Positions 1-64,000 of a stretch of 64,000 nucleotides of DNA are shown here, one piece after another (positions within the stretch are counted from its first letter, which is position 1; every line of letters starts with the position of its first letter). A program made the translations under genes and the position numbers. Under the pieces are notes generated by a model that worked only from the letters and a program-made list of their open reading frames with translations, had not been told where the DNA came from and made no database searches. This DNA is from Labilibaculum antarcticum (lineage in GTDB: Bacteria > Bacteroidota > Bacteroidia > Bacteroidales > Marinifilaceae). The stretch spans positions 5,116,361 to 5,180,360 of the forward strand of contig NZ_AP018042.1 of assembly GCF_002356295.1 (NCBI RefSeq), given 5' to 3'.

Positions 1-395
1 GCCTGGTCCTTTTTCAAGTCAATTGTTGCATTGTATTTTTCCTGCAACTCTATCTTTTTATGGTCGGGAAAAGTATTTCCTGGTTCTATGCTATTCACCA
101 ATAACAGACCAAAGCTGACAGCAATAATTGTGGATAACAAATAAAGCGAAATTGTTTTTATACCTATCCTGGAAAGCTTTGTGATATTGGAAAGGCTTGA
201 TATTCCTTTTATTAACGAAACGAAAATTAGAGGAACCGCTATTAATTTTAAAAGATTTAGGAAAATGCTACCCCATGGTTTGATCCAATCATTGGTGAAA
301 TCAGACAAGTCAAAATATACAGCGAACATACCTGCTATAATTCCAAGTCCCATTCCTATTAATATCTTCACGTAAAGAGGCATTTTTTTCCGCAT
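1..395 (-). CDS. Dicarboxylate/amino acid:cation symporter, partial (N-terminal third)
   Basis: The minus strand is open from an ATG at 393-395 to the window edge, giving 131 codons of the N-terminus; the rest lies beyond base 1. The protein begins MRKKMPLYVKILIGMGLG, continues through a hydrophobic stretch ending GIIAGMFAVYF, and then has a region containing LNLLKLIAVPLIFVSLIKG. That arrangement is typical of the first transmembrane helices of the DAACS (GltP/DctA, sodium or proton:dicarboxylate symporter) family. The product is expected to import glutamate, aspartate or C4-dicarboxylates across the inner membrane. The substrate cannot be told because the binding hairpins are outside the window. 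It is transcribed away from slyD's terminator. Confidence 0.8.
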   Translation of the reverse strand, partial: MRKKMPLYVKILIGMGLGIIAGMFAVYFDLSDFTNDWIKPWGSIFLNLLKLIAVPLIFVSLIKGISSLSNITKLSRIGIKTISLYLLSTIIAVSFGLLLVNSIEPGNTFPDHKKIELQEKYNATIDLKKDQ

Positions 396-452
396 GATTA
401 AACTATATTTTCAGATGAGTAGTAAAGATAATTTATAAGACTAGAAAAACAA

Positions 453-479
453 AGCCCGAAAACCAAAGGCTTTCGGGCT
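453..479 (-). terminator. Intrinsic terminator after slyD
   Basis: A 9-bp perfect stem (453-461 with 471-479, AGCCCGAAA/TTTCGGGCT) closes a 9-nt loop. On the minus strand it is followed by TTTGTTTTTC. It lies 22 nt beyond the slyD stop codon. Confidence 0.85.
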
Positions 480-501
480 GAAATATCTTTTTAGAAAAGA
501 A

Positions 502-1044
502 TTAGCATCCACATCCGCTACCGCATCCGCCATCATCGCAACTTCCGCTATCACATCCTCCTTGTGGAGCATATGCTTCTTTCATTTCTTCTTCTGAAGC
601 ATCTCTAACCTCAATAACTTCACCTTTGAAGAAAAGAGCATCACCAGCAAGTGGGTGATTGAAATCCATTTTGATAATTGCATCTGTAACTTCAAGAACG
701 ATTCCATTCATTCTACGTCCAGAATTATCTTGCATAGGTACAACATTTCCTTCAGCAATAACTTCTGAATCAAATTCTCCGTTTACTTCAAAAATATTTT
801 TAGGAAGATCAATAACAGCTTCTTCTGATGCCTCACCATAAGCCTCCTCTGTGTCCAATTTGAAATCAAAAGAATCGCCTACTTTTAAGCCCATCAATTT
901 TTCTTCAAATTTTTCTAACATCTGTCCTGCACCACATAAATATGTAAGTGGAGTTTCTGTTACTGCTTTTTCAATAATCTCTCCTGAAAGATCAGTTTTT
1001 AATTCATAAATAACTGAAACAACCTTATCTTTTGAAATTGTCAT
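502..1044 (-). CDS. slyD: FKBP-type peptidyl-prolyl cis-trans isomerase, SlyD-like
   Basis: This 180-residue protein shows the SlyD layout: an FKBP half (residues about 1-65, with LTYLCGAGQMLEKFEEKLMG and VGDSFDFKL), an inserted chaperone flap, then the return of the FKBP strand around residues 128-150 (DFNHPLAGDALFFKGEV). SlyD enzymes catalyse proline isomerisation and act as cytosolic folding helpers. The C-terminus after residue 160 is a Cys/Gly tail (GGCDSGSCDDGGCGSGCGC, seven cysteines) in place of the His-rich tail of E. coli SlyD, so metal binding by thiolates is plausible. It has its own promoter and terminator and looks monocistronic. Confidence 0.88.
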   Translation of the reverse strand: MTISKDKVVSVIYELKTDLSGEIIEKAVTETPLTYLCGAGQMLEKFEEKLMGLKVGDSFDFKLDTEEAYGEASEEAVIDLPKNIFEVNGEFDSEVIAEGNVVPMQDNSGRRMNGIVLEVTDAIIKMDFNHPLAGDALFFKGEVIEVRDASEEEMKEAYAPQGGCDSGSCDDGGCGSGCGC

Positions 1045-1106
1045 AAAATCTTCTTTTTTTATTAATTATATCCTTAAATCAATTCCTAAAACCGCGGAAT
1101 TTTATA

Positions 1107-1136
1107 CAAAGAAAGTACAATTATTTCTTTATTCAA
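1107..1136 (-). promoter_or_regulatory. Predicted Bacteroidota-type promoter of slyD
   Basis: On the minus strand, TTG (1136-1134) and TTTCTTTG (1114-1107) are 19 nt apart, matching TTG-N19-21-TAnnTTTG with one mismatch. It is about 65 nt upstream of the slyD start codon. Confidence 0.5.
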
Positions 1137-1176
1137 ATAAAAGAGGACTTGATAGTCTAAATTTACCCCTTTTAAT

Positions 1177-1662
1177 TTAATTATAATGTTCCGGATTTAA
1201 AGCATCAGGTCTCCAGTTATATAAGAACGATTTAACTTTTTCAAAATTATACGCATTTTCTTGTTCTAAATTTCCCGTGTTTTGTGTGTGAAGACGTTCA
1301 CCATCACCATTTAATACAATCATAACAGGAAAACCAAATCTTTGAGGATAACCAAGTTCCGCTAAAGCATCCAAATTTTTATTTTCTTTACTGTAATTCA
1401 CTTCAAGAAAGATATAATTGTCATCTAAAAGCTTGGTTATTTCAGTTTCGGTATGTAGATAAGTGTGCATTTTTATACACCAAGGACACCAATTTCCTCC
1501 AATTTGAAGTAAAACATGTTTCCCTTGTACTTTTGCTATACTTAGTGCTTTAGCTATTTCTTGTTTCGCATTAAGTGAAGGATCATAGGGCTTTTGTCCT
1601 ATTGATGTTAGACTAAAGGTTAAAAGTAAACCTACTAGAATGGCAATTTTTCGTATTTTCAT
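1177..1662 (-). CDS. Secreted thioredoxin-family protein
   Basis: The product has 161 residues with a Sec signal peptide at about 1-22 (hydrophobic run ILVGLLLTFSLTSIG, cut probably just before QKPYDP), so it acts outside the cytoplasm. A thioredoxin fold follows, with the redox pair C59 and C62 in NWCPWC and a later cis-proline region (RFGFPVMIVLNGDG). This is the pattern of thioredoxin_7/DUF255-like periplasmic reductases rather than classical TrxA (WCGPC). The CPWC pair suggests thiol reduction or disulfide handling of exported proteins. The substrate is unknown. It is divergent from the bio operon and shows no operon partner. Confidence 0.82.
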   Translation of the reverse strand: MKIRKIAILVGLLLTFSLTSIGQKPYDPSLNAKQEIAKALSIAKVQGKHVLLQIGGNWCPWCIKMHTYLHTETEITKLLDDNYIFLEVNYSKENKNLDALAELGYPQRFGFPVMIVLNGDGERLHTQNTGNLEQENAYNFEKVKSFLYNWRPDALNPEHYN

Positions 1663-1858
1663 GTTTGTGTTTAGATTTCAAATTTGGAGCAATTTAAAGT
1701 AAATTGAAGAAAAATCAAGGAAATTTATTTTTTTAACGAACCAATAACATTTAAGGGGTGTGTATTCTCAAAATACATGTTGTAAAAAACAGTAGATATG
1801 GCTAAGTTTAAAGGGATAAACCCTAGTTTTACGAAGAATTAACAAGAAAAATACTTCT

Positions 1859-3148
1859 ATGTCTGAACAGATTACGTCATCCGATCTTCTTTTTGATAAA
1901 GAGCACATTTGGCATCCATATACTTCAATGCACAACCCATTACCAGTTTACCCTGTGGTTTCGGCCAATGGCGTGCGGCTCACATTGGATTCTGGTCAAG
2001 AGATTATTGATGGCATGTCGTCATGGTGGTGCGCGGTTCATGGATATAATCATCCAGTTTTGAATGATGCTATTCAAGAGCAATTACAACAGATGTCGCA
2101 TGTGATGTTTGGTGGTATTACTCACAAACCAGCCATTGAATTAGCTAAATTGCTGGTTGAGTTAAGCCCCGAAGGAATGGAAAAAGTTTTCTTTTGTGAT
2201 TCTGGTTCAGTATCGGTTGAAGTCGCAATGAAAATGGCCCTTCAATATTGGTTCGCTAAAGGAAATCAAAAGAAAAATAAATTTCTAAGTATTCGATCTG
2301 GATATCATGGTGACACTTTTAATGCAATGTCGGTTTGTGATCCTGTAACAGGAATGCATGAAATATTTAGTGGTATTTTACCCATTAATTATTTCGCAGA
2401 ATCGCCGACTTGTGGCTTTCATGATGAATGGGATCCTGATTCCTTTCAATCCATGCAAAATATGATTGAAAAACACCATAAAGAACTTGCGGCGATTGTA
2501 TTAGAGCCTATTGTTCAAGGTGCTGGAGGAATGAAGTTTTACCATCCGCAGTACTTAACGGAACTGCGAAGAGCATGTAATGAGTATGACATACTGCTAA
2601 TTCTCGATGAAATCGCTACCGGATTTGGTCGAACCGGGAAGTTTTTTGCTTCTGAACATTCTGGTATTTCTCCGGATATTATGTGTGTCGGTAAAGCGAT
2701 TACCGGAGGTTATTTGAGCTTTGCCGCTACTCTAACTTCAAAAAAAATAAGTGATGGAATTTCAGGAGGTGCTCCCGGTTGCTTTATGCATGGACCCACT
2801 TTTATGGGAAATCCGTTAGCTTGTGCAGTTGGTGTTGCAAGTATTAAACTATTATTGGAATCATCATGTTTGGATAAGGTTCGTGAAATAGAGAAACAAT
2901 TAATTGAAAATCTAGCAGTAGCGAAAGAATTGAAACAAGTAAATGATGTAAGAGTTCTTGGAGCCATTGGAGTAATTGAAATGAAAGAGGCAGTAAATAT
3001 GGCATCCATTCAGAAACAATTTATTGAGAATGGTATTTGGGTGCGACCTTTTGGAAAAATGGTATATATTATGCCGCCATTTATTATCTCCGAACGAGAT
3101 TTATCTTTTCTTTGCAAAGCTTTAGTTAAAGTGATCGCAATACAATAA
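1859..3148 (+). CDS. bioA: Adenosylmethionine-8-amino-7-oxononanoate aminotransferase (BioA)
   Basis: This is a 429-residue class III PLP aminotransferase converting KAPA to DAPA with S-adenosylmethionine as amino donor. The N-terminus carries the BioA-typical HIWHPYTSM and the substrate-site motif [13 protein letters not shown]. The PLP aspartate lies in [14 protein letters not shown], and the Schiff-base lysine in [12 protein letters not shown]. Length and motifs fit BioA rather than ArgD-type enzymes. It is the first gene of bioA-F-G-C-D, with only 6 nt to bioF. The starting Met is 5 codons before the conserved region; no strong Shine-Dalgarno is visible, as is usual in this phylum. Confidence 0.95.
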
Positions 3149-3154
3149 CTGGAA

Positions 3155-4276
3155 ATGGATCAAAAATTAAACAAATATAACGAGGAACTGCAGATGCTTA
3201 AAGAATCTGGAAATTTTCGTGCACTAAAGAATATATCTGCAAACGGATATAAGGTTAATCTCTCGTCTAATGATTATTTAGGAGTTAGCAAAAAGAATAT
3301 TCCTCGACCAAAAGGGAATTCTTTTGGCTCGGGATCATCTCGTCTGCTAACAGGTAATTTTAAAGAATACGTGTTGTTGGAAAATGAATTGGAAAAATTA
3401 TATGGTCGCCCTGCCCTATTTTTTAATTCAGGATATCATGCCAATATCGGTATTTTAGCAGCCTTGGCTGAAAAGGATGATTTGATAATATCTGATAAAT
3501 TGAATCATGCAAGTATTATTGATGGCATACGTTTGAGCAGTGCAGAGCAAGTACGGTTTAAACATGCTGATTACGATCATTTAACACATATTCTTGACAC
3601 AAAGCGAAAAGATTACAATCGCGTTTTTATTGTTAGTGAATCGGTATTTAGCATGGATGGTGATGAAGCAGATCTCGAAAAACTAATCGAAATCAAAAAA
3701 CGTTTTGATTGCTTTTTATATATTGACGAAGCTCATACCCTAGGTGTTAGAGGAACTAAAGGTCTTGGTTTATCGGAAGAAAAATCATGTCTTGATGATA
3801 TTGATTTATTGGTTGGTACCTTTGGAAAAGCAATGAATTCGGTAGGAGCTTTTGTCGTTTGTGATTCTATTTTAAAGGAGTATTTAATCAATAAAATGCG
3901 TTCTTTGATTTTCACGACAGCTCTACCTCCTATTGTAATTAGCTGGAACTACATCATGCTGCGAACAATTGTGAAAATGAAAATGGAACGGGAGCATTTA
4001 CATTTCATATCTAATCAATTAAGAGATGGTCTGAAAGATGCCGGTATAGCTACGATGGGAAGCTCAAATATTATTCCTGTTTTGGTTGGAGACAGTCAGA
4101 AATGCATTAATTTAGCTGAGTATTTACAAAAAAAAGGATTTTTGGTATTCGCCATTCGTCCACCTGCAGTGCCTAAAGATTCTGCAAGACTAAGAATATC
4201 TGTTTGTGCAGATATGGATTGGGAGGATATTAAAGATTTGCCAGAACTGATAAAGAACTATTGCAATGAAAATTGA
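3155..4276 (+). CDS. bioF: 8-amino-7-oxononanoate synthase (BioF)
   Basis: This 373-residue alpha-oxoamine synthase condenses pimeloyl-ACP (or CoA) with alanine to give KAPA. Visible motifs are NLSSNDYLG near residue 37, GSGSSRLLTGN (substrate loop), the FFNSGYHANIG PLP-stacking region, LYIDEAHTLGVRG with the PLP aspartate, and the lysine-bearing GTFGKAMNSVGAF. The 3' end overlaps the bioG start by 11 bp, which indicates translational coupling. The protein is slightly shorter than E. coli BioF, but all catalytic segments are present. Confidence 0.93.
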   Translation: MDQKLNKYNEELQMLKESGNFRALKNISANGYKVNLSSNDYLGVSKKNIPRPKGNSFGSGSSRLLTGNFKEYVLLENELEKLYGRPALFFNSGYHANIGILAALAEKDDLIISDKLNHASIIDGIRLSSAEQVRFKHADYDHLTHILDTKRKDYNRVFIVSESVFSMDGDEADLEKLIEIKKRFDCFLYIDEAHTLGVRGTKGLGLSEEKSCLDDIDLLVGTFGKAMNSVGAFVVCDSILKEYLINKMRSLIFTTALPPIVISWNYIMLRTIVKMKMEREHLHFISNQLRDGLKDAGIATMGSSNIIPVLVGDSQKCINLAEYLQKKGFLVFAIRPPAVPKDSARLRISVCADMDWEDIKDLPELIKNYCNEN

Positions 4277-4958
4277 ATGGTTACACAAATCTGAGAATGA
4301 AAAATGCATTTTATTTATGAATGGATGGGGTTGCGATGGAACACCTTTTCAATCTATAAATTCAAATGAATTTGATGTACTAATGTGTTTCGATTATCGA
4401 GATATTTTGATTCCGAAAGAAGTTGAAAGACTTTTTGAAAACTATCAGGAAGTACATTTGGTTGCATGGTCGCTTGGTGTTTATGTTGCGAACATGACTT
4501 GCTTTAAATGGAAGGATGTATTCGCTAGTAAAATAGCTATAAATGGGACTTTACAGGGTATTGACAATTTGAAAGGCATTTCGCCGGCAATCTTCCAAGG
4601 CACTATCAATGGGTTAAATTCTCGAACAATTGATAAGTTTTGGCTTCGAATGTGTGGCGGTAAAGTTGGGTATGATCTGTTCAAAGAGCAATTACCGCAA
4701 CGCGGTATAGATGAGCAAAAGGAGGAATTAATAATATTGCAGGAAGTTATACAAAATCATTTTGTTGACTGGAATTTATATGATTCTGTATTGTTGGGAA
4801 AAAACGATCTGATTTTTCCATTTGAAAATTTAGAAAATGCCTGGAGTGAGCAGGAAAATGTTATTATTAAGGAGAATACTCCTCACTTTTGTTTTTACAG
4901 TTGGGATTCGTGGGATGATTTAATGAAGGAATGTAAAAGTGCAACATCAAAATATTAA
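4266..4958 (+). CDS. bioG: Pimeloyl-ACP methyl ester esterase, BioG (DUF452) type
   Basis: This 230-residue alpha/beta hydrolase fits the BioG/DUF452 family, which replaces BioH and hydrolyses pimeloyl-ACP methyl ester so that chain elongation stops and BioF can act. The oxyanion region is FMNGWGCDGTPF. The nucleophile is Ser69 in HLVAWSLGVY. A candidate catalytic His sits in ENTPHFCFY near the C-terminus and an Asp in LLGKNDLIFPFE. It overlaps bioF by 11 bp and bioC by 20 bp. Such overlaps are typical of bioG-bioC pairs, which in some Bacteroidota are fused. The assignment rests on family motifs plus position. Confidence 0.9.
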   Translation: MKIEWLHKSENEKCILFMNGWGCDGTPFQSINSNEFDVLMCFDYRDILIPKEVERLFENYQEVHLVAWSLGVYVANMTCFKWKDVFASKIAINGTLQGIDNLKGISPAIFQGTINGLNSRTIDKFWLRMCGGKVGYDLFKEQLPQRGIDEQKEELIILQEVIQNHFVDWNLYDSVLLGKNDLIFPFENLENAWSEQENVIIKENTPHFCFYSWDSWDDLMKECKSATSKY

Positions 4959-5700
4959 TAAAGACAAAGTACAAAAAGGTTTCGTGAAAAGTATTGAAAC
5001 CTATCGTAAACATGCTATCGTTCAGGAGGCTATCGCATCCAGATTGATGAATGAATTGCTACGCCATCCTGTTCGCAAATTCTCAAAAGTTCTTGAAATT
5101 GGTTGTGGTCCGGCTGTTCTAACAGAGAAGTTTTTTCAACAATTTGGCGCTGATTTGTACTATGCCAATGATATCGTTGAGGAATACTCAAACGTTCTTA
5201 CTTCCATTCATCCTGATATAAAGTTTTTTGGTGGAGATATTGAATCTATGGATTTACCTGATTCTTTAGATCTAATAATTTCGAGCTCAACTTTCCAGTG
5301 GTTCAATAACTTAGATGGGTTTTTATTAAAAATTCACAAGGCTTTAAAACCAGAAGGCTTACTTGTATTCAGTACTTTTGGACCTGATAATTACAGAGAA
5401 ATACGAGAAGTGAATGGCAAAGGATTAAATTATCTGTCATTTGGAAAACACGAAAAGCTTTTGTCTGAAAAATTTGAAATTCTTTGGAGTGACAGGGAAA
5501 TTATTACTCGTTTTTTCTCAAATCCTCTTGGAGTTCTTACCCATATGAAGCAAACCGGGGTAAACGGAATACCAGGAAAGGCTTGGACTAAAAGCGATTT
5601 AAAGAAATTTGAAGAGGATTATCAAGATTTGTTTGGTACCGATTTAGGTGTGCCTCTCACCTATCAACCATTATATTTTATTGCTAAACCTAAAAAGTAA
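4939..5700 (+). CDS. bioC: Malonyl-ACP O-methyltransferase (BioC)
   Basis: This 253-residue class I SAM-dependent methyltransferase methylates malonyl-ACP to start pimelate synthesis on fatty-acid enzymes. The SAM site is VLEIGCGPAVLTEKF (motif I), followed by the acidic YANDIVEEY, and then DLIISSSTFQWFNNLD, where SSSTFQW is the BioC-typical post-motif region. The N-terminal VQKGFVKSIETYRKHAIVQ is also BioC-like. Its start lies inside bioG (20-bp overlap), giving tight coupling of the methylating and demethylating steps. Confidence 0.93.
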   Translation: MQHQNINKDKVQKGFVKSIETYRKHAIVQEAIASRLMNELLRHPVRKFSKVLEIGCGPAVLTEKFFQQFGADLYYANDIVEEYSNVLTSIHPDIKFFGGDIESMDLPDSLDLIISSSTFQWFNNLDGFLLKIHKALKPEGLLVFSTFGPDNYREIREVNGKGLNYLSFGKHEKLLSEKFEILWSDREIITRFFSNPLGVLTHMKQTGVNGIPGKAWTKSDLKKFEEDYQDLFGTDLGVPLTYQPLYFIAKPKK

Positions 5701-5708
5701 AATCGATA

Positions 5709-6401
5709 ATGCCAACATATTTTATTGCAGGAATTGATACTGATACTGGCAAAACATTTGCGACAGGTCTGATGGCCAAGTATTTACTGAATCAAGGAAA
5801 GTCAGTTATTACGCAAAAATTTGCACAAACTGGATGCAAAGGAATCTCCGAAGATATTTTGATGCACCGTGAAATAATGGGAATCGAAATTCAAGATGTG
5901 GATAAGGATGGAACCACTTGTCCATATGTATTCGACTACCCTGCTTCTCCTCATTTGGCAGCCAAAATGCAAAATCAGGAAATTGATATTAAAAGAATCG
6001 AAAAATCAACTTCAATTCTTGAAAACCAATTTGACTATCTTTTATTGGAAGGTGTTGGTGGCATGCATGTACCTATAACTTTAGACTATTCACTTCTTGA
6101 TTTTATGGAAGAGAAAAAATATCCGATGATTTTAGTAACATCATCGAAATTGGGTAGCATTAATCACACTTTACTTAGTCTTGAAGTTGCAAGACAAAGA
6201 AAAATTCCAATTCAAGGATTAATCTACAATAAATTTCCTGCAAACAGCGAATTCATTTTAAAAGACTCAATTCATGTTTTTAAAACCTATTTAAAAAAAT
6301 ATGGTTTTGATTGTCCGGTTATTGAGATTCCGGAAATTAAAAAAGGTGAAATGTCAAATGTTGATTTCGGACAACTTTTTTCCAGCAATAAGTCAAAGTG
6401 A
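5709..6401 (+). CDS. bioD: Dethiobiotin synthetase (BioD)
   Basis: This 230-residue P-loop ligase closes the ureido ring of DAPA using CO2 and ATP. The N-terminal GIDTDTGKTFATGLMAKYL is the BioD P-loop, QKFAQTGC the substrate segment, and LLLEGVGGMHVPIT the second conserved motif. Standalone BioD length matches. It is the last gene of the operon. The final enzyme, biotin synthase (bioB), is not in the window, although bioB often sits in bio clusters of this phylum. Confidence 0.94.
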   Translation: MPTYFIAGIDTDTGKTFATGLMAKYLLNQGKSVITQKFAQTGCKGISEDILMHREIMGIEIQDVDKDGTTCPYVFDYPASPHLAAKMQNQEIDIKRIEKSTSILENQFDYLLLEGVGGMHVPITLDYSLLDFMEEKKYPMILVTSSKLGSINHTLLSLEVARQRKIPIQGLIYNKFPANSEFILKDSIHVFKTYLKKYGFDCPVIEIPEIKKGEMSNVDFGQLFSSNKSK

Positions 6402-6794
6402 GTAAAATCACATAAACGAGATAAATAGTTAAGCCTTCAAGAAGGAAACAAACTGACCCTATAGCAACAGACGTTAAAAAGGATCAATTCTCAGGCAGTT
6501 AAGACCTGATATCTTTGCCTTTAATAGTCACATAATCAATCATAAGTAGCATTATTATTGATTTCAAATAAGTAAGTAATCTGGACAAAAGAAGGTCCTT
6601 TTTCTCGAATTTATTGATTTCGATCGTAATTTCCGTTAATTAAGATCTAAAGATCCTAATATGCTTGTTTATTCGATGGATTTTGTCTTTTTTTGTACTT
6701 GCTTATTTGTAATGATTCCACATAAAACAAAGTCTCGGTTTTTTCTTAAAAAGACTAAGTTTTGATGGAATAATTGAATTTGAATAAATAAAGA
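6402..6794 (+). other. Intergenic region, 393 bp, no gene seen
   Basis: No coding frame of interest and no match to a riboswitch I know. It holds short hairpins (TCAGG/CCTGA around 6491-6509) and a weak terminator-like GGAC/GTCC stem followed by TTTTTC near 6582-6604, which may end the bio transcript. The promoter of the next gene presumably lies in its last 100 bp, but no strong consensus is visible. Confidence 0.4.
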
Positions 6795-7439
6795 ATGAGA
6801 TCACAAAAAGTTATTGAAATCAGAAATCTTACCGACTCCACTTACATTATCAGAATGGAGAAAAAAGATTTCACATTTAAAACCGGTCAATACATCACTC
6901 TGGGATTTTCGGGTAGTATTGATCGAAGGGAATATTCCATATATAGCTCCGAAGATGATATTTTTCTGGAAGTGTTAATTAAAGAAGTGGAAAACGGTTT
7001 GGTTTCAAAAAAACTAAAACGATGTAAAGTTGGCGATTATCTGGATGTTGATGGGCCTTTTGGTCATTTCTCATTAGAGGAATCAGAAATTGGAGAAAAA
7101 AAATTTTTATTTATTGCCACCGGTACCGGAATATCACCAATTCACAGTTTTGTAAAAACACATCCGGAAATGGATTTCCAAGTGCTTCATGGTGTCCGTA
7201 TTGAAGAGGAAGCATATGAAAAAGAAAGTTATGCGAATGGAAAATATATACTATGTACTTCTCGAGATAAATCCGGAAATTACCATGGCAGAGTAACGGA
7301 TTACTTATTGAAAAATCCAATACCCTCAGATACTGTTTGTTATTTGTGCGGTAATTGCCATATGATTTATGAGGTTTATGATATTCTTGAAAAACAAGGT
7401 ATTTCATTAGGCCCTATCCATACAGAAGTTTACTTTTAA
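6795..7439 (+). CDS. Ferredoxin-NADP reductase-like flavin oxidoreductase
   Basis: The product has 214 residues: an N-terminal FAD-binding beta-barrel (about 1-95) with RREYSIYS (the RxYS flavin motif) and a nucleotide-binding half with FIATGTGISPIHSF (the GTGxxP motif) and VCYLCGNCHMIYEVYDIL near the C-terminus. It should pass electrons between NAD(P)H and a flavin or iron-sulfur partner in the cytosol. It lies 13 nt ahead of the miaB-like gene on the same strand. That position suggests, but does not prove, that it supplies electrons for the radical-SAM methylthiotransferases downstream. There is no ferredoxin domain of its own. Confidence 0.8.
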   Translation: MRSQKVIEIRNLTDSTYIIRMEKKDFTFKTGQYITLGFSGSIDRREYSIYSSEDDIFLEVLIKEVENGLVSKKLKRCKVGDYLDVDGPFGHFSLEESEIGEKKFLFIATGTGISPIHSFVKTHPEMDFQVLHGVRIEEEAYEKESYANGKYILCTSRDKSGNYHGRVTDYLLKNPIPSDTVCYLCGNCHMIYEVYDILEKQGISLGPIHTEVYF

Positions 7440-7452
7440 GAAAATTTTTAAA

Positions 7453-8796
7453 ATGAAATATCATCTTGTATCATTGGGATGTCAAATGAACGCTTCGGAT
7501 GGAGAAAGAGTTCGTTCGGTAATTGAGAATATGGGTTATCGGTGGACTGATAATGAAGAAGAAGCAAATTTAATAGGAATTTTGGCTTGTTCTGTCCGCC
7601 AAAAAGCCATCGACAAAGTATACTCCAAAATTCATAAATGGAATCAATGGAAAGATAAACGTAACCTAATCACATTTGTTTCTGGTTGTATATTACCTTC
7701 CGATTTTGATAAATTTCTCAAATTATTTGATGTGATTTTTCAAATGAAAGATCTACCTAAATTACCTGAAATGATTCAGCAGTATGGGATTACAACTCCT
7801 GTTGGTTTGCAACAAGGCTTTGATTCTCAGAACGAAAACATTTCAGAATTTTGGAATGTTAAACCTCACTATACTTCAGATTTTGAGGCTTTTGTGCCTA
7901 TTCAAAATGGTTGTGATAAGTTTTGTTCGTTCTGTGCGGTACCCTATACCCGAGGTCGTGAAGTTTCTCGGCCCTCAATCGAAATTGTTGACGAAGTTAA
8001 AAGTTTGGTAGAAAAAGGATATAAGTCTATCACTTTGCTTGGACAAAATGTTAATTCGTATGGTCTGGATAAAAAAGGCGATGAAATTGATTTTCCAGAA
8101 TTACTCCGTAAAGTTGGAGAATTAGGAAATGAATTGAAAAAGGAATTTTGGGTTTATTTTACCTCTCCCCATCCGCGCGATATGACTGACAAAGTTATCG
8201 AAGTAATTGCTCAATATAAACATTTAGCAAAGCAAATTCACTTGCCTGTTCAATCTGGGGATGATAAGGTACTTATCCACATGAATCGCAAGCATGGAAT
8301 GGAGAAATACCGTCAAATTGTTCACACTATTAAAAGGTTAATTCCGGAGGCTACCCTCTTTACAGATATCATTGTTGGTTTTACCGGTGAGAGTGATGAG
8401 CAGTTTGAAAATACCCGAAAAGCAATGGAGGAATTCAAATACAATATGGCTTATATTGCTGTTTATTCTCCGCGGCCAGGTGCCTTAAGTCATCGTTGGT
8501 TCGACGATGTAAGTCTGGATATTAAGAAAGAAAGACATCATATTTTAACGAAGGATTTAAAAATTCATTCGAAAAATTACAATATGACCATGGTGGGTAA
8601 AACTTTTCGATTATTGGTGAAAGGCAAGGCGAAGCATGATGGTTACCTTGCCGGATTAACGGAAGGAAGAATTAACGTTCGGTTTTTATCTCAGGATGAG
8701 AGTCTAATTGGAGAATTTGTGGATATTAAAATTACATCGACAGCTGATTTTTCAGTTGAAGGTGAACTGGTAATAATAAAAGAAAGTGTAGCGTGA
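7453..8796 (+). CDS. miaB: MiaB-family tRNA methylthiotransferase
   Basis: This 447-residue radical-SAM methylthiotransferase has an N-terminal UPF0004 domain whose three cluster cysteines sit in SLGCQMNASD, LACSVRQ and SGCILP; a radical-SAM core with CDKFCSFCAVPYTRG (CxxxCxxC) and LLGQNVNSYG; and a C-terminal TRAM-like region from about residue 380. The expected reaction is 2-methylthiolation of i6A37 in tRNA. The QMNxxD signature favours MiaB, but the N-terminal domain is divergent (NASDGERV rather than the usual NxxDSE), so it could be a MiaB paralogue. It overlaps mtaB by 4 bp. Confidence 0.78.
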   Translation: MKYHLVSLGCQMNASDGERVRSVIENMGYRWTDNEEEANLIGILACSVRQKAIDKVYSKIHKWNQWKDKRNLITFVSGCILPSDFDKFLKLFDVIFQMKDLPKLPEMIQQYGITTPVGLQQGFDSQNENISEFWNVKPHYTSDFEAFVPIQNGCDKFCSFCAVPYTRGREVSRPSIEIVDEVKSLVEKGYKSITLLGQNVNSYGLDKKGDEIDFPELLRKVGELGNELKKEFWVYFTSPHPRDMTDKVIEVIAQYKHLAKQIHLPVQSGDDKVLIHMNRKHGMEKYRQIVHTIKRLIPEATLFTDIIVGFTGESDEQFENTRKAMEEFKYNMAYIAVYSPRPGALSHRWFDDVSLDIKKERHHILTKDLKIHSKNYNMTMVGKTFRLLVKGKAKHDGYLAGLTEGRINVRFLSQDESLIGEFVDIKITSTADFSVEGELVIIKESVA

Positions 8797-10073
8797 AAAA
8801 AGTGGCCTTTAAGACCTTAGGGTGTAGATTGAACCAATATGAAACGGATGCTTTGGCATCTCAGTTTCAAGCAAACGATTATGAACTGGTTTCGTTTGAT
8901 GATCCCGCAGATGTTTATGTAATTAACTCATGTACAGTAACTCATCAAAGTGATCATAAATCGAGGAATTTCATTAATCAAGCGAACAAACGGAATAAAG
9001 ATTCGGTTCTTGTAGTTACTGGTTGCATGGCCAATAATGCTAAAGAAGAATTAGAAAATCGTGAAGAAATAAATTATGTGGTTGAGAATGATCAGAAAAC
9101 ATCTGTGTTTTCCCTAGTGGAAGCACATTTTAAAGGAGAGATTATTCACCCCTCGAAATTAAATGCTGATTTATTTTCATATGGGTCTACAGATAAGGGG
9201 TTTCACACCAGGAGCATGATTAAAATACAAGATGGATGTGATAATTTTTGCACCTTTTGTATTATTCCTTCAGTTAGAGGAAGAGCGGCAAGCAGACCGA
9301 TTCAGGATATTCTTACCAATATAAGAGAAGTAATTGCACAAGGAGCAAAAGAAATCGTTATAACAGGCGTAAACATTGGTAGGTATGAGTTTGAAGGCTA
9401 CAAATTCGACGATGTAGTTGAACAAATTTTAGATTTGGATGGTGAATTTAGGCTTCGAATTTCCTCAATAGAACCAGATGGTTTTGGGAATAAATTCTTA
9501 AGCCTTTTAAATCATCCGAAAATGACACCGCATTTACACTTGTGTTTGCAGAGTGGTTCAGAACCCATCCTGCTTCAAATGAGAAGAATGTATACGGTTA
9601 AACGTTTTAAAGAAATTGTAAACAAGGTGAGATCTATCAATCCTAATTTTAACATCACTACAGATATTATTATTGGTTTCCCAAATGAAACTGAAGATGA
9701 TTTTTCCGCAACTTGTGATGCGATTAAAGAATTGAATTTTGGCCATGTGCATACTTTTAAATATTCTATTAGAAAAGGGACAAGAGCTGAGCGAATGCCC
9801 GAACAGATTGATGAGAGAATAAAAACTAAAAGGAGTGAAATTATTCGGAATTTATCCGACAAAATAAAAAATAACTACAGGAAAAGTTTCATCGGGAAAA
9901 CGCAAACTATTTTAGTTGAAAAAACTGATGGTGAGATTGGCAGCGGATATGGGGAGTATTATATTCCGGTTCAGTTTTCTGGAGTTAACATTCAAAAGAA
10001 TAAATTCTATAAAGTGAATATTACCGATATGGAAGACGGTTCAGATCCCGTCTTAAAAGGTGAAATGATATAA
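8793..10073 (+). CDS. mtaB: tRNA t6A37 methylthiotransferase (MtaB)
   Basis: This 426-residue relative of the preceding gene has cluster cysteines in FKTLGCRLNQYETD, INSCTVTHQSD and VTGCMAN, and the radical-SAM motif CDNFCTFCIIPSVRGR. The CRLNQYETD signature is the mark of MtaB, which converts t6A37 to ms2t6A37. A short C-terminal TRAM-like part follows. Its start codon overlaps the end of the miaB-like gene (ATGA-type overlap), so the two tRNA position-37 enzymes are translationally coupled. A strong terminator follows 1 nt after the stop. Confidence 0.9.
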   Translation: MKKVAFKTLGCRLNQYETDALASQFQANDYELVSFDDPADVYVINSCTVTHQSDHKSRNFINQANKRNKDSVLVVTGCMANNAKEELENREEINYVVENDQKTSVFSLVEAHFKGEIIHPSKLNADLFSYGSTDKGFHTRSMIKIQDGCDNFCTFCIIPSVRGRAASRPIQDILTNIREVIAQGAKEIVITGVNIGRYEFEGYKFDDVVEQILDLDGEFRLRISSIEPDGFGNKFLSLLNHPKMTPHLHLCLQSGSEPILLQMRRMYTVKRFKEIVNKVRSINPNFNITTDIIIGFPNETEDDFSATCDAIKELNFGHVHTFKYSIRKGTRAERMPEQIDERIKTKRSEIIRNLSDKIKNNYRKSFIGKTQTILVEKTDGEIGSGYGEYYIPVQFSGVNIQKNKFYKVNITDMEDGSDPVLKGEMI

Positions 10074-10074
10074 G

Positions 10075-10103
10075 AAAAAGACGCAATTGAATTGCGTCTT
10101 TTT
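10075..10103. terminator. Bidirectional intrinsic terminator between mtaB and the usp gene
   Basis: A 13-bp perfect stem (10075-10087 with 10091-10103) with loop TGA. U-runs follow on both strands, so it ends mtaB on the plus strand and the convergent stress-protein gene on the minus strand. Confidence 0.92.
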
Positions 10104-10113
10104 TTGTATTAAT

Positions 10114-11238
10114 CTAATGAAAAACCAATATTGGAATGTGTGTTTTAATGAACAGTTTTCTTGACATCTGACCAAAAAACATACGTTCCAATAAATTATG
10201 CTTTCTAGCCAAAATAGCTATCGCACCTATGTTATTATCTTGCACATATTTTTCTATGCCTTTCATTTTATCCTCAATCTGAATGATTGAGCAGCTAACA
10301 TTTGATTCACCAAGTGTACTTTTCAAATATTTTCTCATGACTTCCATTTGGTGTTGCTCCATAATATTATCCTCTTCGATATCATTGAAGTGAACACAAT
10401 GAATTTTCATGTCATAGGGCTTGGTAATGTATTTTAAGTTGGCCATTGCCCTAAAATCAGCTTTATCAAAATTGGTTGCATACATGATATTATCAATCTT
10501 ATCAAAATCAACAAGCTCTCCTTGATCCGACAATATCAGAATAGGCACTTCCGTTTCTTCAATAACATTTGTGACTACACTTCCCAAAAGATTGGTTGTT
10601 CCGGCTGTTTCTCCCCTACTTCCCATAATCATTAAGTCGGGCTTATAAGTATTGCAAATGTTTAATATTTCGGAAGACGCAGTTCCTCCACTTAGGGCAT
10701 AATCGACTTCAATCCCTTCAATTTTTTCAAGTTCCAATTTATTTCGTAAATCGTAATATAATTCTTTAATTCTTGCTTTTGCATTCTTCTCAACTTCTGA
10801 AAGGACTTCTACAACAGTGGCATTGTAGGTGTAACTGTCAGAGAATGGAATGGTTTCTATTGCTGATGCGAAATAAGTATGAAACAATAAAATATCGGCA
10901 TTAAACTTCTTGGCAATACTCATAGCATATTCGCAAATACGAGGTGAGAAATCAGAAAAATCGACAGGAACCAAAATACGATTCACTTCAATTTTTTGCT
11001 GAGGAAAGGCTTTTTCAAAATCCTCCTGAGCATAACTCAATTCCAATTCTTCAATTATTTTAAGAGCCTGAGTTAAATCCTGTGCTTTTATTCTTAATTT
11101 TACACCTCCACCAATGGCAGATTGTATTAAATTGAGATTTTTCAGAAAGCATTCTACACCTTCTGATTCTAAACGAGTTTTAAGCAACTGTGCTCTGGAG
11201 TAGCTATAAGTTGCTAATGTTATCATCCTGTCCTTCAT
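10114..11238 (-). CDS. DUF2007-like plus tandem universal stress protein
   Basis: The product has 374 residues in three parts. Residues about 1-66 resemble the DUF2007 putative signal-transducing domain (ATYSYSRAQLLKTRLESEGV, then a hydrophobic GGGVKLRI). The first UspA domain starts at ILVPVDFSDFS (about residue 84) and keeps the ATP motif G-2x-G-9x-G-S (GSRGETAGTTNLLGSV). The second UspA domain (from about residue 250) has lost the glycine motif and probably does not bind ATP. The protein is cytosolic with no membrane segment. It is convergent with mtaB, sharing a terminator. The ligand and the stress that induces it are unknown. Confidence 0.8.
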   Translation of the reverse strand: MKDRMITLATYSYSRAQLLKTRLESEGVECFLKNLNLIQSAIGGGVKLRIKAQDLTQALKIIEELELSYAQEDFEKAFPQQKIEVNRILVPVDFSDFSPRICEYAMSIAKKFNADILLFHTYFASAIETIPFSDSYTYNATVVEVLSEVEKNAKARIKELYYDLRNKLELEKIEGIEVDYALSGGTASSEILNICNTYKPDLMIMGSRGETAGTTNLLGSVVTNVIEETEVPILILSDQGELVDFDKIDNIMYATNFDKADFRAMANLKYITKPYDMKIHCVHFNDIEEDNIMEQHQMEVMRKYLKSTLGESNVSCSIIQIEDKMKGIEKYVQDNNIGAIAILARKHNLLERMFFGQMSRKLFIKTHIPILVFH

Positions 11239-11381
11239 AGCTATTGGTTTTATTGTTCGTTAGTCTTAAGTTACAAAAAAAAGAGATAGTGAACAAAGCG
11301 ATTTTTTAGAGGAAAGAATGGGTACTAAAATAGATTCTAAATATAATATGCATCCTATGTCGCAATAAAACCCTAGTATTC

Positions 11382-11412
11382 TTGAAATATCAAAAAAGAA
11401 TAGTTAATTTTG
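11382..11412 (+). promoter_or_regulatory. Promoter of the rpsF operon
   Basis: TTG (11382-11384) and TAATTTTG (11405-11412) are separated by 20 nt, an exact match to the Bacteroidota sigma-ABfr consensus TTG-N19-21-TAnnTTTG. It lies 54 nt upstream of the rpsF start codon. Confidence 0.75.
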
Positions 11413-11465
11413 CGCCTTAATATAGAACAGTTACTTAATAAGTAATTAATTAAACAAACAAAGTT

Positions 11466-11816
11466 ATGTTGAATCATTATGAAACCGTTTTCATTGTAAC
11501 TCCCGTTTTATCTGAGGCTCAGGTAAAGGAGGCGGTAGAAAAATTTAAAGCCCTTGTCATCGAGAATGGTGGCGAGATGGTTAATGAGGAGAACTGGGGA
11601 CTGCGCAAGTTGGCTTATCCAATTCAAAAGAAAAGCACTGGTTTTTACCAATTGCTTCAATTTGATGCTCCAGGCGACGTTATCGAAAAATTGGAATTAA
11701 ATTACAGACGTGATGAAAGAGTCATTCGTTTTTTAACTTTCAAACTTGACAAGCACGCTTTTGAGTATTCTATTAAAAGAAAAGGAAAACTTAAATCTAA
11801 CAAAGAGGAGAAGTAA
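11466..11816 (+). CDS. rpsF: 30S ribosomal protein S6
   Basis: This 116-residue S6 has the typical start [19 protein letters not shown], the conserved [17 protein letters not shown] loop and [15 protein letters not shown]6 pairs with S18 on the central platform of the small subunit. The C-terminal ten or so residues are a basic tail. It is first in the operon rpsF-rpsR-rplI, with 3 nt to rpsR. Confidence 0.97.
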
Positions 11817-11819
11817 GCT

Positions 11820-12089
11820 ATGGCACAGAATCAATCAGAAATTAGATATTTAACCCCTCCATCGGTTGAGATCAAAAAGAAAAAGTATTGTCGTTTTAAA
11901 AAGAACAAAATTAAATTCATCGATTATAAAGATCCTGAATTTTTGAGAAAGTTCTTAAACGAGCAAGGTAAAATTTTACCTCGTCGTATCACTGGTACTT
12001 CATTGAAATACCAAAGAAAAGTAGCTACAGCTGTTAAACGTTCTCGTCACTTGGCATTGCTACCATACGTAACTGACATGATGAAATAA
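11820..12089 (+). CDS. rpsR: 30S ribosomal protein S18
   Basis: This 89-residue S18 is recognised by [20 protein letters not shown] and by [19 protein letters not shown], which bind S6 and 16S rRNA. A single Cys remains at the start of the former zinc-motif region. It sits between rpsF and rplI in the standard order. Confidence 0.97.
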
Positions 12090-12110
12090 TCTTTAAACAG
12101 GAGGAACGAA

Positions 12111-12554
12111 ATGGAAGTAATCTTAAAACAAGATATTCATAGCTTAGGATATAAGAACGACATCGTAGTTGTAAAAAACGGTTACGGTAGAAATTATTTG
12201 ATTCCTAAAGGAATAGCTACTCTGGCAACAGAATCAGCTAAGAAAATGAATGCTGAAAATATGAGACAAAGAGCTCATAAAGAAGAAAAAATAAAGAACG
12301 AAGCTTTAGAAGTTGCTAAAAAACTTGAAGGTGTTACCTTAAGTGTAGGTGCTAAAACTAGTACTACTGGTAAAATTTTCGGTTCTGTTAACAACATTCA
12401 AATTGCTGAAGCATTAATTGCTAAGGGATTTGAAATTGACAGAAAAGTGATTGCAATCAAAGACGTTGTTAAAGAGATCGGTAAATATACCGCAACTATC
12501 AAACTTCATAAAGAAGTTAAAGTTGATATCGAATTTGACGTTGTTTCTGAATAA
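12111..12554 (+). CDS. rplI: 50S ribosomal protein L9
   Basis: This 147-residue L9 has an N-terminal globular domain (MEVILKQDIHSLGYKNDIV, then VKNGYGRNYLIPKGIA), a long connecting helix rich in Lys/Glu (residues about 40-75) and a C-terminal rRNA-binding domain (KTSTTGKIFGSVNNIQIAEAL). AGGAGG lies about 9 nt before the start, an unusually good Shine-Dalgarno for this phylum. It is last in the operon and followed by a strong terminator. Confidence 0.97.
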   Translation: MEVILKQDIHSLGYKNDIVVVKNGYGRNYLIPKGIATLATESAKKMNAENMRQRAHKEEKIKNEALEVAKKLEGVTLSVGAKTSTTGKIFGSVNNIQIAEALIAKGFEIDRKVIAIKDVVKEIGKYTATIKLHKEVKVDIEFDVVSE

Positions 12555-12621
12555 TCGCTTCGATAATTAATTAATTTAAGTTTATAACAGACAAACTTAA
12601 AACTTTTCAAACAGACAGATT

Positions 12622-12657
12622 AAAACCACCCTGATTAACGCTTGGGGTGGTTTTTTT
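12622..12657 (+). terminator. Intrinsic terminator of rpsF-rpsR-rplI
   Basis: A 10-bp stem (12622-12631 with 12645-12654, core ACCACCC/GGGTGGT) followed by T7. Confidence 0.92.
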
Positions 12658-13212
12658 ATACCTTAGGTTTTCCAAAATCCTGAGTCCAATAACTTCCAGC
12701 TCTTCCTACTCCCACTTCTGTAATACTGGAATATATACTTTTGGGACAGCATCCTTGGCTGGTAAGCCATCCATCCATACACTTTCTTCGGAAGTTACCC
12801 CATTGCAATATTCTCACATACACTGAAATAAATAGATCCTACGTCGCCTATTATCTCAAGGAAAGTTCCCTCATTAAAAGATTTGTGACTGAAAAAATCA
12901 TTATTCAGCTTATCATTACTATGCTTAAGAGTAGCTGTTTCAAGTTTACTGTTCCAAGCAATTGAATCAACTGGGGGATAATACCGATTGGCTTTCTATT
13001 AATTTGATGGAAGTCAGGAACACCCTCTCGGCAAGCTTCCTTCAACTGATGGAAGTGCTTATCCTGAAATAGCTTGATTATTACTTGATTTTGAATAGTT
13101 GTATTGTGTGTCTTTTCTGAAGTGGCTCACTAAAATTAATATCATCTTTGGAACCTAATATCAATAATCCAGATAATAATATCAGGCAAACTGTATAAAA
13201 CACTTTTCTCAT
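12656..13212 (-). pseudogene. Decayed CAP-domain (SCP/PR1-like) secreted protein
   Basis: The minus strand starts with an ATG at 13210-13212 and a good signal peptide (MRKVFYTVCLILLSGLLILG), but the frame stops after 43 codons at a TAA TAA pair. Further along, in other frames, clear CAP-domain pieces appear: DSIAWNSKLETATLKHSN, NNDFFSHKSFNEGTF and CENIAMG (ending at a TAA), then VTSEESVW, then GWLTSQG and EVGVGRAGSYWTQDFGKP, ending at a stop at 12656-12658. These follow the family order (helix with His, SHxS, ENIAxG, W...S.G, EVGVG...YWTQxFG), so one gene has been broken by several frameshifts and stops. It runs into the rplI terminator from the opposite side. Confidence 0.82.
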
Positions 13213-13418
13213 TTAGAATAATTTAAAGATGATTAAATGTGGATTGAGTGTGAATTTGGTTGAAATAGAAGGATGAATATTTTCTTTATTTATAAGTAAT
13301 TTGGAAGCTAATTTATATGGATTTTAAAAATTATTGGAAATATGTAAAATATTGTTTCCAACTTAAAGGATTATATGTAATTTTAAGTACTGAAAATAAC
13401 TAGTTCAGCTATCAAATT

Positions 13419-14129
13419 TTGTCTATGAGAATATTCTACACCATATTTATATTACTATCATTTTCACTCTCTTCTTTTGGACAAAGAGACAATACATATT
13501 TACCTTCTAAAAGAAACTTTAGAATAAAATACGTATCCTACGACTCGAAAGATCGAAGAGAATATTCTGAAATTTGGCAATTGGTTGGTAAATCAAAATC
13601 GAATGGTTTAATTCAGTACAATATTGAATCAGAGATTACCACAAGAAAACACAATACATTTTATCAATATTTCAGATTAGTTACTAAGGATTCTATCTTT
13701 TTTATCGGATCAGAAAGATATCTTGATCCTAAAAAATTGGATTCCTATCAGAAAATGGTAATTAAAATCTCATCAGACAGCGTTGCTATACCTGTTCGGC
13801 CTAGAATAGGACAAATGTTACCTGAAGCGAGTTGTGAAGCCAGTATCTTACGAGGGACAGGATCAGTTTTGATGTCGATGAATGTTCTACTTATTAATCG
13901 AAAGATAGATGCGATGGAAAACATTAGTACTCCAGCAGGAAACTTTAATTGTTTTAAGATTTCAACGGATAAAATTACTTACGGGGGAATCAATAAAAGT
14001 AAAACCAAGATATTTGAATGGTATGCTATTAATGTTGGTTTAGTTCGGGTGGAAGAATATCAATCTAACGGAAAATTAATATCCTATAAAGTATTGGAAT
14101 CACTCGCTGAAGATTTTTTCCTACCGTAA
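13419..14129 (+). CDS. Secreted TapB/DUF3108-like protein of unknown function
   Basis: The product has 236 residues. A Sec signal peptide covers about residues 1-21 (IFYTIFILLSFSLSSFG, then QRDNTYLP). The mature part is a beta-rich domain: an early KYVSYDSKDRREYSEIW and a late block with NISTPAGNFNCFKIS, FEWYAINVGLVRVE and SNGKLISYKVL. This sequence order (STPAG...C.K, then WYA..VG.V..E) resembles the TapB/DUF3108-type families common in Bacteroidota. No catalytic residues are recognisable. It stands alone between a pseudogene and cbiA. Confidence 0.6.
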   Translation: MSMRIFYTIFILLSFSLSSFGQRDNTYLPSKRNFRIKYVSYDSKDRREYSEIWQLVGKSKSNGLIQYNIESEITTRKHNTFYQYFRLVTKDSIFFIGSERYLDPKKLDSYQKMVIKISSDSVAIPVRPRIGQMLPEASCEASILRGTGSVLMSMNVLLINRKIDAMENISTPAGNFNCFKISTDKITYGGINKSKTKIFEWYAINVGLVRVEEYQSNGKLISYKVLESLAEDFFLP

Positions 14130-14259
14130 GACTTATCAGTTTTTGTTTCTAATTAATTCTTTTCTGAAAAACATGGTTAAAGCATGAAATGAGTTATATC
14201 CTCTTGCTTTAATGCCTTGATTATTCAACTTTTTTGACTTCTTATTTTGTAACTTAACA

Positions 14260-15591
14260 ATGGACAAAAAACCACAGTTTTTAATTGCGGCTCCTTCCAG
14301 TGGATCAGGAAAAACGACTATTACCCAGGGATTATTACGCTATTTAAAGAATAAAGGATTGCGTGTTCAACCGTTCAAATGTGGCCCGGATTATTTAGAT
14401 ACAAAACACCATGCCTGGGCTGCCGGCAATGTTTCGATCAATCTGGACACCTTTATGAGCAGTTATGAGCACGTTGAGGAGATTTACCATAGATATTCAA
14501 GTCGATCTGACGTTTCGGTAGTAGAGGGTGTTATGGGGCTTTTTGATGGGGCGAAGAAAATGGAGGGGAGTTCAGCACAAATTGCTGAATTATTAAATAT
14601 TCCAATAATTCTTGTGGTTAATGCTAAGGCAACTGCTTATTCTGTTGCTCCATTACTGTATGGATTTAAAAATTTCTATCCGGGAATTAATATTGCCGGT
14701 GTTATCTTTAATTTTGTTGGCAGCGAATCACATTATCAATTTTTAAAAGATGCTTGTGAAGATGTAGGTGTAACTCCTTTAGGTTATGTTCCTAAAAACG
14801 ATAAACTTCATTTGCCATCCAGACATCTTGGCTTGCAAATTTCTGATTCATTGCAGTATGACGCAATTATAGAAGATATTGCGGAACATATCTCACAAAC
14901 AGTTGACATAGAGAAATTAATTCAGATCTCGACAACTCAATTTCAAGAACCAAGAACAAGTAAAATCAGTCAAAAAGGGAAACTAAAAATTACGGTTGCT
15001 AAGGATGAAGCCTTTAATTTTACTTATCATGAAAATTTAAAAGCGTTAGAACAATTAGGAGATGTAACATATTTCTCCCCTCTTAAAGATCATGAATTAC
15101 CTTTTACTGATCTGCTTTACCTTGCCGGAGGCTATCCTGAACTTCATCTTAAAGAATTAAGTTCGAATACTACTATGCGAAAGGCAATTAACAACTATTG
15201 CTCACAAGGTGGTCGTGTATTGGCAGAGTGCGGTGGAATGATGTATTTATGCGAAAGTATAATAGATTCAGATTCTATTGAATATCCAATGGTAGGATAT
15301 TTAGAGCAAAAAGCCACTATGGAGAATATGAAACTAAAATTGGGGTATCGAAAAATTAATATTGATAACAATATTTGTTTTGGACATGAATTTCATTATT
15401 CTAAAATTCTTAGTCCATTACTAAAATACTCTGTGGGAGAAATTTATTCGGCGAGAGATCAAAAATTAGATACACTGTTGTTTCGGAAACAAAATACTGT
15501 AGCTTCCTACATCCATTTTTATTGGGGCGAAAAGAAAATTACTGATATTTTTTTTGGAAATACTAATGAAGATACGACCAAACAAGTCTAA
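14260..15591 (+). CDS. cbiA: Cobyrinate a,c-diamide synthase (CbiA/CobB)
   Basis: This 443-residue two-domain amidotransferase has an ATPase domain at the N-terminus (AAPSSGSGKTTITQGLLRYL P-loop; QPFKCGPDYLDTKHH; VVEGVMGLFDGAK) and a class I glutaminase domain after about residue 245, with the nucleophile Cys in RVLAECGGMMYL and a His in ASYIHFYWG. It amidates the a and c side chains of cobyrinate in B12 synthesis. No other cobalamin gene is in the window, so here it is an orphan. A weak promoter-like TTG-N22-TTATTTTG ends at 14249. The 3' end overlaps the convergent kinase gene by 29 bp. Confidence 0.92.
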   Translation: MDKKPQFLIAAPSSGSGKTTITQGLLRYLKNKGLRVQPFKCGPDYLDTKHHAWAAGNVSINLDTFMSSYEHVEEIYHRYSSRSDVSVVEGVMGLFDGAKKMEGSSAQIAELLNIPIILVVNAKATAYSVAPLLYGFKNFYPGINIAGVIFNFVGSESHYQFLKDACEDVGVTPLGYVPKNDKLHLPSRHLGLQISDSLQYDAIIEDIAEHISQTVDIEKLIQISTTQFQEPRTSKISQKGKLKITVAKDEAFNFTYHENLKALEQLGDVTYFSPLKDHELPFTDLLYLAGGYPELHLKELSSNTTMRKAINNYCSQGGRVLAECGGMMYLCESIIDSDSIEYPMVGYLEQKATMENMKLKLGYRKINIDNNICFGHEFHYSKILSPLLKYSVGEIYSARDQKLDTLLFRKQNTVASYIHFYWGEKKITDIFFGNTNEDTTKQV

Positions 15592-16432
15592 CTGCTTGTC
15601 CGTAATAGCTATTTCCAAAGAGATTCAGATGATTAAGAACATGATACAATAGGTAAATATTCTCTCTGTAATCATAGCCTTGTGGAAGTGGCATTTTTTT
15701 TTGATAAGATCTGTAAAAATCATCACTAAAACCACCAAAGAGTTTAGTCATGGCTAAATCAGCCTCTCGATGACCATAGTAAACTGCCGGATCAATTAAG
15801 CATGGGTTAGAATCTTCATCGCATAAAAAATTACCGCTCCATAAGTCTCCGTGCAATAAAGTTGGTTTTTCTTCGCTTCCTTCTAAAATCTCTTCTATTC
15901 GACCTTCTAAAATTAGAAATCCATTTTTTAATTCATTACCAACCAAACCATTGCTTTCGGCTAATTTATATTGATACAGCAGGCGTTTATTATAATAGAA
16001 ATCGCACCAATTAACAGTCTCTGTATTCGTTGCACTATTTATTTGAGGAGTAGCACCAATATAGTTGTCTTCCTTAAATCCGAATTTACTTGCGCTCCTT
16101 TTATGTAAATTTGCCATTTGTGTGCCAAATCGACTGAAAAAATCCTTATTCTTATGTCCTTCCTCAATAAATTCAAGTAAGAGAACATCTGTGTCGACAT
16201 AAAACACTTCAGGAACTCGAATACAAGCTGTTTTACGAATTTCTTTTAATCCGTTCGCTTCTTTAAAAAATACATCTTCATTGTACGGTTCCGTCTTTAA
16301 AAATGCGTATTGTCCATTTTCAAATCGAATTTGATTTGAAGTAGCAAAACTCCCACCAGAAATAGATTTAAAACCAGTGATTTTCTGACCGATTAAATCT
16401 TCAATTCTAGAAAAAACGCCCTCAATTCTCAT
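15563..16432 (-). CDS. Fructosamine kinase family protein
   Basis: This 289-residue protein has the phosphotransferase fold of fructosamine-3-kinase: an N-terminal small lobe (GGSFATSNQIRF, then FLKTEPYNEDVFFKEANGL with the ATP lysine), the catalytic loop HGDLWSGNFL, and the metal site CLIDPAVYYGHREADLAM. The family phosphorylates Amadori products on glycated proteins or small molecules, a protein-repair role. It overlaps the upstream phosphatase gene by 4 bp, an association seen repeatedly for bacterial fructosamine kinases and low-molecular-weight phosphatases. It is convergent with cbiA. Confidence 0.88.
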   Translation of the reverse strand: MRIEGVFSRIEDLIGQKITGFKSISGGSFATSNQIRFENGQYAFLKTEPYNEDVFFKEANGLKEIRKTACIRVPEVFYVDTDVLLLEFIEEGHKNKDFFSRFGTQMANLHKRSASKFGFKEDNYIGATPQINSATNTETVNWCDFYYNKRLLYQYKLAESNGLVGNELKNGFLILEGRIEEILEGSEEKPTLLHGDLWSGNFLCDEDSNPCLIDPAVYYGHREADLAMTKLFGGFSDDFYRSYQKKMPLPQGYDYRENIYLLYHVLNHLNLFGNSYYGQAVRLVWSYLH

Positions 16433-16899
16433 GTTATATCTTTAAGTAAGCCTTCACAGGCATCTTCAATTATATCAAGCACTAATTCGAACCCATCATC
16501 TCCCCCATAATAGGGATCGGGAACAGAGCTGTAATTTGAATAACGAGTACAATAGGCGGTTATTAACTTCACCTTATCTAAATCAGATTTATTTCTTGCT
16601 AAAGCTTTAATATCAGTTGTATTTTGCTGATCCATTCCAAAAATAAGATCGAATTCATCAAAATCACTTGCCGCATCAAATTGTCTGGCAATACTGGTTA
16701 AATTATAGTTTCTTAACGAAGCATGTTTTCTCATTCTTCCGTCGGCTCTGTCTCCTGTATGCCAAGCTCCTGTCCCTGCAGAATCACATTCAAATTCATC
16801 AGTCAATTGATACTTTTCAATATATTCATTCATTACTGCCTCGGCACTCGGTGATCGGCAAATATTTCCCATACAAACAAAAAGTAATCTCTTTTTCAT
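16429..16899 (-). CDS. Low-molecular-weight protein-tyrosine phosphatase
   Basis: This 156-residue enzyme has the N-terminal C-x5-R-S P-loop (FVCMGNICRSPSAEAV) and the general-acid loop VPDPYYGGDDGFE with its catalytic aspartate; DLIFGMDQQN is the usual middle motif. The family hydrolyses phosphotyrosine or small phosphoesters. Coupling to the fructosamine kinase (4-bp overlap) suggests a joint phosphorylation and dephosphorylation step on sugar adducts; that is inference from position only. Confidence 0.9.
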   Translation of the reverse strand: MKKRLLFVCMGNICRSPSAEAVMNEYIEKYQLTDEFECDSAGTGAWHTGDRADGRMRKHASLRNYNLTSIARQFDAASDFDEFDLIFGMDQQNTTDIKALARNKSDLDKVKLITAYCTRYSNYSSVPDPYYGGDDGFELVLDIIEDACEGLLKDIT

Positions 16900-16948
16900 C
16901 CACAGCTATTTATTGTTTTCTTTTACTAATAAAATTATTAATCAGGAT

Positions 16949-17179
16949 TTAAAAACGGCTGATTTCAGTATTAATTCGTAAAAAACAAAAGATATTCACG
17001 AATTGACTGCCGCTAGCTTTATACATTTCAATATACGAACATCAGGTAGAGCTAACAGTGGTAAACTTCTTGGTTTCACCATTAAATATCTTAGAAAAAA
17101 TTCCACCTATTGCCCTGAATTCATTAGTTTCGTAGTCTTGATTTCCACAAGTGAGACACTTGTAACCCGCTTAGTTCAT
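16949..17179 (-). pseudogene. Decayed zinc-ribbon nucleic-acid-binding protein
   Basis: Read from 17179, the frame gives M-N-stop, then GYKCLTCGNQDYETNEFRA, a GGIFSKIFNGETKKFTTVSS stretch, an in-frame TGA, then CSYIEMYKASGSQFVNIF and a final stop at 16949-16951. This follows a common small zinc-ribbon protein (CxxCG...NKKFTTVSCTRCGYTEFYK...GNIFDF) in which the first CxxC is intact, but the second CxxC is broken by the TGA (likely from an Arg AGA codon) and has lost one cysteine. Two in-frame stops in 77 codons make a functional product very unlikely. Confidence 0.75.
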
Positions 17180-17312
17180 AGTACGTCATTAAATCTGCTT
17201 TATATAATAAATATAATAAAATAGATCTACAGCTACTATTTTTTGAAAAAATAAATAACAATTTATTAACAGAAATAATAAGACCTATAACTCCTTATTA
17301 GGATTTTTTTTA

Positions 17313-17320
17313 TAAGTTTG
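17313..17320 (+). promoter_or_regulatory. Promoter -7 element of the cysteine leader/cysE-cysK unit
   Basis: TAAGTTTG is an exact match to TAnnTTTG and lies 18 nt before the leader ORF start. No good TTG is found at the usual -33 distance, so only the -7 box supports it. Initiation near 17326 would give a 290-nt leader ahead of cysE. Confidence 0.5.
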
Positions 17321-17337
17321 TACTACGAAACTACAAA

Positions 17338-17517
17338 ATGGAAAGAGAAATAATGCATATCACAAACAACTATAAAATCCGAGTCTCTTCGGATGTGTTT
17401 GCTATGCAATCCATTAAATCACAATCTCCAAATTATTCCCAAGATACTTTTTCTATCAACTATAACAACAATCAGATTTATTGTTGCTGTTGTTATTTAG
17501 GTTGTTATTGTTGGTAA
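17338..17517 (+). CDS. Cys-codon-rich leader peptide ahead of cysE-cysK
   Basis: A 59-codon ORF starting MEREIMHITNNYKIR and ending NNQIYCCCCYLGCYCW, closed by a double stop TAATAA. Four consecutive Cys codons (TGT TGC TGT TGT, codons 49-52) and two more (56, 58) put six Cys in the last eleven codons; there is none before. It lies about 100 nt upstream of cysE and just behind a promoter box. Cys-codon runs in an upstream ORF ahead of cysteine genes are the known sign of cysteine-responsive attenuation (polycysteine leader ORFs in mycobacteria). Here the mechanism is inference. The codon-6 ATG (17353) is an alternative start. A metal-binding small protein is the main alternative. Confidence 0.72.
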   Translation: MEREIMHITNNYKIRVSSDVFAMQSIKSQSPNYSQDTFSINYNNNQIYCCCCYLGCYCW

Positions 17518-17563
17518 TAAAGAATAAACTACTACATAATAATAAAATATCGCGCTAGGTGAT

Positions 17564-17589
17564 TCTTATATGTTATAAGATTATCTTAT
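17564..17589 (+). promoter_or_regulatory. Mutually exclusive hairpins between the Cys leader and cysE
   Basis: TCTTATA (17564-17570) pairs perfectly with TATAAGA (17574-17580), while ATAAGAT (17575-17581) is also the perfect complement of ATCTTAT (17583-17589). The middle arm can join only one partner. All pairs are A/U-rich and no long U-run follows, so a switch is possible but not shown. Confidence 0.35.
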
Positions 17590-17620
17590 GTGTTTTGATC
17601 ACTTTTAAATCAAGAAAACA

Positions 17621-18460
17621 ATGTCTTATTTGTCCAAAGTTATGGAGGAATTACAAGCTTCAAGAAAAAATTCAGAATTCGATATGCCAAGTCGTGATTT
17701 AGCTCAACAATTTGTAGAAGAGGCTATGAATTCGCTGTTTCCAATCAATGCCAGAAGATCAAATAGTAGCTGTGAGCAAGAGGCCCTGCTTTATCAATTA
17801 GAGTCCATATTGAAATTACTATTACTTCCTGTTAAAAATGAATTAGAGGCACCCCTTGAAAAAATAACGCATGATTTCATGAAAACTTTACCCAAGGTAT
17901 ATCGTGATCTACTATTGGATGCGGAAGCCATTCAGAAATTTGATCCTGCTGCAAGTAGTCTAGGAGAAGTAATTATTGCTTATCCAGGCTTTTTTGCAAT
18001 TCTGGTATATCGCATAAGCAATATTCTTTATCATTTAAATGTTCCCTTAATTCCACGATTAATGAGTGAATATGCACATACCAAAACAGGAATCGATATT
18101 CATCCCGGAGCAACCATTGGTGAATCTTTTTTTATTGATCATGGGACTGGGGTTGTTATAGGGGAATCAGCCATTATTAAAAATAATGTTAAGATTTACC
18201 AAGGTGTTACACTTGGTGCCTTGCAAGTTAAAAAGAGCATGGCTAAGAAAAAACGACACCCAACTGTTGAAGACAACGTAATAATTTATTCAAACACGAC
18301 CATTTTGGGTGGCGAAACTGTGATCGGAAGAAATAGTATTATTGGTGGTAACGTTTGGTTGACTTCGAGTGTAGAGTCGAACAGTATTGTTTATCACAAA
18401 CATGAAACTAAGGTTAGAACGAAGCTTGACGAAAGTAAAATTATAAATTTCCAAATATAA
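17621..18460 (+). CDS. cysE: Serine O-acetyltransferase (CysE)
   Basis: This 279-residue enzyme makes O-acetylserine from serine and acetyl-CoA, the first step of cysteine synthesis. An N-terminal helical part (about 1-140) precedes a left-handed beta-helix of hexapeptide repeats: [59 protein letters not shown]. The HPGATIGE and [10 protein letters not shown] elements hold the catalytic His and Asp. It is 13 nt ahead of cysK and shares its transcript. The Cys-rich leader ORF upstream suggests control by cysteine supply. Confidence 0.93.
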
Positions 18461-18473
18461 AAAATGTAGCTGT

Positions 18474-19385
18474 ATGAAATTAAATAATATTTTAGAAGGA
18501 ATTGGCAAAACTCCTGTAGTTAAAATAAATAAGATTTTTGATAAGAATTCGAACGTGTGGATGAAATTGGAAAGATCTAATCCTGGTGGAAGTATTAAGG
18601 ATAGAATTGCCCTATCAATGGTCGAAACGGCTGAAAAAGATGGATCACTAAAAAAAGGATCTATAATAATCGAACCTACTTCTGGTAATACAGGTGTTGG
18701 TCTAGCTATGGTAGCAGCCGTTAAAGGATATAAGATCATTTTGGTTATGCCAGAATCCATGTCGGTTGAAAGAAGGAGTTTAATGGCCGCTTATGGAGCT
18801 GAATTTGTACTTACCCCAAGAGAACTTGGTATGAAAGGTGCTATTCAAAAAGCTGAAGAGCTACTCGCAAGCAATGAAAATTCATGGATGCCTTCTCAAT
18901 TTGATAACGATGCAAATATCGAAATTCATAGAACTACAACTGCTAAAGAGATAATTGCTGATTTCCCTGATGGTTTGGACTACCTTATTACTGGTGTTGG
19001 AACTGGAGGACATATTAGTGGTGTTGCTGAAATTTTAAAAGCTAAATTTCCAAAACTTAAGGTGTTTGCTGTTGAGCCAGAAGGTTCTCCTGTAATTTCT
19101 GGAGGTGCACCAGGTCCTCACCCATTACAAGGTATTGGTGCAGGCTTTATACCGAAAAATTTAAATACCGAAATTTTAGATGGGACTATTTCTGTTGGAA
19201 AAGATGAAGCTTTTTCAAAAGTAAAAGAATTAGCTACTAAGGAAGGTATTCTTGCAGGAATTTCCACGGGAGCTTCATTAGCTGCCGTTGCTAAAAAACT
19301 TACTGAAATTGAAAACGGAGCAAGTGTTCTAACTTTTAATTACGATACAGGAGAACGATATCTTTCTGTTGAAGGATTATTTTAG
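18474..19385 (+). CDS. cysK: Cysteine synthase (O-acetylserine sulfhydrylase)
   Basis: This 303-residue fold-type II PLP enzyme replaces the acetyl group of O-acetylserine with sulfide. The PLP lysine is in [16 protein letters not shown], the phosphate and substrate loop is [14 protein letters not shown], and the PLP-phosphate glycine loop is [15 protein letters not shown]. The pyridine-nitrogen serine lies in [11 protein letters not shown]. The C-terminus ends YLSVEGLF; I do not see the classical tail that distinguishes CysK from CysM, so either name could apply. It is the last gene of the unit. Confidence 0.93.
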
Positions 19386-19399
19386 AAAATAAGAAAAGT

Positions 19400-19475
19400 C
19401 CATCATATTGTGAACTGCACCCCAAATGTCGTGTCCGACTTTTGGGGTGCAGTTCATTGATGGCCTTTTATTTTA
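19400..19475 (+). terminator. cysK terminator with a palindromic insertion in its loop
   Basis: Outer arms CCATCA (19400-19405) and TGATGG (19458-19463) are complementary and followed by CCTTTTATTTT. Between them sits a 46-bp palindrome (19411-19456). Removing that palindrome and one TTG copy leaves CCATCA-TAT-TGATGG plus the T-rich tail, a normal intrinsic terminator 14 nt after the cysK stop. Confidence 0.75.
19411..19456. mobile_element. 46-bp palindromic insertion, probably joined IS ends (MITE-like)
   Basis: The element runs from TGAACTGCACCCC to GGGGTGCAGTTCA. Its arms (19411-19426 with 19441-19456) pair perfectly, and after one mismatch GTCG/CGAC pairs around loop TGTC. It is flanked on both sides by TTG (19408-19410, 19457-19459), a 3-bp target-site duplication. 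The end sequence resembles inverted repeats of IS3-family elements (IS150-like TGnACTGnACCCC), which make 3-bp duplications; this family link is from memory and needs a database search. There is no transposase. Confidence 0.6.
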
Positions 19476-19490
19476 GATGAACCCCCAATG

Positions 19491-20168
19491 TTATTTTTTT
19501 GTTCCCTGTTTTGTTTTTATTACGACTACTCCATTCGCTCCTCTTGACCCATACATTCCAGACATCGAAGGCGTAAGAATATCTATACTTGCAATTGTAG
19601 CAGTTGGAATACTTTCTAAGGCATTAAAATCGAGAATAGAGCCATCTATTTCAATTATTGCAGCACTCGATTTTTTAAGTGATTTTACTCCCCTAATAGT
19701 AATTTCATTATTTTCTATTTTAACTCCAGGATATTTAGCTTTAATTATTTGTAACACATTATCATAACTCGAAAAATCGTTCTTTTTTGCATTTTTTTCA
19801 ACTAATTTTAAAAAATCAGTCATTTTTAAAATATGACCATTTGCAATTGCAATTTCAGCAGCCTTTGGTTCATTAGATAATTCAAGAAAAATGACTGTTT
19901 TTTTATCCTTAGATTTAATTTTATATTTTTTATCCTTGAAACCTTTAGCAGTTACTATTAATTTATTCTTAGACTTACAAACCAGTGTAAATTCACCTTT
20001 ATTATTAGTTTTAACGCTTTCGCCACTATTTTGTATAACAATATTTGCATTTACAATCGGAATGGATTCAAAAGCTAAAACAGTTCCCTTCACATTAATT
20101 TGAGCATGTAAATAAAGAATTGAAGCAAATATGAATGTAATCGTCAAAATTATTTTTTTAGACTTCAT
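19491..20168 (-). CDS. Plug-only TonB-receptor-like protein with CarboxypepD-reg domain
   Basis: This 225-residue exported protein has a signal peptide at 1-22 (ILTITFIFASILYLHAQ), a carboxypeptidase-regulatory-like beta-sandwich (INVKGTVLAFESIPIVNANIV to about residue 95), and then a segment like the TonB-dependent receptor plug (IEIDGSILDFNALESIPTAT, IASIDILTPSMSGMYGSRGA, NGVVVIKTKQG). It stops there, with no beta-barrel, whereas SusC-type receptors run to about 1,000 residues. The 3' region has no frame continuing into barrel sequence, so this is a natural short form rather than a recent frameshift. Its role is unknown; a periplasmic adaptor or anchor is possible. Confidence 0.72.
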   Translation of the reverse strand: MKSKKIILTITFIFASILYLHAQINVKGTVLAFESIPIVNANIVIQNSGESVKTNNKGEFTLVCKSKNKLIVTAKGFKDKKYKIKSKDKKTVIFLELSNEPKAAEIAIANGHILKMTDFLKLVEKNAKKNDFSSYDNVLQIIKAKYPGVKIENNEITIRGVKSLKKSSAAIIEIDGSILDFNALESIPTATIASIDILTPSMSGMYGSRGANGVVVIKTKQGTKK

Positions 20169-20269
20169 AGTTAAGAGTATTTAAATATAAAAAAATCGAT
20201 TGTTTGTTATTGTTTTTCAAGTTAGTATATTTATGATAAATTACACTATCATTCAGTAATAAACATTAG

Positions 20270-23200
20270 TTAAATTCGAATTCCCATTACTGTAATATCA
20301 TCGATTTGCTCCGTTCCATTCATCCATTTTTCCATAGTGCGTTCTAAAATTGTTTTCTGCACCATCATTGGTTTCTCGTGAATTTTCAATAATACATTCT
20401 TAAATTGACGAGTTGTAAATTTCCGATCATCTTCACCTCCGAATTGATCTGGATATCCGTCAGTATATAAATAGAGCATATCTCCTGTGTTTAAGTCTAT
20501 TTCACGGCTTGTAAAATCAATATTATTCTGATGATAAATCCCAATTGGCATGCGATCAGCCTTTAAGGTTGTGATTTTATTGTCGCGCACAATTAAAAGT
20601 GGGTTGAATGCCCCTGAAAAAGTTAGTCTATCTTTAGCATGATCTATTACTATTAATGATATATCCATACCATCACTAGGAGTTGTGTCGTCATGACTTT
20701 GTCTTAACGAAATGATGATATTCTTACGTAATTGATTTAAAATTTCGCTTGCGCTGGTTATTTTTTTATGGTTCACAATTTCATTTAGCATAGTAATACC
20801 CAACATACTCATAAAAGCTCCAGGGACACCATGACCAGTACAATCTGCCAAAGCTACAATTGTTTTGTCATCCACTTTAGTTAACCAATAAAAATCACCA
20901 CTTACAATTGCTTTTGGTTGATTTATTATAAAACTTTCAGTAAGAACCTTCTCTAAATATTTAGCCGGAGGAATAACTGCAGCCTGAATTTTACTCGCAT
21001 ACTTAATACTATCTGTAATGTCTTTGTTTGCGCTTTTTATTAGATCTCTCTGCTTTTCTATCTTCTCCTTTTGTTTTACGACTTCAATTGTTCTTTCGTT
21101 AACCTTTTCCTCTAAAATATGATTTTCTCTTTTTAATTTATTTTCTCTGTTTTTAATATAGAACACTACTGATATTATCGAAAGGAATGCTAATACCAAA
21201 TAGAACCATGCCTGTTTCCAGAAAGGAGTTTTAATGTGAAATTTAATATTTACAGGATATTTATTGCTAATACCATCTCCGTTTGAAGCTTCAAGAATAA
21301 AATTAAAATTACCATCACTAACACCGTGATAAATTACACTATTAGTAGTTGTGAAATCGGTCCATTTCTCATCATATCCTTCAAATAGATGACGATACTT
21401 AACTAATTCCGGTTCTTTAAAATATATTCCAACAAATTCGATGTATATTTTATATCTACCCGGCGACAATACAATCTTTTCGTTAAGTGGGACTGATTCA
21501 TCATTAATTTTAATAGACTTAATCTTTAGTACTGGAGGTGATGTTACTGATTTTTCGAGTAATGGATTAAACTTTACCAAACCGCGATTGAATCCAAACC
21601 ATAAATTGTCATTTTTATCGATGAAACTTGAATTAATTTGAAATTCAGCACTCTTGCTAATTCCAATATTCTCTTGGAGTCGTTTGATCTTAAAATCAGG
21701 TGTATTGATTCGACTTAATCCACCTCGATGACTTACCCATATTCTATTTTGCTTATCCACAGTTAAAGAGTAACAATAATCTGATAAGAGGCCATCATTT
21801 ACAGTGAGATTTGTAATAGAATCTTCTTGGTAGATAAAAACTCCCTTCCCTAATGTGCCAATCCATACATTTCCCTTAGAATCTTCAGTGATAGAACGAA
21901 TATCGGCAGACAAATCAAATTTTGTTAACTCCAAATTTTGTATAAAAGCAATTGAATTACTTAGGGTTGACATCCAAACTCGATCTTTGGAATCAATGAA
22001 TATGTGATTAACGCAATTATGTGGAAGTCCGCCTTTGCTTATCGTATACCAGGAAAACTCATTCGTTGATAAATTATAATTACAAGCTCCTTTTTTAGTT
22101 GCAATCCATATCTGATCCTCGGTTCCTGTAATTGAATTAACAGAATTCTCCAGTATTCCATTGGCAATAAACTGTCGAATTAATTTATCTTCTTTGATGT
22201 TTAATCGATAGACACCATTTTTTGCTGTTCCGATCCATAAATCATTTTCATCCCTGCAATATAGAGCCGTTATTTTATCGAATGGTAAGCCCCGATAACT
22301 ATCATAGAACCTAACTTCATTGTAATTTGAAACATCCCTTCGCAGCAATCCTTTGTCTGTCCCCAACCATTCGTACTTACTGTCTATTGATATGGCTGAA
22401 ATTTCAGAACCGTAAGTTTCTTCGTTTGGAGAATAAAAAGTATATGCAGGATCAATTAAACGCGCCAGACCTTTCCCATATACACTAATCCATATATTTC
22501 CTTCAGAATCTTCGTAAACGAGTTTTATATTGTCACTTTGGAGGCCACTCGATGCATCAAAAGTTTTATCAAGATGAAATCCGACAGAATCTTTTGCTAA
22601 TTTATGAACACCTTGACCAAATGTAGAGATCCACAAATTGGAAGATTGATCTTCAAAAATATTTTGAATACCATCCATATTTAAATCGGCACCAATTCTT
22701 GTAGTTGAAAAACCTTCTTTTGTTATGCTTAAATGATATATATTCTTATTGCCACTAAGAATATAAAACCCAGTTTCACTTTTGTCTTTGCAAATACAAT
22801 TAATTCTATTTTGATTAATTTCATTTACCTCACTAACAATAACCAGTTCATTATTTTCATTGATACGGCAATACTTTAAACCATCAATAGAACCAACCAG
22901 AAGTTCATTTGCATTTATAAATTCAAATGAAAATACAGGGAAAGCACCGTCTGTGAAAACTACAGGCTCAACCGACTCGTCCTTAACTACTTGCAATAAT
23001 CCGTCAGTTTGGTTTGAATACCATATATTTCCAGAGCTATGCATATGAATATCCGTCACACTACTCTTTGAGTTAGAGTTCTGAATTAATTTATGGAAAC
23101 CATCTTTATTTTTAAAACTTAAATTTCCATTCATATGTCCGAACCATTCTCCTTTTGGAGTATTTAGGTTACATGAAATAAAGTTATCGGCAAGAGAATC

Positions 23201-23437
23201 TGATGTATTGTAATTAGTGAAATTAATTCCGTCGAAACTTGCAAGTCCATCTCCGGTTCCAATCAGTAAATACCCTTCTGAATTTTGACTTATAGAATAT
23301 ACATATGCTTGAGGAAGACCTTGATCGACACCATAATTAATAAATCGATTATCCTGAGCAGAGAGTATATTCTGACACAGGAAAATTATCATTATCGAAA
23401 ACAATCTCTTTAATAGGTATATATGTGTTTTATTCAT
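20270..23437 (-). CDS. Two-component-propeller sensor with SpoIIE/PP2C-type phosphatase output
   Basis: The product has 1,055 residues. A signal or anchor segment at about 10-28 is followed by Reg_prop propeller repeats across residues about 30-640 (repeats such as DSKGNVWIGTLGKGVF and DSEGNIWISVYGKGLARL), a Y_Y_Y domain (about 660-750), a membrane helix (FYLVLAFLSIISVVFYI), a coiled coil, then a SpoIIE-like phosphatase. Metal-site motifs are present: VSGDFYWL, ALADCTGHGVPGAFMSML, DGMDISL and IDDITVMGI. An outside signal should therefore drive a cytosolic Ser/Thr phosphatase, often acting on anti-sigma antagonists; the target is not in the window. It is a paralogue of the next gene, with the same ectodomain and a different output. 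Confidence 0.87.
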   Translation of the reverse strand: MNKTHIYLLKRLFSIMIIFLCQNILSAQDNRFINYGVDQGLPQAYVYSISQNSEGYLLIGTGDGLASFDGINFTNYNTSDSLADNFISCNLNTPKGEWFGHMNGNLSFKNKDGFHKLIQNSNSKSSVTDIHMHSSGNIWYSNQTDGLLQVVKDESVEPVVFTDGAFPVFSFEFINANELLVGSIDGLKYCRINENNELVIVSEVNEINQNRINCICKDKSETGFYILSGNKNIYHLSITKEGFSTTRIGADLNMDGIQNIFEDQSSNLWISTFGQGVHKLAKDSVGFHLDKTFDASSGLQSDNIKLVYEDSEGNIWISVYGKGLARLIDPAYTFYSPNEETYGSEISAISIDSKYEWLGTDKGLLRRDVSNYNEVRFYDSYRGLPFDKITALYCRDENDLWIGTAKNGVYRLNIKEDKLIRQFIANGILENSVNSITGTEDQIWIATKKGACNYNLSTNEFSWYTISKGGLPHNCVNHIFIDSKDRVWMSTLSNSIAFIQNLELTKFDLSADIRSITEDSKGNVWIGTLGKGVFIYQEDSITNLTVNDGLLSDYCYSLTVDKQNRIWVSHRGGLSRINTPDFKIKRLQENIGISKSAEFQINSSFIDKNDNLWFGFNRGLVKFNPLLEKSVTSPPVLKIKSIKINDESVPLNEKIVLSPGRYKIYIEFVGIYFKEPELVKYRHLFEGYDEKWTDFTTTNSVIYHGVSDGNFNFILEASNGDGISNKYPVNIKFHIKTPFWKQAWFYLVLAFLSIISVVFYIKNRENKLKRENHILEEKVNERTIEVVKQKEKIEKQRDLIKSANKDITDSIKYASKIQAAVIPPAKYLEKVLTESFIINQPKAIVSGDFYWLTKVDDKTIVALADCTGHGVPGAFMSMLGITMLNEIVNHKKITSASEILNQLRKNIIISLRQSHDDTTPSDGMDISLIVIDHAKDRLTFSGAFNPLLIVRDNKITTLKADRMPIGIYHQNNIDFTSREIDLNTGDMLYLYTDGYPDQFGGEDDRKFTTRQFKNVLLKIHEKPMMVQKTILERTMEKWMNGTEQIDDITVMGIRI

Positions 23438-23507
23438 TCAATTATTTCTACAACATCTTTTGTGAAAACTGAAACAATTTATCAAAATATCTTTTTACTC
23501 TCTTCAT

Positions 23508-26500
23508 TTATTGTCTATTCTCAGAATTTAAGTTAACAGGTAAAGTAAAATAGAAATATGAACCCTCGCCAGCAACAGATTCTACACCTATCTTGCCACC
23601 AAGTAATTCCACCAAACTTTTTGAAATTGCCAAGCCTAATCCTGCTCCGCGATATAATTTCTTCCAACCATCTCTAAACTCTTTTCTAAATCGTTCAAAA
23701 ATAACCTCTTTTTGATTTTCTAAAATTCCAATTCCTGTATCCTTCACAAAAAACTTAACCATTCCATTTTTATGATATACAATACCAAAATCAATGGTTC
23801 CCTTTTCAGTAAATTTTATTGCATTCCCAATTAAATTTGATAAAATTTGCTTCAATCGCAACGAATCGGATTGAATGATAAGGTCTGTATGTTTTTCAAT
23901 ATAATTAAGGACTAAATCTTCCATTTTTAATTCCGATATTTTCTTTGCATGAACTGTATACAATTCAGTTAAAATCTCATGCAAATTACAATCTTGAGTT
24001 TTAATCTTAAGCTGTCCGGCCTCTATGCTTGAAATATCCATAATGTCATCAATCAAACACAATAAATCATTTGTATTGGATTTAAGAATAGACATATATC
24101 TGCCTTTTGAATTTGGATTTACATTAGGTTCCTGCAACATCGTTGAGAACCCAACAATGGCATTTAGAGGAGTTCTTATTTCATGAGACATATTTGATAA
24201 AAATGCTGTTTTTAAACGATCAGATTCTTCTGCTTTCTCTTTGGCCTGAATTAATTCTTTCTCTGTTCTTTTTCGCTCTTTTATTACTTCTTCTTTAGCA
24301 ATAACTTCTCGGGTTTTATCATCAAGATTTTGAATTAATTTTCTTTGAATCCGACGAAGATTCTTTTCTCTGAGCACGACCATTAGATAAATCCCAAAAA
24401 TAAGTCCGGCAAGAGATAATAATTGAAACCATGTTTTTTGCCATAAAGGGTATTTAATCTTTATTTTAAAACGTAAGGGTTGAATTGATTCTATCCCATT
24501 GCCATTCACTGCTTTTAAAATAAATTCATAATCTCCTGATCCAAGTTGTTTGTAATCTACTCTTCTTCTATTATCAGGTGCAGACCAATCATTCTCATAA
24601 CCTTTCAATACATATTGATATTTAATGAGCTCTGGTTCATTTAAATTAATTCCTTTATATCCAATCTGAATTTTATAGTAGCCTGGTGATAGAACAAGGT
24701 TTTTATTAATTTCATATTCGTCACCATTTACCTTTAAAAATGAAAGATCTAAAGTTGGAGGAACTGCACGATTTAATTCTTTAGAAATATCATATGTATA
24801 GATTCCTTGATTGGATCCAAAGTATAAAATATTATCCTTTTCTTTTGCTGTAGAATTCTTATTAAACTCTATTGATGAATGAAGACCGGCATTTTTCTGA
24901 AGCGTTTTAATATGGTAATCAGAAAGCCGAATTTGACTTACTCCTCCTCTATGAGTAACCCACATACGCTCTTTATCACTATTCAAGGAGTAACAATAAT
25001 CAGATAATAATCCGTTCCGATAATTAATATTCATTATTGAATCCTTATTTATTACATATATGCCATTTCCTTGAGTTCCAACCCAAATAAGACCATCTTT
25101 ATCTTCCGCTATTGAAGTGATATTTAGAAGGCTATTGCTATTGGCTAAGTGGATGTTTGTTAATTCATCATCCTGTATATATGATAACGTATTACTTAGT
25201 GTGCCTACCCAAATACGTTTTTCATGATCTTTTAGAATGTGATTTACTGAATTATGCGGAAGTCCTTCTTCCTGCATAGTAAACCATTTTTTTTTATTTG
25301 TATCCAAATTGTATTTACAGAGTCCCTTTTGTGTTGCAATCCAAACATTTTGGTTTTCAGCGATAATAGAATTGATTGATTTCTCTAAATTCCCAAGTCG
25401 TAAAAATTGTGATTTAATAATCCCTGTTTTATAATTCAAACGATATACGCCTGATTTTTCAGTGCCTATCCAAAGTTCAGTATTTTTCCAATCAGCAATA
25501 GCAGTGATCTTGTCATTCTCCAAAGAACCATTCACATCATAGGAATGTAATACCTTATTTGATTTTAGATCAACTTTAAGAAGTTCCTGTCCTGTCCCAA
25601 TCCATTTTACTTTCTCGGTAATGCATATAGAATGGATACTATTGCTGTATTTTTCTTCATCGAAATTTATGAACGAATTTGCAGAGGGAATTAATCGACT
25701 TAAACCTCCGCCATATTTACCTATCCAAATATTTCCTTCCTGATCTTCAAAAACAGATTTAACAGCATTGGTTAGCAAGCCATTGTTATCCCCGTATCTT
25801 TTCACTTCGGCAAGTTCCCTATTGTTTGAAAATTTAAGTTTAAAAACACCATTTCCTAAAGAAGCCAACCATAAATTGCCCTCTTTATCTTCAAATAAAT
25901 TCTGAGCTCTCGAAAAGTCATTATTATCAGCAATTTCATCAACTTTATAATTATCAGAATCTATACTTATACGAAATAAACCATCATTTTCAGTTAGAAT
26001 ATAAAATTTATCGCTTTTTTCCGATCTAATTATATCTACAACTTTCCCATTAGGTATTTCAGAAATATCATTTTTTACTGCAATTTCATTGTCAGTTGTT
26101 AACTGACACAATTTAAGTCCTTCCGAGGTTCCAACTAATAGGCTGTTCTTATCAATAAATTTAAAAGTAAAAACATGGTTCTGAAAGGAATTCTGATACA
26201 ATTCACCTTTTGCTGTTTTGTTTTTGAATTTTATAAAACCTTTATTTTGGCTGGCAATCCATATGTTTGCTTCAAAATCTTGCTCAATATCAACGATACT
26301 GCTCGTTTCATTAACATAGTAGTTAAAAGAAATACCATCATAGAAGCTTACCCGGCCATTCAAATGACCAAACCATAATCCTTTATCCGTTTTTAAAGCA
26401 CAGGTAATGAAATTTCCACCTAGAGAATCTTGTTCGGTAAAATTCTGGAATGTATAACCATCATACTTAGATAAACCATTACCTGTGCCAATCCATAAAT

Positions 26501-26657
26501 TACCTTTCGCATCTTGAGTAATATTATAGATATAAGCTTGAGCTAATCCATCATCAACGCTAAAGTTGATAAATTCGTTTTCTTGCGAAAAAACAAATAC
26601 TGGATTGACTAAGAAAAATAGTACAATAAGTTTGATTAAAATTTTATTCTGTTTCAT
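23508..26657 (-). CDS. Two-component-propeller sensor histidine kinase
   Basis: The 1,049-residue sensor has a signal segment, Reg_prop propeller repeats (for example DAKGNLWIGTGNGLSKYDG, DQEGNIWIGKYGGGLSRL), a Y_Y_Y domain near residues 660-735, one membrane helix (QLLSLAGLIFGIYLMVVL), a coiled coil, HisKA with the phospho-His in AFLSNMSHEIRTPLNAIVGF, and HATPase with NLIGNAIKFTEKG, VKDTGIGI and GAGLGLAISKSLVELLGG. It ends with the ATPase domain. Unlike most Bacteroidota propeller sensors it has no receiver or AraC domain, and no response regulator is nearby, so its partner must be encoded elsewhere. It lies 14 nt upstream of nothing coding on its own strand except the secreted 332-residue gene, with which it is probably co-transcribed. 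Confidence 0.87.
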   Translation of the reverse strand: MKQNKILIKLIVLFFLVNPVFVFSQENEFINFSVDDGLAQAYIYNITQDAKGNLWIGTGNGLSKYDGYTFQNFTEQDSLGGNFITCALKTDKGLWFGHLNGRVSFYDGISFNYYVNETSSIVDIEQDFEANIWIASQNKGFIKFKNKTAKGELYQNSFQNHVFTFKFIDKNSLLVGTSEGLKLCQLTTDNEIAVKNDISEIPNGKVVDIIRSEKSDKFYILTENDGLFRISIDSDNYKVDEIADNNDFSRAQNLFEDKEGNLWLASLGNGVFKLKFSNNRELAEVKRYGDNNGLLTNAVKSVFEDQEGNIWIGKYGGGLSRLIPSANSFINFDEEKYSNSIHSICITEKVKWIGTGQELLKVDLKSNKVLHSYDVNGSLENDKITAIADWKNTELWIGTEKSGVYRLNYKTGIIKSQFLRLGNLEKSINSIIAENQNVWIATQKGLCKYNLDTNKKKWFTMQEEGLPHNSVNHILKDHEKRIWVGTLSNTLSYIQDDELTNIHLANSNSLLNITSIAEDKDGLIWVGTQGNGIYVINKDSIMNINYRNGLLSDYCYSLNSDKERMWVTHRGGVSQIRLSDYHIKTLQKNAGLHSSIEFNKNSTAKEKDNILYFGSNQGIYTYDISKELNRAVPPTLDLSFLKVNGDEYEINKNLVLSPGYYKIQIGYKGINLNEPELIKYQYVLKGYENDWSAPDNRRRVDYKQLGSGDYEFILKAVNGNGIESIQPLRFKIKIKYPLWQKTWFQLLSLAGLIFGIYLMVVLREKNLRRIQRKLIQNLDDKTREVIAKEEVIKERKRTEKELIQAKEKAEESDRLKTAFLSNMSHEIRTPLNAIVGFSTMLQEPNVNPNSKGRYMSILKSNTNDLLCLIDDIMDISSIEAGQLKIKTQDCNLHEILTELYTVHAKKISELKMEDLVLNYIEKHTDLIIQSDSLRLKQILSNLIGNAIKFTEKGTIDFGIVYHKNGMVKFFVKDTGIGILENQKEVIFERFRKEFRDGWKKLYRGAGLGLAISKSLVELLGGKIGVESVAGEGSYFYFTLPVNLNSENRQ

Positions 26658-26671
26658 TCAAATAATTATTT

Positions 26672-27670
26672 TCAGTTCTTCCTCTTTTTACCTAATGCTT
26701 TCATTTTTATTTTTGGTGTGTACACAGGCACACCTCCAATTGGTATCGAAAAGAAAGGAAGAGCTTCTCCATACTGATTTTTAATTGAAATAACTACATT
26801 ATTATTCTTTACCAATATGGTACGACGTTTAATAAATTGAATTTCCAGAGAAGAATTTTTCTCTCTATCACCAATCGGAAATTTATTTCTAATCCATTGA
26901 TCTTCACTTGATAGGTCGCAAAGCATTCCGTTTTTTGCAACAGAATTAATTCGAATATAACCGTCATTATCCCAATCAAAATTGGTTACTTCTACTGAAA
27001 TTGTTTTGTCATCTGCGAAAGGATAAATTTGTGAAATATCATTCATGTCATTTGAAAGTCGAAACGTATATTCATAAGTGAAAACATTCCCACCTTCAAC
27101 TTCTTTATTTTCTTTTGAGTTGGTGCTCAAAAAGAAGTTGTAGAGATTTCCATCATCACCCGATTTACCTGTTACAATAACTTTGAAAACTCGACCACCA
27201 AATTTTTCTATCATTTCTCCTTCATAAGGATTAAATGGGCCAAAAGTATACCAGGCGTTATCATATTTAGTATCCTGTTCAAAATTCACAGAAGCCAAAA
27301 GATTTCCACTATCAAATTTACCAACAGGGTCTATATTCTGTGCATCTTTGTTAGACCAACACTCAAATCCTCCATATACAGAAAAATTAACTTTTGTATT
27401 GTACTCTCCTTTTTGTTCATCATTGTAACCTCCTATTTCGGGATCAAAAACTCTAAAGTAAACTGGTTCTGTATGATTTTCAGGGATTAAGAAAAAATAT
27501 ATTTGACAAAAATCATCATCACCCCAGGAGGTTTCCGCATCAGCCCCGAAGGTAACAAGATAAGGTATATTTTCTTCTGCTGCAGGAACAGACTGGGCAT
27601 TTAGGCTTTTACTATATGATAAAAAACCATAAACAAATATACAGAAGATAATTATTTTTAATCGTGACAT
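26672..27670 (-). CDS. Secreted protein of unknown function in the T9SS cluster
   Basis: This 332-residue protein has a signal peptide at about 1-25 (IIIFCIFVYGFLSYSKSLNAQ). The mature region starts VPAAEENIPYLVTFGADA and contains an aromatic, acidic DDDFCQIYFFLIPENH and PVYFRVFDPEIGGYNDE. It looks like an extracellular beta-sandwich rather than an enzyme. I recognise no named family and no transmembrane segment after the signal. It lies between the PD40/OmpA-like gene (23 nt) and the histidine kinase (14 nt) on the same strand, so it is probably one product of the surface-protein operon. It could be a ligand or regulator for the adjacent propeller sensor; that is speculation. Confidence 0.6.
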   Translation of the reverse strand: MSRLKIIIFCIFVYGFLSYSKSLNAQSVPAAEENIPYLVTFGADAETSWGDDDFCQIYFFLIPENHTEPVYFRVFDPEIGGYNDEQKGEYNTKVNFSVYGGFECWSNKDAQNIDPVGKFDSGNLLASVNFEQDTKYDNAWYTFGPFNPYEGEMIEKFGGRVFKVIVTGKSGDDGNLYNFFLSTNSKENKEVEGGNVFTYEYTFRLSNDMNDISQIYPFADDKTISVEVTNFDWDNDGYIRINSVAKNGMLCDLSSEDQWIRNKFPIGDREKNSSLEIQFIKRRTILVKNNNVVISIKNQYGEALPFFSIPIGGVPVYTPKIKMKALGKKRKN

Positions 27671-27693
27671 TCTTATTCTGGGTTTAGTAAGGC

Positions 27694-29799
27694 TTATTCC
27701 TTGACAACAATAAATTCTAATTTACTCGTATTTTTATTCTCTTCGTCTATTTCGGTTGTAATTTCATAGACAGCAGTGCGTAATCGGAATTTTTCAACGC
27801 CATTATCTATAAGGTAATCAGCAATTTTCTGGGCTGCTTTGCTTGCGATATCAAGACCTTGATTACTTGTGGTACTTACGTGAAATCCAATTTTTAGTTC
27901 AATCATTGGATTTGACAGTAAAATTTTTAGCAGACGATCCAAAATCGGCTTAGTCGATTTTGAAAAAGATTGATTCTCCCGCTCTATAATTGAATATTGA
28001 AATTGAGATGAGAGAGCTTGTAACTCTTTTTCAATTAATAGAATTTTTGCATTACTTTTTCTATTTGAACTCAATTCACTTCTAAGAGCCAGGGCTTTTG
28101 CCGGGTTGCTGTTTAAATCGTCTTCATTAAGTTCATTTTTAAGAGTGTTCGAAATAATAAACTGCTTTTCCTTTTCAAAAGATTCAAAGAAAGCCAAATC
28201 GAACGCCTTCAAAATACTTCTTGAATCGGGATATAGCAGAGCTAGCTTAGGTATGGAAATAATTAAATCTTCAAGTTGTTGAGTCACAATATAGTTTCCA
28301 TCTGCTGATACTATATTTTTCATGTCTTTCGAGTTGTTTTCCGATTTCATCAGCATTAAAGCTGTTGGATTATTAACGATATCCAGGTTTTTCTCGACAC
28401 AAACTTTTTGTATATATCCTAAACTGTCTTTTTCACTTACAACACCCAAAACTACCTTGTAAATACCTTTTTTATTGTAAGAGTGATTTTGCTTAACTCC
28501 TTCAGCAAGTATGCCATCACCAAAATCCCAAAAGTATTTTTCCAAATTAACGGAAGGTAAATTTGTTTCAGATGCAACAAAAATCACCTCTGTCTGGGTT
28601 AAAGCTTCATCAACAGAAGTTATATAAGCCTGTTCAAAATCAAGTAGTTCAAACTCATAAGTTGTTTGTCTCATGAACACCTCCCCTGTTCGTTTGTCAA
28701 TAATATTTAGTTCTACAGTATACTTTCCTGGTCCATCATAACAATGTTCAGCTTCTTTTCCTTTTATCTTAATACCATCACCAAATCCCCACTCATAATA
28801 CGTTTTACTGGTATCTACAGGTGTGTAATATTCATCGTAAAAAAGAAAACAATATTGATTTTCTTTAATTGTATCGCAATTAGTAAATTGAGGAAATAGA
28901 GTTTTAAAATCATAAATATCATCTCCCCCATTTCGATTACTTGAAAAATAACCTTTTTCAAAATTAAGGTCAGTAATTAAACCAAAATCATCAGATTCTG
29001 AATTAATTGGCGAATTAATATGAAGGACTTCTTCCCATTCACCATGATTCATTTTACTTGAGAAAATATCTAAGCCACCTAAACCGTTATGCCCATCAGA
29101 AGAGAAAAATAGTTCGCCGGAAGGTGAAATAAATGGAAAACTTTCATTTTTCTTAGTGTTGATTTTAGATCCCAGATTTTTGGGCGTACTCCATATATTA
29201 TTAATCTTTTCACACATATAGATATCCAATCCTCCCAATCCACCTGACATATCAGATACGAAGAACAATTTTGATCCATCTTCACTTAATGAAGGCATTG
29301 TTATATGATGATCAAAACTATTGTGAGCGAAAGGTTCTGGATCACTCCAAATGTTGGCATTTAAATAGGATGTAAATAATCCAAGTTTATTATTATCATC
29401 TTTTGTATCTCGTTTTTTACTAGATACCTCATTGTTTCGTGAAAATATAATCATTGAGTCATTAGCTCCAAAGCATGCTGGCCCATCATTAAAATTGGTC
29501 ATTAATTGCGTGGACAGAATTACCGGCGTTTTGCCTAAACTATCGCCCTGTGTAGGGACGTAAAACATATTAAAAAGTTCTTTGTCATCAGGAGTCGAAA
29601 AGGTCACAAAAAGATCAGTTCTTCTATTTGAGCAGAATACGATTCCATCTCTGTAATATGCTGATGAATATTCATCGTCCTGAGCAGAACAAAATGCAGT
29701 TAAATTAACCTCATAATTTGCAGACTGACTACTTACAAAAAAAGGAGAAACCAGATTAAATAGTAGTAATAGTATTACGGTAAAGAATCTATTCATCAT
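27694..29799 (-). CDS. PD40 beta-propeller/PKD protein with degenerate OmpA-like C-terminus
   Basis: The 701-residue exported protein has a signal peptide (FTVILLLLFNLVSPFFVSSQ), PD40-type propeller repeats at about 35-310 (SEDGSKLFFVSDMSGGLGG, SPSGELFFSSDGHNGLGG, YFSSNRNGGDDIYDF), two PKD-like domains (YYEWGFGDGIKIKG near 340 and KYFWDFGDGILAEG near 430), and a C-terminal stretch (about 600-701; AAQKIADYLIDNGVEKFRL) placed like OmpA peptidoglycan-binding domains. Proteins of this build accompany PorP/SprF and giant T9SS substrates in Bacteroidota and are thought to help hold them at the outer membrane. The usual OmpA NxxLSxxRA motif is not visible, so peptidoglycan binding may be lost. Confidence 0.75.
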   Translation of the reverse strand: MMNRFFTVILLLLFNLVSPFFVSSQSANYEVNLTAFCSAQDDEYSSAYYRDGIVFCSNRRTDLFVTFSTPDDKELFNMFYVPTQGDSLGKTPVILSTQLMTNFNDGPACFGANDSMIIFSRNNEVSSKKRDTKDDNNKLGLFTSYLNANIWSDPEPFAHNSFDHHITMPSLSEDGSKLFFVSDMSGGLGGLDIYMCEKINNIWSTPKNLGSKINTKKNESFPFISPSGELFFSSDGHNGLGGLDIFSSKMNHGEWEEVLHINSPINSESDDFGLITDLNFEKGYFSSNRNGGDDIYDFKTLFPQFTNCDTIKENQYCFLFYDEYYTPVDTSKTYYEWGFGDGIKIKGKEAEHCYDGPGKYTVELNIIDKRTGEVFMRQTTYEFELLDFEQAYITSVDEALTQTEVIFVASETNLPSVNLEKYFWDFGDGILAEGVKQNHSYNKKGIYKVVLGVVSEKDSLGYIQKVCVEKNLDIVNNPTALMLMKSENNSKDMKNIVSADGNYIVTQQLEDLIISIPKLALLYPDSRSILKAFDLAFFESFEKEKQFIISNTLKNELNEDDLNSNPAKALALRSELSSNRKSNAKILLIEKELQALSSQFQYSIIERENQSFSKSTKPILDRLLKILLSNPMIELKIGFHVSTTSNQGLDIASKAAQKIADYLIDNGVEKFRLRTAVYEITTEIDEENKNTSKLEFIVVKE

Positions 29800-29814
29800 T
29801 TGATCTTTTGTGCT

Positions 29815-30735
29815 TTATAGATTTCTAGGACTATGAACTTTAATAGTATATTTAAAATCATAACGAAGCATTAATTCGTGTGCTCCAAGGCTAGTTTTAT
29901 TGTATATAGTTGAATTAAAATCAGCCATATAGCCTAATATGAACTGTTTGTTTAATTGAACTTGAAACATTCCTTTAAATAGTTTTCGTTCGCTATCATA
30001 AGCCGTTCCTACAGAAAATTTATCCAAATAAATTAGTCGACTCATAATAATAAAATCTGCTTCGCTTTCTTTTTGATATTTAAGCATCAGACTTGGAACC
30101 ATTTTTAAGTTTTGTTGTAAATTGAATGTATAATCTCCAGTTATAATATAATTGTACTTTGAAAAATCGTTTTTGACATCATATTTATCTTTGGAGGAAT
30201 TGAACGTATAGGAAAGCATATACGGAACAGAAAAACCAATATTATATTTTGCTGTTGAATAGTATGCTCCAATACTTACTTCCGGAATTAAGTAGGTTGG
30301 TGAATTGTTTTGAATTAAGTCATCATTAAGATCATTTGCCAATAATTCAGTCCAGGCAGTATTCATCATTATAAATCCACCACCTAAGCCCATTGCTAAA
30401 TTCCCATTTTTCATTTTAATTCGAAAAGAGTAATTACCAATTAGACTTGTTTCGTTAGTGACGCCAATTTGATTATTAATTATGGAAATTCCCAAACCCA
30501 TATTTTGCTTTCTCATTGGGGAATGAGCGGAAAATGATAGAGTTTTGGGTGCGCCTTTGAATCCAACCCATTGATTACGGTACAAAAAGCTGGCACTTAA
30601 AGCATCACCACTTCCTGCTAAAGCAGGATTTAATACGATAGGGTTAAAAATATATTGATTCGTAAATTGGGTGTTCTGCCCAAATATGAATAGAGGAACA
30701 AGAAGCCAAAATATGATGATAATCGTTTTTCTCAT
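29815..30735 (-). CDS. PorP/SprF family type IX secretion outer-membrane protein
   Basis: This 306-residue protein has a signal peptide (IIIIFWLLVPLFIFGQ) and the family marks YIFNPIVLNPALAGSGDA and SFLYRNQWVGFKGAPKTLSF, followed by a beta-barrel-like alternation (GLGISIINNQIG, YSFRIKMKNGNLAMGLGGG). PorP/SprF proteins sit in the outer membrane and anchor or help export type B T9SS substrates. It follows the giant protein gene directly (1 nt between them), the standard arrangement, so the two are almost certainly a substrate/anchor pair. Confidence 0.92.
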   Translation of the reverse strand: MRKTIIIIFWLLVPLFIFGQNTQFTNQYIFNPIVLNPALAGSGDALSASFLYRNQWVGFKGAPKTLSFSAHSPMRKQNMGLGISIINNQIGVTNETSLIGNYSFRIKMKNGNLAMGLGGGFIMMNTAWTELLANDLNDDLIQNNSPTYLIPEVSIGAYYSTAKYNIGFSVPYMLSYTFNSSKDKYDVKNDFSKYNYIITGDYTFNLQQNLKMVPSLMLKYQKESEADFIIMSRLIYLDKFSVGTAYDSERKLFKGMFQVQLNKQFILGYMADFNSTIYNKTSLGAHELMLRYDFKYTIKVHSPRNL

Positions 30736-30736
30736 T

Positions 30737-33700
30737 CTATCTCTTTATAACTACGTATCCCTTAAACACTTTGTTTGTTTTCAATTTAATCACATAAAAA
30801 TATGTGTCCATTGGGAGTTTAATACCATTTCTGTCAAGACCATTCCAATTGTTTTTATAATTTTTATCTGTGAATATTTCAACTCCTCCTCTATTAAAAA
30901 TACTTAATTGAATATCGCTCAAATTATCCGATCCTCTTATAATAAAATACTCGTTTCGATCATCTCCGTTGGGTGTTATTACTGTGGGGATGAATAATTT
31001 ATCTACAGCTAGTTTTATCTCATCAGAATCGTTGCAAAATTGATTCGTTTCTGTCCAGAGAAGGATGTTTTCACCTAAGCCAAGTTTATCTAAAAAAGTA
31101 TTCGGCGAGAATCGATCAAATAAATTTGCATTACCACTTATAACTGTCCATTCACCAGTTCCATCTGTTGATAAAACAGCATTTAACTGAACTTGATCTG
31201 CAAATACCATATTTATATCCAGTCCTGCATTTGCAATGGGCTGTTCTTGGAAAATGATATTGACAATATCATTATCGGAACATTCTCCACTAATTTCAGT
31301 CCACATAAACTGATAGCTATCATATGCATCAACAGTGACAGTAGCATCGGGAGAATTAGCGTTTGGCGTAAATGCAACATTCCCATTTCCTGATATTTTT
31401 TGCCAAACACCCAGCCCCGCACTTGGGATCGCTGAAAGAGAGTATTCAAGTCCACATTGATCACCTCCAAAACCTGAATTAGCGATTGGTTGCTCATAAA
31501 AATTAACAATTATTTCATCGCTAGCTGTGCACGAACCATTGTCCTCAGTCCATCTAAATGAATAGGTATCATAAGCATCAACTGTGACAACACTATTTGC
31601 GGAATTTGAATTTGGCGAGAAAGAAGCATTACCACTGCCTGAGATTTTTGTCCATGTACCATTTCCAACACTAGGTGTTGCTGTTAACGAAAAGCTTAAA
31701 CCACACATATTTCCTCCATTACCAATGATTGCAACTGGTTGATCGTAAAAATCAACATCAATTATTTCAGAGTCGGTACAATTCCCATTGGTTTCTGTCC
31801 ACAAAAATTGATATGAACCAAAATTACTTACAGTAACAGTGCTTGCAGATAAGCTACTGTTCGGAAAGAAACTTGATGTTCCGGGTCCAGATACCTGAGT
31901 CCATTTTCCTGATCCAACACTAGGAATCGCATTAAAAATAAAATCTAAATCACATTCACCTCCCCCTGTTCCGGCATCAACAATAGGTTGCTCATAAAAA
32001 TTAACAATTATTTCATCGTAATCCATGCAAGATCCGTTCGTTTCGGTCCATCTCAATTTATAGGATCCGTATATATCAGTAGTAACTATTGCTTTGGGAT
32101 CATTTGCATTTGGAGAAAAGCTAATATTTCCAAGACCAGATTCTTTTGTCCATGATCCTAACCCTGAGCTTGAAATTGCTGAAAGGGTATAATCAAAAGC
32201 ACATTCATCTCCACCAACTCCAGCATCAGCAACAGGTTGCTGAAAAAAACTTATACTTATATTGTCACTGTCAGTACAACCGTTACTAAGTTCCGTCCAG
32301 GTAAAGTCATATGTACCGTAAGAATCTACATTTACCGTTGCATTAGGAGTATTGGCATCAGGTAAGAACACTGCATTGCCTAATCCTCCCGTATTAGTCC
32401 ATGTCCCTACTCCTACACTAGCGACTGCAGACAACGTGAAATCAAGATCACATTCATTCCCTCCTGTGCCTGCGTTAGCTGTTGGTCCAGGTATAAATGT
32501 AATCGTCATATCATCACTCACAGACGAACATCCAAGATTTCCGACAGTCTTAGTAAGCTTTATAATCCCTGATTCATCACTTCCAAAATTGTAAGTTGGA
32601 TTATCGATTGTATTATCATCAAATGTTCCACTCCCACTAGTACTCCACGCAATTATTCCATTTGATGAAGTACTACCTAAAATTGCATAATTACTTCCTC
32701 CGCAGATATTATCGTCTGTACCGGCATAAGAAACAGGAGTTTGATTAAAATTAATGGTAACATCATCTGTACTTATACAGATTCCATTGGCAATTGTCCA
32801 TCGATACAAATAAGTTCCGTAAGAAGTAACTGTAGCTATAGCATTTTCGGATGTGGTTGAACTGAAAATTGTAGAACTAGGTCCTGAAATCTGTGTCCAT
32901 GACCCACTTCCAATTGTTGGTGCATTTGCACCTAAGCTTATGCTGCTTAATACGTCACAATAACTTTGATCACCTCCTGCACTTGCAACAGTTGGTCCTT
33001 CATAAAAATTGACAACAATATCCTCTTTGTTTGAAGTACAAGAACCATTGCTAATCGTCCATCTGTAAATGTAAGAGCCAGGTTGACTTGCCGTCGCTAT
33101 TGCGTTTCCGAAATTAACATTGCTAAATATTGTTGTTCCAAGGCCCGAAACCTGAGACCAAGAACCAATACCCACCCATGGAGTATTACCCCCTAAACTT
33201 GTGCTTGAAAGATCACTACAAATATTCTGATTTACTCCAACACTAGCTAAGGATGGTGCTTGATAGTAAGTTACACTTATATCTGCCCTACTTGAAGTAC
33301 AAGTTTCATTAGCAATTGTCCACCTGTAAACGTAAGTTCCGTAATTAGTTACGGTAGCAGTAGAACCTCCGGAATTAACACTGCTAAATGTGCTTGTACC
33401 AGGACCTGATAATTGCGACCAAGAGCCAGTTCCGGCTGTCGGAGTATTTCCTCCAAGACTTATACTGGTTAATGTTCCACATCGTTCTTGAATGCTCCCA
33501 ACTGTAGCTGTGGTTGGAGATTCATAAAAGTTTACGCTTACATCTGCTGTTTCAGGAGTACAAGTACCATTGTTGATTGTCCAGCGGTAAACGTAAGTTC
33601 CGTAAGCAGTTGGTTTGGCAGTTGAGCTTCCTGAATTGATATTACTGAATGTTGTGGTTCCCGGACCTGATACCTGTGACCAAGTTCCCAGCATTGGAAG

Positions 33701-36700
33701 AGATACATTATTGCCTCCTAATGCTCCGCTTTGAGTCGTAAGAATATCAGAACTACAAATATCCTGAACGGAACCTACACTTGCTGCAGTTGGAGTTTTA
33801 TAGAAATTTACCGTTAATTCCGCTCGGGTTGAGTCACAGGTTCCGTTGCCAATTGTCCACCTGTAAACGTAAGTTCCGTAATCAGTTGGGGTCGCAGTTG
33901 AGCTTCCTGAATTAATATCACTGAATGTTGTGGTATTTGTTCCCGGACCTGACTCCTGAGACCAAGTTCCCAGCATTGGAAGAGATACATTATTGCCTCC
34001 TAATGCTCCGCTTTGAGTCGTAAGAATATCAGGACTACAAATATCCTGATCGGAACCTACACTTGCAGCAGTTGGTGTTTCATAGAAATTTACCGTTAAT
34101 TCCGCTCGGGTTGAATCACATGTTTCGTTGCCAATTGTCCACCTGTAAACGTAAGTTCCGTAAGCTGTTGCTGTAGCGGTTGAAGTACCAGAATTATCAT
34201 TACTAAAAGTTGATGTACCAGTTCCTAATACTTGCGTCCATGAGCCAGTTCCAACCACAGGAGTATTTCCACCTAAACCTGTACTTGTTAAGGTTCCACA
34301 TTGATCTTGACTGCTCCCGACTGTAGCAGTGGTTGGTGTCTGATAAAAATTCACTGTTATATCCGCTTCTGTTGAAGCACAGGTTCCGTTACCAATTGTC
34401 CACCTGTAAACGTAAGTTCCGTAATCAGTTGCAGTAGCTGTCGAACTTCCTGAATTAATATCACTGAATGTGGTTGTATTTGTTCCCGGACCAGAAAATT
34501 GCGACCATGAACCAGTTCCTGCTGTTGGAGTATTTCCACCCAAACCTAAACTTGTTAAAGTTCCGCATTGATCTTGACTGCTCCCAACTGTAGCAGTGGT
34601 TGGTGTCTGATAGAAGTTCACCGTTATATCTGCTGTGCTTGGTGTACAAGTACCATTGTTGATTGTCCACCTGTAAACGTAAGTTCCGTAATCAGTTGCA
34701 GTAGCTGTAGAACTTCCTGAATTAATATCACTGAATGTGGTTGTATTTGATCCAGGACCTGACTCCTGAGACCAAGTTCCAGTCCCAACCACAGGAGTAT
34801 TTCCTCCCAAACTTGTACTTGTTAGTGTAGCGCATTGATCCTGATTGCTCCCAACTGTTGCAGTGCTAGGTGTTTCATAGAAATTTACCGTTAATTCCGC
34901 TCGGGTTGAATCACAGGTTTCGTTGCCAATTGTCCACCGGTAAATGTAAGTTCCGTAATCACTTGCTGTAGCCGCAGAACTTCCAGAATTATCATTACTA
35001 AAAGTTGATGTACCAGTTCCTAATATTTGCGACCATGAGCCAGTTCCAACCACAGGAGTATTTCCACTTAAACCTGTACTTGTTAATGTTCCACATTGAT
35101 CTTGACTGCTCCCAACTGCAGCAGTGGTTGGTGTCTGATAAAAGTTCACTGTTATATCCGCTTCTGTTGAGTCACAGGTTCCGTTACCAATTATCCACCT
35201 GTAAACGTAAGTTCCGTAATCAGTTGCAGTAGCTGTAGAAATTCCTGAATTAATATCACTGAATGTGGTTGTGTTTGTTCCCGGACCAGAAAATTGCGAC
35301 CATAAACCAGTTCCTGCTGTTGGAGTATTTCCACCCAAACCTAAACTTGTTAAAGTTCCGCATTGATCTTGACTGCTACCAACTGTGGCAACCGATGGTG
35401 TCTGATAAAAGTTCACCGTTATATCTGCTGTGCTTGGCGTACAAGTCCCGTTACCAATTGTCCACCGGTAAATGTAAGTCCCGTAATCACTTGCTGTAGC
35501 CGTAGAACTTCCGGAATTGATAGTACTGAATGTCGTTGTGTTTGTGCTGGGACCTGAGACTTGAGACCATATTCCAGTCCCAACCACAGCAGTATTTCCT
35601 CCAAGACTTGTACTAGTCAATGTTCCACATCGTTCTTGAATGCTCCCAACTGTAGCTGTGGTTGGAGATTCATAAAAGTTTACGCTTACATCTGCTGTTT
35701 CAGGAGTACAAGTACCATTGTTGATTGTCCAGCGGTAAACGTAAGTTCCGTAAGCAGTTGGTCTGGCTGTTGAGCTTCCTGAATTAATATTACTGAATGT
35801 TGTTGTTTCCGGACCTGATACCTGTGACCAAGTTCCCAGCATTGGAAGAGATACATTATTACCTCCTAATGCTCCGCTTTGAGTCGCAAGAATATTGGAA
35901 CTACAAATATCCTGATCTGAACCTACACTTGCTGCAGTTGGAGTTTTATAGAAATTTACCGTTAATTCCGCTCGGGTTGAGTCACAGGTTCCGTTGCCAA
36001 TTGTCCACCTGTAAACGTAAGTTCCGTAATCAGTTGGGGTCGCAGTTGAGCTTCCTGAATTAATATCACTGAATGTTGTGGTATTTGTTCCCGGACCTGA
36101 CTCCTGAGACCAAGTTCCCAGCATTGGAAGAGATACATTATTGCCTCCTAATGCTCCGCTTTGAGTCGTAAGAATATCAGGACTACAAATATCCTGATCG
36201 GAACCTACACTTGCAGCAGTTGGTGTTTCATAGAAATTTACCGTTAATTCCGCTCGGGTTGAATCACATGTTTCGTTGCCAATTGTCCACCTGTAAACGT
36301 AAGTTCCGTAAGCTGTTGCTGTAGCGGTTGAAGTACCAGAATTATCATTACTAAAAGTTGATGTACCAGTTCCTAATACTTGCGTCCATGAGCCAGTTCC
36401 AACCACAGGAGTATTTCCACCTAAACCTGTACTTGTTAATGTTCCACATTGATCTTGACTGCTCCCGACTGTAGCAGTGGTTGGTGTCTGATAAAAATTC
36501 ACTGTTATATCCGCTTCTGTTGAAGCACAGGTTCCGTTTCCAATTGTCCACCTGTAAACGTAAGTTCCGTAATCAGTTGCAGTAGCTGTAGAAATTCCTG
36601 AATTAATATCACTGAATGTGGTTGTATTTGTTCCCGGACCAGAAAATTGCGACCATGAACCAGTTCCTGCTGTTGGAGTATTTCCACCCAAACCTAAACT

Positions 36701-39205
36701 TGTTAAAGTTCCGCATTGATCTTGACTGCTCCCAACTGTAGCAGTGGTAGGTGTCTGATAGAAGTTCACAGTTATATCTGCTGTGCTTGGTGTACAAGTA
36801 CCATTGTTGATTGTCCACCTGTAAACGTAAGTTCCGTAATCAGTTGGGGTCGCAGTTGAGCTTCCTGAATTAATATCACTGAATGTGGTTGTATTTGTTC
36901 CAGGACCTGAGACTTGAGACCAAGTTCCCAGCATTGGAAGAGATACATTATTGCCTCCTAATGCTCCACTTTGAGTCGCAAGAATATCAGAACTACAAAT
37001 ATCCTGATCGAAACCAACACTTGCTGCAGTTGGTTTTTCATAGAAACTTACCGTTAATTCCGCTCGGGTTGAATCACAGGTTCCATTTCCAATTGTCCAC
37101 CTGTAAACGTAGGTTCCGTAATCAGTTGGGGTCGCAGTTGAGCTTCCTGAATTAATATCACTGAATGCTGTTGTGTTTGTGCCGGGACCTGAGACTTGGG
37201 ACCATGTTCCTGTTCCTGCAGTTGGTTCGTTTCCACCAAGACTTGTACTTGTTAGTGTAGCACATTGATTCTGATCTTCTCCAACACTCGCGATAGATGG
37301 TATTTCATAGAAATTTATCGTTAATTCCGCTCTGGTTGAATCACAATTTCCGTTTCCAATTGTCCACCTGTAAACGTAAGTTCCATAATCAGTTGGGGTC
37401 GCAGTTGAGTTTCCTGAATTAACATCACTAAATGTTGTTGTATTTGTTCCTGGACCTGAGACTTGAGACCAAGTTCCCAGCATTGGAAGAGATACATTAT
37501 TGCCTCCTAATGCTCCGCTTTGAGTCGTAATAATATCAGTACTACAAATATCCTGATCGGAACCTACACTTGCAGCAGTTGGTGTTTCATAGAAATTTAC
37601 CGTTAATTCCGCTCGGGTTGAATCACATGTTTCGTTGCCAATTGTCCACCTGTAAACGTAAGTTCCGTAATCAGTTGCAGTAGCGGTTGAAGTACCAGAA
37701 TTATTACTACTAAAAGTTGATGTGCCAGTTCCTGATATTTGCGACCATGAGCCAATTCCAACTACTGGTGTATTGCCACCCAAGCTTAAACTTGTAAGTA
37801 CATTACAATATTCTTGATCAATCCCAACACTTGCATTTGTTGGGCTGTCGTAATAACTTACCGAAATATCTGCAGTACTAGCTGGACAAGAATCATTCCT
37901 AATAGACCACTGATATAAATACTCACCTTTTACATCAACAGTTGCAGTTGCATTACCAGAATTAATATTACTAAATGTTGCAATTCCGGGACCAGAGACT
38001 TGTGACCATGTTCCAATGCCAACCGAAGGTGTGTTTCCGCTAAGAGGTTCGCTGGTTAATGTACCACAACTATTTAATGGTCCAGCAACACTTGCAATTG
38101 TTGGTTCTTCATAAAAAACCATAATAATCGTATCTTCGGCAGAACAATTACGATTTGTAACATTTAATATAAACTCATACGTACCATATTCAGTTACTGT
38201 AATTTCTGGTTTAAAGAAAGTATAATATGTAGTCGAATCAAAGACAGCTGAACTTGGTCCAGATTCTTGCCTCCACACTGGGGTACCAACACTTGGCAAT
38301 GCTGTTAAATAATCAACAAGCTTGGAACAAACTTTTTTAATTGAATCAAGCACAGCAAAAGGTGGCTGAATAAAATCAACCATAACTGTATCCGTATCAG
38401 TACATACACCATTAGTTACCTTCCATTCAAATTCATATTCCCCAATGGTTGATACTGCAACATTGGCAATAGAATCAGTATTGTTCGGACTGTATGATAT
38501 TATGCTGCCGTCTTGAGGCGCTGAAATCTCACTCCATTCACCAGATCCTGTCGCGTTAAAGGTAAAATTTAAATCACAGGACTCTCCATCGAAACCAGCA
38601 TCTGCAACTACATCTGCACAGGGACCCGAGGCACAAATTTGAAAATTCACGAGTTCATCATTTCCTTCGTCATATACTCTTATAAAGAGTATTTCATGCG
38701 GAGTTCTTCCTGTAAAATCGTCTGATTTAGTAATAGTGCTTGGATAACATCCAATTTCATATAAAGAAGTACAAGTTCCGCTGTAAACAATAAAGTTCAA
38801 TTGTCCAATCCCGCCAGAAAGAGAATTTACCTCTATTGTTATTTCACCTGAGCTAGGAACCTTTGCCGTAAACCAAACATCGCCACCATTATAATTCCCA
38901 CAACTTGGATTAGGGATTGTGCTATCAAAATCTTCACTATTTGTTGCTTCTAGATTATCATAGGATGCATATGTGCAGAGTAATTTGGTTGAAAGAGAAA
39001 TTGCATCGCAAGGTAAATCATTAATAGGTACTGGAGGTGGTGAGTTGGGAAGCGTCGCTAGTTCTGAAAAAACATCATCTTTAAAATTTTCACTAGCAGA
39101 TAATCGGCTAAATGTTCCCATTACAACCGATGCAAATAACAATAAAAAAAATACTACAAAGAGTAAAGGTCTTTTCATTGAATTATTAATTGAATTTCTC
39201 ATCAA
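30737..39205 (-). CDS. Giant Ig-like repeat surface protein with type B T9SS C-terminal domain
   Basis: The product has 2,822 residues. A signal peptide lies near the N-terminus (LLFVVFFLLLFASVVMG; M10 is an alternative start). Residues about 60-200 are a jelly-roll-like domain (GGDVWFTAKVPSSGEITIEV). The rest is about 28-30 Ig/PKD-like modules of 80-100 residues with the rhythm GTWSQVSGPG, DYGTYVYRWTI, NGTC and VNFYETP; each carries two Cys, which may form a disulfide. The last 85 residues (FIPTVITPNGDDRNEYF, LSIFNRGGVEIF, WNGLDRNGIKLP, YVVIKR) are the gliding-motility-associated C-terminal domain used for T9SS export. It is probably a surface adhesin or fibre. Modules are nearly identical at DNA level, so copy number may vary between strains and assembly collapse is possible. 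Confidence 0.9.
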   Translation of the reverse strand: MMRNSINNSMKRPLLFVVFFLLLFASVVMGTFSRLSASENFKDDVFSELATLPNSPPPVPINDLPCDAISLSTKLLCTYASYDNLEATNSEDFDSTIPNPSCGNYNGGDVWFTAKVPSSGEITIEVNSLSGGIGQLNFIVYSGTCTSLYEIGCYPSTITKSDDFTGRTPHEILFIRVYDEGNDELVNFQICASGPCADVVADAGFDGESCDLNFTFNATGSGEWSEISAPQDGSIISYSPNNTDSIANVAVSTIGEYEFEWKVTNGVCTDTDTVMVDFIQPPFAVLDSIKKVCSKLVDYLTALPSVGTPVWRQESGPSSAVFDSTTYYTFFKPEITVTEYGTYEFILNVTNRNCSAEDTIIMVFYEEPTIASVAGPLNSCGTLTSEPLSGNTPSVGIGTWSQVSGPGIATFSNINSGNATATVDVKGEYLYQWSIRNDSCPASTADISVSYYDSPTNASVGIDQEYCNVLTSLSLGGNTPVVGIGSWSQISGTGTSTFSSNNSGTSTATATDYGTYVYRWTIGNETCDSTRAELTVNFYETPTAASVGSDQDICSTDIITTQSGALGGNNVSLPMLGTWSQVSGPGTNTTTFSDVNSGNSTATPTDYGTYVYRWTIGNGNCDSTRAELTINFYEIPSIASVGEDQNQCATLTSTSLGGNEPTAGTGTWSQVSGPGTNTTAFSDINSGSSTATPTDYGTYVYRWTIGNGTCDSTRAELTVSFYEKPTAASVGFDQDICSSDILATQSGALGGNNVSLPMLGTWSQVSGPGTNTTTFSDINSGSSTATPTDYGTYVYRWTINNGTCTPSTADITVNFYQTPTTATVGSSQDQCGTLTSLGLGGNTPTAGTGSWSQFSGPGTNTTTFSDINSGISTATATDYGTYVYRWTIGNGTCASTEADITVNFYQTPTTATVGSSQDQCGTLTSTGLGGNTPVVGTGSWTQVLGTGTSTFSNDNSGTSTATATAYGTYVYRWTIGNETCDSTRAELTVNFYETPTAASVGSDQDICSPDILTTQSGALGGNNVSLPMLGTWSQESGPGTNTTTFSDINSGSSTATPTDYGTYVYRWTIGNGTCDSTRAELTVNFYKTPTAASVGSDQDICSSNILATQSGALGGNNVSLPMLGTWSQVSGPETTTFSNINSGSSTARPTAYGTYVYRWTINNGTCTPETADVSVNFYESPTTATVGSIQERCGTLTSTSLGGNTAVVGTGIWSQVSGPSTNTTTFSTINSGSSTATASDYGTYIYRWTIGNGTCTPSTADITVNFYQTPSVATVGSSQDQCGTLTSLGLGGNTPTAGTGLWSQFSGPGTNTTTFSDINSGISTATATDYGTYVYRWIIGNGTCDSTEADITVNFYQTPTTAAVGSSQDQCGTLTSTGLSGNTPVVGTGSWSQILGTGTSTFSNDNSGSSAATASDYGTYIYRWTIGNETCDSTRAELTVNFYETPSTATVGSNQDQCATLTSTSLGGNTPVVGTGTWSQESGPGSNTTTFSDINSGSSTATATDYGTYVYRWTINNGTCTPSTADITVNFYQTPTTATVGSSQDQCGTLTSLGLGGNTPTAGTGSWSQFSGPGTNTTTFSDINSGSSTATATDYGTYVYRWTIGNGTCASTEADITVNFYQTPTTATVGSSQDQCGTLTSTGLGGNTPVVGTGSWTQVLGTGTSTFSNDNSGTSTATATAYGTYVYRWTIGNETCDSTRAELTVNFYETPTAASVGSDQDICSPDILTTQSGALGGNNVSLPMLGTWSQESGPGTNTTTFSDINSGSSTATPTDYGTYVYRWTIGNGTCDSTRAELTVNFYKTPTAASVGSVQDICSSDILTTQSGALGGNNVSLPMLGTWSQVSGPGTTTFSNINSGSSTAKPTAYGTYVYRWTINNGTCTPETADVSVNFYESPTTATVGSIQERCGTLTSISLGGNTPTAGTGSWSQLSGPGTSTFSSVNSGGSTATVTNYGTYVYRWTIANETCTSSRADISVTYYQAPSLASVGVNQNICSDLSSTSLGGNTPWVGIGSWSQVSGLGTTIFSNVNFGNAIATASQPGSYIYRWTISNGSCTSNKEDIVVNFYEGPTVASAGGDQSYCDVLSSISLGANAPTIGSGSWTQISGPSSTIFSSTTSENAIATVTSYGTYLYRWTIANGICISTDDVTINFNQTPVSYAGTDDNICGGSNYAILGSTSSNGIIAWSTSGSGTFDDNTIDNPTYNFGSDESGIIKLTKTVGNLGCSSVSDDMTITFIPGPTANAGTGGNECDLDFTLSAVASVGVGTWTNTGGLGNAVFLPDANTPNATVNVDSYGTYDFTWTELSNGCTDSDNISISFFQQPVADAGVGGDECAFDYTLSAISSSGLGSWTKESGLGNISFSPNANDPKAIVTTDIYGSYKLRWTETNGSCMDYDEIIVNFYEQPIVDAGTGGGECDLDFIFNAIPSVGSGKWTQVSGPGTSSFFPNSSLSASTVTVSNFGSYQFLWTETNGNCTDSEIIDVDFYDQPVAIIGNGGNMCGLSFSLTATPSVGNGTWTKISGSGNASFSPNSNSANSVVTVDAYDTYSFRWTEDNGSCTASDEIIVNFYEQPIANSGFGGDQCGLEYSLSAIPSAGLGVWQKISGNGNVAFTPNANSPDATVTVDAYDSYQFMWTEISGECSDNDIVNIIFQEQPIANAGLDINMVFADQVQLNAVLSTDGTGEWTVISGNANLFDRFSPNTFLDKLGLGENILLWTETNQFCNDSDEIKLAVDKLFIPTVITPNGDDRNEYFIIRGSDNLSDIQLSIFNRGGVEIFTDKNYKNNWNGLDRNGIKLPMDTYFYVIKLKTNKVFKGYVVIKR
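33470..34745 (-). repeat. Duplicated five-module block, copy 2 (modules about 14-18)
   Basis: This stretch of the giant gene is almost identical to 35618-36893 at a constant offset of 2,148 bp (716 codons, exactly eight modules). For example, the anchor words starting at 33481 and 33961 recur at 35629 and 36109. Outside these limits the modules differ, so this is a recent internal duplication. Confidence 0.85.
35618..36893 (-). repeat. Duplicated five-module block, copy 1 (modules about 6-10)
   Basis: Partner of the block at 33470-34745, shifted by 2,148 bp. Only scattered codon differences separate the two, including small ones such as GSIQERC followed by TSTSLGG versus TSISLGG at the boundary. 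Confidence 0.85.
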
Positions 39206-39600
39206 TATTTTCTCTCGAAAATGAATGTATTAAAAATACACATAATAACCTTGGGTACACAGATCAATAATTATTATTTAAACCTAGCACATAAGTAATA
39301 AAAATGGATCTAATGAACTGTTTAATAATACAATATCATTTTACATCATACGGTTCACTATCCCTAAAGTTCGTTTAGCATGACCATTTATTCCACTAAA
39401 CGCTACTTTTCTGCATTAAAAATAAAGAAAACATTCGTAACAGCAAGTCTTTGGACCTACAGGTAAATAAATTAGCTTCTGCAATCAAGATTACAGAAGC
39501 TAATTTCTTAAATAGACTGTCCATTTTTCAATTATATAATATGTGATCTCAGTTAAAGAATAATACTAAGCAATAATATAAGTTGAAAAAGATGTTTAAT
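39206..39600. other. Intergenic region, 395 bp
   Basis: No coding frame. It holds the upstream region of the giant gene (AT-rich; only a one-mismatch -7 box, TAGGTTTA) and the terminator of the permease genes at 39469-39506. Confidence 0.5.
39469..39506 (-). terminator. Terminator after the permease pair
   Basis: A 13-bp perfect inverted repeat (39469-39481 with 39494-39506, core TTAGCTTCTG/CAGAAGCTAA) with a 12-nt loop. The tail on the minus strand is TTTATTTA, so it is moderate rather than strong. Confidence 0.65.
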
Positions 39601-40863
39601 TTATTCATCACGGATTGCTTCAATAGGACGAACTTCCATGGCACGTTTCGCAGGTATTATGCCAGCAAAAATCCCTGCGAAAATTAAAATTACCAGAGCA
39701 ATCATTGCCACATTAAAATCGACTTCTGGATTTGTGAACATGGAATTATCACCTCCACCACTCTCAAGTGCTTTATTTAAAAGTTCCAATATAATTACGC
39801 CAAAAACAAGCCCAAACCATCCTGCAATAGCTGTCAATACAACCGATTCGGTTAATATAGAACTTATTATCATTGATGGTGAAGCACCTAACGCTCTCTG
39901 TATTCCGATTTCTTTGGTTCGCTTTTTCACTATAAAAAGCATAATATTGCTTACACCAATAATACCGGCAATAAGGGTTCCAATACCAACGATCCAGATT
40001 AATCCTGCTATACCCATAAACAGATTGTTGATTTTAATAAATTCCTTTTCTACATTCTCGCTGCCAATAGCCCGATCATCGTCGGGATGAACTGAGTGAC
40101 GCCTTTTAAGTAAAGCCTTAACTTTCTCTTCTACAAAGGTTGCAGTGTACTCATCTTTTGAGGTAATTGAATAATGACCTACTCTGTTCCCATAATTATA
40201 TGTTTTTTGAAGAGTAGTAAAAGGAATAAAAATACATTGATCCTGCCATTCTCCCCATCCCTGATTATGCATGGATTTAAATGTTCCAACTACCTGAAAA
40301 AAAACTCCGTTCAATTTGATGTATTCCCCTATTGGATCTTCGTCTTTTTCGAACAAAACCTCAATAACCCGATCGCCAATTACAGCAACTTTCCTCGTAT
40401 CATTAATGTCAACCTGATTCAAAAACCGACCATCAGTTATGGTTACCGGATCGATTAAATTTACGTCGGGAACATCACCTAGAATACTAAAAGCTCCAGT
40501 TTTCAAACCTCTTATAACATTATTATCGCCATCGCCACCACGAGCTTGAATTCTGGGTGCCAACAGTTTTACTTCAGGGATATTGTCCAAAATAGCCTTC
40601 GTATCTTGATTTGTAAAATGATACCTGCGACCCTGCTTGTATCCTTTGTAGGGTTTGCTTGTTGGTTGGGTCCAAATAAAGACTGAATTTGTTGCAAAAT
40701 CCCCCATCCCATTATAAACACCATTTTCAAGTCCTTTCCCTGAACCCAGCATGATGATAAGCATGAAGATTCCCCAAAAAACGCCAAATGCTGTTAAAAA
40801 GGTTCTTAATTTATTGCTTTTAAGAGCCATGTATACTTCTGTCCATCTATCCCTATCAAACAT
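39601..40863 (-). CDS. MacB-type ABC transporter permease (FtsX family), copy 2
   Basis: This 420-residue permease has TM1 near residues 20-42 (LRTFLTAFGVFWGIFMLIIMLGSG), a large periplasmic MacB_PCD domain (about 45-270), then three C-terminal helices of the FtsX type (LIAGIIGVSNIMLFIVKKRTKEIGIQRALGASP, VLTAIAGWFGLVFGVIILELL, IALVILIFAGIFAGIIPAKRA). The KEIGIQRALGA and IPAKRAMEVRPIEAIR motifs are family signatures. It lacks an ATPase domain, and no ATP-binding gene is beside it. MacB systems work in outward movement of peptides, lipids or small molecules. It is the second gene of a two-permease unit. Confidence 0.88.
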   Translation of the reverse strand: MFDRDRWTEVYMALKSNKLRTFLTAFGVFWGIFMLIIMLGSGKGLENGVYNGMGDFATNSVFIWTQPTSKPYKGYKQGRRYHFTNQDTKAILDNIPEVKLLAPRIQARGGDGDNNVIRGLKTGAFSILGDVPDVNLIDPVTITDGRFLNQVDINDTRKVAVIGDRVIEVLFEKDEDPIGEYIKLNGVFFQVVGTFKSMHNQGWGEWQDQCIFIPFTTLQKTYNYGNRVGHYSITSKDEYTATFVEEKVKALLKRRHSVHPDDDRAIGSENVEKEFIKINNLFMGIAGLIWIVGIGTLIAGIIGVSNIMLFIVKKRTKEIGIQRALGASPSMIISSILTESVVLTAIAGWFGLVFGVIILELLNKALESGGGDNSMFTNPEVDFNVAMIALVILIFAGIFAGIIPAKRAMEVRPIEAIRDE

Positions 40864-40889
40864 CCTGTTATAATTTTCAGATTAGTATT

Positions 40890-42116
40890 TTATTCGTGAG
40901 CCAAAGCCTCTATCGGCATTACTTTAGCGGCTTTCCATGCAGGAAAAAAACCAGCCAGTAATCCGGCAAAAACCAACACTAAAGTTGCCTGTATGCCAAC
41001 ACTTAAATCAACCGAAGGATTCATGAAAAATTCTATTTGGGTATGTGGTGCCAGCACTTCCAAAAGTATTACCCCTAGAACCAAGCCAATATATCCGGCT
41101 GCGCTGGTAATTAGAACAGATTCTAATAATACCAAACTAACGATTGAACTTGGTGTAGCTCCTAAGGCTTTACGGATACCAATTTCCTTGGTGCGCTCTC
41201 GAACTACAATAATCATGATATTGCTTACACCTACAATCCCTGCAATAATCGTAAATACACCTATGATCCACACAAAAATTCGAATTCCGGAAAATAAGGC
41301 CATGGTTCGTTGATAGTTTTCCATATTATTATTAATCCACATAGCTCTTCTGTCTGTAATGTCAAATTTATGCCGGGAAGCAAATGATTTTCTTAATTGT
41401 TGCTCCATCGCTTGAAGAGACTCAATATCGGGTGTATTTGTCGTGAATGACATATTTGATATGCGATTTGCTCCATTGAATACTTTTTGAGCTGTCGAAA
41501 TAGGAACGTATACGCGTTGTAAATCTCTTTCAGAATAATCTGTAAAAACACCAATTACCTGAAATGGAATTCCATTTATTTTCACGTATTTGCCTATGGG
41601 CTCTTCTCTTTTGAACAAGGCTTCTTCAACTACCGTGCTTATGGCTACCACCTTTCTAAAATTCTTGACATCTATATCGTTCAAGAATCGTCCTTTTAGG
41701 TTCGAAGTACTTTCTAAGGTCTCTGTATCTGGGTGAACAGCAATGATATTGTAATTAACGAATTCTGTTTTATAGGAGATTTGACTATTTCTGAAAATGC
41801 TATACCTAGAACTTATTTTATCTACATCTAAGCCGGAATCTTTTGTTTTTTGATAGTCTTCATTGGTAAATTGAATTCGTCGACCAGCTTTCATACCATT
41901 AAATGGAATACTAGTTCTGCCACTATAAATCCAAAGACTATTTACAGCATCTGCCTGAAATTGATTCAAAACACCATTTTGAAGACCATTCCCTGACCCT
42001 AATAGAATGATTAACATGAATATACCCCAGGAAACACTGAAACCTGTAAGAATAGTTCGTAGTTTGTTTTTTCGAATGGTTTCAAAAATTTCTTGCCACT
42101 TATCAAGATCAAACAT
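40890..42116 (-). CDS. MacB-type ABC transporter permease (FtsX family), copy 1
   Basis: A paralogue of the next gene. I place the start at the ATG at 42114-42116, giving MFDLDKWQEIFETIRKNKL, because the sister protein begins MFDRDRWTEVYMALKSNKL. The frame is open for 14 more codons upstream, but that extension has no counterpart. Layout: TM1 (LRTILTGFSVSWGIFMLIILLGSG), MacB_PCD periplasmic domain, then FtsX helices with RTKEIGIRKALGATPSSIV and a C-terminal FPAWKAAKVMPIEALAHE. It is 26 nt from its partner. The two probably form a heterodimer served by an ATPase and an adaptor encoded elsewhere. Confidence 0.87.
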   Translation of the reverse strand: MFDLDKWQEIFETIRKNKLRTILTGFSVSWGIFMLIILLGSGNGLQNGVLNQFQADAVNSLWIYSGRTSIPFNGMKAGRRIQFTNEDYQKTKDSGLDVDKISSRYSIFRNSQISYKTEFVNYNIIAVHPDTETLESTSNLKGRFLNDIDVKNFRKVVAISTVVEEALFKREEPIGKYVKINGIPFQVIGVFTDYSERDLQRVYVPISTAQKVFNGANRISNMSFTTNTPDIESLQAMEQQLRKSFASRHKFDITDRRAMWINNNMENYQRTMALFSGIRIFVWIIGVFTIIAGIVGVSNIMIIVVRERTKEIGIRKALGATPSSIVSLVLLESVLITSAAGYIGLVLGVILLEVLAPHTQIEFFMNPSVDLSVGIQATLVLVFAGLLAGFFPAWKAAKVMPIEALAHE

Positions 42117-42515
42117 GATTTCTTTATTTAGAATTTCACAACTATAATATAGACGCACGAAGCATCCTTAACGTTACAATTGTGATGTCCTAAAATTTTG
42201 GTGGTATTTAATAACTGGAGGTTTTCTTACTTGCAAGTTAAAGAAAGATTTCAAAGAAATCAATACTTACAAAAATAAAAGCTAAGCGATATATTATAGA
42301 ATAAACAGATTGGATTCTTTCATCGTCTTAGTTGTTCTTTTAATCTTATTTAACGTTCATTAGGAGCTATTAACCACTGTTTGCCTTATCTTTAGGGTAT
42401 AGATTAGAAATAAGAAAAAGTAGTTTTATCATAGATTTAGATTAAGGTTAAAAATTAGTTTTAAAAGGATCAGTTGGTTGCTGATTCTTTTTTTTGTGTC
42501 AAAATTCCTTTTCAT
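42117..42515. other. Intergenic region, 399 bp, no gene seen
   Basis: There is no coding frame. It carries the permease promoter (not clearly recognisable) and the terminator at 42465-42495. Confidence 0.4.
42465..42495. terminator. Terminator-like hairpin between thioesterase and permease genes
   Basis: Stem AAGGATCAG (42465-42473) with CTGATTCTT (42481-42489), one G-U pair, loop TTGGTTG. T8 follows on the plus strand and CTTTTAAAAC on the minus strand. On the minus strand it would end the thioesterase transcript. The longer U-run is on the plus strand, where no gene is seen upstream. Confidence 0.6.
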
Positions 42516-42920
42516 CTAAACCAGATATTCAGCAAACAGTTCATCAAAAACTTCGCCTTTGGAGAGGCGTCCATTTACCAGGCATATTGTATAAACTTTC
42601 CCCTTTGCACAAAGTTTATTATCTGATAATCGATAAATGTCTTCATTAAACACCAACTTCACTCCTTCCCGCTCAATATTTAAGCGTACCTCAAATTCAT
42701 CGCCACTAGTTAATGATGTTTTATAATCTATCTCAATTCTCGAAACCATAGCATCTGTTCCCTGCTCGTGTAATGCCTTAAAGTTATTTCCAATCGATTC
42801 TAAAAATTCATGTCGTGCATGCTCCAAATAATTTTGATACACAGAGTTATTCACAACTCCCTGAATGTCGCACTCGTAATCGCGGACTTTAAATACTAAA
42901 GTAAATATATAGTTCTTCAT
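42516..42920 (-). CDS. Acyl-CoA thioesterase, 4HBT/YbgC-like
   Basis: This 134-residue single hot-dog-fold protein has the 4HBT marks: VRDYECDIQGVVNNSVYQNYLEHARHEFL with the catalytic Asp-containing segment, and IEIDYKTSLTSGDEF and VFNEDIYRL in the later strands. It should hydrolyse acyl-CoA or acyl-ACP in the cytosol; the chain preference cannot be read from sequence. It follows the carB terminator and looks monocistronic. Confidence 0.82.
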   Translation of the reverse strand: MKNYIFTLVFKVRDYECDIQGVVNNSVYQNYLEHARHEFLESIGNNFKALHEQGTDAMVSRIEIDYKTSLTSGDEFEVRLNIEREGVKLVFNEDIYRLSDNKLCAKGKVYTICLVNGRLSKGEVFDELFAEYLV

Positions 42921-42965
42921 TAATTATTCGTATTTGAAAGCTTAAAGCTAAATAAATTTGATGAA

Positions 42966-43001
42966 TAAAAAGACCTGATAGGCTTCCATTCCTATCAGGT
43001 C
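42966..43001 (-). terminator. Intrinsic terminator of the arg-car operon
   Basis: An 11-bp perfect stem (42972-42982 with 42991-43001, GACCTGATAGG/CCTATCAGGTC), 8-nt loop, then T5 on the minus strand, 36 nt after the carB stop. Confidence 0.9.
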
Positions 43002-43037
43002 AATTTAAATATCTACAGCATTACAAGTAATACATTT

Positions 43038-46000
43038 TTACCAATCCTGCTTTTTATCTACGTAATCGCTAAAGCTTTCTATTCCTAAATCTTCTATTGA
43101 TTTTTTACAGAATGAATAGATGAAGGCTGATGCCAAACGAGCATTGGTTACCAATGGAATGTTCAAGTCAATTGCAGTTCTTCTGATTAAATAATCATTA
43201 TTCAACTCCGTTTTACTTAAGTTCTTTGGTATGTTAATAACCAAATCAACCTTACGCTCTTTAATTAAATTATGAGCAGTTATTGCAACATCTTCATCAG
43301 GCCAACCTACACTTTCGATGGTAACACCGTTCTCTTCCAAGAATTTTGCAGTACCTCTTGTACCATACAATTTATGTCCTCTTTCTTCGAGCATTTTAGC
43401 GCTTTTCAAAAGCTCTATTTTTGAGCGAATAGGACCACTGCTAATTAATATTGCACTCTTCGGTATTCTGTAACCAACAGATAACATGGCTTTTAGTATT
43501 GCATCGTAGTAGTCTGATCCAATACAGCCAACTTCACCTGTCGAAGACATATCTACACCCAAAACAGGATCTGCTTTCGAGAGTCTTGAAAAGGAAAATT
43601 GAGATGCTTTTATTCCAATATGCTCCAACTCAAACATTGATGGCAAATTGTTTGGAATAGGAACATCTAACATTGCTTGAGTGGCAACTTCAATAAAATT
43701 AAAGTCCATAACTTTTGATACAAACGGAAAACTTCTACTTGCACGCAGGTTACACTCGATCACTTTAATGTCATTATCTTTTGCCAGCAACTGCATATTA
43801 AATGGCCCGGTAATATTAAGTGATTTTGCTATTTTAGCTGCAATCTTACGAATTCTGCGAATGGTTTCGAAGTACAATTTTTGCGGAGGAAAAACTAAAG
43901 TAGCATCTCCGGAATGAACTCCGGCAAACTCTACGTGTTCCGATATCGCATCAATTATTATTTCACCATTTTTAGCTACACCATCGAATTCAATCTCTTT
44001 GGCTTCCTGAATAAATTCACTAACTACAACAGGATATTGCTTTGATATCAAAGCGGCTAAATCGAGGAAATGACCTAATTCATCGTGATTCGAAACCACG
44101 TTCATTGCAGCTCCTGAAAGCACGTAACTTGGTCGTATCAAAACAGGAAAGCCTACTTCATCAATAAAGTCATTAATTGCCTCTTTGCTTGTTAGCTCAT
44201 TCCATCTGGGCTGATCAATCTTCAATTCATCAAGCATGGAAGAAAAAGTCTGACGATTTTCAGCTCTATCAATCGATTCTGGAGACGTTCCTAAAACTTT
44301 TACATCTGCTTTGTGCAAACGCATTGCTAAGTTCTGAGGAATCTGTCCTCCTACCGATACAATAACACCACGAGGCGATTCTAAATCGATGATATCCAAT
44401 ACTCTTTCGAAAGAAAGTTCATCAAAGTACAAACGATCACACACATCGTAATCAGTACTTACTGTTTCCGGATTATAATTGATCATTACAGATCGCAAAC
44501 CTTCTTTATTTACTGCATTTAGTGCATTTACACTACACCAGTCAAATTCAACTGAAGACCCTATTCGATAGGCTCCTGAACCCAATACGATAACCGATTG
44601 ATTATCGTCGACATAAGTGATGTCATTTTCATCACCACTATAGGTTAAATAAACGTAGTTCGTTTGTGCGGGATACTCTGCAGCAAGTGTATCAATTTGC
44701 TTCACTACAGGAACAATCCCTTTTGCTTTACGATGTTTTCTCACCTGTAATAATTCCGATTCCATATCGGTTCTTTCAGGTTTTAAAACAAATCGTGCTA
44801 ACTGGAAATCAGAAAAGCCATATACTTTTGATGCCTTAAGTAACGCATCAGGTAATTCCTGTAAGTTATTGTATTTCTGAAGATCCCATTTCAATTTTGT
44901 AATGTGTTCCAGCTTACTTAGGAACCACTTATCAATTTTGGTCAGGTTATGTATTTTGTCAATCGAATATCCTTGCTCAAAAGCTTGCGCGATAGAGAAA
45001 ATACGCATATCTGTTGGATGACTTAGTTCACGGTCAACATCCTCGAATTTTGAATGAACATTCCCAACAAATCCGTGCATTCCCTGGCCAATCATACGTA
45101 AACCTTTTTGAATGGCTTCCTCGAAGTTACGACCAACAGCCATTACTTCTCCTACACTCTTCATGCTGGAACCAATCTCTTTGGTTACGCCTTCAAACTT
45201 GTTTAAATCCCAACGAGGAATTTTACAAACTACGTAATCTAAAGCAGGTTCGAAACAAGCTGTTGTTGTTTTTGTTACAGCATTCTTAAGCTCGTGCAAA
45301 GCATAACCCAAACCAAGTTTAGCTGCAATGAAGGCCAAAGGATAACCTGTTGCTTTTGAAGCCAATGCAGATGATCTTGATAAACGGGCATTTACCTCAA
45401 TTACACGATAATCTTCCGAATTAGGATCAAGAGCATACTGAACGTTACACTCTCCAACAACACCAAAGTGACGAATAATCTTAATTGCTAAAGATCTTAG
45501 TTTGTGGTACTCCGAATTGGTTAGTGTTTGCGAAGGAGCAATAACGATACTCTCACCCGTATGAATTCCAAGAGGATCAAAGTTTTCCATATTACAAACT
45601 GTGATACAGTTATCATATGCATCTCGTACTACTTCGTACTCTACTTCCTTCCAGCCCTTTAGAGATTCCTCAACTAATATTTGACCTGAATAGGATAAAG
45701 CATTTTCAGCCAATTTCTCCAATTCATCCATATTCGAACAAAATCCACTTCCTTGTCCTCCTAAGGTAAAGGCTGCACGAATAATAATTGGGAAACCAAG
45801 TTTTCCAGCAGCTTTTAATGCTTCAGGAACCGATCCTACAGCGAATGACTGTGGCGTTTTTACATCGATTCCTCGAAGTTCGTTGGCAAATATCTCTCTG
45901 TCTTCAGTTTTGATAATGGCCTCGATTGGAGTACCCAAAACTTGAAGGTTGTATTTCTTTAATAATCCGGCATTAAATAGTTCAACACCACAGTTTAATG

Positions 46001-46280
46001 CAGTTTGTCCTCCAAAAGCTAAAAGGATTCCATCAGGCTTTTCTTTTAAGATAACCTGTTCTACAAAATGAGGAGTAACCGGCAAAAAATAAATTTGATC
46101 GGCAATTCCTTTTGAAGTTTGTACGGTTGCAATATTCGGATTGATAAGTACCGTATAAATACCTTCTTCCTTCATTGCTTTTAATGCCTGAGATCCAGAA
46201 TAGTCAAACTCCCCTGCTTCACCAATTTTAAGTGCTCCAGAACCCAATACCAGTACTTTCTTTATGCTGTCTTTAATCAT
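43038..46280 (-). CDS. carB: Carbamoyl-phosphate synthase, large subunit
   Basis: The product has 1,080 residues from the start I chose, the ATG at 46278-46280 (MIKDSIKKVLVLGSGALKIG), which matches where CarB normally begins. The frame is open for 24 more codons, but that extension reads through a palindromic repeat. Layout: two homologous ATP-grasp halves, each opening with a GSG motif (GSGALKIGEAGEFDYSG; GSGAYRIGSSVEFDWCS), and an MGS-like C-terminal domain (KMLEERGHKLYGTRGTAKFL) for allosteric ligands. It makes carbamoyl phosphate from bicarbonate, ATP and the ammonia passed on by CarA. It is last in the arginine operon. Confidence 0.95.
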   Translation of the reverse strand: MIKDSIKKVLVLGSGALKIGEAGEFDYSGSQALKAMKEEGIYTVLINPNIATVQTSKGIADQIYFLPVTPHFVEQVILKEKPDGILLAFGGQTALNCGVELFNAGLLKKYNLQVLGTPIEAIIKTEDREIFANELRGIDVKTPQSFAVGSVPEALKAAGKLGFPIIIRAAFTLGGQGSGFCSNMDELEKLAENALSYSGQILVEESLKGWKEVEYEVVRDAYDNCITVCNMENFDPLGIHTGESIVIAPSQTLTNSEYHKLRSLAIKIIRHFGVVGECNVQYALDPNSEDYRVIEVNARLSRSSALASKATGYPLAFIAAKLGLGYALHELKNAVTKTTTACFEPALDYVVCKIPRWDLNKFEGVTKEIGSSMKSVGEVMAVGRNFEEAIQKGLRMIGQGMHGFVGNVHSKFEDVDRELSHPTDMRIFSIAQAFEQGYSIDKIHNLTKIDKWFLSKLEHITKLKWDLQKYNNLQELPDALLKASKVYGFSDFQLARFVLKPERTDMESELLQVRKHRKAKGIVPVVKQIDTLAAEYPAQTNYVYLTYSGDENDITYVDDNQSVIVLGSGAYRIGSSVEFDWCSVNALNAVNKEGLRSVMINYNPETVSTDYDVCDRLYFDELSFERVLDIIDLESPRGVIVSVGGQIPQNLAMRLHKADVKVLGTSPESIDRAENRQTFSSMLDELKIDQPRWNELTSKEAINDFIDEVGFPVLIRPSYVLSGAAMNVVSNHDELGHFLDLAALISKQYPVVVSEFIQEAKEIEFDGVAKNGEIIIDAISEHVEFAGVHSGDATLVFPPQKLYFETIRRIRKIAAKIAKSLNITGPFNMQLLAKDNDIKVIECNLRASRSFPFVSKVMDFNFIEVATQAMLDVPIPNNLPSMFELEHIGIKASQFSFSRLSKADPVLGVDMSSTGEVGCIGSDYYDAILKAMLSVGYRIPKSAILISSGPIRSKIELLKSAKMLEERGHKLYGTRGTAKFLEENGVTIESVGWPDEDVAITAHNLIKERKVDLVINIPKNLSKTELNNDYLIRRTAIDLNIPLVTNARLASAFIYSFCKKSIEDLGIESFSDYVDKKQDW

Positions 46281-46348
46281 TTTTCTTAAGATGTTAGCCA
46301 TCAGCTTATCGCTTTTGGCTGTTAATTGATAATTGTTTTTTCTTAAAA

Positions 46349-46390
46349 ACACCCCTCTGTTCTTCGGGCATCTCCCCTGAAAGGGAGAAT
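46349..46390. repeat. REP-like palindromic repeat between carA and carB
   Basis: GC-rich for this genome. On the minus strand it reads CTCCCTTTCAGGGGAG, a 5-bp stem, followed by ATGCCCGAAGAACAGAGGGGTG. The order CTCCC hairpin, GCCCGAAG, AGAGGGG resembles a palindromic repeat scattered between genes in many bacteria. It is seen once in this window, so repetition cannot be shown here. Confidence 0.45.
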
Positions 46391-46410
46391 AAGTACAAAT
46401 GGGACTTTTT

Positions 46411-47499
46411 TTAACTTTTACCTTTATAATCTTCCATCATTTTAATGAAATCATCGAACAAAAATTCGGTATCTGTTGGACCACTGGAAGCTTCCGGGTG
46501 AAACTGAGATGCGAAAAATGGTTTATCTGTGTGCTTTAATCCTTCACATGTGCCATCATTAGCATTAACGAACAATGGTTCCCACTCTTTTGGTAAAGTA
46601 TCCATGTTAATGGCATACCCATGATTCTGAGATGTGATAAAACAACGCTTGCTTCCTTTTAATACTACTGGTTGATTGTGACTGCGGTGTCCGTACTTCA
46701 ATTTATAAGTATCAGCTCCTGCAGCAAGAGCCATTAATTGTGTTCCCAAGCAAATACCCATAATTGGCGTATCCTGACCAAAAACAGTTTTCAAATTGGC
46801 TATGGCTTTCACATTTTGTTTTGGATCTCCAGGACCATTTGAGATGAACAATCCATCGTATTCCTCTTGGGTAAAATCATAATCGTGCGGAACTCTGATT
46901 ACTGTAGTATCTCTTTTTAACAAACAACGAATAATATTGTTTTTCACACCACAATCCAATAGCAACACCTTGTGCTTTCCATTTCCGTAAACAATTTTCT
47001 CTGATGTACTTACCTGTGCAACTAGATTCTCAAGATTAGGATCTTTCCATTCAGGTTCTACATCTTCAAAAATAATTTTAGCAAGCATACTGCCTTGCTC
47101 ACGAAGTTTTTTTGTTAAGGCACGCGTATCTACACCATAAATCCCAGGGATTTTATGTTGTTTCATCCAATCTCCAAGGCTCAAACTTGCATTCCAATGA
47201 CTAAACTCCTCGGTATAATCCGATACAATAAATGCTGATACTTGAATCTTTTCCGACTCATAAAAACGAAACAATTCATCTTCCTGCAGTGTACCCGGAA
47301 CTCCATAATTACCAATCAACGGAAAGGTACTTACTAGAATCTGACCTCTGTACGAAGGATCAGTTAAACTCTCCGGATATCCTGTCATTGCAGTATTAAA
47401 CACCATTTCTCCGGCAATAGATTCCTGGTACCCAAAGGATGTACCGATATATTCCGATCCATCCTGTAAAATTAATTTAGCTTTTGTCTCTTCTGACAT
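46411..47499 (-). CDS. carA: Carbamoyl-phosphate synthase, small (glutaminase) subunit
   Basis: This 362-residue subunit has an N-terminal CPSase domain (LILQDGSEYIGTSFG, VFNTAMTGYPESLTDPSY) and a class I glutamine amidotransferase domain, with the nucleophile Cys in IMGICLGTQLMALA and the His/Glu pair in ASQFHPEASSGP. It releases ammonia from glutamine for CarB. It lies 44 nt downstream of argH on the same strand. Its place in the arginine operon means carbamoyl-phosphate supply should follow arginine control here. Confidence 0.96.
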   Translation of the reverse strand: MSEETKAKLILQDGSEYIGTSFGYQESIAGEMVFNTAMTGYPESLTDPSYRGQILVSTFPLIGNYGVPGTLQEDELFRFYESEKIQVSAFIVSDYTEEFSHWNASLSLGDWMKQHKIPGIYGVDTRALTKKLREQGSMLAKIIFEDVEPEWKDPNLENLVAQVSTSEKIVYGNGKHKVLLLDCGVKNNIIRCLLKRDTTVIRVPHDYDFTQEEYDGLFISNGPGDPKQNVKAIANLKTVFGQDTPIMGICLGTQLMALAAGADTYKLKYGHRSHNQPVVLKGSKRCFITSQNHGYAINMDTLPKEWEPLFVNANDGTCEGLKHTDKPFFASQFHPEASSGPTDTEFLFDDFIKMMEDYKGKS

Positions 47500-47543
47500 A
47501 AAAGTTCTATAAAATGGTTAAATATTAATTTCTTTAAACTGAT

Positions 47544-48881
47544 CTAAATTCTATTCAATAAGTTCATATAAGCTTCTTTGGTCTTGTTAAAATTAAAACC
47601 AACAAAAACGTCATTCATCTTACCAACAATTTTATCATTGCATAAATTCCCGATGCTTCCTTCGTGAACATGCTTCACTTTACCTTCGTATTTAAAATTC
47701 CCTTCTTCAACTATTTGTCCGATCTTTTTGTAAGCATCGCGGAATGGAACACCATCAAGTACCATTCGGTTTACCTCCTCCACAGTAAACATGTACTTAT
47801 AACGCTCATCCTTCAAAACTTCTTTGTTAATTTTCACTTCAGTTAACATGATCCGCGTCATTTCCAAACAAGCAATCATCTTATCGAAAGCTGGCATAAA
47901 GAACTCTTTTGTAAGCTGATAATCTCTGTGATATCCTGAAGGAAGATTAGATGTAACAGCCTGAATTTGAGCTGGCAACATCTGTAGCGCATTTGCATGA
48001 GCTCGTATTAACTCAAAAACATCAGGATTCTTCTTATGTGGCATTATGCTGCTTCCTGTTGTTAACTCATCAGGAAAACTTAAGAAATTGAAATTTTGAC
48101 TGTTATACAAACATGCATCCATTGCTAACTTAGCGATAGTCATTGCCATATTCGCTAATGCTGAAAGAACTGTAAACTCCATTTTACCACGTCCCATTTG
48201 AGCATAAACTACATTATAACTGAGATCTCTAAAACCTAGTAAATCAGTGGTCATTTGTCTGTTTAATGGAAATGATGAGCCATAACCAGCACCGGATCCT
48301 AATGGATTCTGATTAACCACTTTGTAAGCTGCCTGCAACACCATCATATCATCGGTCAAACTTTCCGCATAAGCGCCAAACCATAGGCCGAATGAGGATG
48401 GCATAGCCACCTGTAAGTGAGTATATCCAGGAATCAGTACATCCTTATTCTCATTACTCTTTGCAATTAGCTCATCAAAAAGTAATCTTCCTTCCCGAAC
48501 AATTTCTTCAAGTTTATTTCTTGTAAATAATTTTAAATCCAAAAGAACCTGATCGTTCCGTGATCTTCCACTATGTATTTTTTTACCAATATCGCCTAAA
48601 GCTAAAGTCAATTGATATTCAACCTGAGAGTGAACATCTTCCGTGCCATCTTCTATAACAAAGGCATTGTTTTTTATCGAAGAATAAATATTTCGTAATT
48701 CTTCCTGAATCAATTTCAATTCTGTTTTCTCCAATAATCCGATGGATTCGAGCATTTCAATGTGCGCCAGAGATCCTAATACATCGAAGGGCGCAAGTTG
48801 TATATCTAAATCACGATCCATTCCAACAGTGAATTGTTCTATTTTCTTGTCAACTTTTACGCCTTTATCCCAAAGTTTCAT
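47544..48881 (-). CDS. argH: Argininosuccinate lyase
   Basis: This 445-residue member of the fumarase/aspartase superfamily splits argininosuccinate into arginine and fumarate. The family signature GSSIMPHKKNPD is present with the mobile catalytic loop. Other conserved blocks are EDVHSQVEYQL, IHSGRSRNDQV and PGYTHLQVAMP. It carries out the last step of arginine synthesis and lies between argE and carA on the operon. Confidence 0.95.
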   Translation of the reverse strand: MKLWDKGVKVDKKIEQFTVGMDRDLDIQLAPFDVLGSLAHIEMLESIGLLEKTELKLIQEELRNIYSSIKNNAFVIEDGTEDVHSQVEYQLTLALGDIGKKIHSGRSRNDQVLLDLKLFTRNKLEEIVREGRLLFDELIAKSNENKDVLIPGYTHLQVAMPSSFGLWFGAYAESLTDDMMVLQAAYKVVNQNPLGSGAGYGSSFPLNRQMTTDLLGFRDLSYNVVYAQMGRGKMEFTVLSALANMAMTIAKLAMDACLYNSQNFNFLSFPDELTTGSSIMPHKKNPDVFELIRAHANALQMLPAQIQAVTSNLPSGYHRDYQLTKEFFMPAFDKMIACLEMTRIMLTEVKINKEVLKDERYKYMFTVEEVNRMVLDGVPFRDAYKKIGQIVEEGNFKYEGKVKHVHEGSIGNLCNDKIVGKMNDVFVGFNFNKTKEAYMNLLNRI

Positions 48882-48959
48882 AGTAATTCTCTTTAAAGTT
48901 AGTGGTTTGTGTATAGTATTGTTTAATCCGTTTTTTACTTCTTATTAACTCCTTTTAGT

Positions 48960-50024
48960 TCAGATTTTCAAACCGTTCAACAAGTTATAATATTTTTCGA
49001 TTCCTTGTCCAATTTCGGCAACGTAGATAAACTCATCAGCAGTATGAGATCTGGCCGAATCTCCAGGACCTAATTTCAAGCTTGGAAATCCTTTCATAAT
49101 GGCCTGATCTGAGGTCGTAGGAGAACCGTAATACTTCATGCCTAAACTCAAACCATTCTGAATAAGAGGATGTTCCAAAGGAATTCCTGAAGAGTTCATT
49201 CTAAACGATCGGGCAGTAACTTCACTTTCCAATTTCTCGTTAATAATTGCAAATGCCTTTTCGTTTGAGTAATGCTCATTCGTTCGAACATCAACGACAA
49301 ATTTACATGATGATGGAATTACATTGTGCTGCTTTCCGGCCTTAATTTGTGTGACAGTCATTTTTACTGCTCCCAACATCTCCGATTCCAACGCAAATTT
49401 ATAAGAGTGAAGCCATTCAATATCCTTCATGGCAATACTAATGGAATTAACACCTTCGTTACGTGCCGCATGTCCAGGAACGCCAATTGCATCACAATCC
49501 AATACCATTAATCCTTTTTCGGCAATGGCCATCTCCATAAGAGTTGGCTCTCCAACAATACCCACATCAATTCGTCCTATTTCATCTTGTATAAGCTCAA
49601 ACCCGCCAGTTCCTGATATTTCCTCTTCTGCGGAAGCTACAAAAACACGGTTGTAAGCCTGATTCGTTCCTTCCAATGCAAGAAAGCTTGCGAAAAGAGA
49701 AACCAAACATCCACCAGCATCATTACTTCCCAATCCATATAGCTTGCCATCAGACACTTCAGGATTTAAAGGATTCTTGGTGTATTTTTCAGAAGGTTTT
49801 ACTGTATCCAAATGAGAATTCATCAATAGAACTGGTTTTTTCTCATCAAAATCCTTATTAAATACCCAAACGTTATTTCCTTTACGGTGCACCTGATATC
49901 CAAAATCAATCAGTTTCTGCTCCATTAAATCGGCTACCTGCTTTTCTTCTTTGCTATACGACTGAATTGAAATCAATTGCTTAAGTGTACTTATAGCTAT
50001 TTCGGTATACTTTTCTATATCCAT
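48960..50024 (-). CDS. argE: Acetylornithine deacetylase-type M20 peptidase (ArgE)
   Basis: This 354-residue M20 zinc hydrolase has metal ligands in LLMNSHLDTVKP, GSNDAGGCLVSL and SAEEEISGTGG, and a dimerisation domain in the middle (residues about 160-270). In this operon it should free ornithine from its N-acyl form. In Bacteroides the acyl group on ornithine is succinyl and removal occurs after carbamoylation, so the true substrate may be N-acyl-citrulline; sequence alone does not decide. It starts 9 nt after argB. Confidence 0.88.
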   Translation of the reverse strand: MDIEKYTEIAISTLKQLISIQSYSKEEKQVADLMEQKLIDFGYQVHRKGNNVWVFNKDFDEKKPVLLMNSHLDTVKPSEKYTKNPLNPEVSDGKLYGLGSNDAGGCLVSLFASFLALEGTNQAYNRVFVASAEEEISGTGGFELIQDEIGRIDVGIVGEPTLMEMAIAEKGLMVLDCDAIGVPGHAARNEGVNSISIAMKDIEWLHSYKFALESEMLGAVKMTVTQIKAGKQHNVIPSSCKFVVDVRTNEHYSNEKAFAIINEKLESEVTARSFRMNSSGIPLEHPLIQNGLSLGMKYYGSPTTSDQAIMKGFPSLKLGPGDSARSHTADEFIYVAEIGQGIEKYYNLLNGLKI

Positions 50025-50033
50025 ATGAACAAA

Positions 50034-50813
50034 CTAAGAATTAATAACTAATGTTCCCGAAGAATGATTTGTCTCCATCGAAACGAAATTTCCAATCACA
50101 ACCTCTTCTACCCCTTTTGATAAAGCGTAAAATGCATTTTGAGTTTTTGGAAGCATTCCTGTATTGATCTTACCCGATTTCACCATATCGGAACATTTTT
50201 CTTTCGAAAGAACAGGCATTACACTGCTATCATCATCGGCGTTCATTAAAACTCCCAATTTTTCAAAACTGTATATTAATTTCACCTTATAAAAACGGCT
50301 CAATGCCACGGCCACTTCCGTTGCAACGGTATCTGCATTGGTATTGAGTAACTGCCCGTTGCCATCATGGGTAATTGGCGCAATAACCAAAACAGAATTG
50401 CATTCAATTTGTTTGCACAAAGCCAAGGTATTAACGGCTGTTACATCACCAACAAAACCATAATCAATCTCTGTATTACTTCTTTTCTCTGCTCTGATTA
50501 AGTCTAAATCGGCGCCACACATCCCCATCGCGTTTACACCACGAGCTTGCAGTGCAGCAACAATATTCTTATTAATTAGTCCGGCATAAACCATGGTTAC
50601 CAACTTTAGATTCTCAGCATCAGTAATACGTCTTCCGTCAACCATTTTGGTTTTAACACCAAGTTTTCCAGCCAAATCCGAGGCAACTTTGCCTCCTCCA
50701 TGAACCAAAACAATCTTGCCATTTAAGTTTGAAAAAGAATCCAAAAAATCATTTAGTTTTTTAGGTTCATCAATTACGTTACCGCCAATTTTAACTACTG
50801 TTAAATCTATCAT
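50034..50813 (-). CDS. argB: N-acetylglutamate kinase
   Basis: This 259-residue amino-acid kinase has VKIGGNVID at the N-terminus, the VHGGGKVASDLAGKLG glycine loop, and NTNADTVATEVAVAL in the nucleotide site. It phosphorylates N-acylglutamate. It is as short as the arginine-insensitive E. coli enzyme and lacks the N-terminal helix extension found in arginine-inhibited kinases. I infer that feedback by arginine acts mainly on expression here. It overlaps argD by 4 bp. Confidence 0.94.
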   Translation of the reverse strand: MIDLTVVKIGGNVIDEPKKLNDFLDSFSNLNGKIVLVHGGGKVASDLAGKLGVKTKMVDGRRITDAENLKLVTMVYAGLINKNIVAALQARGVNAMGMCGADLDLIRAEKRSNTEIDYGFVGDVTAVNTLALCKQIECNSVLVIAPITHDGNGQLLNTNADTVATEVAVALSRFYKVKLIYSFEKLGVLMNADDDSSVMPVLSKEKCSDMVKSGKINTGMLPKTQNAFYALSKGVEEVVIGNFVSMETNHSSGTLVINS

Positions 50814-51964
50814 ACTAATACAATTTGGGTTAGTTTTTGAAATGCTTCAATGAATTGATCTACCTCCTTTTTTGTAATTGAAAGTGGTGGCAGTAAACGA
50901 AGCGTTGTACTACCAGATGATCCTGTGAAAATGCCATACTCCTCAAGAAGTTGCTTCCTGATTGCAGGCATATTTTCAAGATCAATACCAATCATTAATC
51001 CTTTCCCCCTTATTGCTTTAATTGCTTTATTATCTTTCAGTTTGGTGATTATATAATCACCTAATTTGTTTGCGTTTCCGATTAACTGCTCTTCTTCAAT
51101 TATTTCTAAAACAGCCATGCCTGCTGCGCAGGCTAAATGATTTCCTCCAAAGGTTGTTCCTAACATCCCGCTCCAAGCTTTTATTTTGGGAGAGATAATT
51201 ACACCTGCAATCGGGAATCCATTTCCCATTCCCTTAGCTGTGGTTATGATGTCTGCCTTAATGCCAGCATGTTGATGTGCAAAGAATTTTCCAGTTCTAC
51301 CGTAGCCTGACTGGATCTCATCAAGAATAAGCATTGCTTTGTGAGTTTTACAGAGCCTTTCAGCAGATTTAAAGAACTCAACTGAAGGTTCAACAACTCC
51401 ATTCACACCTTGTATTCCTTCAATGATAAGTGCAGCAACGTCATTTTCACCAAGAGCCTTTTCAAGAGCAGGAGTATCATTCATCTCGACAAAAACCACA
51501 TCATGTTTTACGTTAAATTCGGATGATAATAAAGGATTATCGGTAATTGCTAAAACACCACTGCTTCTTCCATGAAAAGCTCCTTTAATCGCAACAATTT
51601 TTGATTTACCTGTGTGAAAAGAGGCCACTTTAAGAGCATTCTCATTGGCTTCAGCACCTGAGTTGCATAAGAATAGATTATAGGTATCATATCCAGAAAG
51701 CTTACCCAACTTGCAAGCTAACTTCTCTTGCATATCATTTTTTACGGCATTAGAATAAAAACCCAAACAATGAAGTTGCTGTTCCATTCTGAAAATGTAG
51801 TGCAAATGACTGTGTCCTATGGAAATCACTCCATGTCCACCATAAAAATCAAGATATTTATTTCCTTTGTCATCAGAAATGCTTGATCCTTTTCCGTTCA
51901 CCAAATTTATATCGTAACAACTATATACGTCAAATAATTTCATTTCTCTTGTTTTAAAATCCAA
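50810..51964 (-). CDS. argD: Acetylornithine aminotransferase
   Basis: This 384-residue class III PLP aminotransferase has the substrate and PLP-phosphate loop FLCNSGAEANENALK, the PLP Asp in [19 protein letters not shown], and the Schiff-base Lys in TTAKGMGNGFPIAGV. It converts N-acylglutamate semialdehyde to N-acylornithine. It overlaps argC by 11 bp and argB by 4 bp, so the three middle steps are translationally coupled. In many Bacteroidota the ornithine carbamoyltransferase gene follows argD; here it does not. Confidence 0.94.
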   Translation of the reverse strand: MDFKTREMKLFDVYSCYDINLVNGKGSSISDDKGNKYLDFYGGHGVISIGHSHLHYIFRMEQQLHCLGFYSNAVKNDMQEKLACKLGKLSGYDTYNLFLCNSGAEANENALKVASFHTGKSKIVAIKGAFHGRSSGVLAITDNPLLSSEFNVKHDVVFVEMNDTPALEKALGENDVAALIIEGIQGVNGVVEPSVEFFKSAERLCKTHKAMLILDEIQSGYGRTGKFFAHQHAGIKADIITTAKGMGNGFPIAGVIISPKIKAWSGMLGTTFGGNHLACAAGMAVLEIIEEEQLIGNANKLGDYIITKLKDNKAIKAIRGKGLMIGIDLENMPAIRKQLLEEYGIFTGSSGSTTLRLLPPLSITKKEVDQFIEAFQKLTQIVLV

Positions 51965-52919
51965 TCGGTTTTAAACCTAATCCTAGTATTTCCGGCATTC
52001 CAAATAATAAATTCATATTCTGAACTGCCTGCCCGGAGGCTCCTTTCAATAAATTATCAATAACTGAAATAATCATCAGCTTACGACCATGTTTTTCAAG
52101 ATATAATACACATTTATTTGTATTTACAACCTGCTTTACATCGGGTGTTATGCTTGATATTGAAACGAATGGATGATTTTGATAATAAATTTTATACTTT
52201 TCAACTGCTTCCTCAAGAGTCCAATCACAATCGGTATATATTGTTGCCATTATTCCTCGGCTAAAGTTTCCTCTTACCGGAATAAAATTGATCTCTTTAT
52301 CGAAATTGGGTTGAAGTTGTAAAACAGTTTCTGTGATCTCTTCCAAATGCTGATGAGTAAATGCCTTGTATACCGAAACATTATTGTTTTTCCAGCTAAA
52401 ATGGGAAGTTGATGTTGGATTCTGACCTGCGCCAGTTGATCCTGTTATTGCATTAACATGAACCTCCTCCGTTAATTGATTTGCACTTGCTAAAGGCAAT
52501 AATCCCAATTCAATACAAGTTGCAAAACATCCTGGGTTGGCAATTTTATCAGCTGTTACAATTTTATCTCTATTAATTTCAGGCAAGCCGTAAACAAATC
52601 CTTTATTATTTGTTCTTGGTCTGAAATCAGTACTTAAATCGATAATTTTCACAGTTTCCGGCAAATTATTCTCTTCCAAAAACAATTTAGTTTTCCCATG
52701 TCCCGAACAAATGAATAAAACATCAATAGCCTTATAATCTGCTTGGGAGAATACCAAATCAGTTTCATCCAGTAAATCCCTGTGAACATCTGATATTAGA
52801 TGCCCCATATGACTGGTACTCTGCACGAAACTTATATTTGCTTGAGGATGCCAAATTAAAATCCGCAGCAATTCACCTGCTGTATAACCTGCTCCACCTA
52901 TAATTCCTACATTCACCAT
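51954..52919 (-). CDS. argC: N-acetyl-gamma-glutamyl-phosphate reductase
   Basis: This 321-residue NADP-dependent dehydrogenase has the Rossmann motif VGIIGGAGYTAGELLRIL, the catalytic Cys in IANPGCFATCIELGLLP, and a conserved HQHLEEI segment with the active-site His. It reduces the acyl phosphate made by ArgB. It is separated from argG by a single base. Confidence 0.95.
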   Translation of the reverse strand: MVNVGIIGGAGYTAGELLRILIWHPQANISFVQSTSHMGHLISDVHRDLLDETDLVFSQADYKAIDVLFICSGHGKTKLFLEENNLPETVKIIDLSTDFRPRTNNKGFVYGLPEINRDKIVTADKIANPGCFATCIELGLLPLASANQLTEEVHVNAITGSTGAGQNPTSTSHFSWKNNNVSVYKAFTHQHLEEITETVLQLQPNFDKEINFIPVRGNFSRGIMATIYTDCDWTLEEAVEKYKIYYQNHPFVSISSITPDVKQVVNTNKCVLYLEKHGRKLMIISVIDNLLKGASGQAVQNMNLLFGMPEILGLGLKPIGF

Positions 52920-52920
52920 C

Positions 52921-54120
52921 TTATTCCTGATTTATGGTGTAATAAATCTTCAAAGAATTGGCTAAAATATTAGTAAATCCTTTTGCATCATCTGCTGTCC
53001 ATCCCTTACTGCTTTCGCCATACTGACCAAATAAATCAGTCATTAAGTCGTTTGGTGAAGTAATACCTTCAACAAAGAAATGCTTTGGATTTAAATTTAA
53101 AATAACTGTTCCAGTTACCTTCTTTTGAGTGTCAAGAAGGAAAGTCTCCATATTTCTCATTACCGGCTCTAAATACTGAGCTTCGTGCAACAACATTCCA
53201 TAGAAATTGGCAATTTGCTCTTTCCAATGCATTTGCCATTTGGTAAGGGTGTGCTTTTCCAGAGTTTGATGAGCTTTAATAATCATTAAAGGTGCAGCAG
53301 CTTCGAACGCAACCCTTCCTTTTGTTCCAATAATTGTGTCACCAATGTGCATGTCTCGTCCAATACCAAACTGAGACCCAATTGCTTCAATTTTTTTAAT
53401 TGCGTCAAGTGGATGCTGTGTTTTTTCTCCATTTACACTAACCAATTCTCCTTTTTCAAAACCAATTGTTAGTTTCTCCGATTCTGTTTTCACAACCTGC
53501 TTTGGATAAGCTTCTTCGGGTAGTGGTTGATCTGATGTTAATGTTTCTTTACCTCCGATACTAGTTCCCCATATTCCTGCATTAATGGAATATTTCATTT
53601 TTTCAAAATTGGCTGAAATACCATTTTCTTTCAAGTAATTGATCTCCGTTTCCCTGCTCAACTCCATATCTCTTGTTGGAGTAATAATTTCAGCATTTGG
53701 AGCCATTATTTTAAAAATTAAATCAAACCGAATCTGATCATTACCTGCACCGGTACTACCGTGTGCAATATAATCAGCACCAATGGAATGGGCATATTTA
53801 GCAATTGCCATGGCTTGAAATGCTCTTTCTGAGCTTACTGATAACGGATAAGTATTGTTCTTTAGAACATTTCCCATTATCATGTATTTAATGCATTTCT
53901 CGTAATATTCTTCGGTAATGTCCAGAGATGCATGTTGAACAACTCCCAGTTGCTTCGTTCTATTTTCTATATCGGCCAATTCTTCATCACTGAAACCACC
54001 TGTATTACCCAATACTGTGTACACATCCATGTTTAACTCCTTAGACAAATAAAGTGCACAGTATGTTGTATCTAAACCTCCGCTATATGCTAATACTACT
54101 TTTTTCTTAGTTGATGTCAT
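52921..54120 (-). CDS. argG: Argininosuccinate synthase
   Basis: This 399-residue enzyme joins citrulline and aspartate using ATP. The PP-loop VVLAYSGGLDTTYCALYL opens the protein; HGSTGAGNDQIRFDL and the SINAGIWGTSIGG segment follow. It is the second gene of the operon, 70 nt after the GNAT gene. Confidence 0.96.
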   Translation of the reverse strand: MTSTKKKVVLAYSGGLDTTYCALYLSKELNMDVYTVLGNTGGFSDEELADIENRTKQLGVVQHASLDITEEYYEKCIKYMIMGNVLKNNTYPLSVSSERAFQAMAIAKYAHSIGADYIAHGSTGAGNDQIRFDLIFKIMAPNAEIITPTRDMELSRETEINYLKENGISANFEKMKYSINAGIWGTSIGGKETLTSDQPLPEEAYPKQVVKTESEKLTIGFEKGELVSVNGEKTQHPLDAIKKIEAIGSQFGIGRDMHIGDTIIGTKGRVAFEAAAPLMIIKAHQTLEKHTLTKWQMHWKEQIANFYGMLLHEAQYLEPVMRNMETFLLDTQKKVTGTVILNLNPKHFFVEGITSPNDLMTDLFGQYGESSKGWTADDAKGFTNILANSLKIYYTINQE

Positions 54121-54190
54121 TATATTGTTATTTGTAGATTTTCAAGATCTTGTTAATAAATTGATGAAATTGCTTTACGTTTCAGAATAA

Positions 54191-54760
54191 TTATTTTTTA
54201 TCCTTTTTATTGGGATCATAGAGCATACCTGTACACAAACACATTTTTTGATTGGTTCGCTGCAGTATGTCGTAATTCACACAACCGCTGCATCCTTTCC
54301 AAAATGTATCATCAGTAGTTAGCTCCGAAAAGGTAACTGGTCTATATCCTAATTCTGAATTGATTTTCATTACAGGAAGACTTGTGGTGAGTCCGAATAT
54401 TTTGGCCTCAGGGTAACGTTTACGGGATAGTTCGAAAGCCTTAGCCTTAATCATCTTAGCTAAACCTATAGCTCTGTAATTCGGATCTACAATTAGCCCC
54501 GAATTAGCTACATACTTTCCATGCTCCCAGGTTTCTATATAACAAAAACCAATAACTTTATCCTGATCAAAGGCAATGATTGCCTTTCCTTCCTGAATTT
54601 TTTGTACAATGTACAAAGCTTCTCTTTTAGCAATTCCGGTACCGCGAATTTTCGCAGCACTTTCAATCATATCACAAATTTCCTGGGCATATTCGTAATG
54701 CCTCAAACCTGCAGAAATGACACTTATTTTTTGCTCAATTTCCATTGATGTATCTATCAT
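54191..54760 (-). CDS. GNAT acyltransferase at the head of the arginine operon (candidate N-acylglutamate synthase)
   Basis: This 189-residue GNAT protein carries the acyl-CoA loop in LIVDPNYRAIGLAKMIKAKAF and later strands with IFGLTTSLPVMKINSELGYRPV. A C-terminal patch has four cysteines (GCSGCVNYDILQRTNQKMCLC), unusual for the fold and possibly a metal site. The operon otherwise lacks argA and argJ, and this gene comes first, directly behind the attenuator array. It is therefore the natural candidate for the first step, N-acetyl- or N-succinyl-glutamate synthesis. Related GNAT genes precede argG in other Bacteroidota. Function is inferred from position. Confidence 0.72.
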   Translation of the reverse strand: MIDTSMEIEQKISVISAGLRHYEYAQEICDMIESAAKIRGTGIAKREALYIVQKIQEGKAIIAFDQDKVIGFCYIETWEHGKYVANSGLIVDPNYRAIGLAKMIKAKAFELSRKRYPEAKIFGLTTSLPVMKINSELGYRPVTFSELTTDDTFWKGCSGCVNYDILQRTNQKMCLCTGMLYDPNKKDKK

Positions 54761-54776
54761 TTTATTCTAGCTATTA

Positions 54777-54917
54777 CTAAATTTCCCAAAAAAGTGCTAC
54801 GGCAGTTAAGCACAACCACCTATTATTTAATTCTACAAAAAAGTCCGCTCTTGCTGTCTGGTTGTTGTTTTCCCGAAAACAGCGTCGTCTAAAGTCTAAG
54901 GAGTTGAAAAAATTCAT
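54777..54917 (-). CDS. Arginine leader peptide 4 (module d)
   Basis: A 46-codon ORF beginning MNFFNSLDFRRRCFRENN. The Arg cluster is AGA CGA CGC TGT TTT CGG (codons 10-15), the same RRRCxR pattern as leader 1. It ends at a TAG 16 nt before the GNAT start codon. Unlike the other three it continues through its terminator-like hairpin (54788-54813), so a translating ribosome would melt that hairpin. Within the cluster, TGTTTT and AAAACA can pair around CGGG. It is the weakest of the four because of its length and the overlap. Confidence 0.6.
   Translation of the reverse strand: MNFFNSLDFRRRCFRENNNQTARADFFVELNNRWLCLTAVALFWEI
54788..54813 (-). terminator. Attenuator terminator d, last before the arginine genes
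   Basis: GTGCT (54794-54798) pairs with AGCAC (54809-54813), extended by AC/GT (54799-54800 with 54805-54806) across a 2-nt bulge. T6 follows on the minus strand. It is weaker than terminators a to c and lies inside leader ORF 4, 28 nt upstream of the GNAT start. Confidence 0.55.
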
Positions 54918-54939
54918 GTTTTTACTTTTTAGTTTATAC

Positions 54940-54972
54940 AAAAAAAGCTTCCCGTCCGAGAACAGTAAGCTT
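54940..54972 (-). terminator. Attenuator terminator c
   Basis: AAGCTT (54945-54950) pairs with AAGCTT (54967-54972); inside, after one mismatch, CTGT/ACGG pairs with one G-U. On the minus strand seven T follow. It starts 7 nt after the leader 3 stop codon. Confidence 0.72.
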
Positions 54973-54978
54973 ATTAAT

Positions 54979-55080
54979 TTATGATATTTCGATTACAGAA
55001 ATAGCAAGCTCATCCGTCCCTCCTGGGTAACAGTTACTACGCAAATGGCGTCGGCTTTCTGTATGGATAATTTGTTTCAT
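54979..55080 (-). CDS. Arginine leader peptide 3 (module c)
   Basis: A 33-codon ORF beginning MKQIIHTESRRHLRSNC. The cluster is AGC CGA CGC CAT TTG CGT AGT (S-R-R-H-L-R-S, codons 9-15), aligning with RRRRLRS of leader 2. The codons fold on themselves (ACGC/GCGT around CATTT). It stops 7 nt before terminator c. An AGCTT inside codons 24-25 could pair with the 5' AAGCT arm of the terminator, as an antiterminator would. Confidence 0.65.
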   Translation of the reverse strand: MKQIIHTESRRHLRSNCYPGGTDELAISVIEIS

Positions 55081-55104
55081 TTAGTTCTGTAATAATAAAA
55101 TTTC

Positions 55105-55140
55105 AAAAAAAAGGCTTACCGGTAAAAACGGTAAGCCTTT
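55105..55140 (-). terminator. Attenuator terminator b
   Basis: An 11-bp perfect stem (55110-55120 with 55130-55140, core GGCTTACC/GGTAAGCC) with a 9-nt loop, and T8 on the minus strand. It starts 16 nt after the leader 2 stop. A strong classical terminator. Confidence 0.93.
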
Positions 55141-55155
55141 AAATATTGTTGTTAA

Positions 55156-55242
55156 TCATTGATTACACGACAATACGACATCAACCGCTTTCCCTAAAGG
55201 AGATCTAAGTCGTCGTCGTCGTATGTTGTGAAATAAAATCAT
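55156..55242 (-). CDS. Arginine leader peptide 2 (module b)
   Basis: A 28-codon ORF beginning MILFHNIRRRRLRSPLGK. Four consecutive CGA Arg codons (8-11) and an AGA (13) make five Arg in six codons. The Arg-codon stretch ATACGAC (55218-55224) is perfectly complementary to GTCGTAT later in the same ORF (55173-55179), a 1:2-type pairing. CCTTTA at codons 15-16 matches TAAAGG at the foot of terminator b, a possible antiterminator. All the parts of a classical attenuator are present. Confidence 0.82.
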   Translation of the reverse strand: MILFHNIRRRRLRSPLGKAVDVVLSCNQ

Positions 55243-55273
55243 TTGTTCTGTTTTATACTATTATTTTGTTTTC

Positions 55274-55301
55274 AAAAAAAAGGCTTTCCGATATGGAAAG
55301 C
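55274..55301 (-). terminator. Attenuator terminator a
   Basis: A 7-bp perfect stem GCTTTCC/GGAAAGC (55283-55289 with 55295-55301), 5-nt loop, then C and T8 on the minus strand. It starts 31 nt after the leader 1 stop codon. Confidence 0.9.
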
Positions 55302-55331
55302 TTGGAAAATAACTACGCCAATGCTTATACC

Positions 55332-55388
55332 TTATCGTTTGGATAATGATCTAATACAACGTCGTCGAATAATTTGTAAATTTCCCAT
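55332..55388 (-). CDS. Arginine leader peptide 1 (module a)
   Basis: An 18-codon ORF, MGNLQIIRRRCIRSLSKR, with five Arg (CGA CGA CGT, AGA, CGA). AGAAGAAG precedes the ATG. It begins about 15 nt downstream of the expected start of transcription from the TATCTTTG promoter box, so it is the first ORF on the arginine mRNA. Terminator a follows. A 72-codon frame overlaps it in another frame but starts upstream of this promoter and shows no family. Confidence 0.8.
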   Translation of the reverse strand: MGNLQIIRRRCIRSLSKR

Positions 55389-55410
55389 GCTTCTTCTGTT
55401 TTGTTGGATA

Positions 55411-55418
55411 CAAAGATA
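55411..55418 (-). promoter_or_regulatory. Promoter -7 element of the arginine operon leader
   Basis: TATCTTTG on the minus strand is an exact TAnnTTTG match. No clear TTG at -33 (only a TTA about 22 nt upstream). No comparable box lies ahead of leaders 2 to 4, so one transcript should pass through all four modules. Confidence 0.6.
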
Positions 55419-55732
55419 ATCGCAAAAAAGAATAATATCCTAATAAAATTGCTTTTTTTTTCGTCACACATCCATTTATAACCTTTGCGGAAGAATTTTA
55501 TGACATTTCGCCAAACCAAGCTATCTGTACCCCCCCCCTCCATCTATTTATTATTTGTTCTTTTATTAAATAAAGGCTCAACTTGAAAACCTAGCAAAAA
55601 TCGGATCTGCCAACCTAAATTACAGCCTGTTATATATTTTTAACAGTTTAAAAACTTGTTTTTGAATAACCATTTATAAATTACCCCGTAAAATTGCATT
55701 AAGTATCAAAAATTAATAGAATTGAAAATATC

Positions 55733-56008
55733 ATGGAGTTAAAAAAAATTGTTGGATTTGTGTTGTTGGGCTTAGCTGTTGTTACTTTCTTCCTTTATCT
55801 CTCTTTACCTTTCATTTTAGCCGGATCTAATAAAATCATTCTTCTTACGGCTTCCGTTTACCTTCTTAATAAAGTTTTCTTTTATTCTTCGATCTACATT
55901 TTGGGAAAACAATTTATTTTAAAAGTTGGTAAATACCTTCCTAAATGGATTGAAAAACGATTATTAAAAATTTTAAAAGTACAACCTGTTGTTGAAAAGA
56001 ATAAATAA
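55733..56008 (+). CDS. Small membrane protein, transporter-suffix-domain-like
   Basis: This 91-residue protein has two predicted membrane segments (GFVLLGLAVVTFFLYLSLPFILAG and IILLTASVYLLNKVFFYSSIYILG), then a basic tail (KVGKYLPKWIEKRLLKILK). The pattern resembles small Bacteroidota proteins annotated as transporter suffix domain. Function unknown. A one-mismatch -7 box (TAAAATTG near 55690) may drive it. It is divergent from the arginine operon and 394 nt ahead of gltB. Confidence 0.6.
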   Translation: MELKKIVGFVLLGLAVVTFFLYLSLPFILAGSNKIILLTASVYLLNKVFFYSSIYILGKQFILKVGKYLPKWIEKRLLKILKVQPVVEKNK

Positions 56009-56189
56009 AATTCTGGATCACCCCCTCCTCTCCTAAACATAATTATTTTATTAGGTTTTTCTTGCTCCCATCGGAGACAGATTATCCTTTTTTGTTAAGG
56101 GTCTGTAAATCACGAAACCCTTCGCAATGACAAATATCATGTTTTTTTCACTTTTCAAACGTTTCCGTAACATTACTTAACAATAATAA

Positions 56190-56221
56190 TTGCATATATC
56201 AATTTATTTAGGTTATATTTG
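56190..56221 (+). promoter_or_regulatory. Promoter of gltBD
   Basis: TTG (56190-56192) and TATATTTG (56214-56221) are separated by 21 nt, an exact consensus match. It predicts a 5' untranslated leader of about 170 nt. Confidence 0.72.
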
Positions 56222-56278
56222 TGCAACGGATTAGACAAGCAAAAAATTAGTCACCTTTAAACTTGGGTGTTTCTTGAG

Positions 56279-56360
56279 TAAGGACTACGACTATCGGATT
56301 TTTAAAAGTCGTTACCTGATGATATAGAATGGGGATTTCTATATGTTTCTTATGTCCTTA
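56279..56360 (+). ncRNA. Candidate three-way-junction regulatory RNA in the gltB leader
   Basis: Three nested perfect stems: P1 TAAGGAC/GTCCTTA (56279-56285 with 56354-56360), P2 ACGACT/AGTCGT (56287-56292 with 56307-56312) and P3 ATATAGAA/TTCTATAT (56322-56329 with 56337-56344). Joining strands are 1, 9 and 9 nt. The layout is that of many riboswitch aptamers, but I recognise no named class and there is no U-run terminator after it. It ends 41 nt before the gltB start. Confidence 0.45.
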
Positions 56361-56401
56361 AGTTTAAAAGACAAAATCACTACCTGGCTTCGCACTAAAA
56401 A

Positions 56402-59400
56402 TTGCCTATGCGAAACCTTAGACCAAAACAACAGGGTCTTTACGACCCTGAAAACGAACATGACAATTGTGGGATTGGCTTTGTAGCCAATATTAAAGGA
56501 AAGAAATCTTTCGAGATTATCACTCGTGGACTGGAGGTTCTATGCAATATGGAACACCGTGGTGCTCGTGGTGCTGATAATGTGAGTGGTGATGGAGCTG
56601 GTATTTTGATGCAGTTACCTCACAATTTCTTCAAAAAAATTGGAATCAAGCTTCCTTTAGCAGGAAGATATGGTACCGGTTTAATTTTCTTGCCAAAAGA
56701 CGAAATCGAAGAAAAATTCTGTCTTGAAGTTCTTATTCAAATTCTTGAGGAAGAAGGATTGGAATTTCTTGAATTACGTGATGTCCCTACGGATACTAAT
56801 GCAATTGGAGAAATTGCAAGACAATCAGAACCAACAATCAAACAAATTTTTGTTGGCGGAAATTACGAACAGGATGATTTAGAGCGTCGACTCTACTTGG
56901 CTAGAAAACAAGCTGAAAGCTATGTACGTGCAACCAAAATGAAAGAGAAAGAGATGTTTTACATGCCAAGTCTCTCTTCAAAAGTTTTGGTATATAAAGG
57001 AATGTTTGCAAGTGACCAATTGGGGAAATACTATAGTGATCTTCAGGATCCGCGCATGGAAAGCGCTATTGCTATGGTTCACTCGCGTTTCAGTACTAAC
57101 ACATTCCCTTCTTGGGATTTAGCTCAACCCTTCCGTATTGTAGCACACAATGGTGAAATAAATACAATTAAAGGAAACCGCTTATGGATGCAGGCACGTG
57201 AATCTCTATTAAAATCAGAGGTGTTTGGTGATGACATCAAAAAATTATTTCCTGTAGTTGAACCTAACAAAAGTGATTCTGCGTCTTTTGATAATGTTCT
57301 TGAGTTTTTATTCTTAACTGGTAGAAGTTTGCCACATGCATTGAGTATGATGGTACCTGAATCATGGAATGGAAAAAATCCAATTCCAGATAGTTTAAAA
57401 GCTTTTTACGAATATCATTCCACCTTTATGGAACCTTGGGATGGTCCAGCTTCTTTAGTATTCTCGGATGGAAGATACATTGGAGGAACATTGGATAGAA
57501 ATGGATTACGTCCTTCTCGTTATGTAATCACTCAAGATGACATGATTGTAATGGGGTCTGAAGTTGGTATTCAACACTTTAAACCAGAAGAAATAAAAGA
57601 AAAAGGAAGATTAAGACCAGGGAAGTTGTTACTCGTTGATACACAGCTTGGAATAATCATTCCTGATCAAGAGGTGAAGTCTCAATTGACTTATCGTAAC
57701 CCTTATCAAAATTGGTTAAAGGAAAACCGCTTGGATTTAAAATCAATTCCAGTAGAAAAACGTGTTCCTTCTGATATTGGCGATCAATTCGAAATCTGTC
57801 AGAAGACATTCAACTATTGCAAAGAAGATTTTGAAAGAGTTCTTCTTCCTATGGCAACTGGAGCACAGGAACCCGTAGGATCTATGGGTAATGATGCCCC
57901 AATACCTGTATTATCACCTAAGCCACAGCTATTTTTCAATTACTTTCGCCAATTATTTGCTCAGGTAACGAACCCTCCTATTGATTCAATTCGAGAGAAT
58001 TTGGTAATGGACTTAACCAATTATATTGGATCTGTTCAGAAGAATCTTTTGGATGAAACAGCTCAGCATTGTAAATTGATTCGTTTCAAAAGCCCGCTAA
58101 TTACGAATACTGACCTTGGGAAAATTAAAAAGTTAAAGCATGAGGAATTCAGACATAAGTCGATTGATATTCTGTTTAAGGCATCGGAAAATGGAGCTGG
58201 ATTAGAAAGCGCTTTGGATACTATTTGTCAATTAGCTGAAGATGCAGTTGATGAGCAGAAGAATTACATTATTCTGACAGATAGGAATATCTCTAGTTCA
58301 ATGGCTCCCATTCCTGTTCTTTTAGCGGTTGCTGCGGTTCATCATCATTTAATAAAGAAGAGAAAGAGAATGCAGATCGGTCTTGTTGTGGAAACAGGTG
58401 AGGCTCGTGAAGTAAATCATATCGCTTTATTAATTGCTTATGGTGCCAGTGTTATTAACCCATATATGAGTTATGCGGTTATCGACAAGTTGGTAAAAGA
58501 TGGACGAATTAGTCTTGAATACAAAACTGCTCGTAAAAACTATATAAAAGCCGTTGATAAAGGTCTGCTTAAGGTGATGTCTAAAATGGGTATTTCAACC
58601 ATTGGAAGTTATCTTGGCGCTCAAATCTATGAGGCTTTAGGAGTTAGCAAGGAAGTTATTGATAAATATTTCACTGGTACTATTTCAAGAATTGAAGGTA
58701 TTGGTTTAAAAGAAATTTCAGAAGAAGTTCTTTGTCATCACAAAAAGGCTTATTCCGAAGCAGATCCTTTCGACAATCAGGATTTATTGACCAATAATGG
58801 AAATATTCATTATCGTAAAAATGGAGAACCACATAGTTGGAATCCTGAAACAATTGGACTTTTGCAATGGGCAACCAGAACAAACGATTTTAGTAAATTC
58901 AAGGAATATAGTACGATTGTAAATAAAGAGACAGCGTCACCTAATTTCTTGAGAGGATTTTTTGATTATAAATCGAATCCAATTGATATTAGTGAAGTTG
59001 AGCCAGTTGAAAACATCATGAAAAGATTTTGTACTGGTGCCATGTCTTATGGTTCCATTTCAAAAGAGGCTCATGAGACTTTGGCCATTGCAATGAATAA
59101 AATTGGTGGCAGAAGTAATACTGGTGAAGGCGGAGAAAGTTCAAAGCGATTCTATACAAGCGCAAGAAGTTCTATCAAACAAATTGCATCGGGCCGATTT
59201 GGTGTAAACACAGAATACCTTGTAAATGCAGATGAATTACAGATTAAAGTAGCTCAAGGTGCTAAGCCCGGAGAAGGTGGTCAGTTGCCAGGATTTAAGG
59301 TTGATAACGTTATTGCTAAACTGAGGAATTCAACTCCTGGGATTACATTGATCTCTCCTCCTCCACATCATGACATCTACTCAATTGAAGATTTAGCACA

Positions 59401-60928
59401 GCTGATTTTCGACTTGAAAAATGTAAATCCAACGGCTTGTGTAAGTGTTAAGCTGGTATCTGAAAATGGTGTTGGTACGGTTGCTGCCGGTGTTGCTAAA
59501 GCGAATGCCGATTTGATTGTAATTGCTGGTTGTGAAGGTGGCACAGGTGCTAGTCCTTTAGGTTCAATTAAGCATACAGGGCTACCTGTTGAGTTGGGAT
59601 TAGCTGAGGCACAGCAAACACTTGTAATGAACGACTTGCGTGGCCGTGTTAAATTACAAACCGATGGACAATTAAAAACTGGTAGAGATATCGTTTCAAT
59701 GGCCTTACTGGGAGCTGAAGAGTTTGGGTTTGCTACAAGTGCATTAATTGTACTGGGATGTGTTATGATGCGTAAATGTCACCTAAACACATGTCCTGTC
59801 GGAATTGCAACTCAAAATAAGGAGCTTAGAGAAAAATTCCTTGGACGTTCTGAATGGCTTGTGAACTACTTCACTTTCCTAGGAGAAGAATGTCGTGAAT
59901 TAATGGCTGAACTTGGAATACGAAAATTTGATGATTTGGTGGGGCGATCTGATTTATTAACAAAACGTAAAAATATTGATAGTTGGAAAGCAAAAACGGT
60001 TAGTATCGAGAACCTGATTCACTTGCCTAAAACAGAAGGACACACAATAAATGGTGCAAACTCTAAAATAAAGTCAATTGGCGAGGTTCTTGATCATGAT
60101 TTGATCAAACAATCTGCGAAGGCTTTGCATGATGGAGAAAAAGTATGGATCGATCATAAAATCAACAATACAGACAGAACCACAGGAGCTATGCTTTCGG
60201 GTAAAGTTGCTTTACTAAAACCTAAAAGAGTTCTGGAAGAGGATACAATTAACTGCATCTTTAGAGGATCTGCCGGACAAAGTTTTGGAGCTTTTCTTGA
60301 ACAGGGAATTACTTTCCGTTTGGTTGGTGACTCTAATGATTACTTTGGAAAAGGTTTATCGGGAGGAAAATTAGTTGTGTATCCTTCGGAGAAAAGCAAA
60401 TTCAAACCAGAGGAACAAATTGTTATTGGAAATACGGCACTTTATGGTGCAACTAGTGGATCGGCCTATATAAGAGGAATGGCTGGAGAACGTTTTTGTG
60501 TTCGTAATTCTGGTGGAATTGCAGTTGTTGAAGGTGTTGGTGATCATGGTTGTGAATACATGACCGGAGGTCGAGTTGTAATTCTTGGTAAAACAGGAAG
60601 AAACTTTGCGGCTGGTATGAGTGGAGGAATCGCGTATGTCCTTAATATGGAAGGCCGATTGGATTATTTCTGCAATAAAAGTCTTGTTTCACTTGAACCT
60701 GTTGAAAATTTGTATGATGTTCATGAACTACAAGCAATGATCCACGAACATTTGTTATTAACACAGAGTAGTGTTGCCTCGAAGATACTAACTCATTGGG
60801 AAGAATATCTGCCACATTTCGTGAAAGTTATTCCTTACGAGTATAAGAAAGTACTTGAGGAGAAAAAACTGAAGAAGATTCGTCGAAAATTAAAGGGGAC
60901 ACAATCTCAAACTGAAGTTCACGAGTAA
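56402..60928 (+). CDS. gltB: Glutamate synthase (NADPH), large subunit
   Basis: The product has 1,508 residues. A short propeptide (about 22 residues, NLRPKQQGLYDPENEHD) precedes the N-terminal nucleophile Cys in NCGIGFVANIKG, the type II glutaminase. A central domain follows, then the FMN-binding synthase barrel (GAMSYGSISKEAHETLAIAM, GEGGESSKRF, AGCEGGTGASPLGS) with the 3Fe-4S cysteines in CVMMRKCHLNTCPVG, and a C-terminal beta-helix (GNTALYGATSGSAYIRG, GGRVVILGKTGRNFAAGMSG). It makes two glutamates from glutamine and 2-oxoglutarate. It is operonic with gltD (80 nt apart), and its leader may fold into a regulatory RNA. Confidence 0.96.
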   Translation: MPMRNLRPKQQGLYDPENEHDNCGIGFVANIKGKKSFEIITRGLEVLCNMEHRGARGADNVSGDGAGILMQLPHNFFKKIGIKLPLAGRYGTGLIFLPKDEIEEKFCLEVLIQILEEEGLEFLELRDVPTDTNAIGEIARQSEPTIKQIFVGGNYEQDDLERRLYLARKQAESYVRATKMKEKEMFYMPSLSSKVLVYKGMFASDQLGKYYSDLQDPRMESAIAMVHSRFSTNTFPSWDLAQPFRIVAHNGEINTIKGNRLWMQARESLLKSEVFGDDIKKLFPVVEPNKSDSASFDNVLEFLFLTGRSLPHALSMMVPESWNGKNPIPDSLKAFYEYHSTFMEPWDGPASLVFSDGRYIGGTLDRNGLRPSRYVITQDDMIVMGSEVGIQHFKPEEIKEKGRLRPGKLLLVDTQLGIIIPDQEVKSQLTYRNPYQNWLKENRLDLKSIPVEKRVPSDIGDQFEICQKTFNYCKEDFERVLLPMATGAQEPVGSMGNDAPIPVLSPKPQLFFNYFRQLFAQVTNPPIDSIRENLVMDLTNYIGSVQKNLLDETAQHCKLIRFKSPLITNTDLGKIKKLKHEEFRHKSIDILFKASENGAGLESALDTICQLAEDAVDEQKNYIILTDRNISSSMAPIPVLLAVAAVHHHLIKKRKRMQIGLVVETGEAREVNHIALLIAYGASVINPYMSYAVIDKLVKDGRISLEYKTARKNYIKAVDKGLLKVMSKMGISTIGSYLGAQIYEALGVSKEVIDKYFTGTISRIEGIGLKEISEEVLCHHKKAYSEADPFDNQDLLTNNGNIHYRKNGEPHSWNPETIGLLQWATRTNDFSKFKEYSTIVNKETASPNFLRGFFDYKSNPIDISEVEPVENIMKRFCTGAMSYGSISKEAHETLAIAMNKIGGRSNTGEGGESSKRFYTSARSSIKQIASGRFGVNTEYLVNADELQIKVAQGAKPGEGGQLPGFKVDNVIAKLRNSTPGITLISPPPHHDIYSIEDLAQLIFDLKNVNPTACVSVKLVSENGVGTVAAGVAKANADLIVIAGCEGGTGASPLGSIKHTGLPVELGLAEAQQTLVMNDLRGRVKLQTDGQLKTGRDIVSMALLGAEEFGFATSALIVLGCVMMRKCHLNTCPVGIATQNKELREKFLGRSEWLVNYFTFLGEECRELMAELGIRKFDDLVGRSDLLTKRKNIDSWKAKTVSIENLIHLPKTEGHTINGANSKIKSIGEVLDHDLIKQSAKALHDGEKVWIDHKINNTDRTTGAMLSGKVALLKPKRVLEEDTINCIFRGSAGQSFGAFLEQGITFRLVGDSNDYFGKGLSGGKLVVYPSEKSKFKPEEQIVIGNTALYGATSGSAYIRGMAGERFCVRNSGGIAVVEGVGDHGCEYMTGGRVVILGKTGRNFAAGMSGGIAYVLNMEGRLDYFCNKSLVSLEPVENLYDVHELQAMIHEHLLLTQSSVASKILTHWEEYLPHFVKVIPYEYKKVLEEKKLKKIRRKLKGTQSQTEVHE

Positions 60929-61008
60929 TTAAATTTTAAGGAAAGGTGAAAACAGAAATCGATCCTTTCCTTTAATTACGACACTATTCATTAACAAACA
61001 GAACGATT

Positions 61009-62430
61009 ATGGGAAATCCGAAAGGTTTTTTAGAAATAAAAAGAAAAGACGCCGGCTATCGTGCGGTAAGAGATAGAGTTGGCGATTTTGGAGAAGTTGA
61101 ACAAACATTGAATCTTGATGATAGAATAGATCAGGCAGCCAGATGTATGGATTGCGGTGTTCCTTTTTGTCATTGGGCTTGTCCTACGGCCAGTAAAATT
61201 CCAGAATGGCAGGATGCTGTATATAGAGAGAATTGGGAAGAGGCAAGTCAAATTTTGCATTCGACGAACAGCTTTCCTGAATTTACCGGAAGAATTTGTC
61301 CAGCGCCATGCGAAAAATCTTGTGTGCTCGCATTGCACAATTCGCCGGTAACGATACGTGAAAATGAAGCTGCCGTGATCGAAAAGGCGTTTGAGTACGG
61401 GTATATAAAAGCTCGTCCACCTAAAAAACGTACGGGTAAAAAGATCGCTGTAATTGGATCAGGACCTGCAGGATTATCGGTTGCCGATCTTCTAAACAGA
61501 GCTGGTCACAACGTAACTGTATTTGAAAAAGATGATGCGATTGGTGGATTACTTCGTTACGGGATACCTAATTTTAAATTAGACAAAGGTGTCATTGATC
61601 GACGGTTGGAACTTTTTGTTGAAGAAGGAATCGAATTCAAAATCAATCAGGATGTAGGTGGAAAAGTTTCCTTTAAAGAATTGGAAGCTGAATATGATGC
61701 AGTTTGTTTGGCAATTGGTGCTATGAAACCTCGTGATTTATCGATTAAAGGTCGCGAACTGGAAGGTGTTCATTTTGCAATGGATTTTCTGAAACAACAA
61801 AATAAACTGATACGTGGTGATGAATTTACCAAGGAAGAAAGAATATCAGCTAAAGGCAAAAATGTTGTCGTTATTGGTGGAGGAGATACCGGTTCTGACT
61901 GTGTTGGAACTTCAATTCGTCAAAAGGCAAAGTCTGTTTTACAGATAGAGTTAATGCCAAAACCACCTGAAGAAAGAAAAGAATCCAACCCATGGCCTTA
62001 TTGGCCGCAAACCTTAAGAACTTCAAGTTCTCACCTTGAGGGCTGCGAGAGAAGATGGTCGCTTAGTTCTAAGGAGATTATAGGTGAAGAAGGAAAGGTG
62101 AAAAAACTTACCATCACCCAAATTGAATGGACTAAGGATGAAAAGGGACAATTCAAAATGAATGAAGTTGCTGGAACGGAAGAAACGATTGATGCTGATT
62201 TAGTTTTATTAGCGATGGGATTTGTTCATCCGGTGCACGAAGGACTGGTAAACGAATTAGGACTTGAATTAGACGGAAGAGGCAATATTAAGACTGATGC
62301 CAAAGGTCAAACTTCAAATTCGAAAATTTTCTGTTCAGGTGATGCAACAACAGGTGCCAGTTTGGTTGTACGTGCGTTGGATCACGGACGCAAAACAGCT
62401 CTGGGTATTCATCAATATCTTATAGCATAA
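61009..62430 (+). CDS. gltD: Glutamate synthase, small subunit
   Basis: This 473-residue flavoprotein feeds NADPH electrons to GltB. The N-terminal part holds the iron-sulfur cysteines (RCMDCGVPFCHWACPTAS, then RICPAPCEKSC). The FAD-binding GxGxxG is in AVIGSGPAGLSVADLLNRAG and the NADPH site in VVVIGGGDTGSDCVGTS. The C-terminal KIFCSGDATTGASLVVRA binds FAD. Length and motif order are standard. It ends the unit; a strong terminator follows. Confidence 0.96.
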   Translation: MGNPKGFLEIKRKDAGYRAVRDRVGDFGEVEQTLNLDDRIDQAARCMDCGVPFCHWACPTASKIPEWQDAVYRENWEEASQILHSTNSFPEFTGRICPAPCEKSCVLALHNSPVTIRENEAAVIEKAFEYGYIKARPPKKRTGKKIAVIGSGPAGLSVADLLNRAGHNVTVFEKDDAIGGLLRYGIPNFKLDKGVIDRRLELFVEEGIEFKINQDVGGKVSFKELEAEYDAVCLAIGAMKPRDLSIKGRELEGVHFAMDFLKQQNKLIRGDEFTKEERISAKGKNVVVIGGGDTGSDCVGTSIRQKAKSVLQIELMPKPPEERKESNPWPYWPQTLRTSSSHLEGCERRWSLSSKEIIGEEGKVKKLTITQIEWTKDEKGQFKMNEVAGTEETIDADLVLLAMGFVHPVHEGLVNELGLELDGRGNIKTDAKGQTSNSKIFCSGDATTGASLVVRALDHGRKTALGIHQYLIA

Positions 62431-62475
62431 ATTAATGAGCAATAAGTAAACACTAGACATAGGCAGTTAAGTGGT

Positions 62476-62519
62476 AAGAACCGATAGTTTAATCTCGACA
62501 AGGATGACTATCGGTTCTT
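62476..62519 (+). terminator. Intrinsic terminator of gltBD
   Basis: A 13-bp perfect stem (62476-62488 with 62507-62519, core GAACCGATAGT/ACTATCGGTTC) with an 18-nt loop, then TTGTATTTTG. It lies 46 nt after the gltD stop. Confidence 0.88.
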
Positions 62520-62602
62520 TGTATTTTGTATTTATACACAAGTTTGATATTGATTATTAAATATTTACAGGAATACTAACGATTTGTTTTGATTATAAAA
62601 TG

Positions 62603-62637
62603 TTGTTAGAATTCAAGAAAATTACTTACTATCTTTG
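62603..62637 (+). promoter_or_regulatory. Promoter of the DUF6155-type gene
   Basis: TATCTTTG (62630-62637) is an exact -7 match. TTG (62603-62605) is 24 nt upstream, slightly long. The box is 21 nt before the start codon. Confidence 0.55.
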
Positions 62638-62658
62638 CGTTTTAAATTTTGAGAGCAA

Positions 62659-63162
62659 ATGAGTAAAAAAGACTTAAAAGAATACCTTCAACCACTAAAT
62701 AAGAAGCAACTTCAAGAACAAATCACAGATCTTTATTCAAGATTTAAAGAAGTGAAGCAGTTTTACGATTTTGCTTTTAATCCTCAGGAAAATAAATTAT
62801 TGGAAGAGTGTAAATTCAAAATATCAAAAGAATACTTTCCAGTCTCGAGGCGTAAAGCAAAAATGAGACGCTCGGTCGCTCAAAAATTCATTCGCCACTT
62901 CAAGAAACTTGGCGTTGAACCAAGTTTAATTGCGGATGTAATGCTTTATCAGATTGAAATAGCAATCACCTACACTTCCAGTAAATACGTTAAGCAGGAA
63001 GCCTTTTATAAAAGTATGCTTAAATCTTTTGCCGAGGCAGTTACTTATATCAATGGAAATGCCATCAGAAACGATTTTAATGATCGAATTGTTAGAATTG
63101 CAGACGATGTGGCAGAACAGAATTGGATGGGTTGGAGAGGATTCGAACAATTAATCAAATAA
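62659..63162 (+). CDS. DUF6155-type protein of unknown function
   Basis: This 167-residue all-alpha, basic, cytosolic protein has no signal or membrane segment. Recognisable blocks are LKEYLQPLNKKQLQEQITDLY at the start, EECKFKISKEYFPVSRRKAKMR (charged), and AQKFIRHFKKLGVEPSLIADV. The start phrase and length match proteins grouped as DUF6155 in Bacteroidota. The Lys/Arg-rich middle could contact nucleic acid, but no such motif is proven. It is convergent with the next gene; only 17 nt separate them and I see no terminator there. Confidence 0.62.
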   Translation: MSKKDLKEYLQPLNKKQLQEQITDLYSRFKEVKQFYDFAFNPQENKLLEECKFKISKEYFPVSRRKAKMRRSVAQKFIRHFKKLGVEPSLIADVMLYQIEIAITYTSSKYVKQEAFYKSMLKSFAEAVTYINGNAIRNDFNDRIVRIADDVAEQNWMGWRGFEQLIK

Positions 63163-63179
63163 TAAAAACAGTGTATAGG

Positions 63180-64000
63180 CTATATTAAATCCTTAATAAC
63201 TTCCGGAACAGAGCGAATACTTTTGACAGCTTCAATACTTGGCCCAGCGCACCAAACATTTTGATAACTCGCTTTAAACGCAGATTTTTTGACCTTATTC
63301 ATTCCTTGCCAAGCAAGAATTAGTTTTGCATATTTTTTTAAAACAGAACTGTTATTGATCAGCCATTCCCAAAGATTAGACTTTGTGCCAATTCGCTGAA
63401 CATAGGAAGTGTTAATTACTGTAAGCGGCGACCCCGTTAATTTACTTGTTTTTACAATATCTTTTGAACCAAATTGAATCATGGCTTGCTTATACTCTTG
63501 AGATACGTTAGCTTCGTGAGTGGCGATAAAAATAGTCCCCACTGAAACTCCTGCGGCGCCCCACTCCATCATTTGTGCCACCTCCATTTTATTCATTATA
63601 CCACCTGCTGAAATAATGGGAATTGTTGTGGACTGAATCAATTGAGAAATTAATTCCTTTGCCGACAAATCACCACAATGACCTCCAGCCTTTGAATTAA
63701 CCGCGATTATTGCATCTGCTCCTAATTGTTCCACTTTTATTGCATATCTCACATCTGTAACATCACAAAAGACTTTTATTCCTAATGGTTTGCAGGCTGT
63801 AATTACTTCTTTGGGATTTCCTAAGGAAGTAATGATAAAATCGACCTTAAGCTCAAGCAAAGTCAATAATTGAGATTTGTATTTTGGGTTGGATTTATTT
63901 ACAATTAAATTAATGCCAAACGGCTTAGAACTCGCCTGTCGAATTTCCCGAATTGCGGCTCTTAATTCCTTTTCTGTTCGGTAGTTGAGAGCTGGTATTG
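63180..64000 (-). CDS. Nitronate monooxygenase-like flavin enzyme, partial
   Basis: The minus-strand frame runs off the window end: upstream of the only in-window start candidate (a TTG at 63866) it continues without a stop as IPALNYRTEKELRAAIREIR and ASSKPFGINLIVNKSNPKYK. At least 273 residues are present and the N-terminus is missing. FMN-binding TIM-barrel motifs of the NMO/enoyl-reductase-II family are seen: VDFIITSLGNPKEVI, GADAIIAVNSKAGGHCGD, IPIISAGGIMNKMEVAQMMEWGAAGVSVGT. It should oxidise alkyl nitronates or related compounds, or act in lipid reduction. The convergent 3' end is 17 nt from the DUF6155-type gene. Confidence 0.85.
   Translation of the reverse strand, partial: IPALNYRTEKELRAAIREIRQASSKPFGINLIVNKSNPKYKSQLLTLLELKVDFIITSLGNPKEVITACKPLGIKVFCDVTDVRYAIKVEQLGADAIIAVNSKAGGHCGDLSAKELISQLIQSTTIPIISAGGIMNKMEVAQMMEWGAAGVSVGTIFIATHEANVSQEYKQAMIQFGSKDIVKTSKLTGSPLTVINTSYVQRIGTKSNLWEWLINNSSVLKKYAKLILAWQGMNKVKKSAFKASYQNVWCAGPSIEAVKSIRSVPEVIKDLI

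Follow-up and report, generated by a model that had tools for sequence, protein, structure and literature searches.

The arginine operon of Labilibaculum antarcticum appears to be preceded by three ribosome-mediated attenuators that read the same signal in series, lie ahead of the GNAT acetyltransferase gene with which the operon begins and stand in for ArgR, a fourth Arg-rich ORF being of another kind. We assign this reading a probability of about 0.8, and the features of the sequence make it very probable that the mechanism of the three-fold attenuator is ribosome-mediated. The first-pass annotation of the same DNA had proposed serial arginine attenuation by four such elements. By comparison the proposal is well supported for three modules, which combine Arg codons, terminators and antiterminators (that of module 1 being a candidate) behind one promoter box and are kept in six genera, and it falls for the fourth.

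Organization of the leader and the arginine operon

On the minus strand of the window (the whole stretch of 64,000 nucleotides that was analysed), four short ORFs with Arg clusters lie between a TAnnTTTG box, which we take to be the Bacteroidota -7 box, and the GNAT gene (Table 1). Re-reading of the sequence recovered all four ORFs, with the clusters RRRCIR, RRRRLR, SRRHLR and RRRCFR, as they had been annotated, and the box was likewise found ahead of them. It lies 30-44 nt 5' of the ORF1 start used in all 22 genomes that carry the leader, and the leader interior is free of such a box in 21 of the 22, the exception (L018) having one at -227. The operon annotated 3' of the leader was largely recovered: GNAT, argG, argC, argD, argB, argH and carA were identified, argG and argD falling under the NCBIfam cut-offs and over the Pfam cut-offs. 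The position given to argE is occupied by an M20 deacylase, and carB is represented by a 1104-aa ORF only, the profile scan covering the genes up to carA. The genome consists of one contig of 5.72 Mb.

An ORF-plus-terminator detector (an ATG-initiated ORF, 7-60 codons long, in which three or more of six residues are Arg, and a terminator-like stem that starts 20-160 nt past the cluster) was run on both strands of the window. Because three of its only five matches in 64 kb are modules 1-3, which lie within 450 nt, the combination of ORF and terminator in these modules is no chance occurrence.

Table 1. Features of the arginine leader and the start of the operon (window positions; terminator pairing is the percentage of alignment cells paired)
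Feature	Position	Strand	Remarks
TAnnTTTG promoter box (TATCTTTG)	55411-55418	-	ahead of the four ORFs
Leader ORF1, MGNLQIIRRRCIRSLSKR, RRRCIR	55332-55388	-	22/22 genomes; IRRR kept, indels frame-preserving
Candidate antiterminator strand AT1 (AAGCATTGG)	55318-55326	-	pairs with 55305-55298 (CCAAGCTT); just past the ORF1 stop
Terminator T1 with U8	55274-55301	-	100% paired, 19 rows; module z -12.57
Leader ORF2, MILFHNIRRRRLRSPLGKAVDVVLSCNQ, RRRRLR	55156-55242	-	22/22 genomes
Antiterminator strand AT2 (AAAGCGG)	55185-55191	-	inside ORF2; pairs with 55131-55125 (CCGTTTT)
Terminator T2 with U8	55105-55139	-	99.5% paired, 19 rows; module z -10.49
Leader ORF3, MKQIIHTESRRHLRSNCYPGGTDELAISVIEIS, SRRHLR	54979-55080	-	22/22 genomes
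Antiterminator strand AT3 (GGACGGATGAGCTT)	55006-55019	-	inside ORF3; pairs with 54972-54960 (AAGCTTACTGTTC)
Terminator T3 with U7	54940-54972	-	97.9% paired, 19 rows; module z -7.56
ORF4, RRRCFR	54777-54917	-	46 codons; 22/22 genomes; ends 16 nt ahead of the GNAT ATG
Claimed fourth hairpin with U6	54788-54813	-	5-bp stem GTGCT/AGCAC inside ORF4; not a conserved terminator
GNAT acetyltransferase gene	54191-54760	-	first gene of the arginine operon; PF00583 above cut-off
argG	52921-54120	-	followed by argC, argD, argB, M20 deacylase, argH and carA, down to 46411

Leader ORFs 1-3

The first three ORFs are rich in codons for the end product of the operon, as is expected of a ribosome-mediated attenuator: the Arg fraction in the window is 0.28 in ORF1, 0.18 in ORF2 and 0.09 in ORF3, against a background of 0.032. 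CGA makes up 56%, 68% and 40% of their Arg codons, compared with 20% in the window's long ORFs, in which AGA is the most frequent Arg codon (38%); the share for ORF2 was taken over its distinct versions, and for three of these the reading began at an internal ATG 3' of the cluster. The median pairwise dN/dS (NG86) was 0.47, 0.55 and 0.42 for ORF1, ORF2 and ORF3 and 0.23 for ORF4, some ORF1 and ORF2 rows in these and the codon figures beginning at an inner ATG. For ORF1-ORF3 the ratios are modest evidence of coding, because the ORFs are short and bound by RNA pairing. Translation of the three ORFs is further suggested by frame-preserving indels and by the Ser of ORF3, which is kept with a codon switch (TCG in genus g17, AGT in the other genera).

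Because the AT3 strand sits inside ORF3, the conserved ORF3 tail GGTDEL can be regarded as the antiterminator read as protein, which largely explains its conservation. The part ahead of it, RSNCYP, is conserved beyond that explanation. The ORF3 stop lies 3' of T3 in four of the 22 genomes (L012, L013, L015 and L017), an arrangement that a simple attenuation model does not predict. When 395 genomes of the phylum were searched with the exact ORF3 signature pattern, the window's own copy was the one match; the other 21 leader genomes were not part of this sample.

Conserved terminators

When the 22 regions were aligned with MAFFT, T1, T2 and T3 each appeared as a stem with a T run in the 15 rows viewed. 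Pairing was counted over 19 distinct rows per module, and the RNAalifold consensus energy was compared with 100 column shuffles to give the module z (Table 1). The hairpins with U-runs annotated after the first three ORFs are present and conserved in relatives, so that modules 1-3 each have a conserved intrinsic terminator; T3 was missed by the hairpin scan of the window, yet is supported by the comparative tests. T1 forms a less stable hairpin than T2 (median -8.6 against -14.7 kcal/mol). Judged by alignment, the conserved terminators are three in number, not four.

Nearly all changes in T1-T3 are one-sided, from G-C to G-U, and two-sided changes occur in at most one cell of any helix counted, terminator or antiterminator. 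Classical covariation, which the first-pass annotation had proposed to look for in the stems of relatives, is nearly absent. One-sided changes may be expected here, because a 5' arm that pairs with two partners would vary little; the low level of two-sided change fits such an arm and is no proof of it.

Alternative pairings of the terminator arms

The stall fold was computed with the ribosome A site on the cluster's second Arg codon, an assumed cover of 12 nt and a region ending one base before the terminator 3' arm, and each row was compared with 200 dinucleotide shuffles of the upstream sequence. For AT2, in which AAAGCGG is invariant, 96.8% of cells are paired (slid controls at most 67.2%), and the stalled-ribosome fold has a median gain of -8.4 kcal/mol (median z -2.65; 15/19 rows at <=0.05). 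For AT3, 95.1% of cells are paired over 13 pairs, eight additional types of pair occur and no slid control exceeds 56.7%; the median gain is -8.0 kcal/mol (median z -2.16; 13/19 rows at <=0.05). Modules 2 and 3 thus have antiterminators mutually exclusive with their terminators, that of module 3 being no better than shuffles in 5/5 rows of g17 (fractions 0.135-0.72), where most pairs are kept. Both strands lie just past the Arg clusters, and the terminator 5' arm is their pairing partner. The candidate strand AT1 is paired in 84.9% of cells in 19 rows, compared with 70.4% for the best of its slid controls, and its signal against shuffles is weak (median z -1.3; 3/19 rows at <=0.05).

The position of the antiterminator strands just past the clusters speaks against a different reading, in which the terminators are real but the fold of the RNA is governed by a protein or ligand, the Arg-rich ORFs being incidental. 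Such a switch would account for the conservation of ORF3 past its Arg cluster and for the ORF3 stops beyond the terminator. It would leave unexplained why four separate ORFs keep Arg clusters ahead of an arginine operon, and why the leaders ahead of his, trp and ilv genes in this genome encode their own amino acids. An Rfam search also found no family at gathering score in the whole window; within the leader (54750-55450), seven sub-threshold matches at E up to 1 included no T-box, and locus L105 had no match at E up to 1. We consider a protein or ligand switch improbable, and the leader does not qualify as a T-box riboswitch.

ORF4 and the claimed fourth hairpin

ORF4 keeps its 46 codons and its Arg cluster in 22/22 genomes and has the lowest dN/dS of the four ORFs. 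Its C-terminus is conserved (NNxWLxLTxVALFWE in nine rows viewed), and searches of Pfam and NCBIfam brought up no noteworthy family. The bases of the annotated fourth hairpin, the short stem and the U6, are present in the window; their conservation in relatives is what fails. U6 is found in 9/22 genomes, the GTGCT/AGCAC stem in 8/22 and both in 5/22, all five belonging to the nine genomes of the window's genus. Elsewhere the U6 position reads TTTTCT, TTATTTT, CTATTTT or TTATTCT, while ORF4 keeps ALFW. The hairpin was absent from the hairpin scan of the window and was not tied to ORF4 by the ORF-plus-terminator detector; a lax detector passed a stem in 9/22 genomes, the window's copy not included. 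The consensus fold of the ORF4 module is not conserved (RNAalifold, 100 column shuffles, z -0.06), and no conserved terminator was found between ORF4 and GNAT.

Conservation of ORFs and stems in relatives, on which the first-pass annotation had staked its model, is therefore seen for modules 1-3 and not for stem 4, and the count of four attenuators is given up. A fourth attenuator that works at least in the window's genus could be argued from the joint presence of stem and U6 in five of its nine genomes and from the universal Arg cluster of ORF4. We rate this very unlikely: stem and U6 do not occur together outside the genus, no consensus fold is detected, the lax detector passes over the window's copy, and the ORF4 codons span the hairpin, with the stop after it, so that it would be covered by any ribosome translating ORF4. 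As an upstream ORF, ORF4 is conserved; in the simplest reading, which is our guess, it may make the translation of GNAT sensitive to Arg or coupled to its own. A likeness of its C-terminal region to a flavobacterial element was suggestive by eye and was set aside, being unsupported by a MAFFT alignment.

Since ORF4 resembles a conserved small protein in its dN/dS, the modules might also be viewed not as a leader but as independent small genes or sRNAs that each end in a terminator. The single promoter box, with none in the interior of all genomes but one, and the fixed order of the ORFs before the operon argue against this view, under which the antiterminators would be purposeless, and we find it hardly credible.

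Proposed mechanism

Under serial attenuation, a single transcript would start from the TAnnTTTG box and run through the three leader-peptide attenuators ahead of the GNAT-arg operon. In each of them a ribosome would trail RNA polymerase and translate a short ORF, whose Arg codons number 3-5 and are mostly of the CGN type. When charged tRNA-Arg is scarce, the ribosome would stall on the Arg cluster and leave the antiterminator strand 3' of the cluster free to capture the terminator 5' arm, and RNA polymerase would continue. When Arg is plentiful, the ribosome would cover the antiterminator strand, the terminator would fold and transcription would end, so that the switch would have the sign classic for attenuation. 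Because a full-length mRNA must pass all three gates, the three leaks would roughly multiply to give the basal readthrough, and the response would be steeper than that of a single gate. The sequence shows the anatomy of the leader, its conservation, its alternative pairings and the lack of ArgR; that the leader ORFs are translated, that ribosomes stall on them, that transcription terminates and that readthrough multiplies is what we infer.

Gates in series need not multiply independently; they may be redundant or have shifted thresholds. The Arg clusters differ among the modules in number and codons, and T1 forms a weaker hairpin than T2 does, as would suit gates of this sort. We take this version of serial attenuation seriously, while leaning against it.

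Distribution of the leader and absence of ArgR

A protein search with GNAT in 96 related genomes gave 61 matches, and upstream DNA was examined for 22, 33 and 5 of these 61 genomes (a weak match in G013 was left out). All four ORFs occur in the same order before GNAT-argG in 22 genomes (the window's own and 21 others) of the genera g1, g5, g7, g9, g10 and g17, with GNAT identities of 71-100%. These are every GNAT-positive genome of the six genera, G054 of g5 having no GNAT match. The array is absent from 33 loci of other relatives (L023-L055, GNAT identity 50-66%), among which L027 and L051 have short flanks of 192 and 990 nt. L050 showed two overlapping detector matches that look like chance. 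Five more loci (L202-L206) also lack the array, L202 having only 89 nt of upstream DNA; the scattered Arg-cluster ORFs in L203, L205 and L206, several with GTG or TTG starts, were taken for chance. Variation in module number among relatives, which the first-pass annotation had suggested examining, did not occur across the 22 genomes, and intermediate numbers were not seen among the genomes covered, including 56 of the family (44 with a GNAT match). Among the loci examined, the triple attenuator was seen in the six genera only.

A simpler feature is more widespread. Among the Bacteroidota loci listed (L059-L136, 78 of 80 kept among the matches listed), an Arg-cluster ORF (ATG start, 8-45 codons) lies at most 500 nt upstream on the sense strand in 35 of 78, compared with seven on the other strand (Fisher 5e-7, uncorrected for phylogeny), and no other residue gave a comparable excess of upstream ORFs in these 78 loci. 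The 33 loci L023-L055 showed no such Arg-ORF excess (2 vs 3). The sense-strand excess in the phylum implies that Arg-rich ORFs upstream of this operon are older than the clade or arose repeatedly.

ArgR (PF01316) was detected in 42 of the 96 genomes searched and in none of the 22 leader genomes, the window's own included, so the operon does not have the makings of an ArgR-regulated one. Among the other GNAT-positive genomes, ArgR is present in 28/38 (the weak G013 match left out), or in 27/33 when the comparison is limited to the genomes of loci L023-L055. The contrast (Fisher P = 7e-9 with 38 genomes, 4e-10 with 33) is uncorrected for kinship and may represent one or few evolutionary events because the leader genomes belong to six related genera. 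The attenuator set would, in our reading, substitute for the ArgR that these genomes lack.

Comparison with known systems

Ribosome-mediated transcription attenuators control the amino-acid operons of enteric bacteria (trp, his, leu, ilv, thr), and to our knowledge attenuators have mostly been described one per operon. The arginine leader resembles the enteric ones in its leader ORFs with regulatory codons, intrinsic terminators, alternative antiterminators and biosynthetic operon downstream. It differs from them in having three modules for one amino acid, in the amino acid being arginine, in its occurrence in Bacteroidota and in the placement of antiterminator strands inside ORF2 and ORF3. 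Serial elements that sense charged tRNA are also found in tandem T-box leaders, of which the triple T-box of Bacillus subtilis thrZ is an example; T-boxes, however, bind tRNA directly, whereas here a ribosome on an ORF would do the sensing, and no T-box was matched in Rfam. Within Bacteroidota, the Bacteroid-trp RNA (RF01692) is presumably an attenuator.

For tandem T-boxes, the available text of one source calls the mode of action unknown (PMC7583486). The Salmonella mgtCBR leader, as far as the available text of its description goes, has tandem attenuators with two short ORFs that sense ATP and proline (PMC3641672). It is alike in that short ORFs in one leader are each tied to an attenuation-like switch, and unlike in that its two ORFs read different signals, whereas the three modules here would read one. 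Sources on Bacteroidota, again in their available parts, report hints of leader-peptide attenuation in amino-acid operons of Flavobacterium psychrophilum (PMC9723704), several sORFs in the 5' UTR of Bacteroides thetaiotaomicron BT_4401 (PMC7366714) and Bacteroid-trp RF01692 as a listed Bacteroidetes cis-regulatory RNA (PMC2864571). These are likewise leader-peptide or cis-regulatory candidates of the phylum, with several sORFs in one 5' UTR, but in the text available they name no arginine operon and no set of three same-signal attenuators. The available parts of PMC3641672, PMC9723704, PMC7366714, PMC2965389, PMC8632094, PMC2864571, PMC7583486 and PMC3997798 describe no multi-module arginine attenuator. 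More generally, searches of the open-access literature yielded neither a description of a comparable arginine attenuator nor one of a ribosome-mediated attenuator with three modules, an absence that is weak evidence because it concerns open-access literature only. The earlier statement that arginine attenuation by this means is undescribed in Bacteroidota has to be softened, given the Arg-rich ORFs upstream in many Bacteroidota and the flavobacterial hints in the available text of PMC9723704.

Other amino-acid leaders in the same genome

Leaders of similar build precede other amino-acid operons of the genome. One module, recognized by eye, lies ahead of hisG and consists of MTFTATHHHHHYTYQSVS (an HHHHH leader) and a U7 terminator, and the trpE region has MIGMINKYWWWHSYELSKPEQR (a WWW leader) and a terminator. 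The ilvD-led operon has two tandem modules of Ile/Val/Leu-rich ORFs and terminators, and both are kept in 20/20 clade relatives with an ilvD locus (21 searched; G005 without the locus). Five of six distant genomes gave an ilvD locus, each with one terminator by an Ile/Val/Leu ORF; two of the five have two such ORFs, and a distal stem in L169 was set aside. With two ilv and three arg modules, serial modules recur in the clade, and arginine has the highest number among the operons examined.

If the serial reading is correct, the three arg and two ilv modules would form a natural series relating module number to basal leak and steepness, and they suggest a way in which bacteria without ArgR control the making of their amino acids. 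A bolder version, which we put forward as speculation and regard as unlikely, is that four gates replaced ArgR, namely three multiplying attenuators and a translational ORF4 gate coupled to GNAT, and that serial attenuation is a tunable device, the steepness for each amino acid being set by module number (one for his and for trp, two for ilv and three for arg).

For a thr leader ORF with a TTTTTT run, no terminator was accepted by the detector. An argF-like gene is preceded by a leader ORF whose Arg cluster is unconvincing and by a terminator that matches a strict pattern at 17/25 loci in 12 distinct versions (the eight misses include four outgroups and L194, which has a short flank), and the stem of this terminator shows paired changes.

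Possible leader elements upstream of the GNAT gene in other Bacteroidota

Upstream of GNAT, the acetyltransferase gene, an Arg-rich reading frame that runs into a conserved two-hairpin element was found in 23 of the 78 Bacteroidota loci listed, from genera which we take to be Flavobacteriaceae. In most of these loci the frame ends in RRP-stop. The first hairpin of the element is CCC-GUAA-GGG, followed by a second hairpin, GGAAC..AGGUGAGUCC..GUUCC, and two-sided changes were observed in 3 of the 9 predicted pairs. A search of Rfam (E up to 1) with L105, an additional locus carrying the element, returned no match. It is possible that the two-hairpin element represents a new arginine-linked RNA element.

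In L059 and L060, two others of these 78 loci, no Arg-cluster ORF was found upstream of GNAT. These loci have in common a GC-rich, hairpin-looking stretch about 60-130 nt 5' of the gene, which is possibly another type of leader.

Leader features and loci
Feature	Location	Strand	Details
ORF4 (Arg cluster)	window 54777-54917	minus	conserved; 46 codons; stop just 5' of GNAT
Arg-rich frame with two-hairpin element	L064, L077, L078, L089, L090, L091, L093, L096, L098-L100, L102, L106, L107, L110, L112, L119, L123, L124, L126, L127, L131, L133		~68-173 nt 5' of aligned GNAT start
Leader with TAnnTTTG box, long ORF and terminator	L137, L176-L200		5' of argF-like transcarbamylase gene
Tandem Ile/Val/Leu leader-terminator modules (n = 2)	L143 (own genome) 7660-8133	reverse complement	upstream of ilvD

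Leaders of other genes

The terminator of the argF-like gene leader is CCAACATT..AATTGTTGG followed by U9; paired changes occur in its stem, and a strict pattern for it was matched in 17 of 25 loci. For ilvD, both modules were kept in all 20 relatives with an ilvD match (L148-L167) from the six genera around Labilibaculum; more distant genomes (n = 5) have a single terminator beside the ilvD leader ORF.

Three other leaders of the Labilibaculum antarcticum genome were observed. The thr leader (L174) carries a TTTTTT run, for which a terminator was sought and none detected. Upstream of hisG (L139) there is a single attenuator-like leader, found by eye, with HHHHH and a terminator; a terminator is also present in the trp leader (L175), which has WWW.
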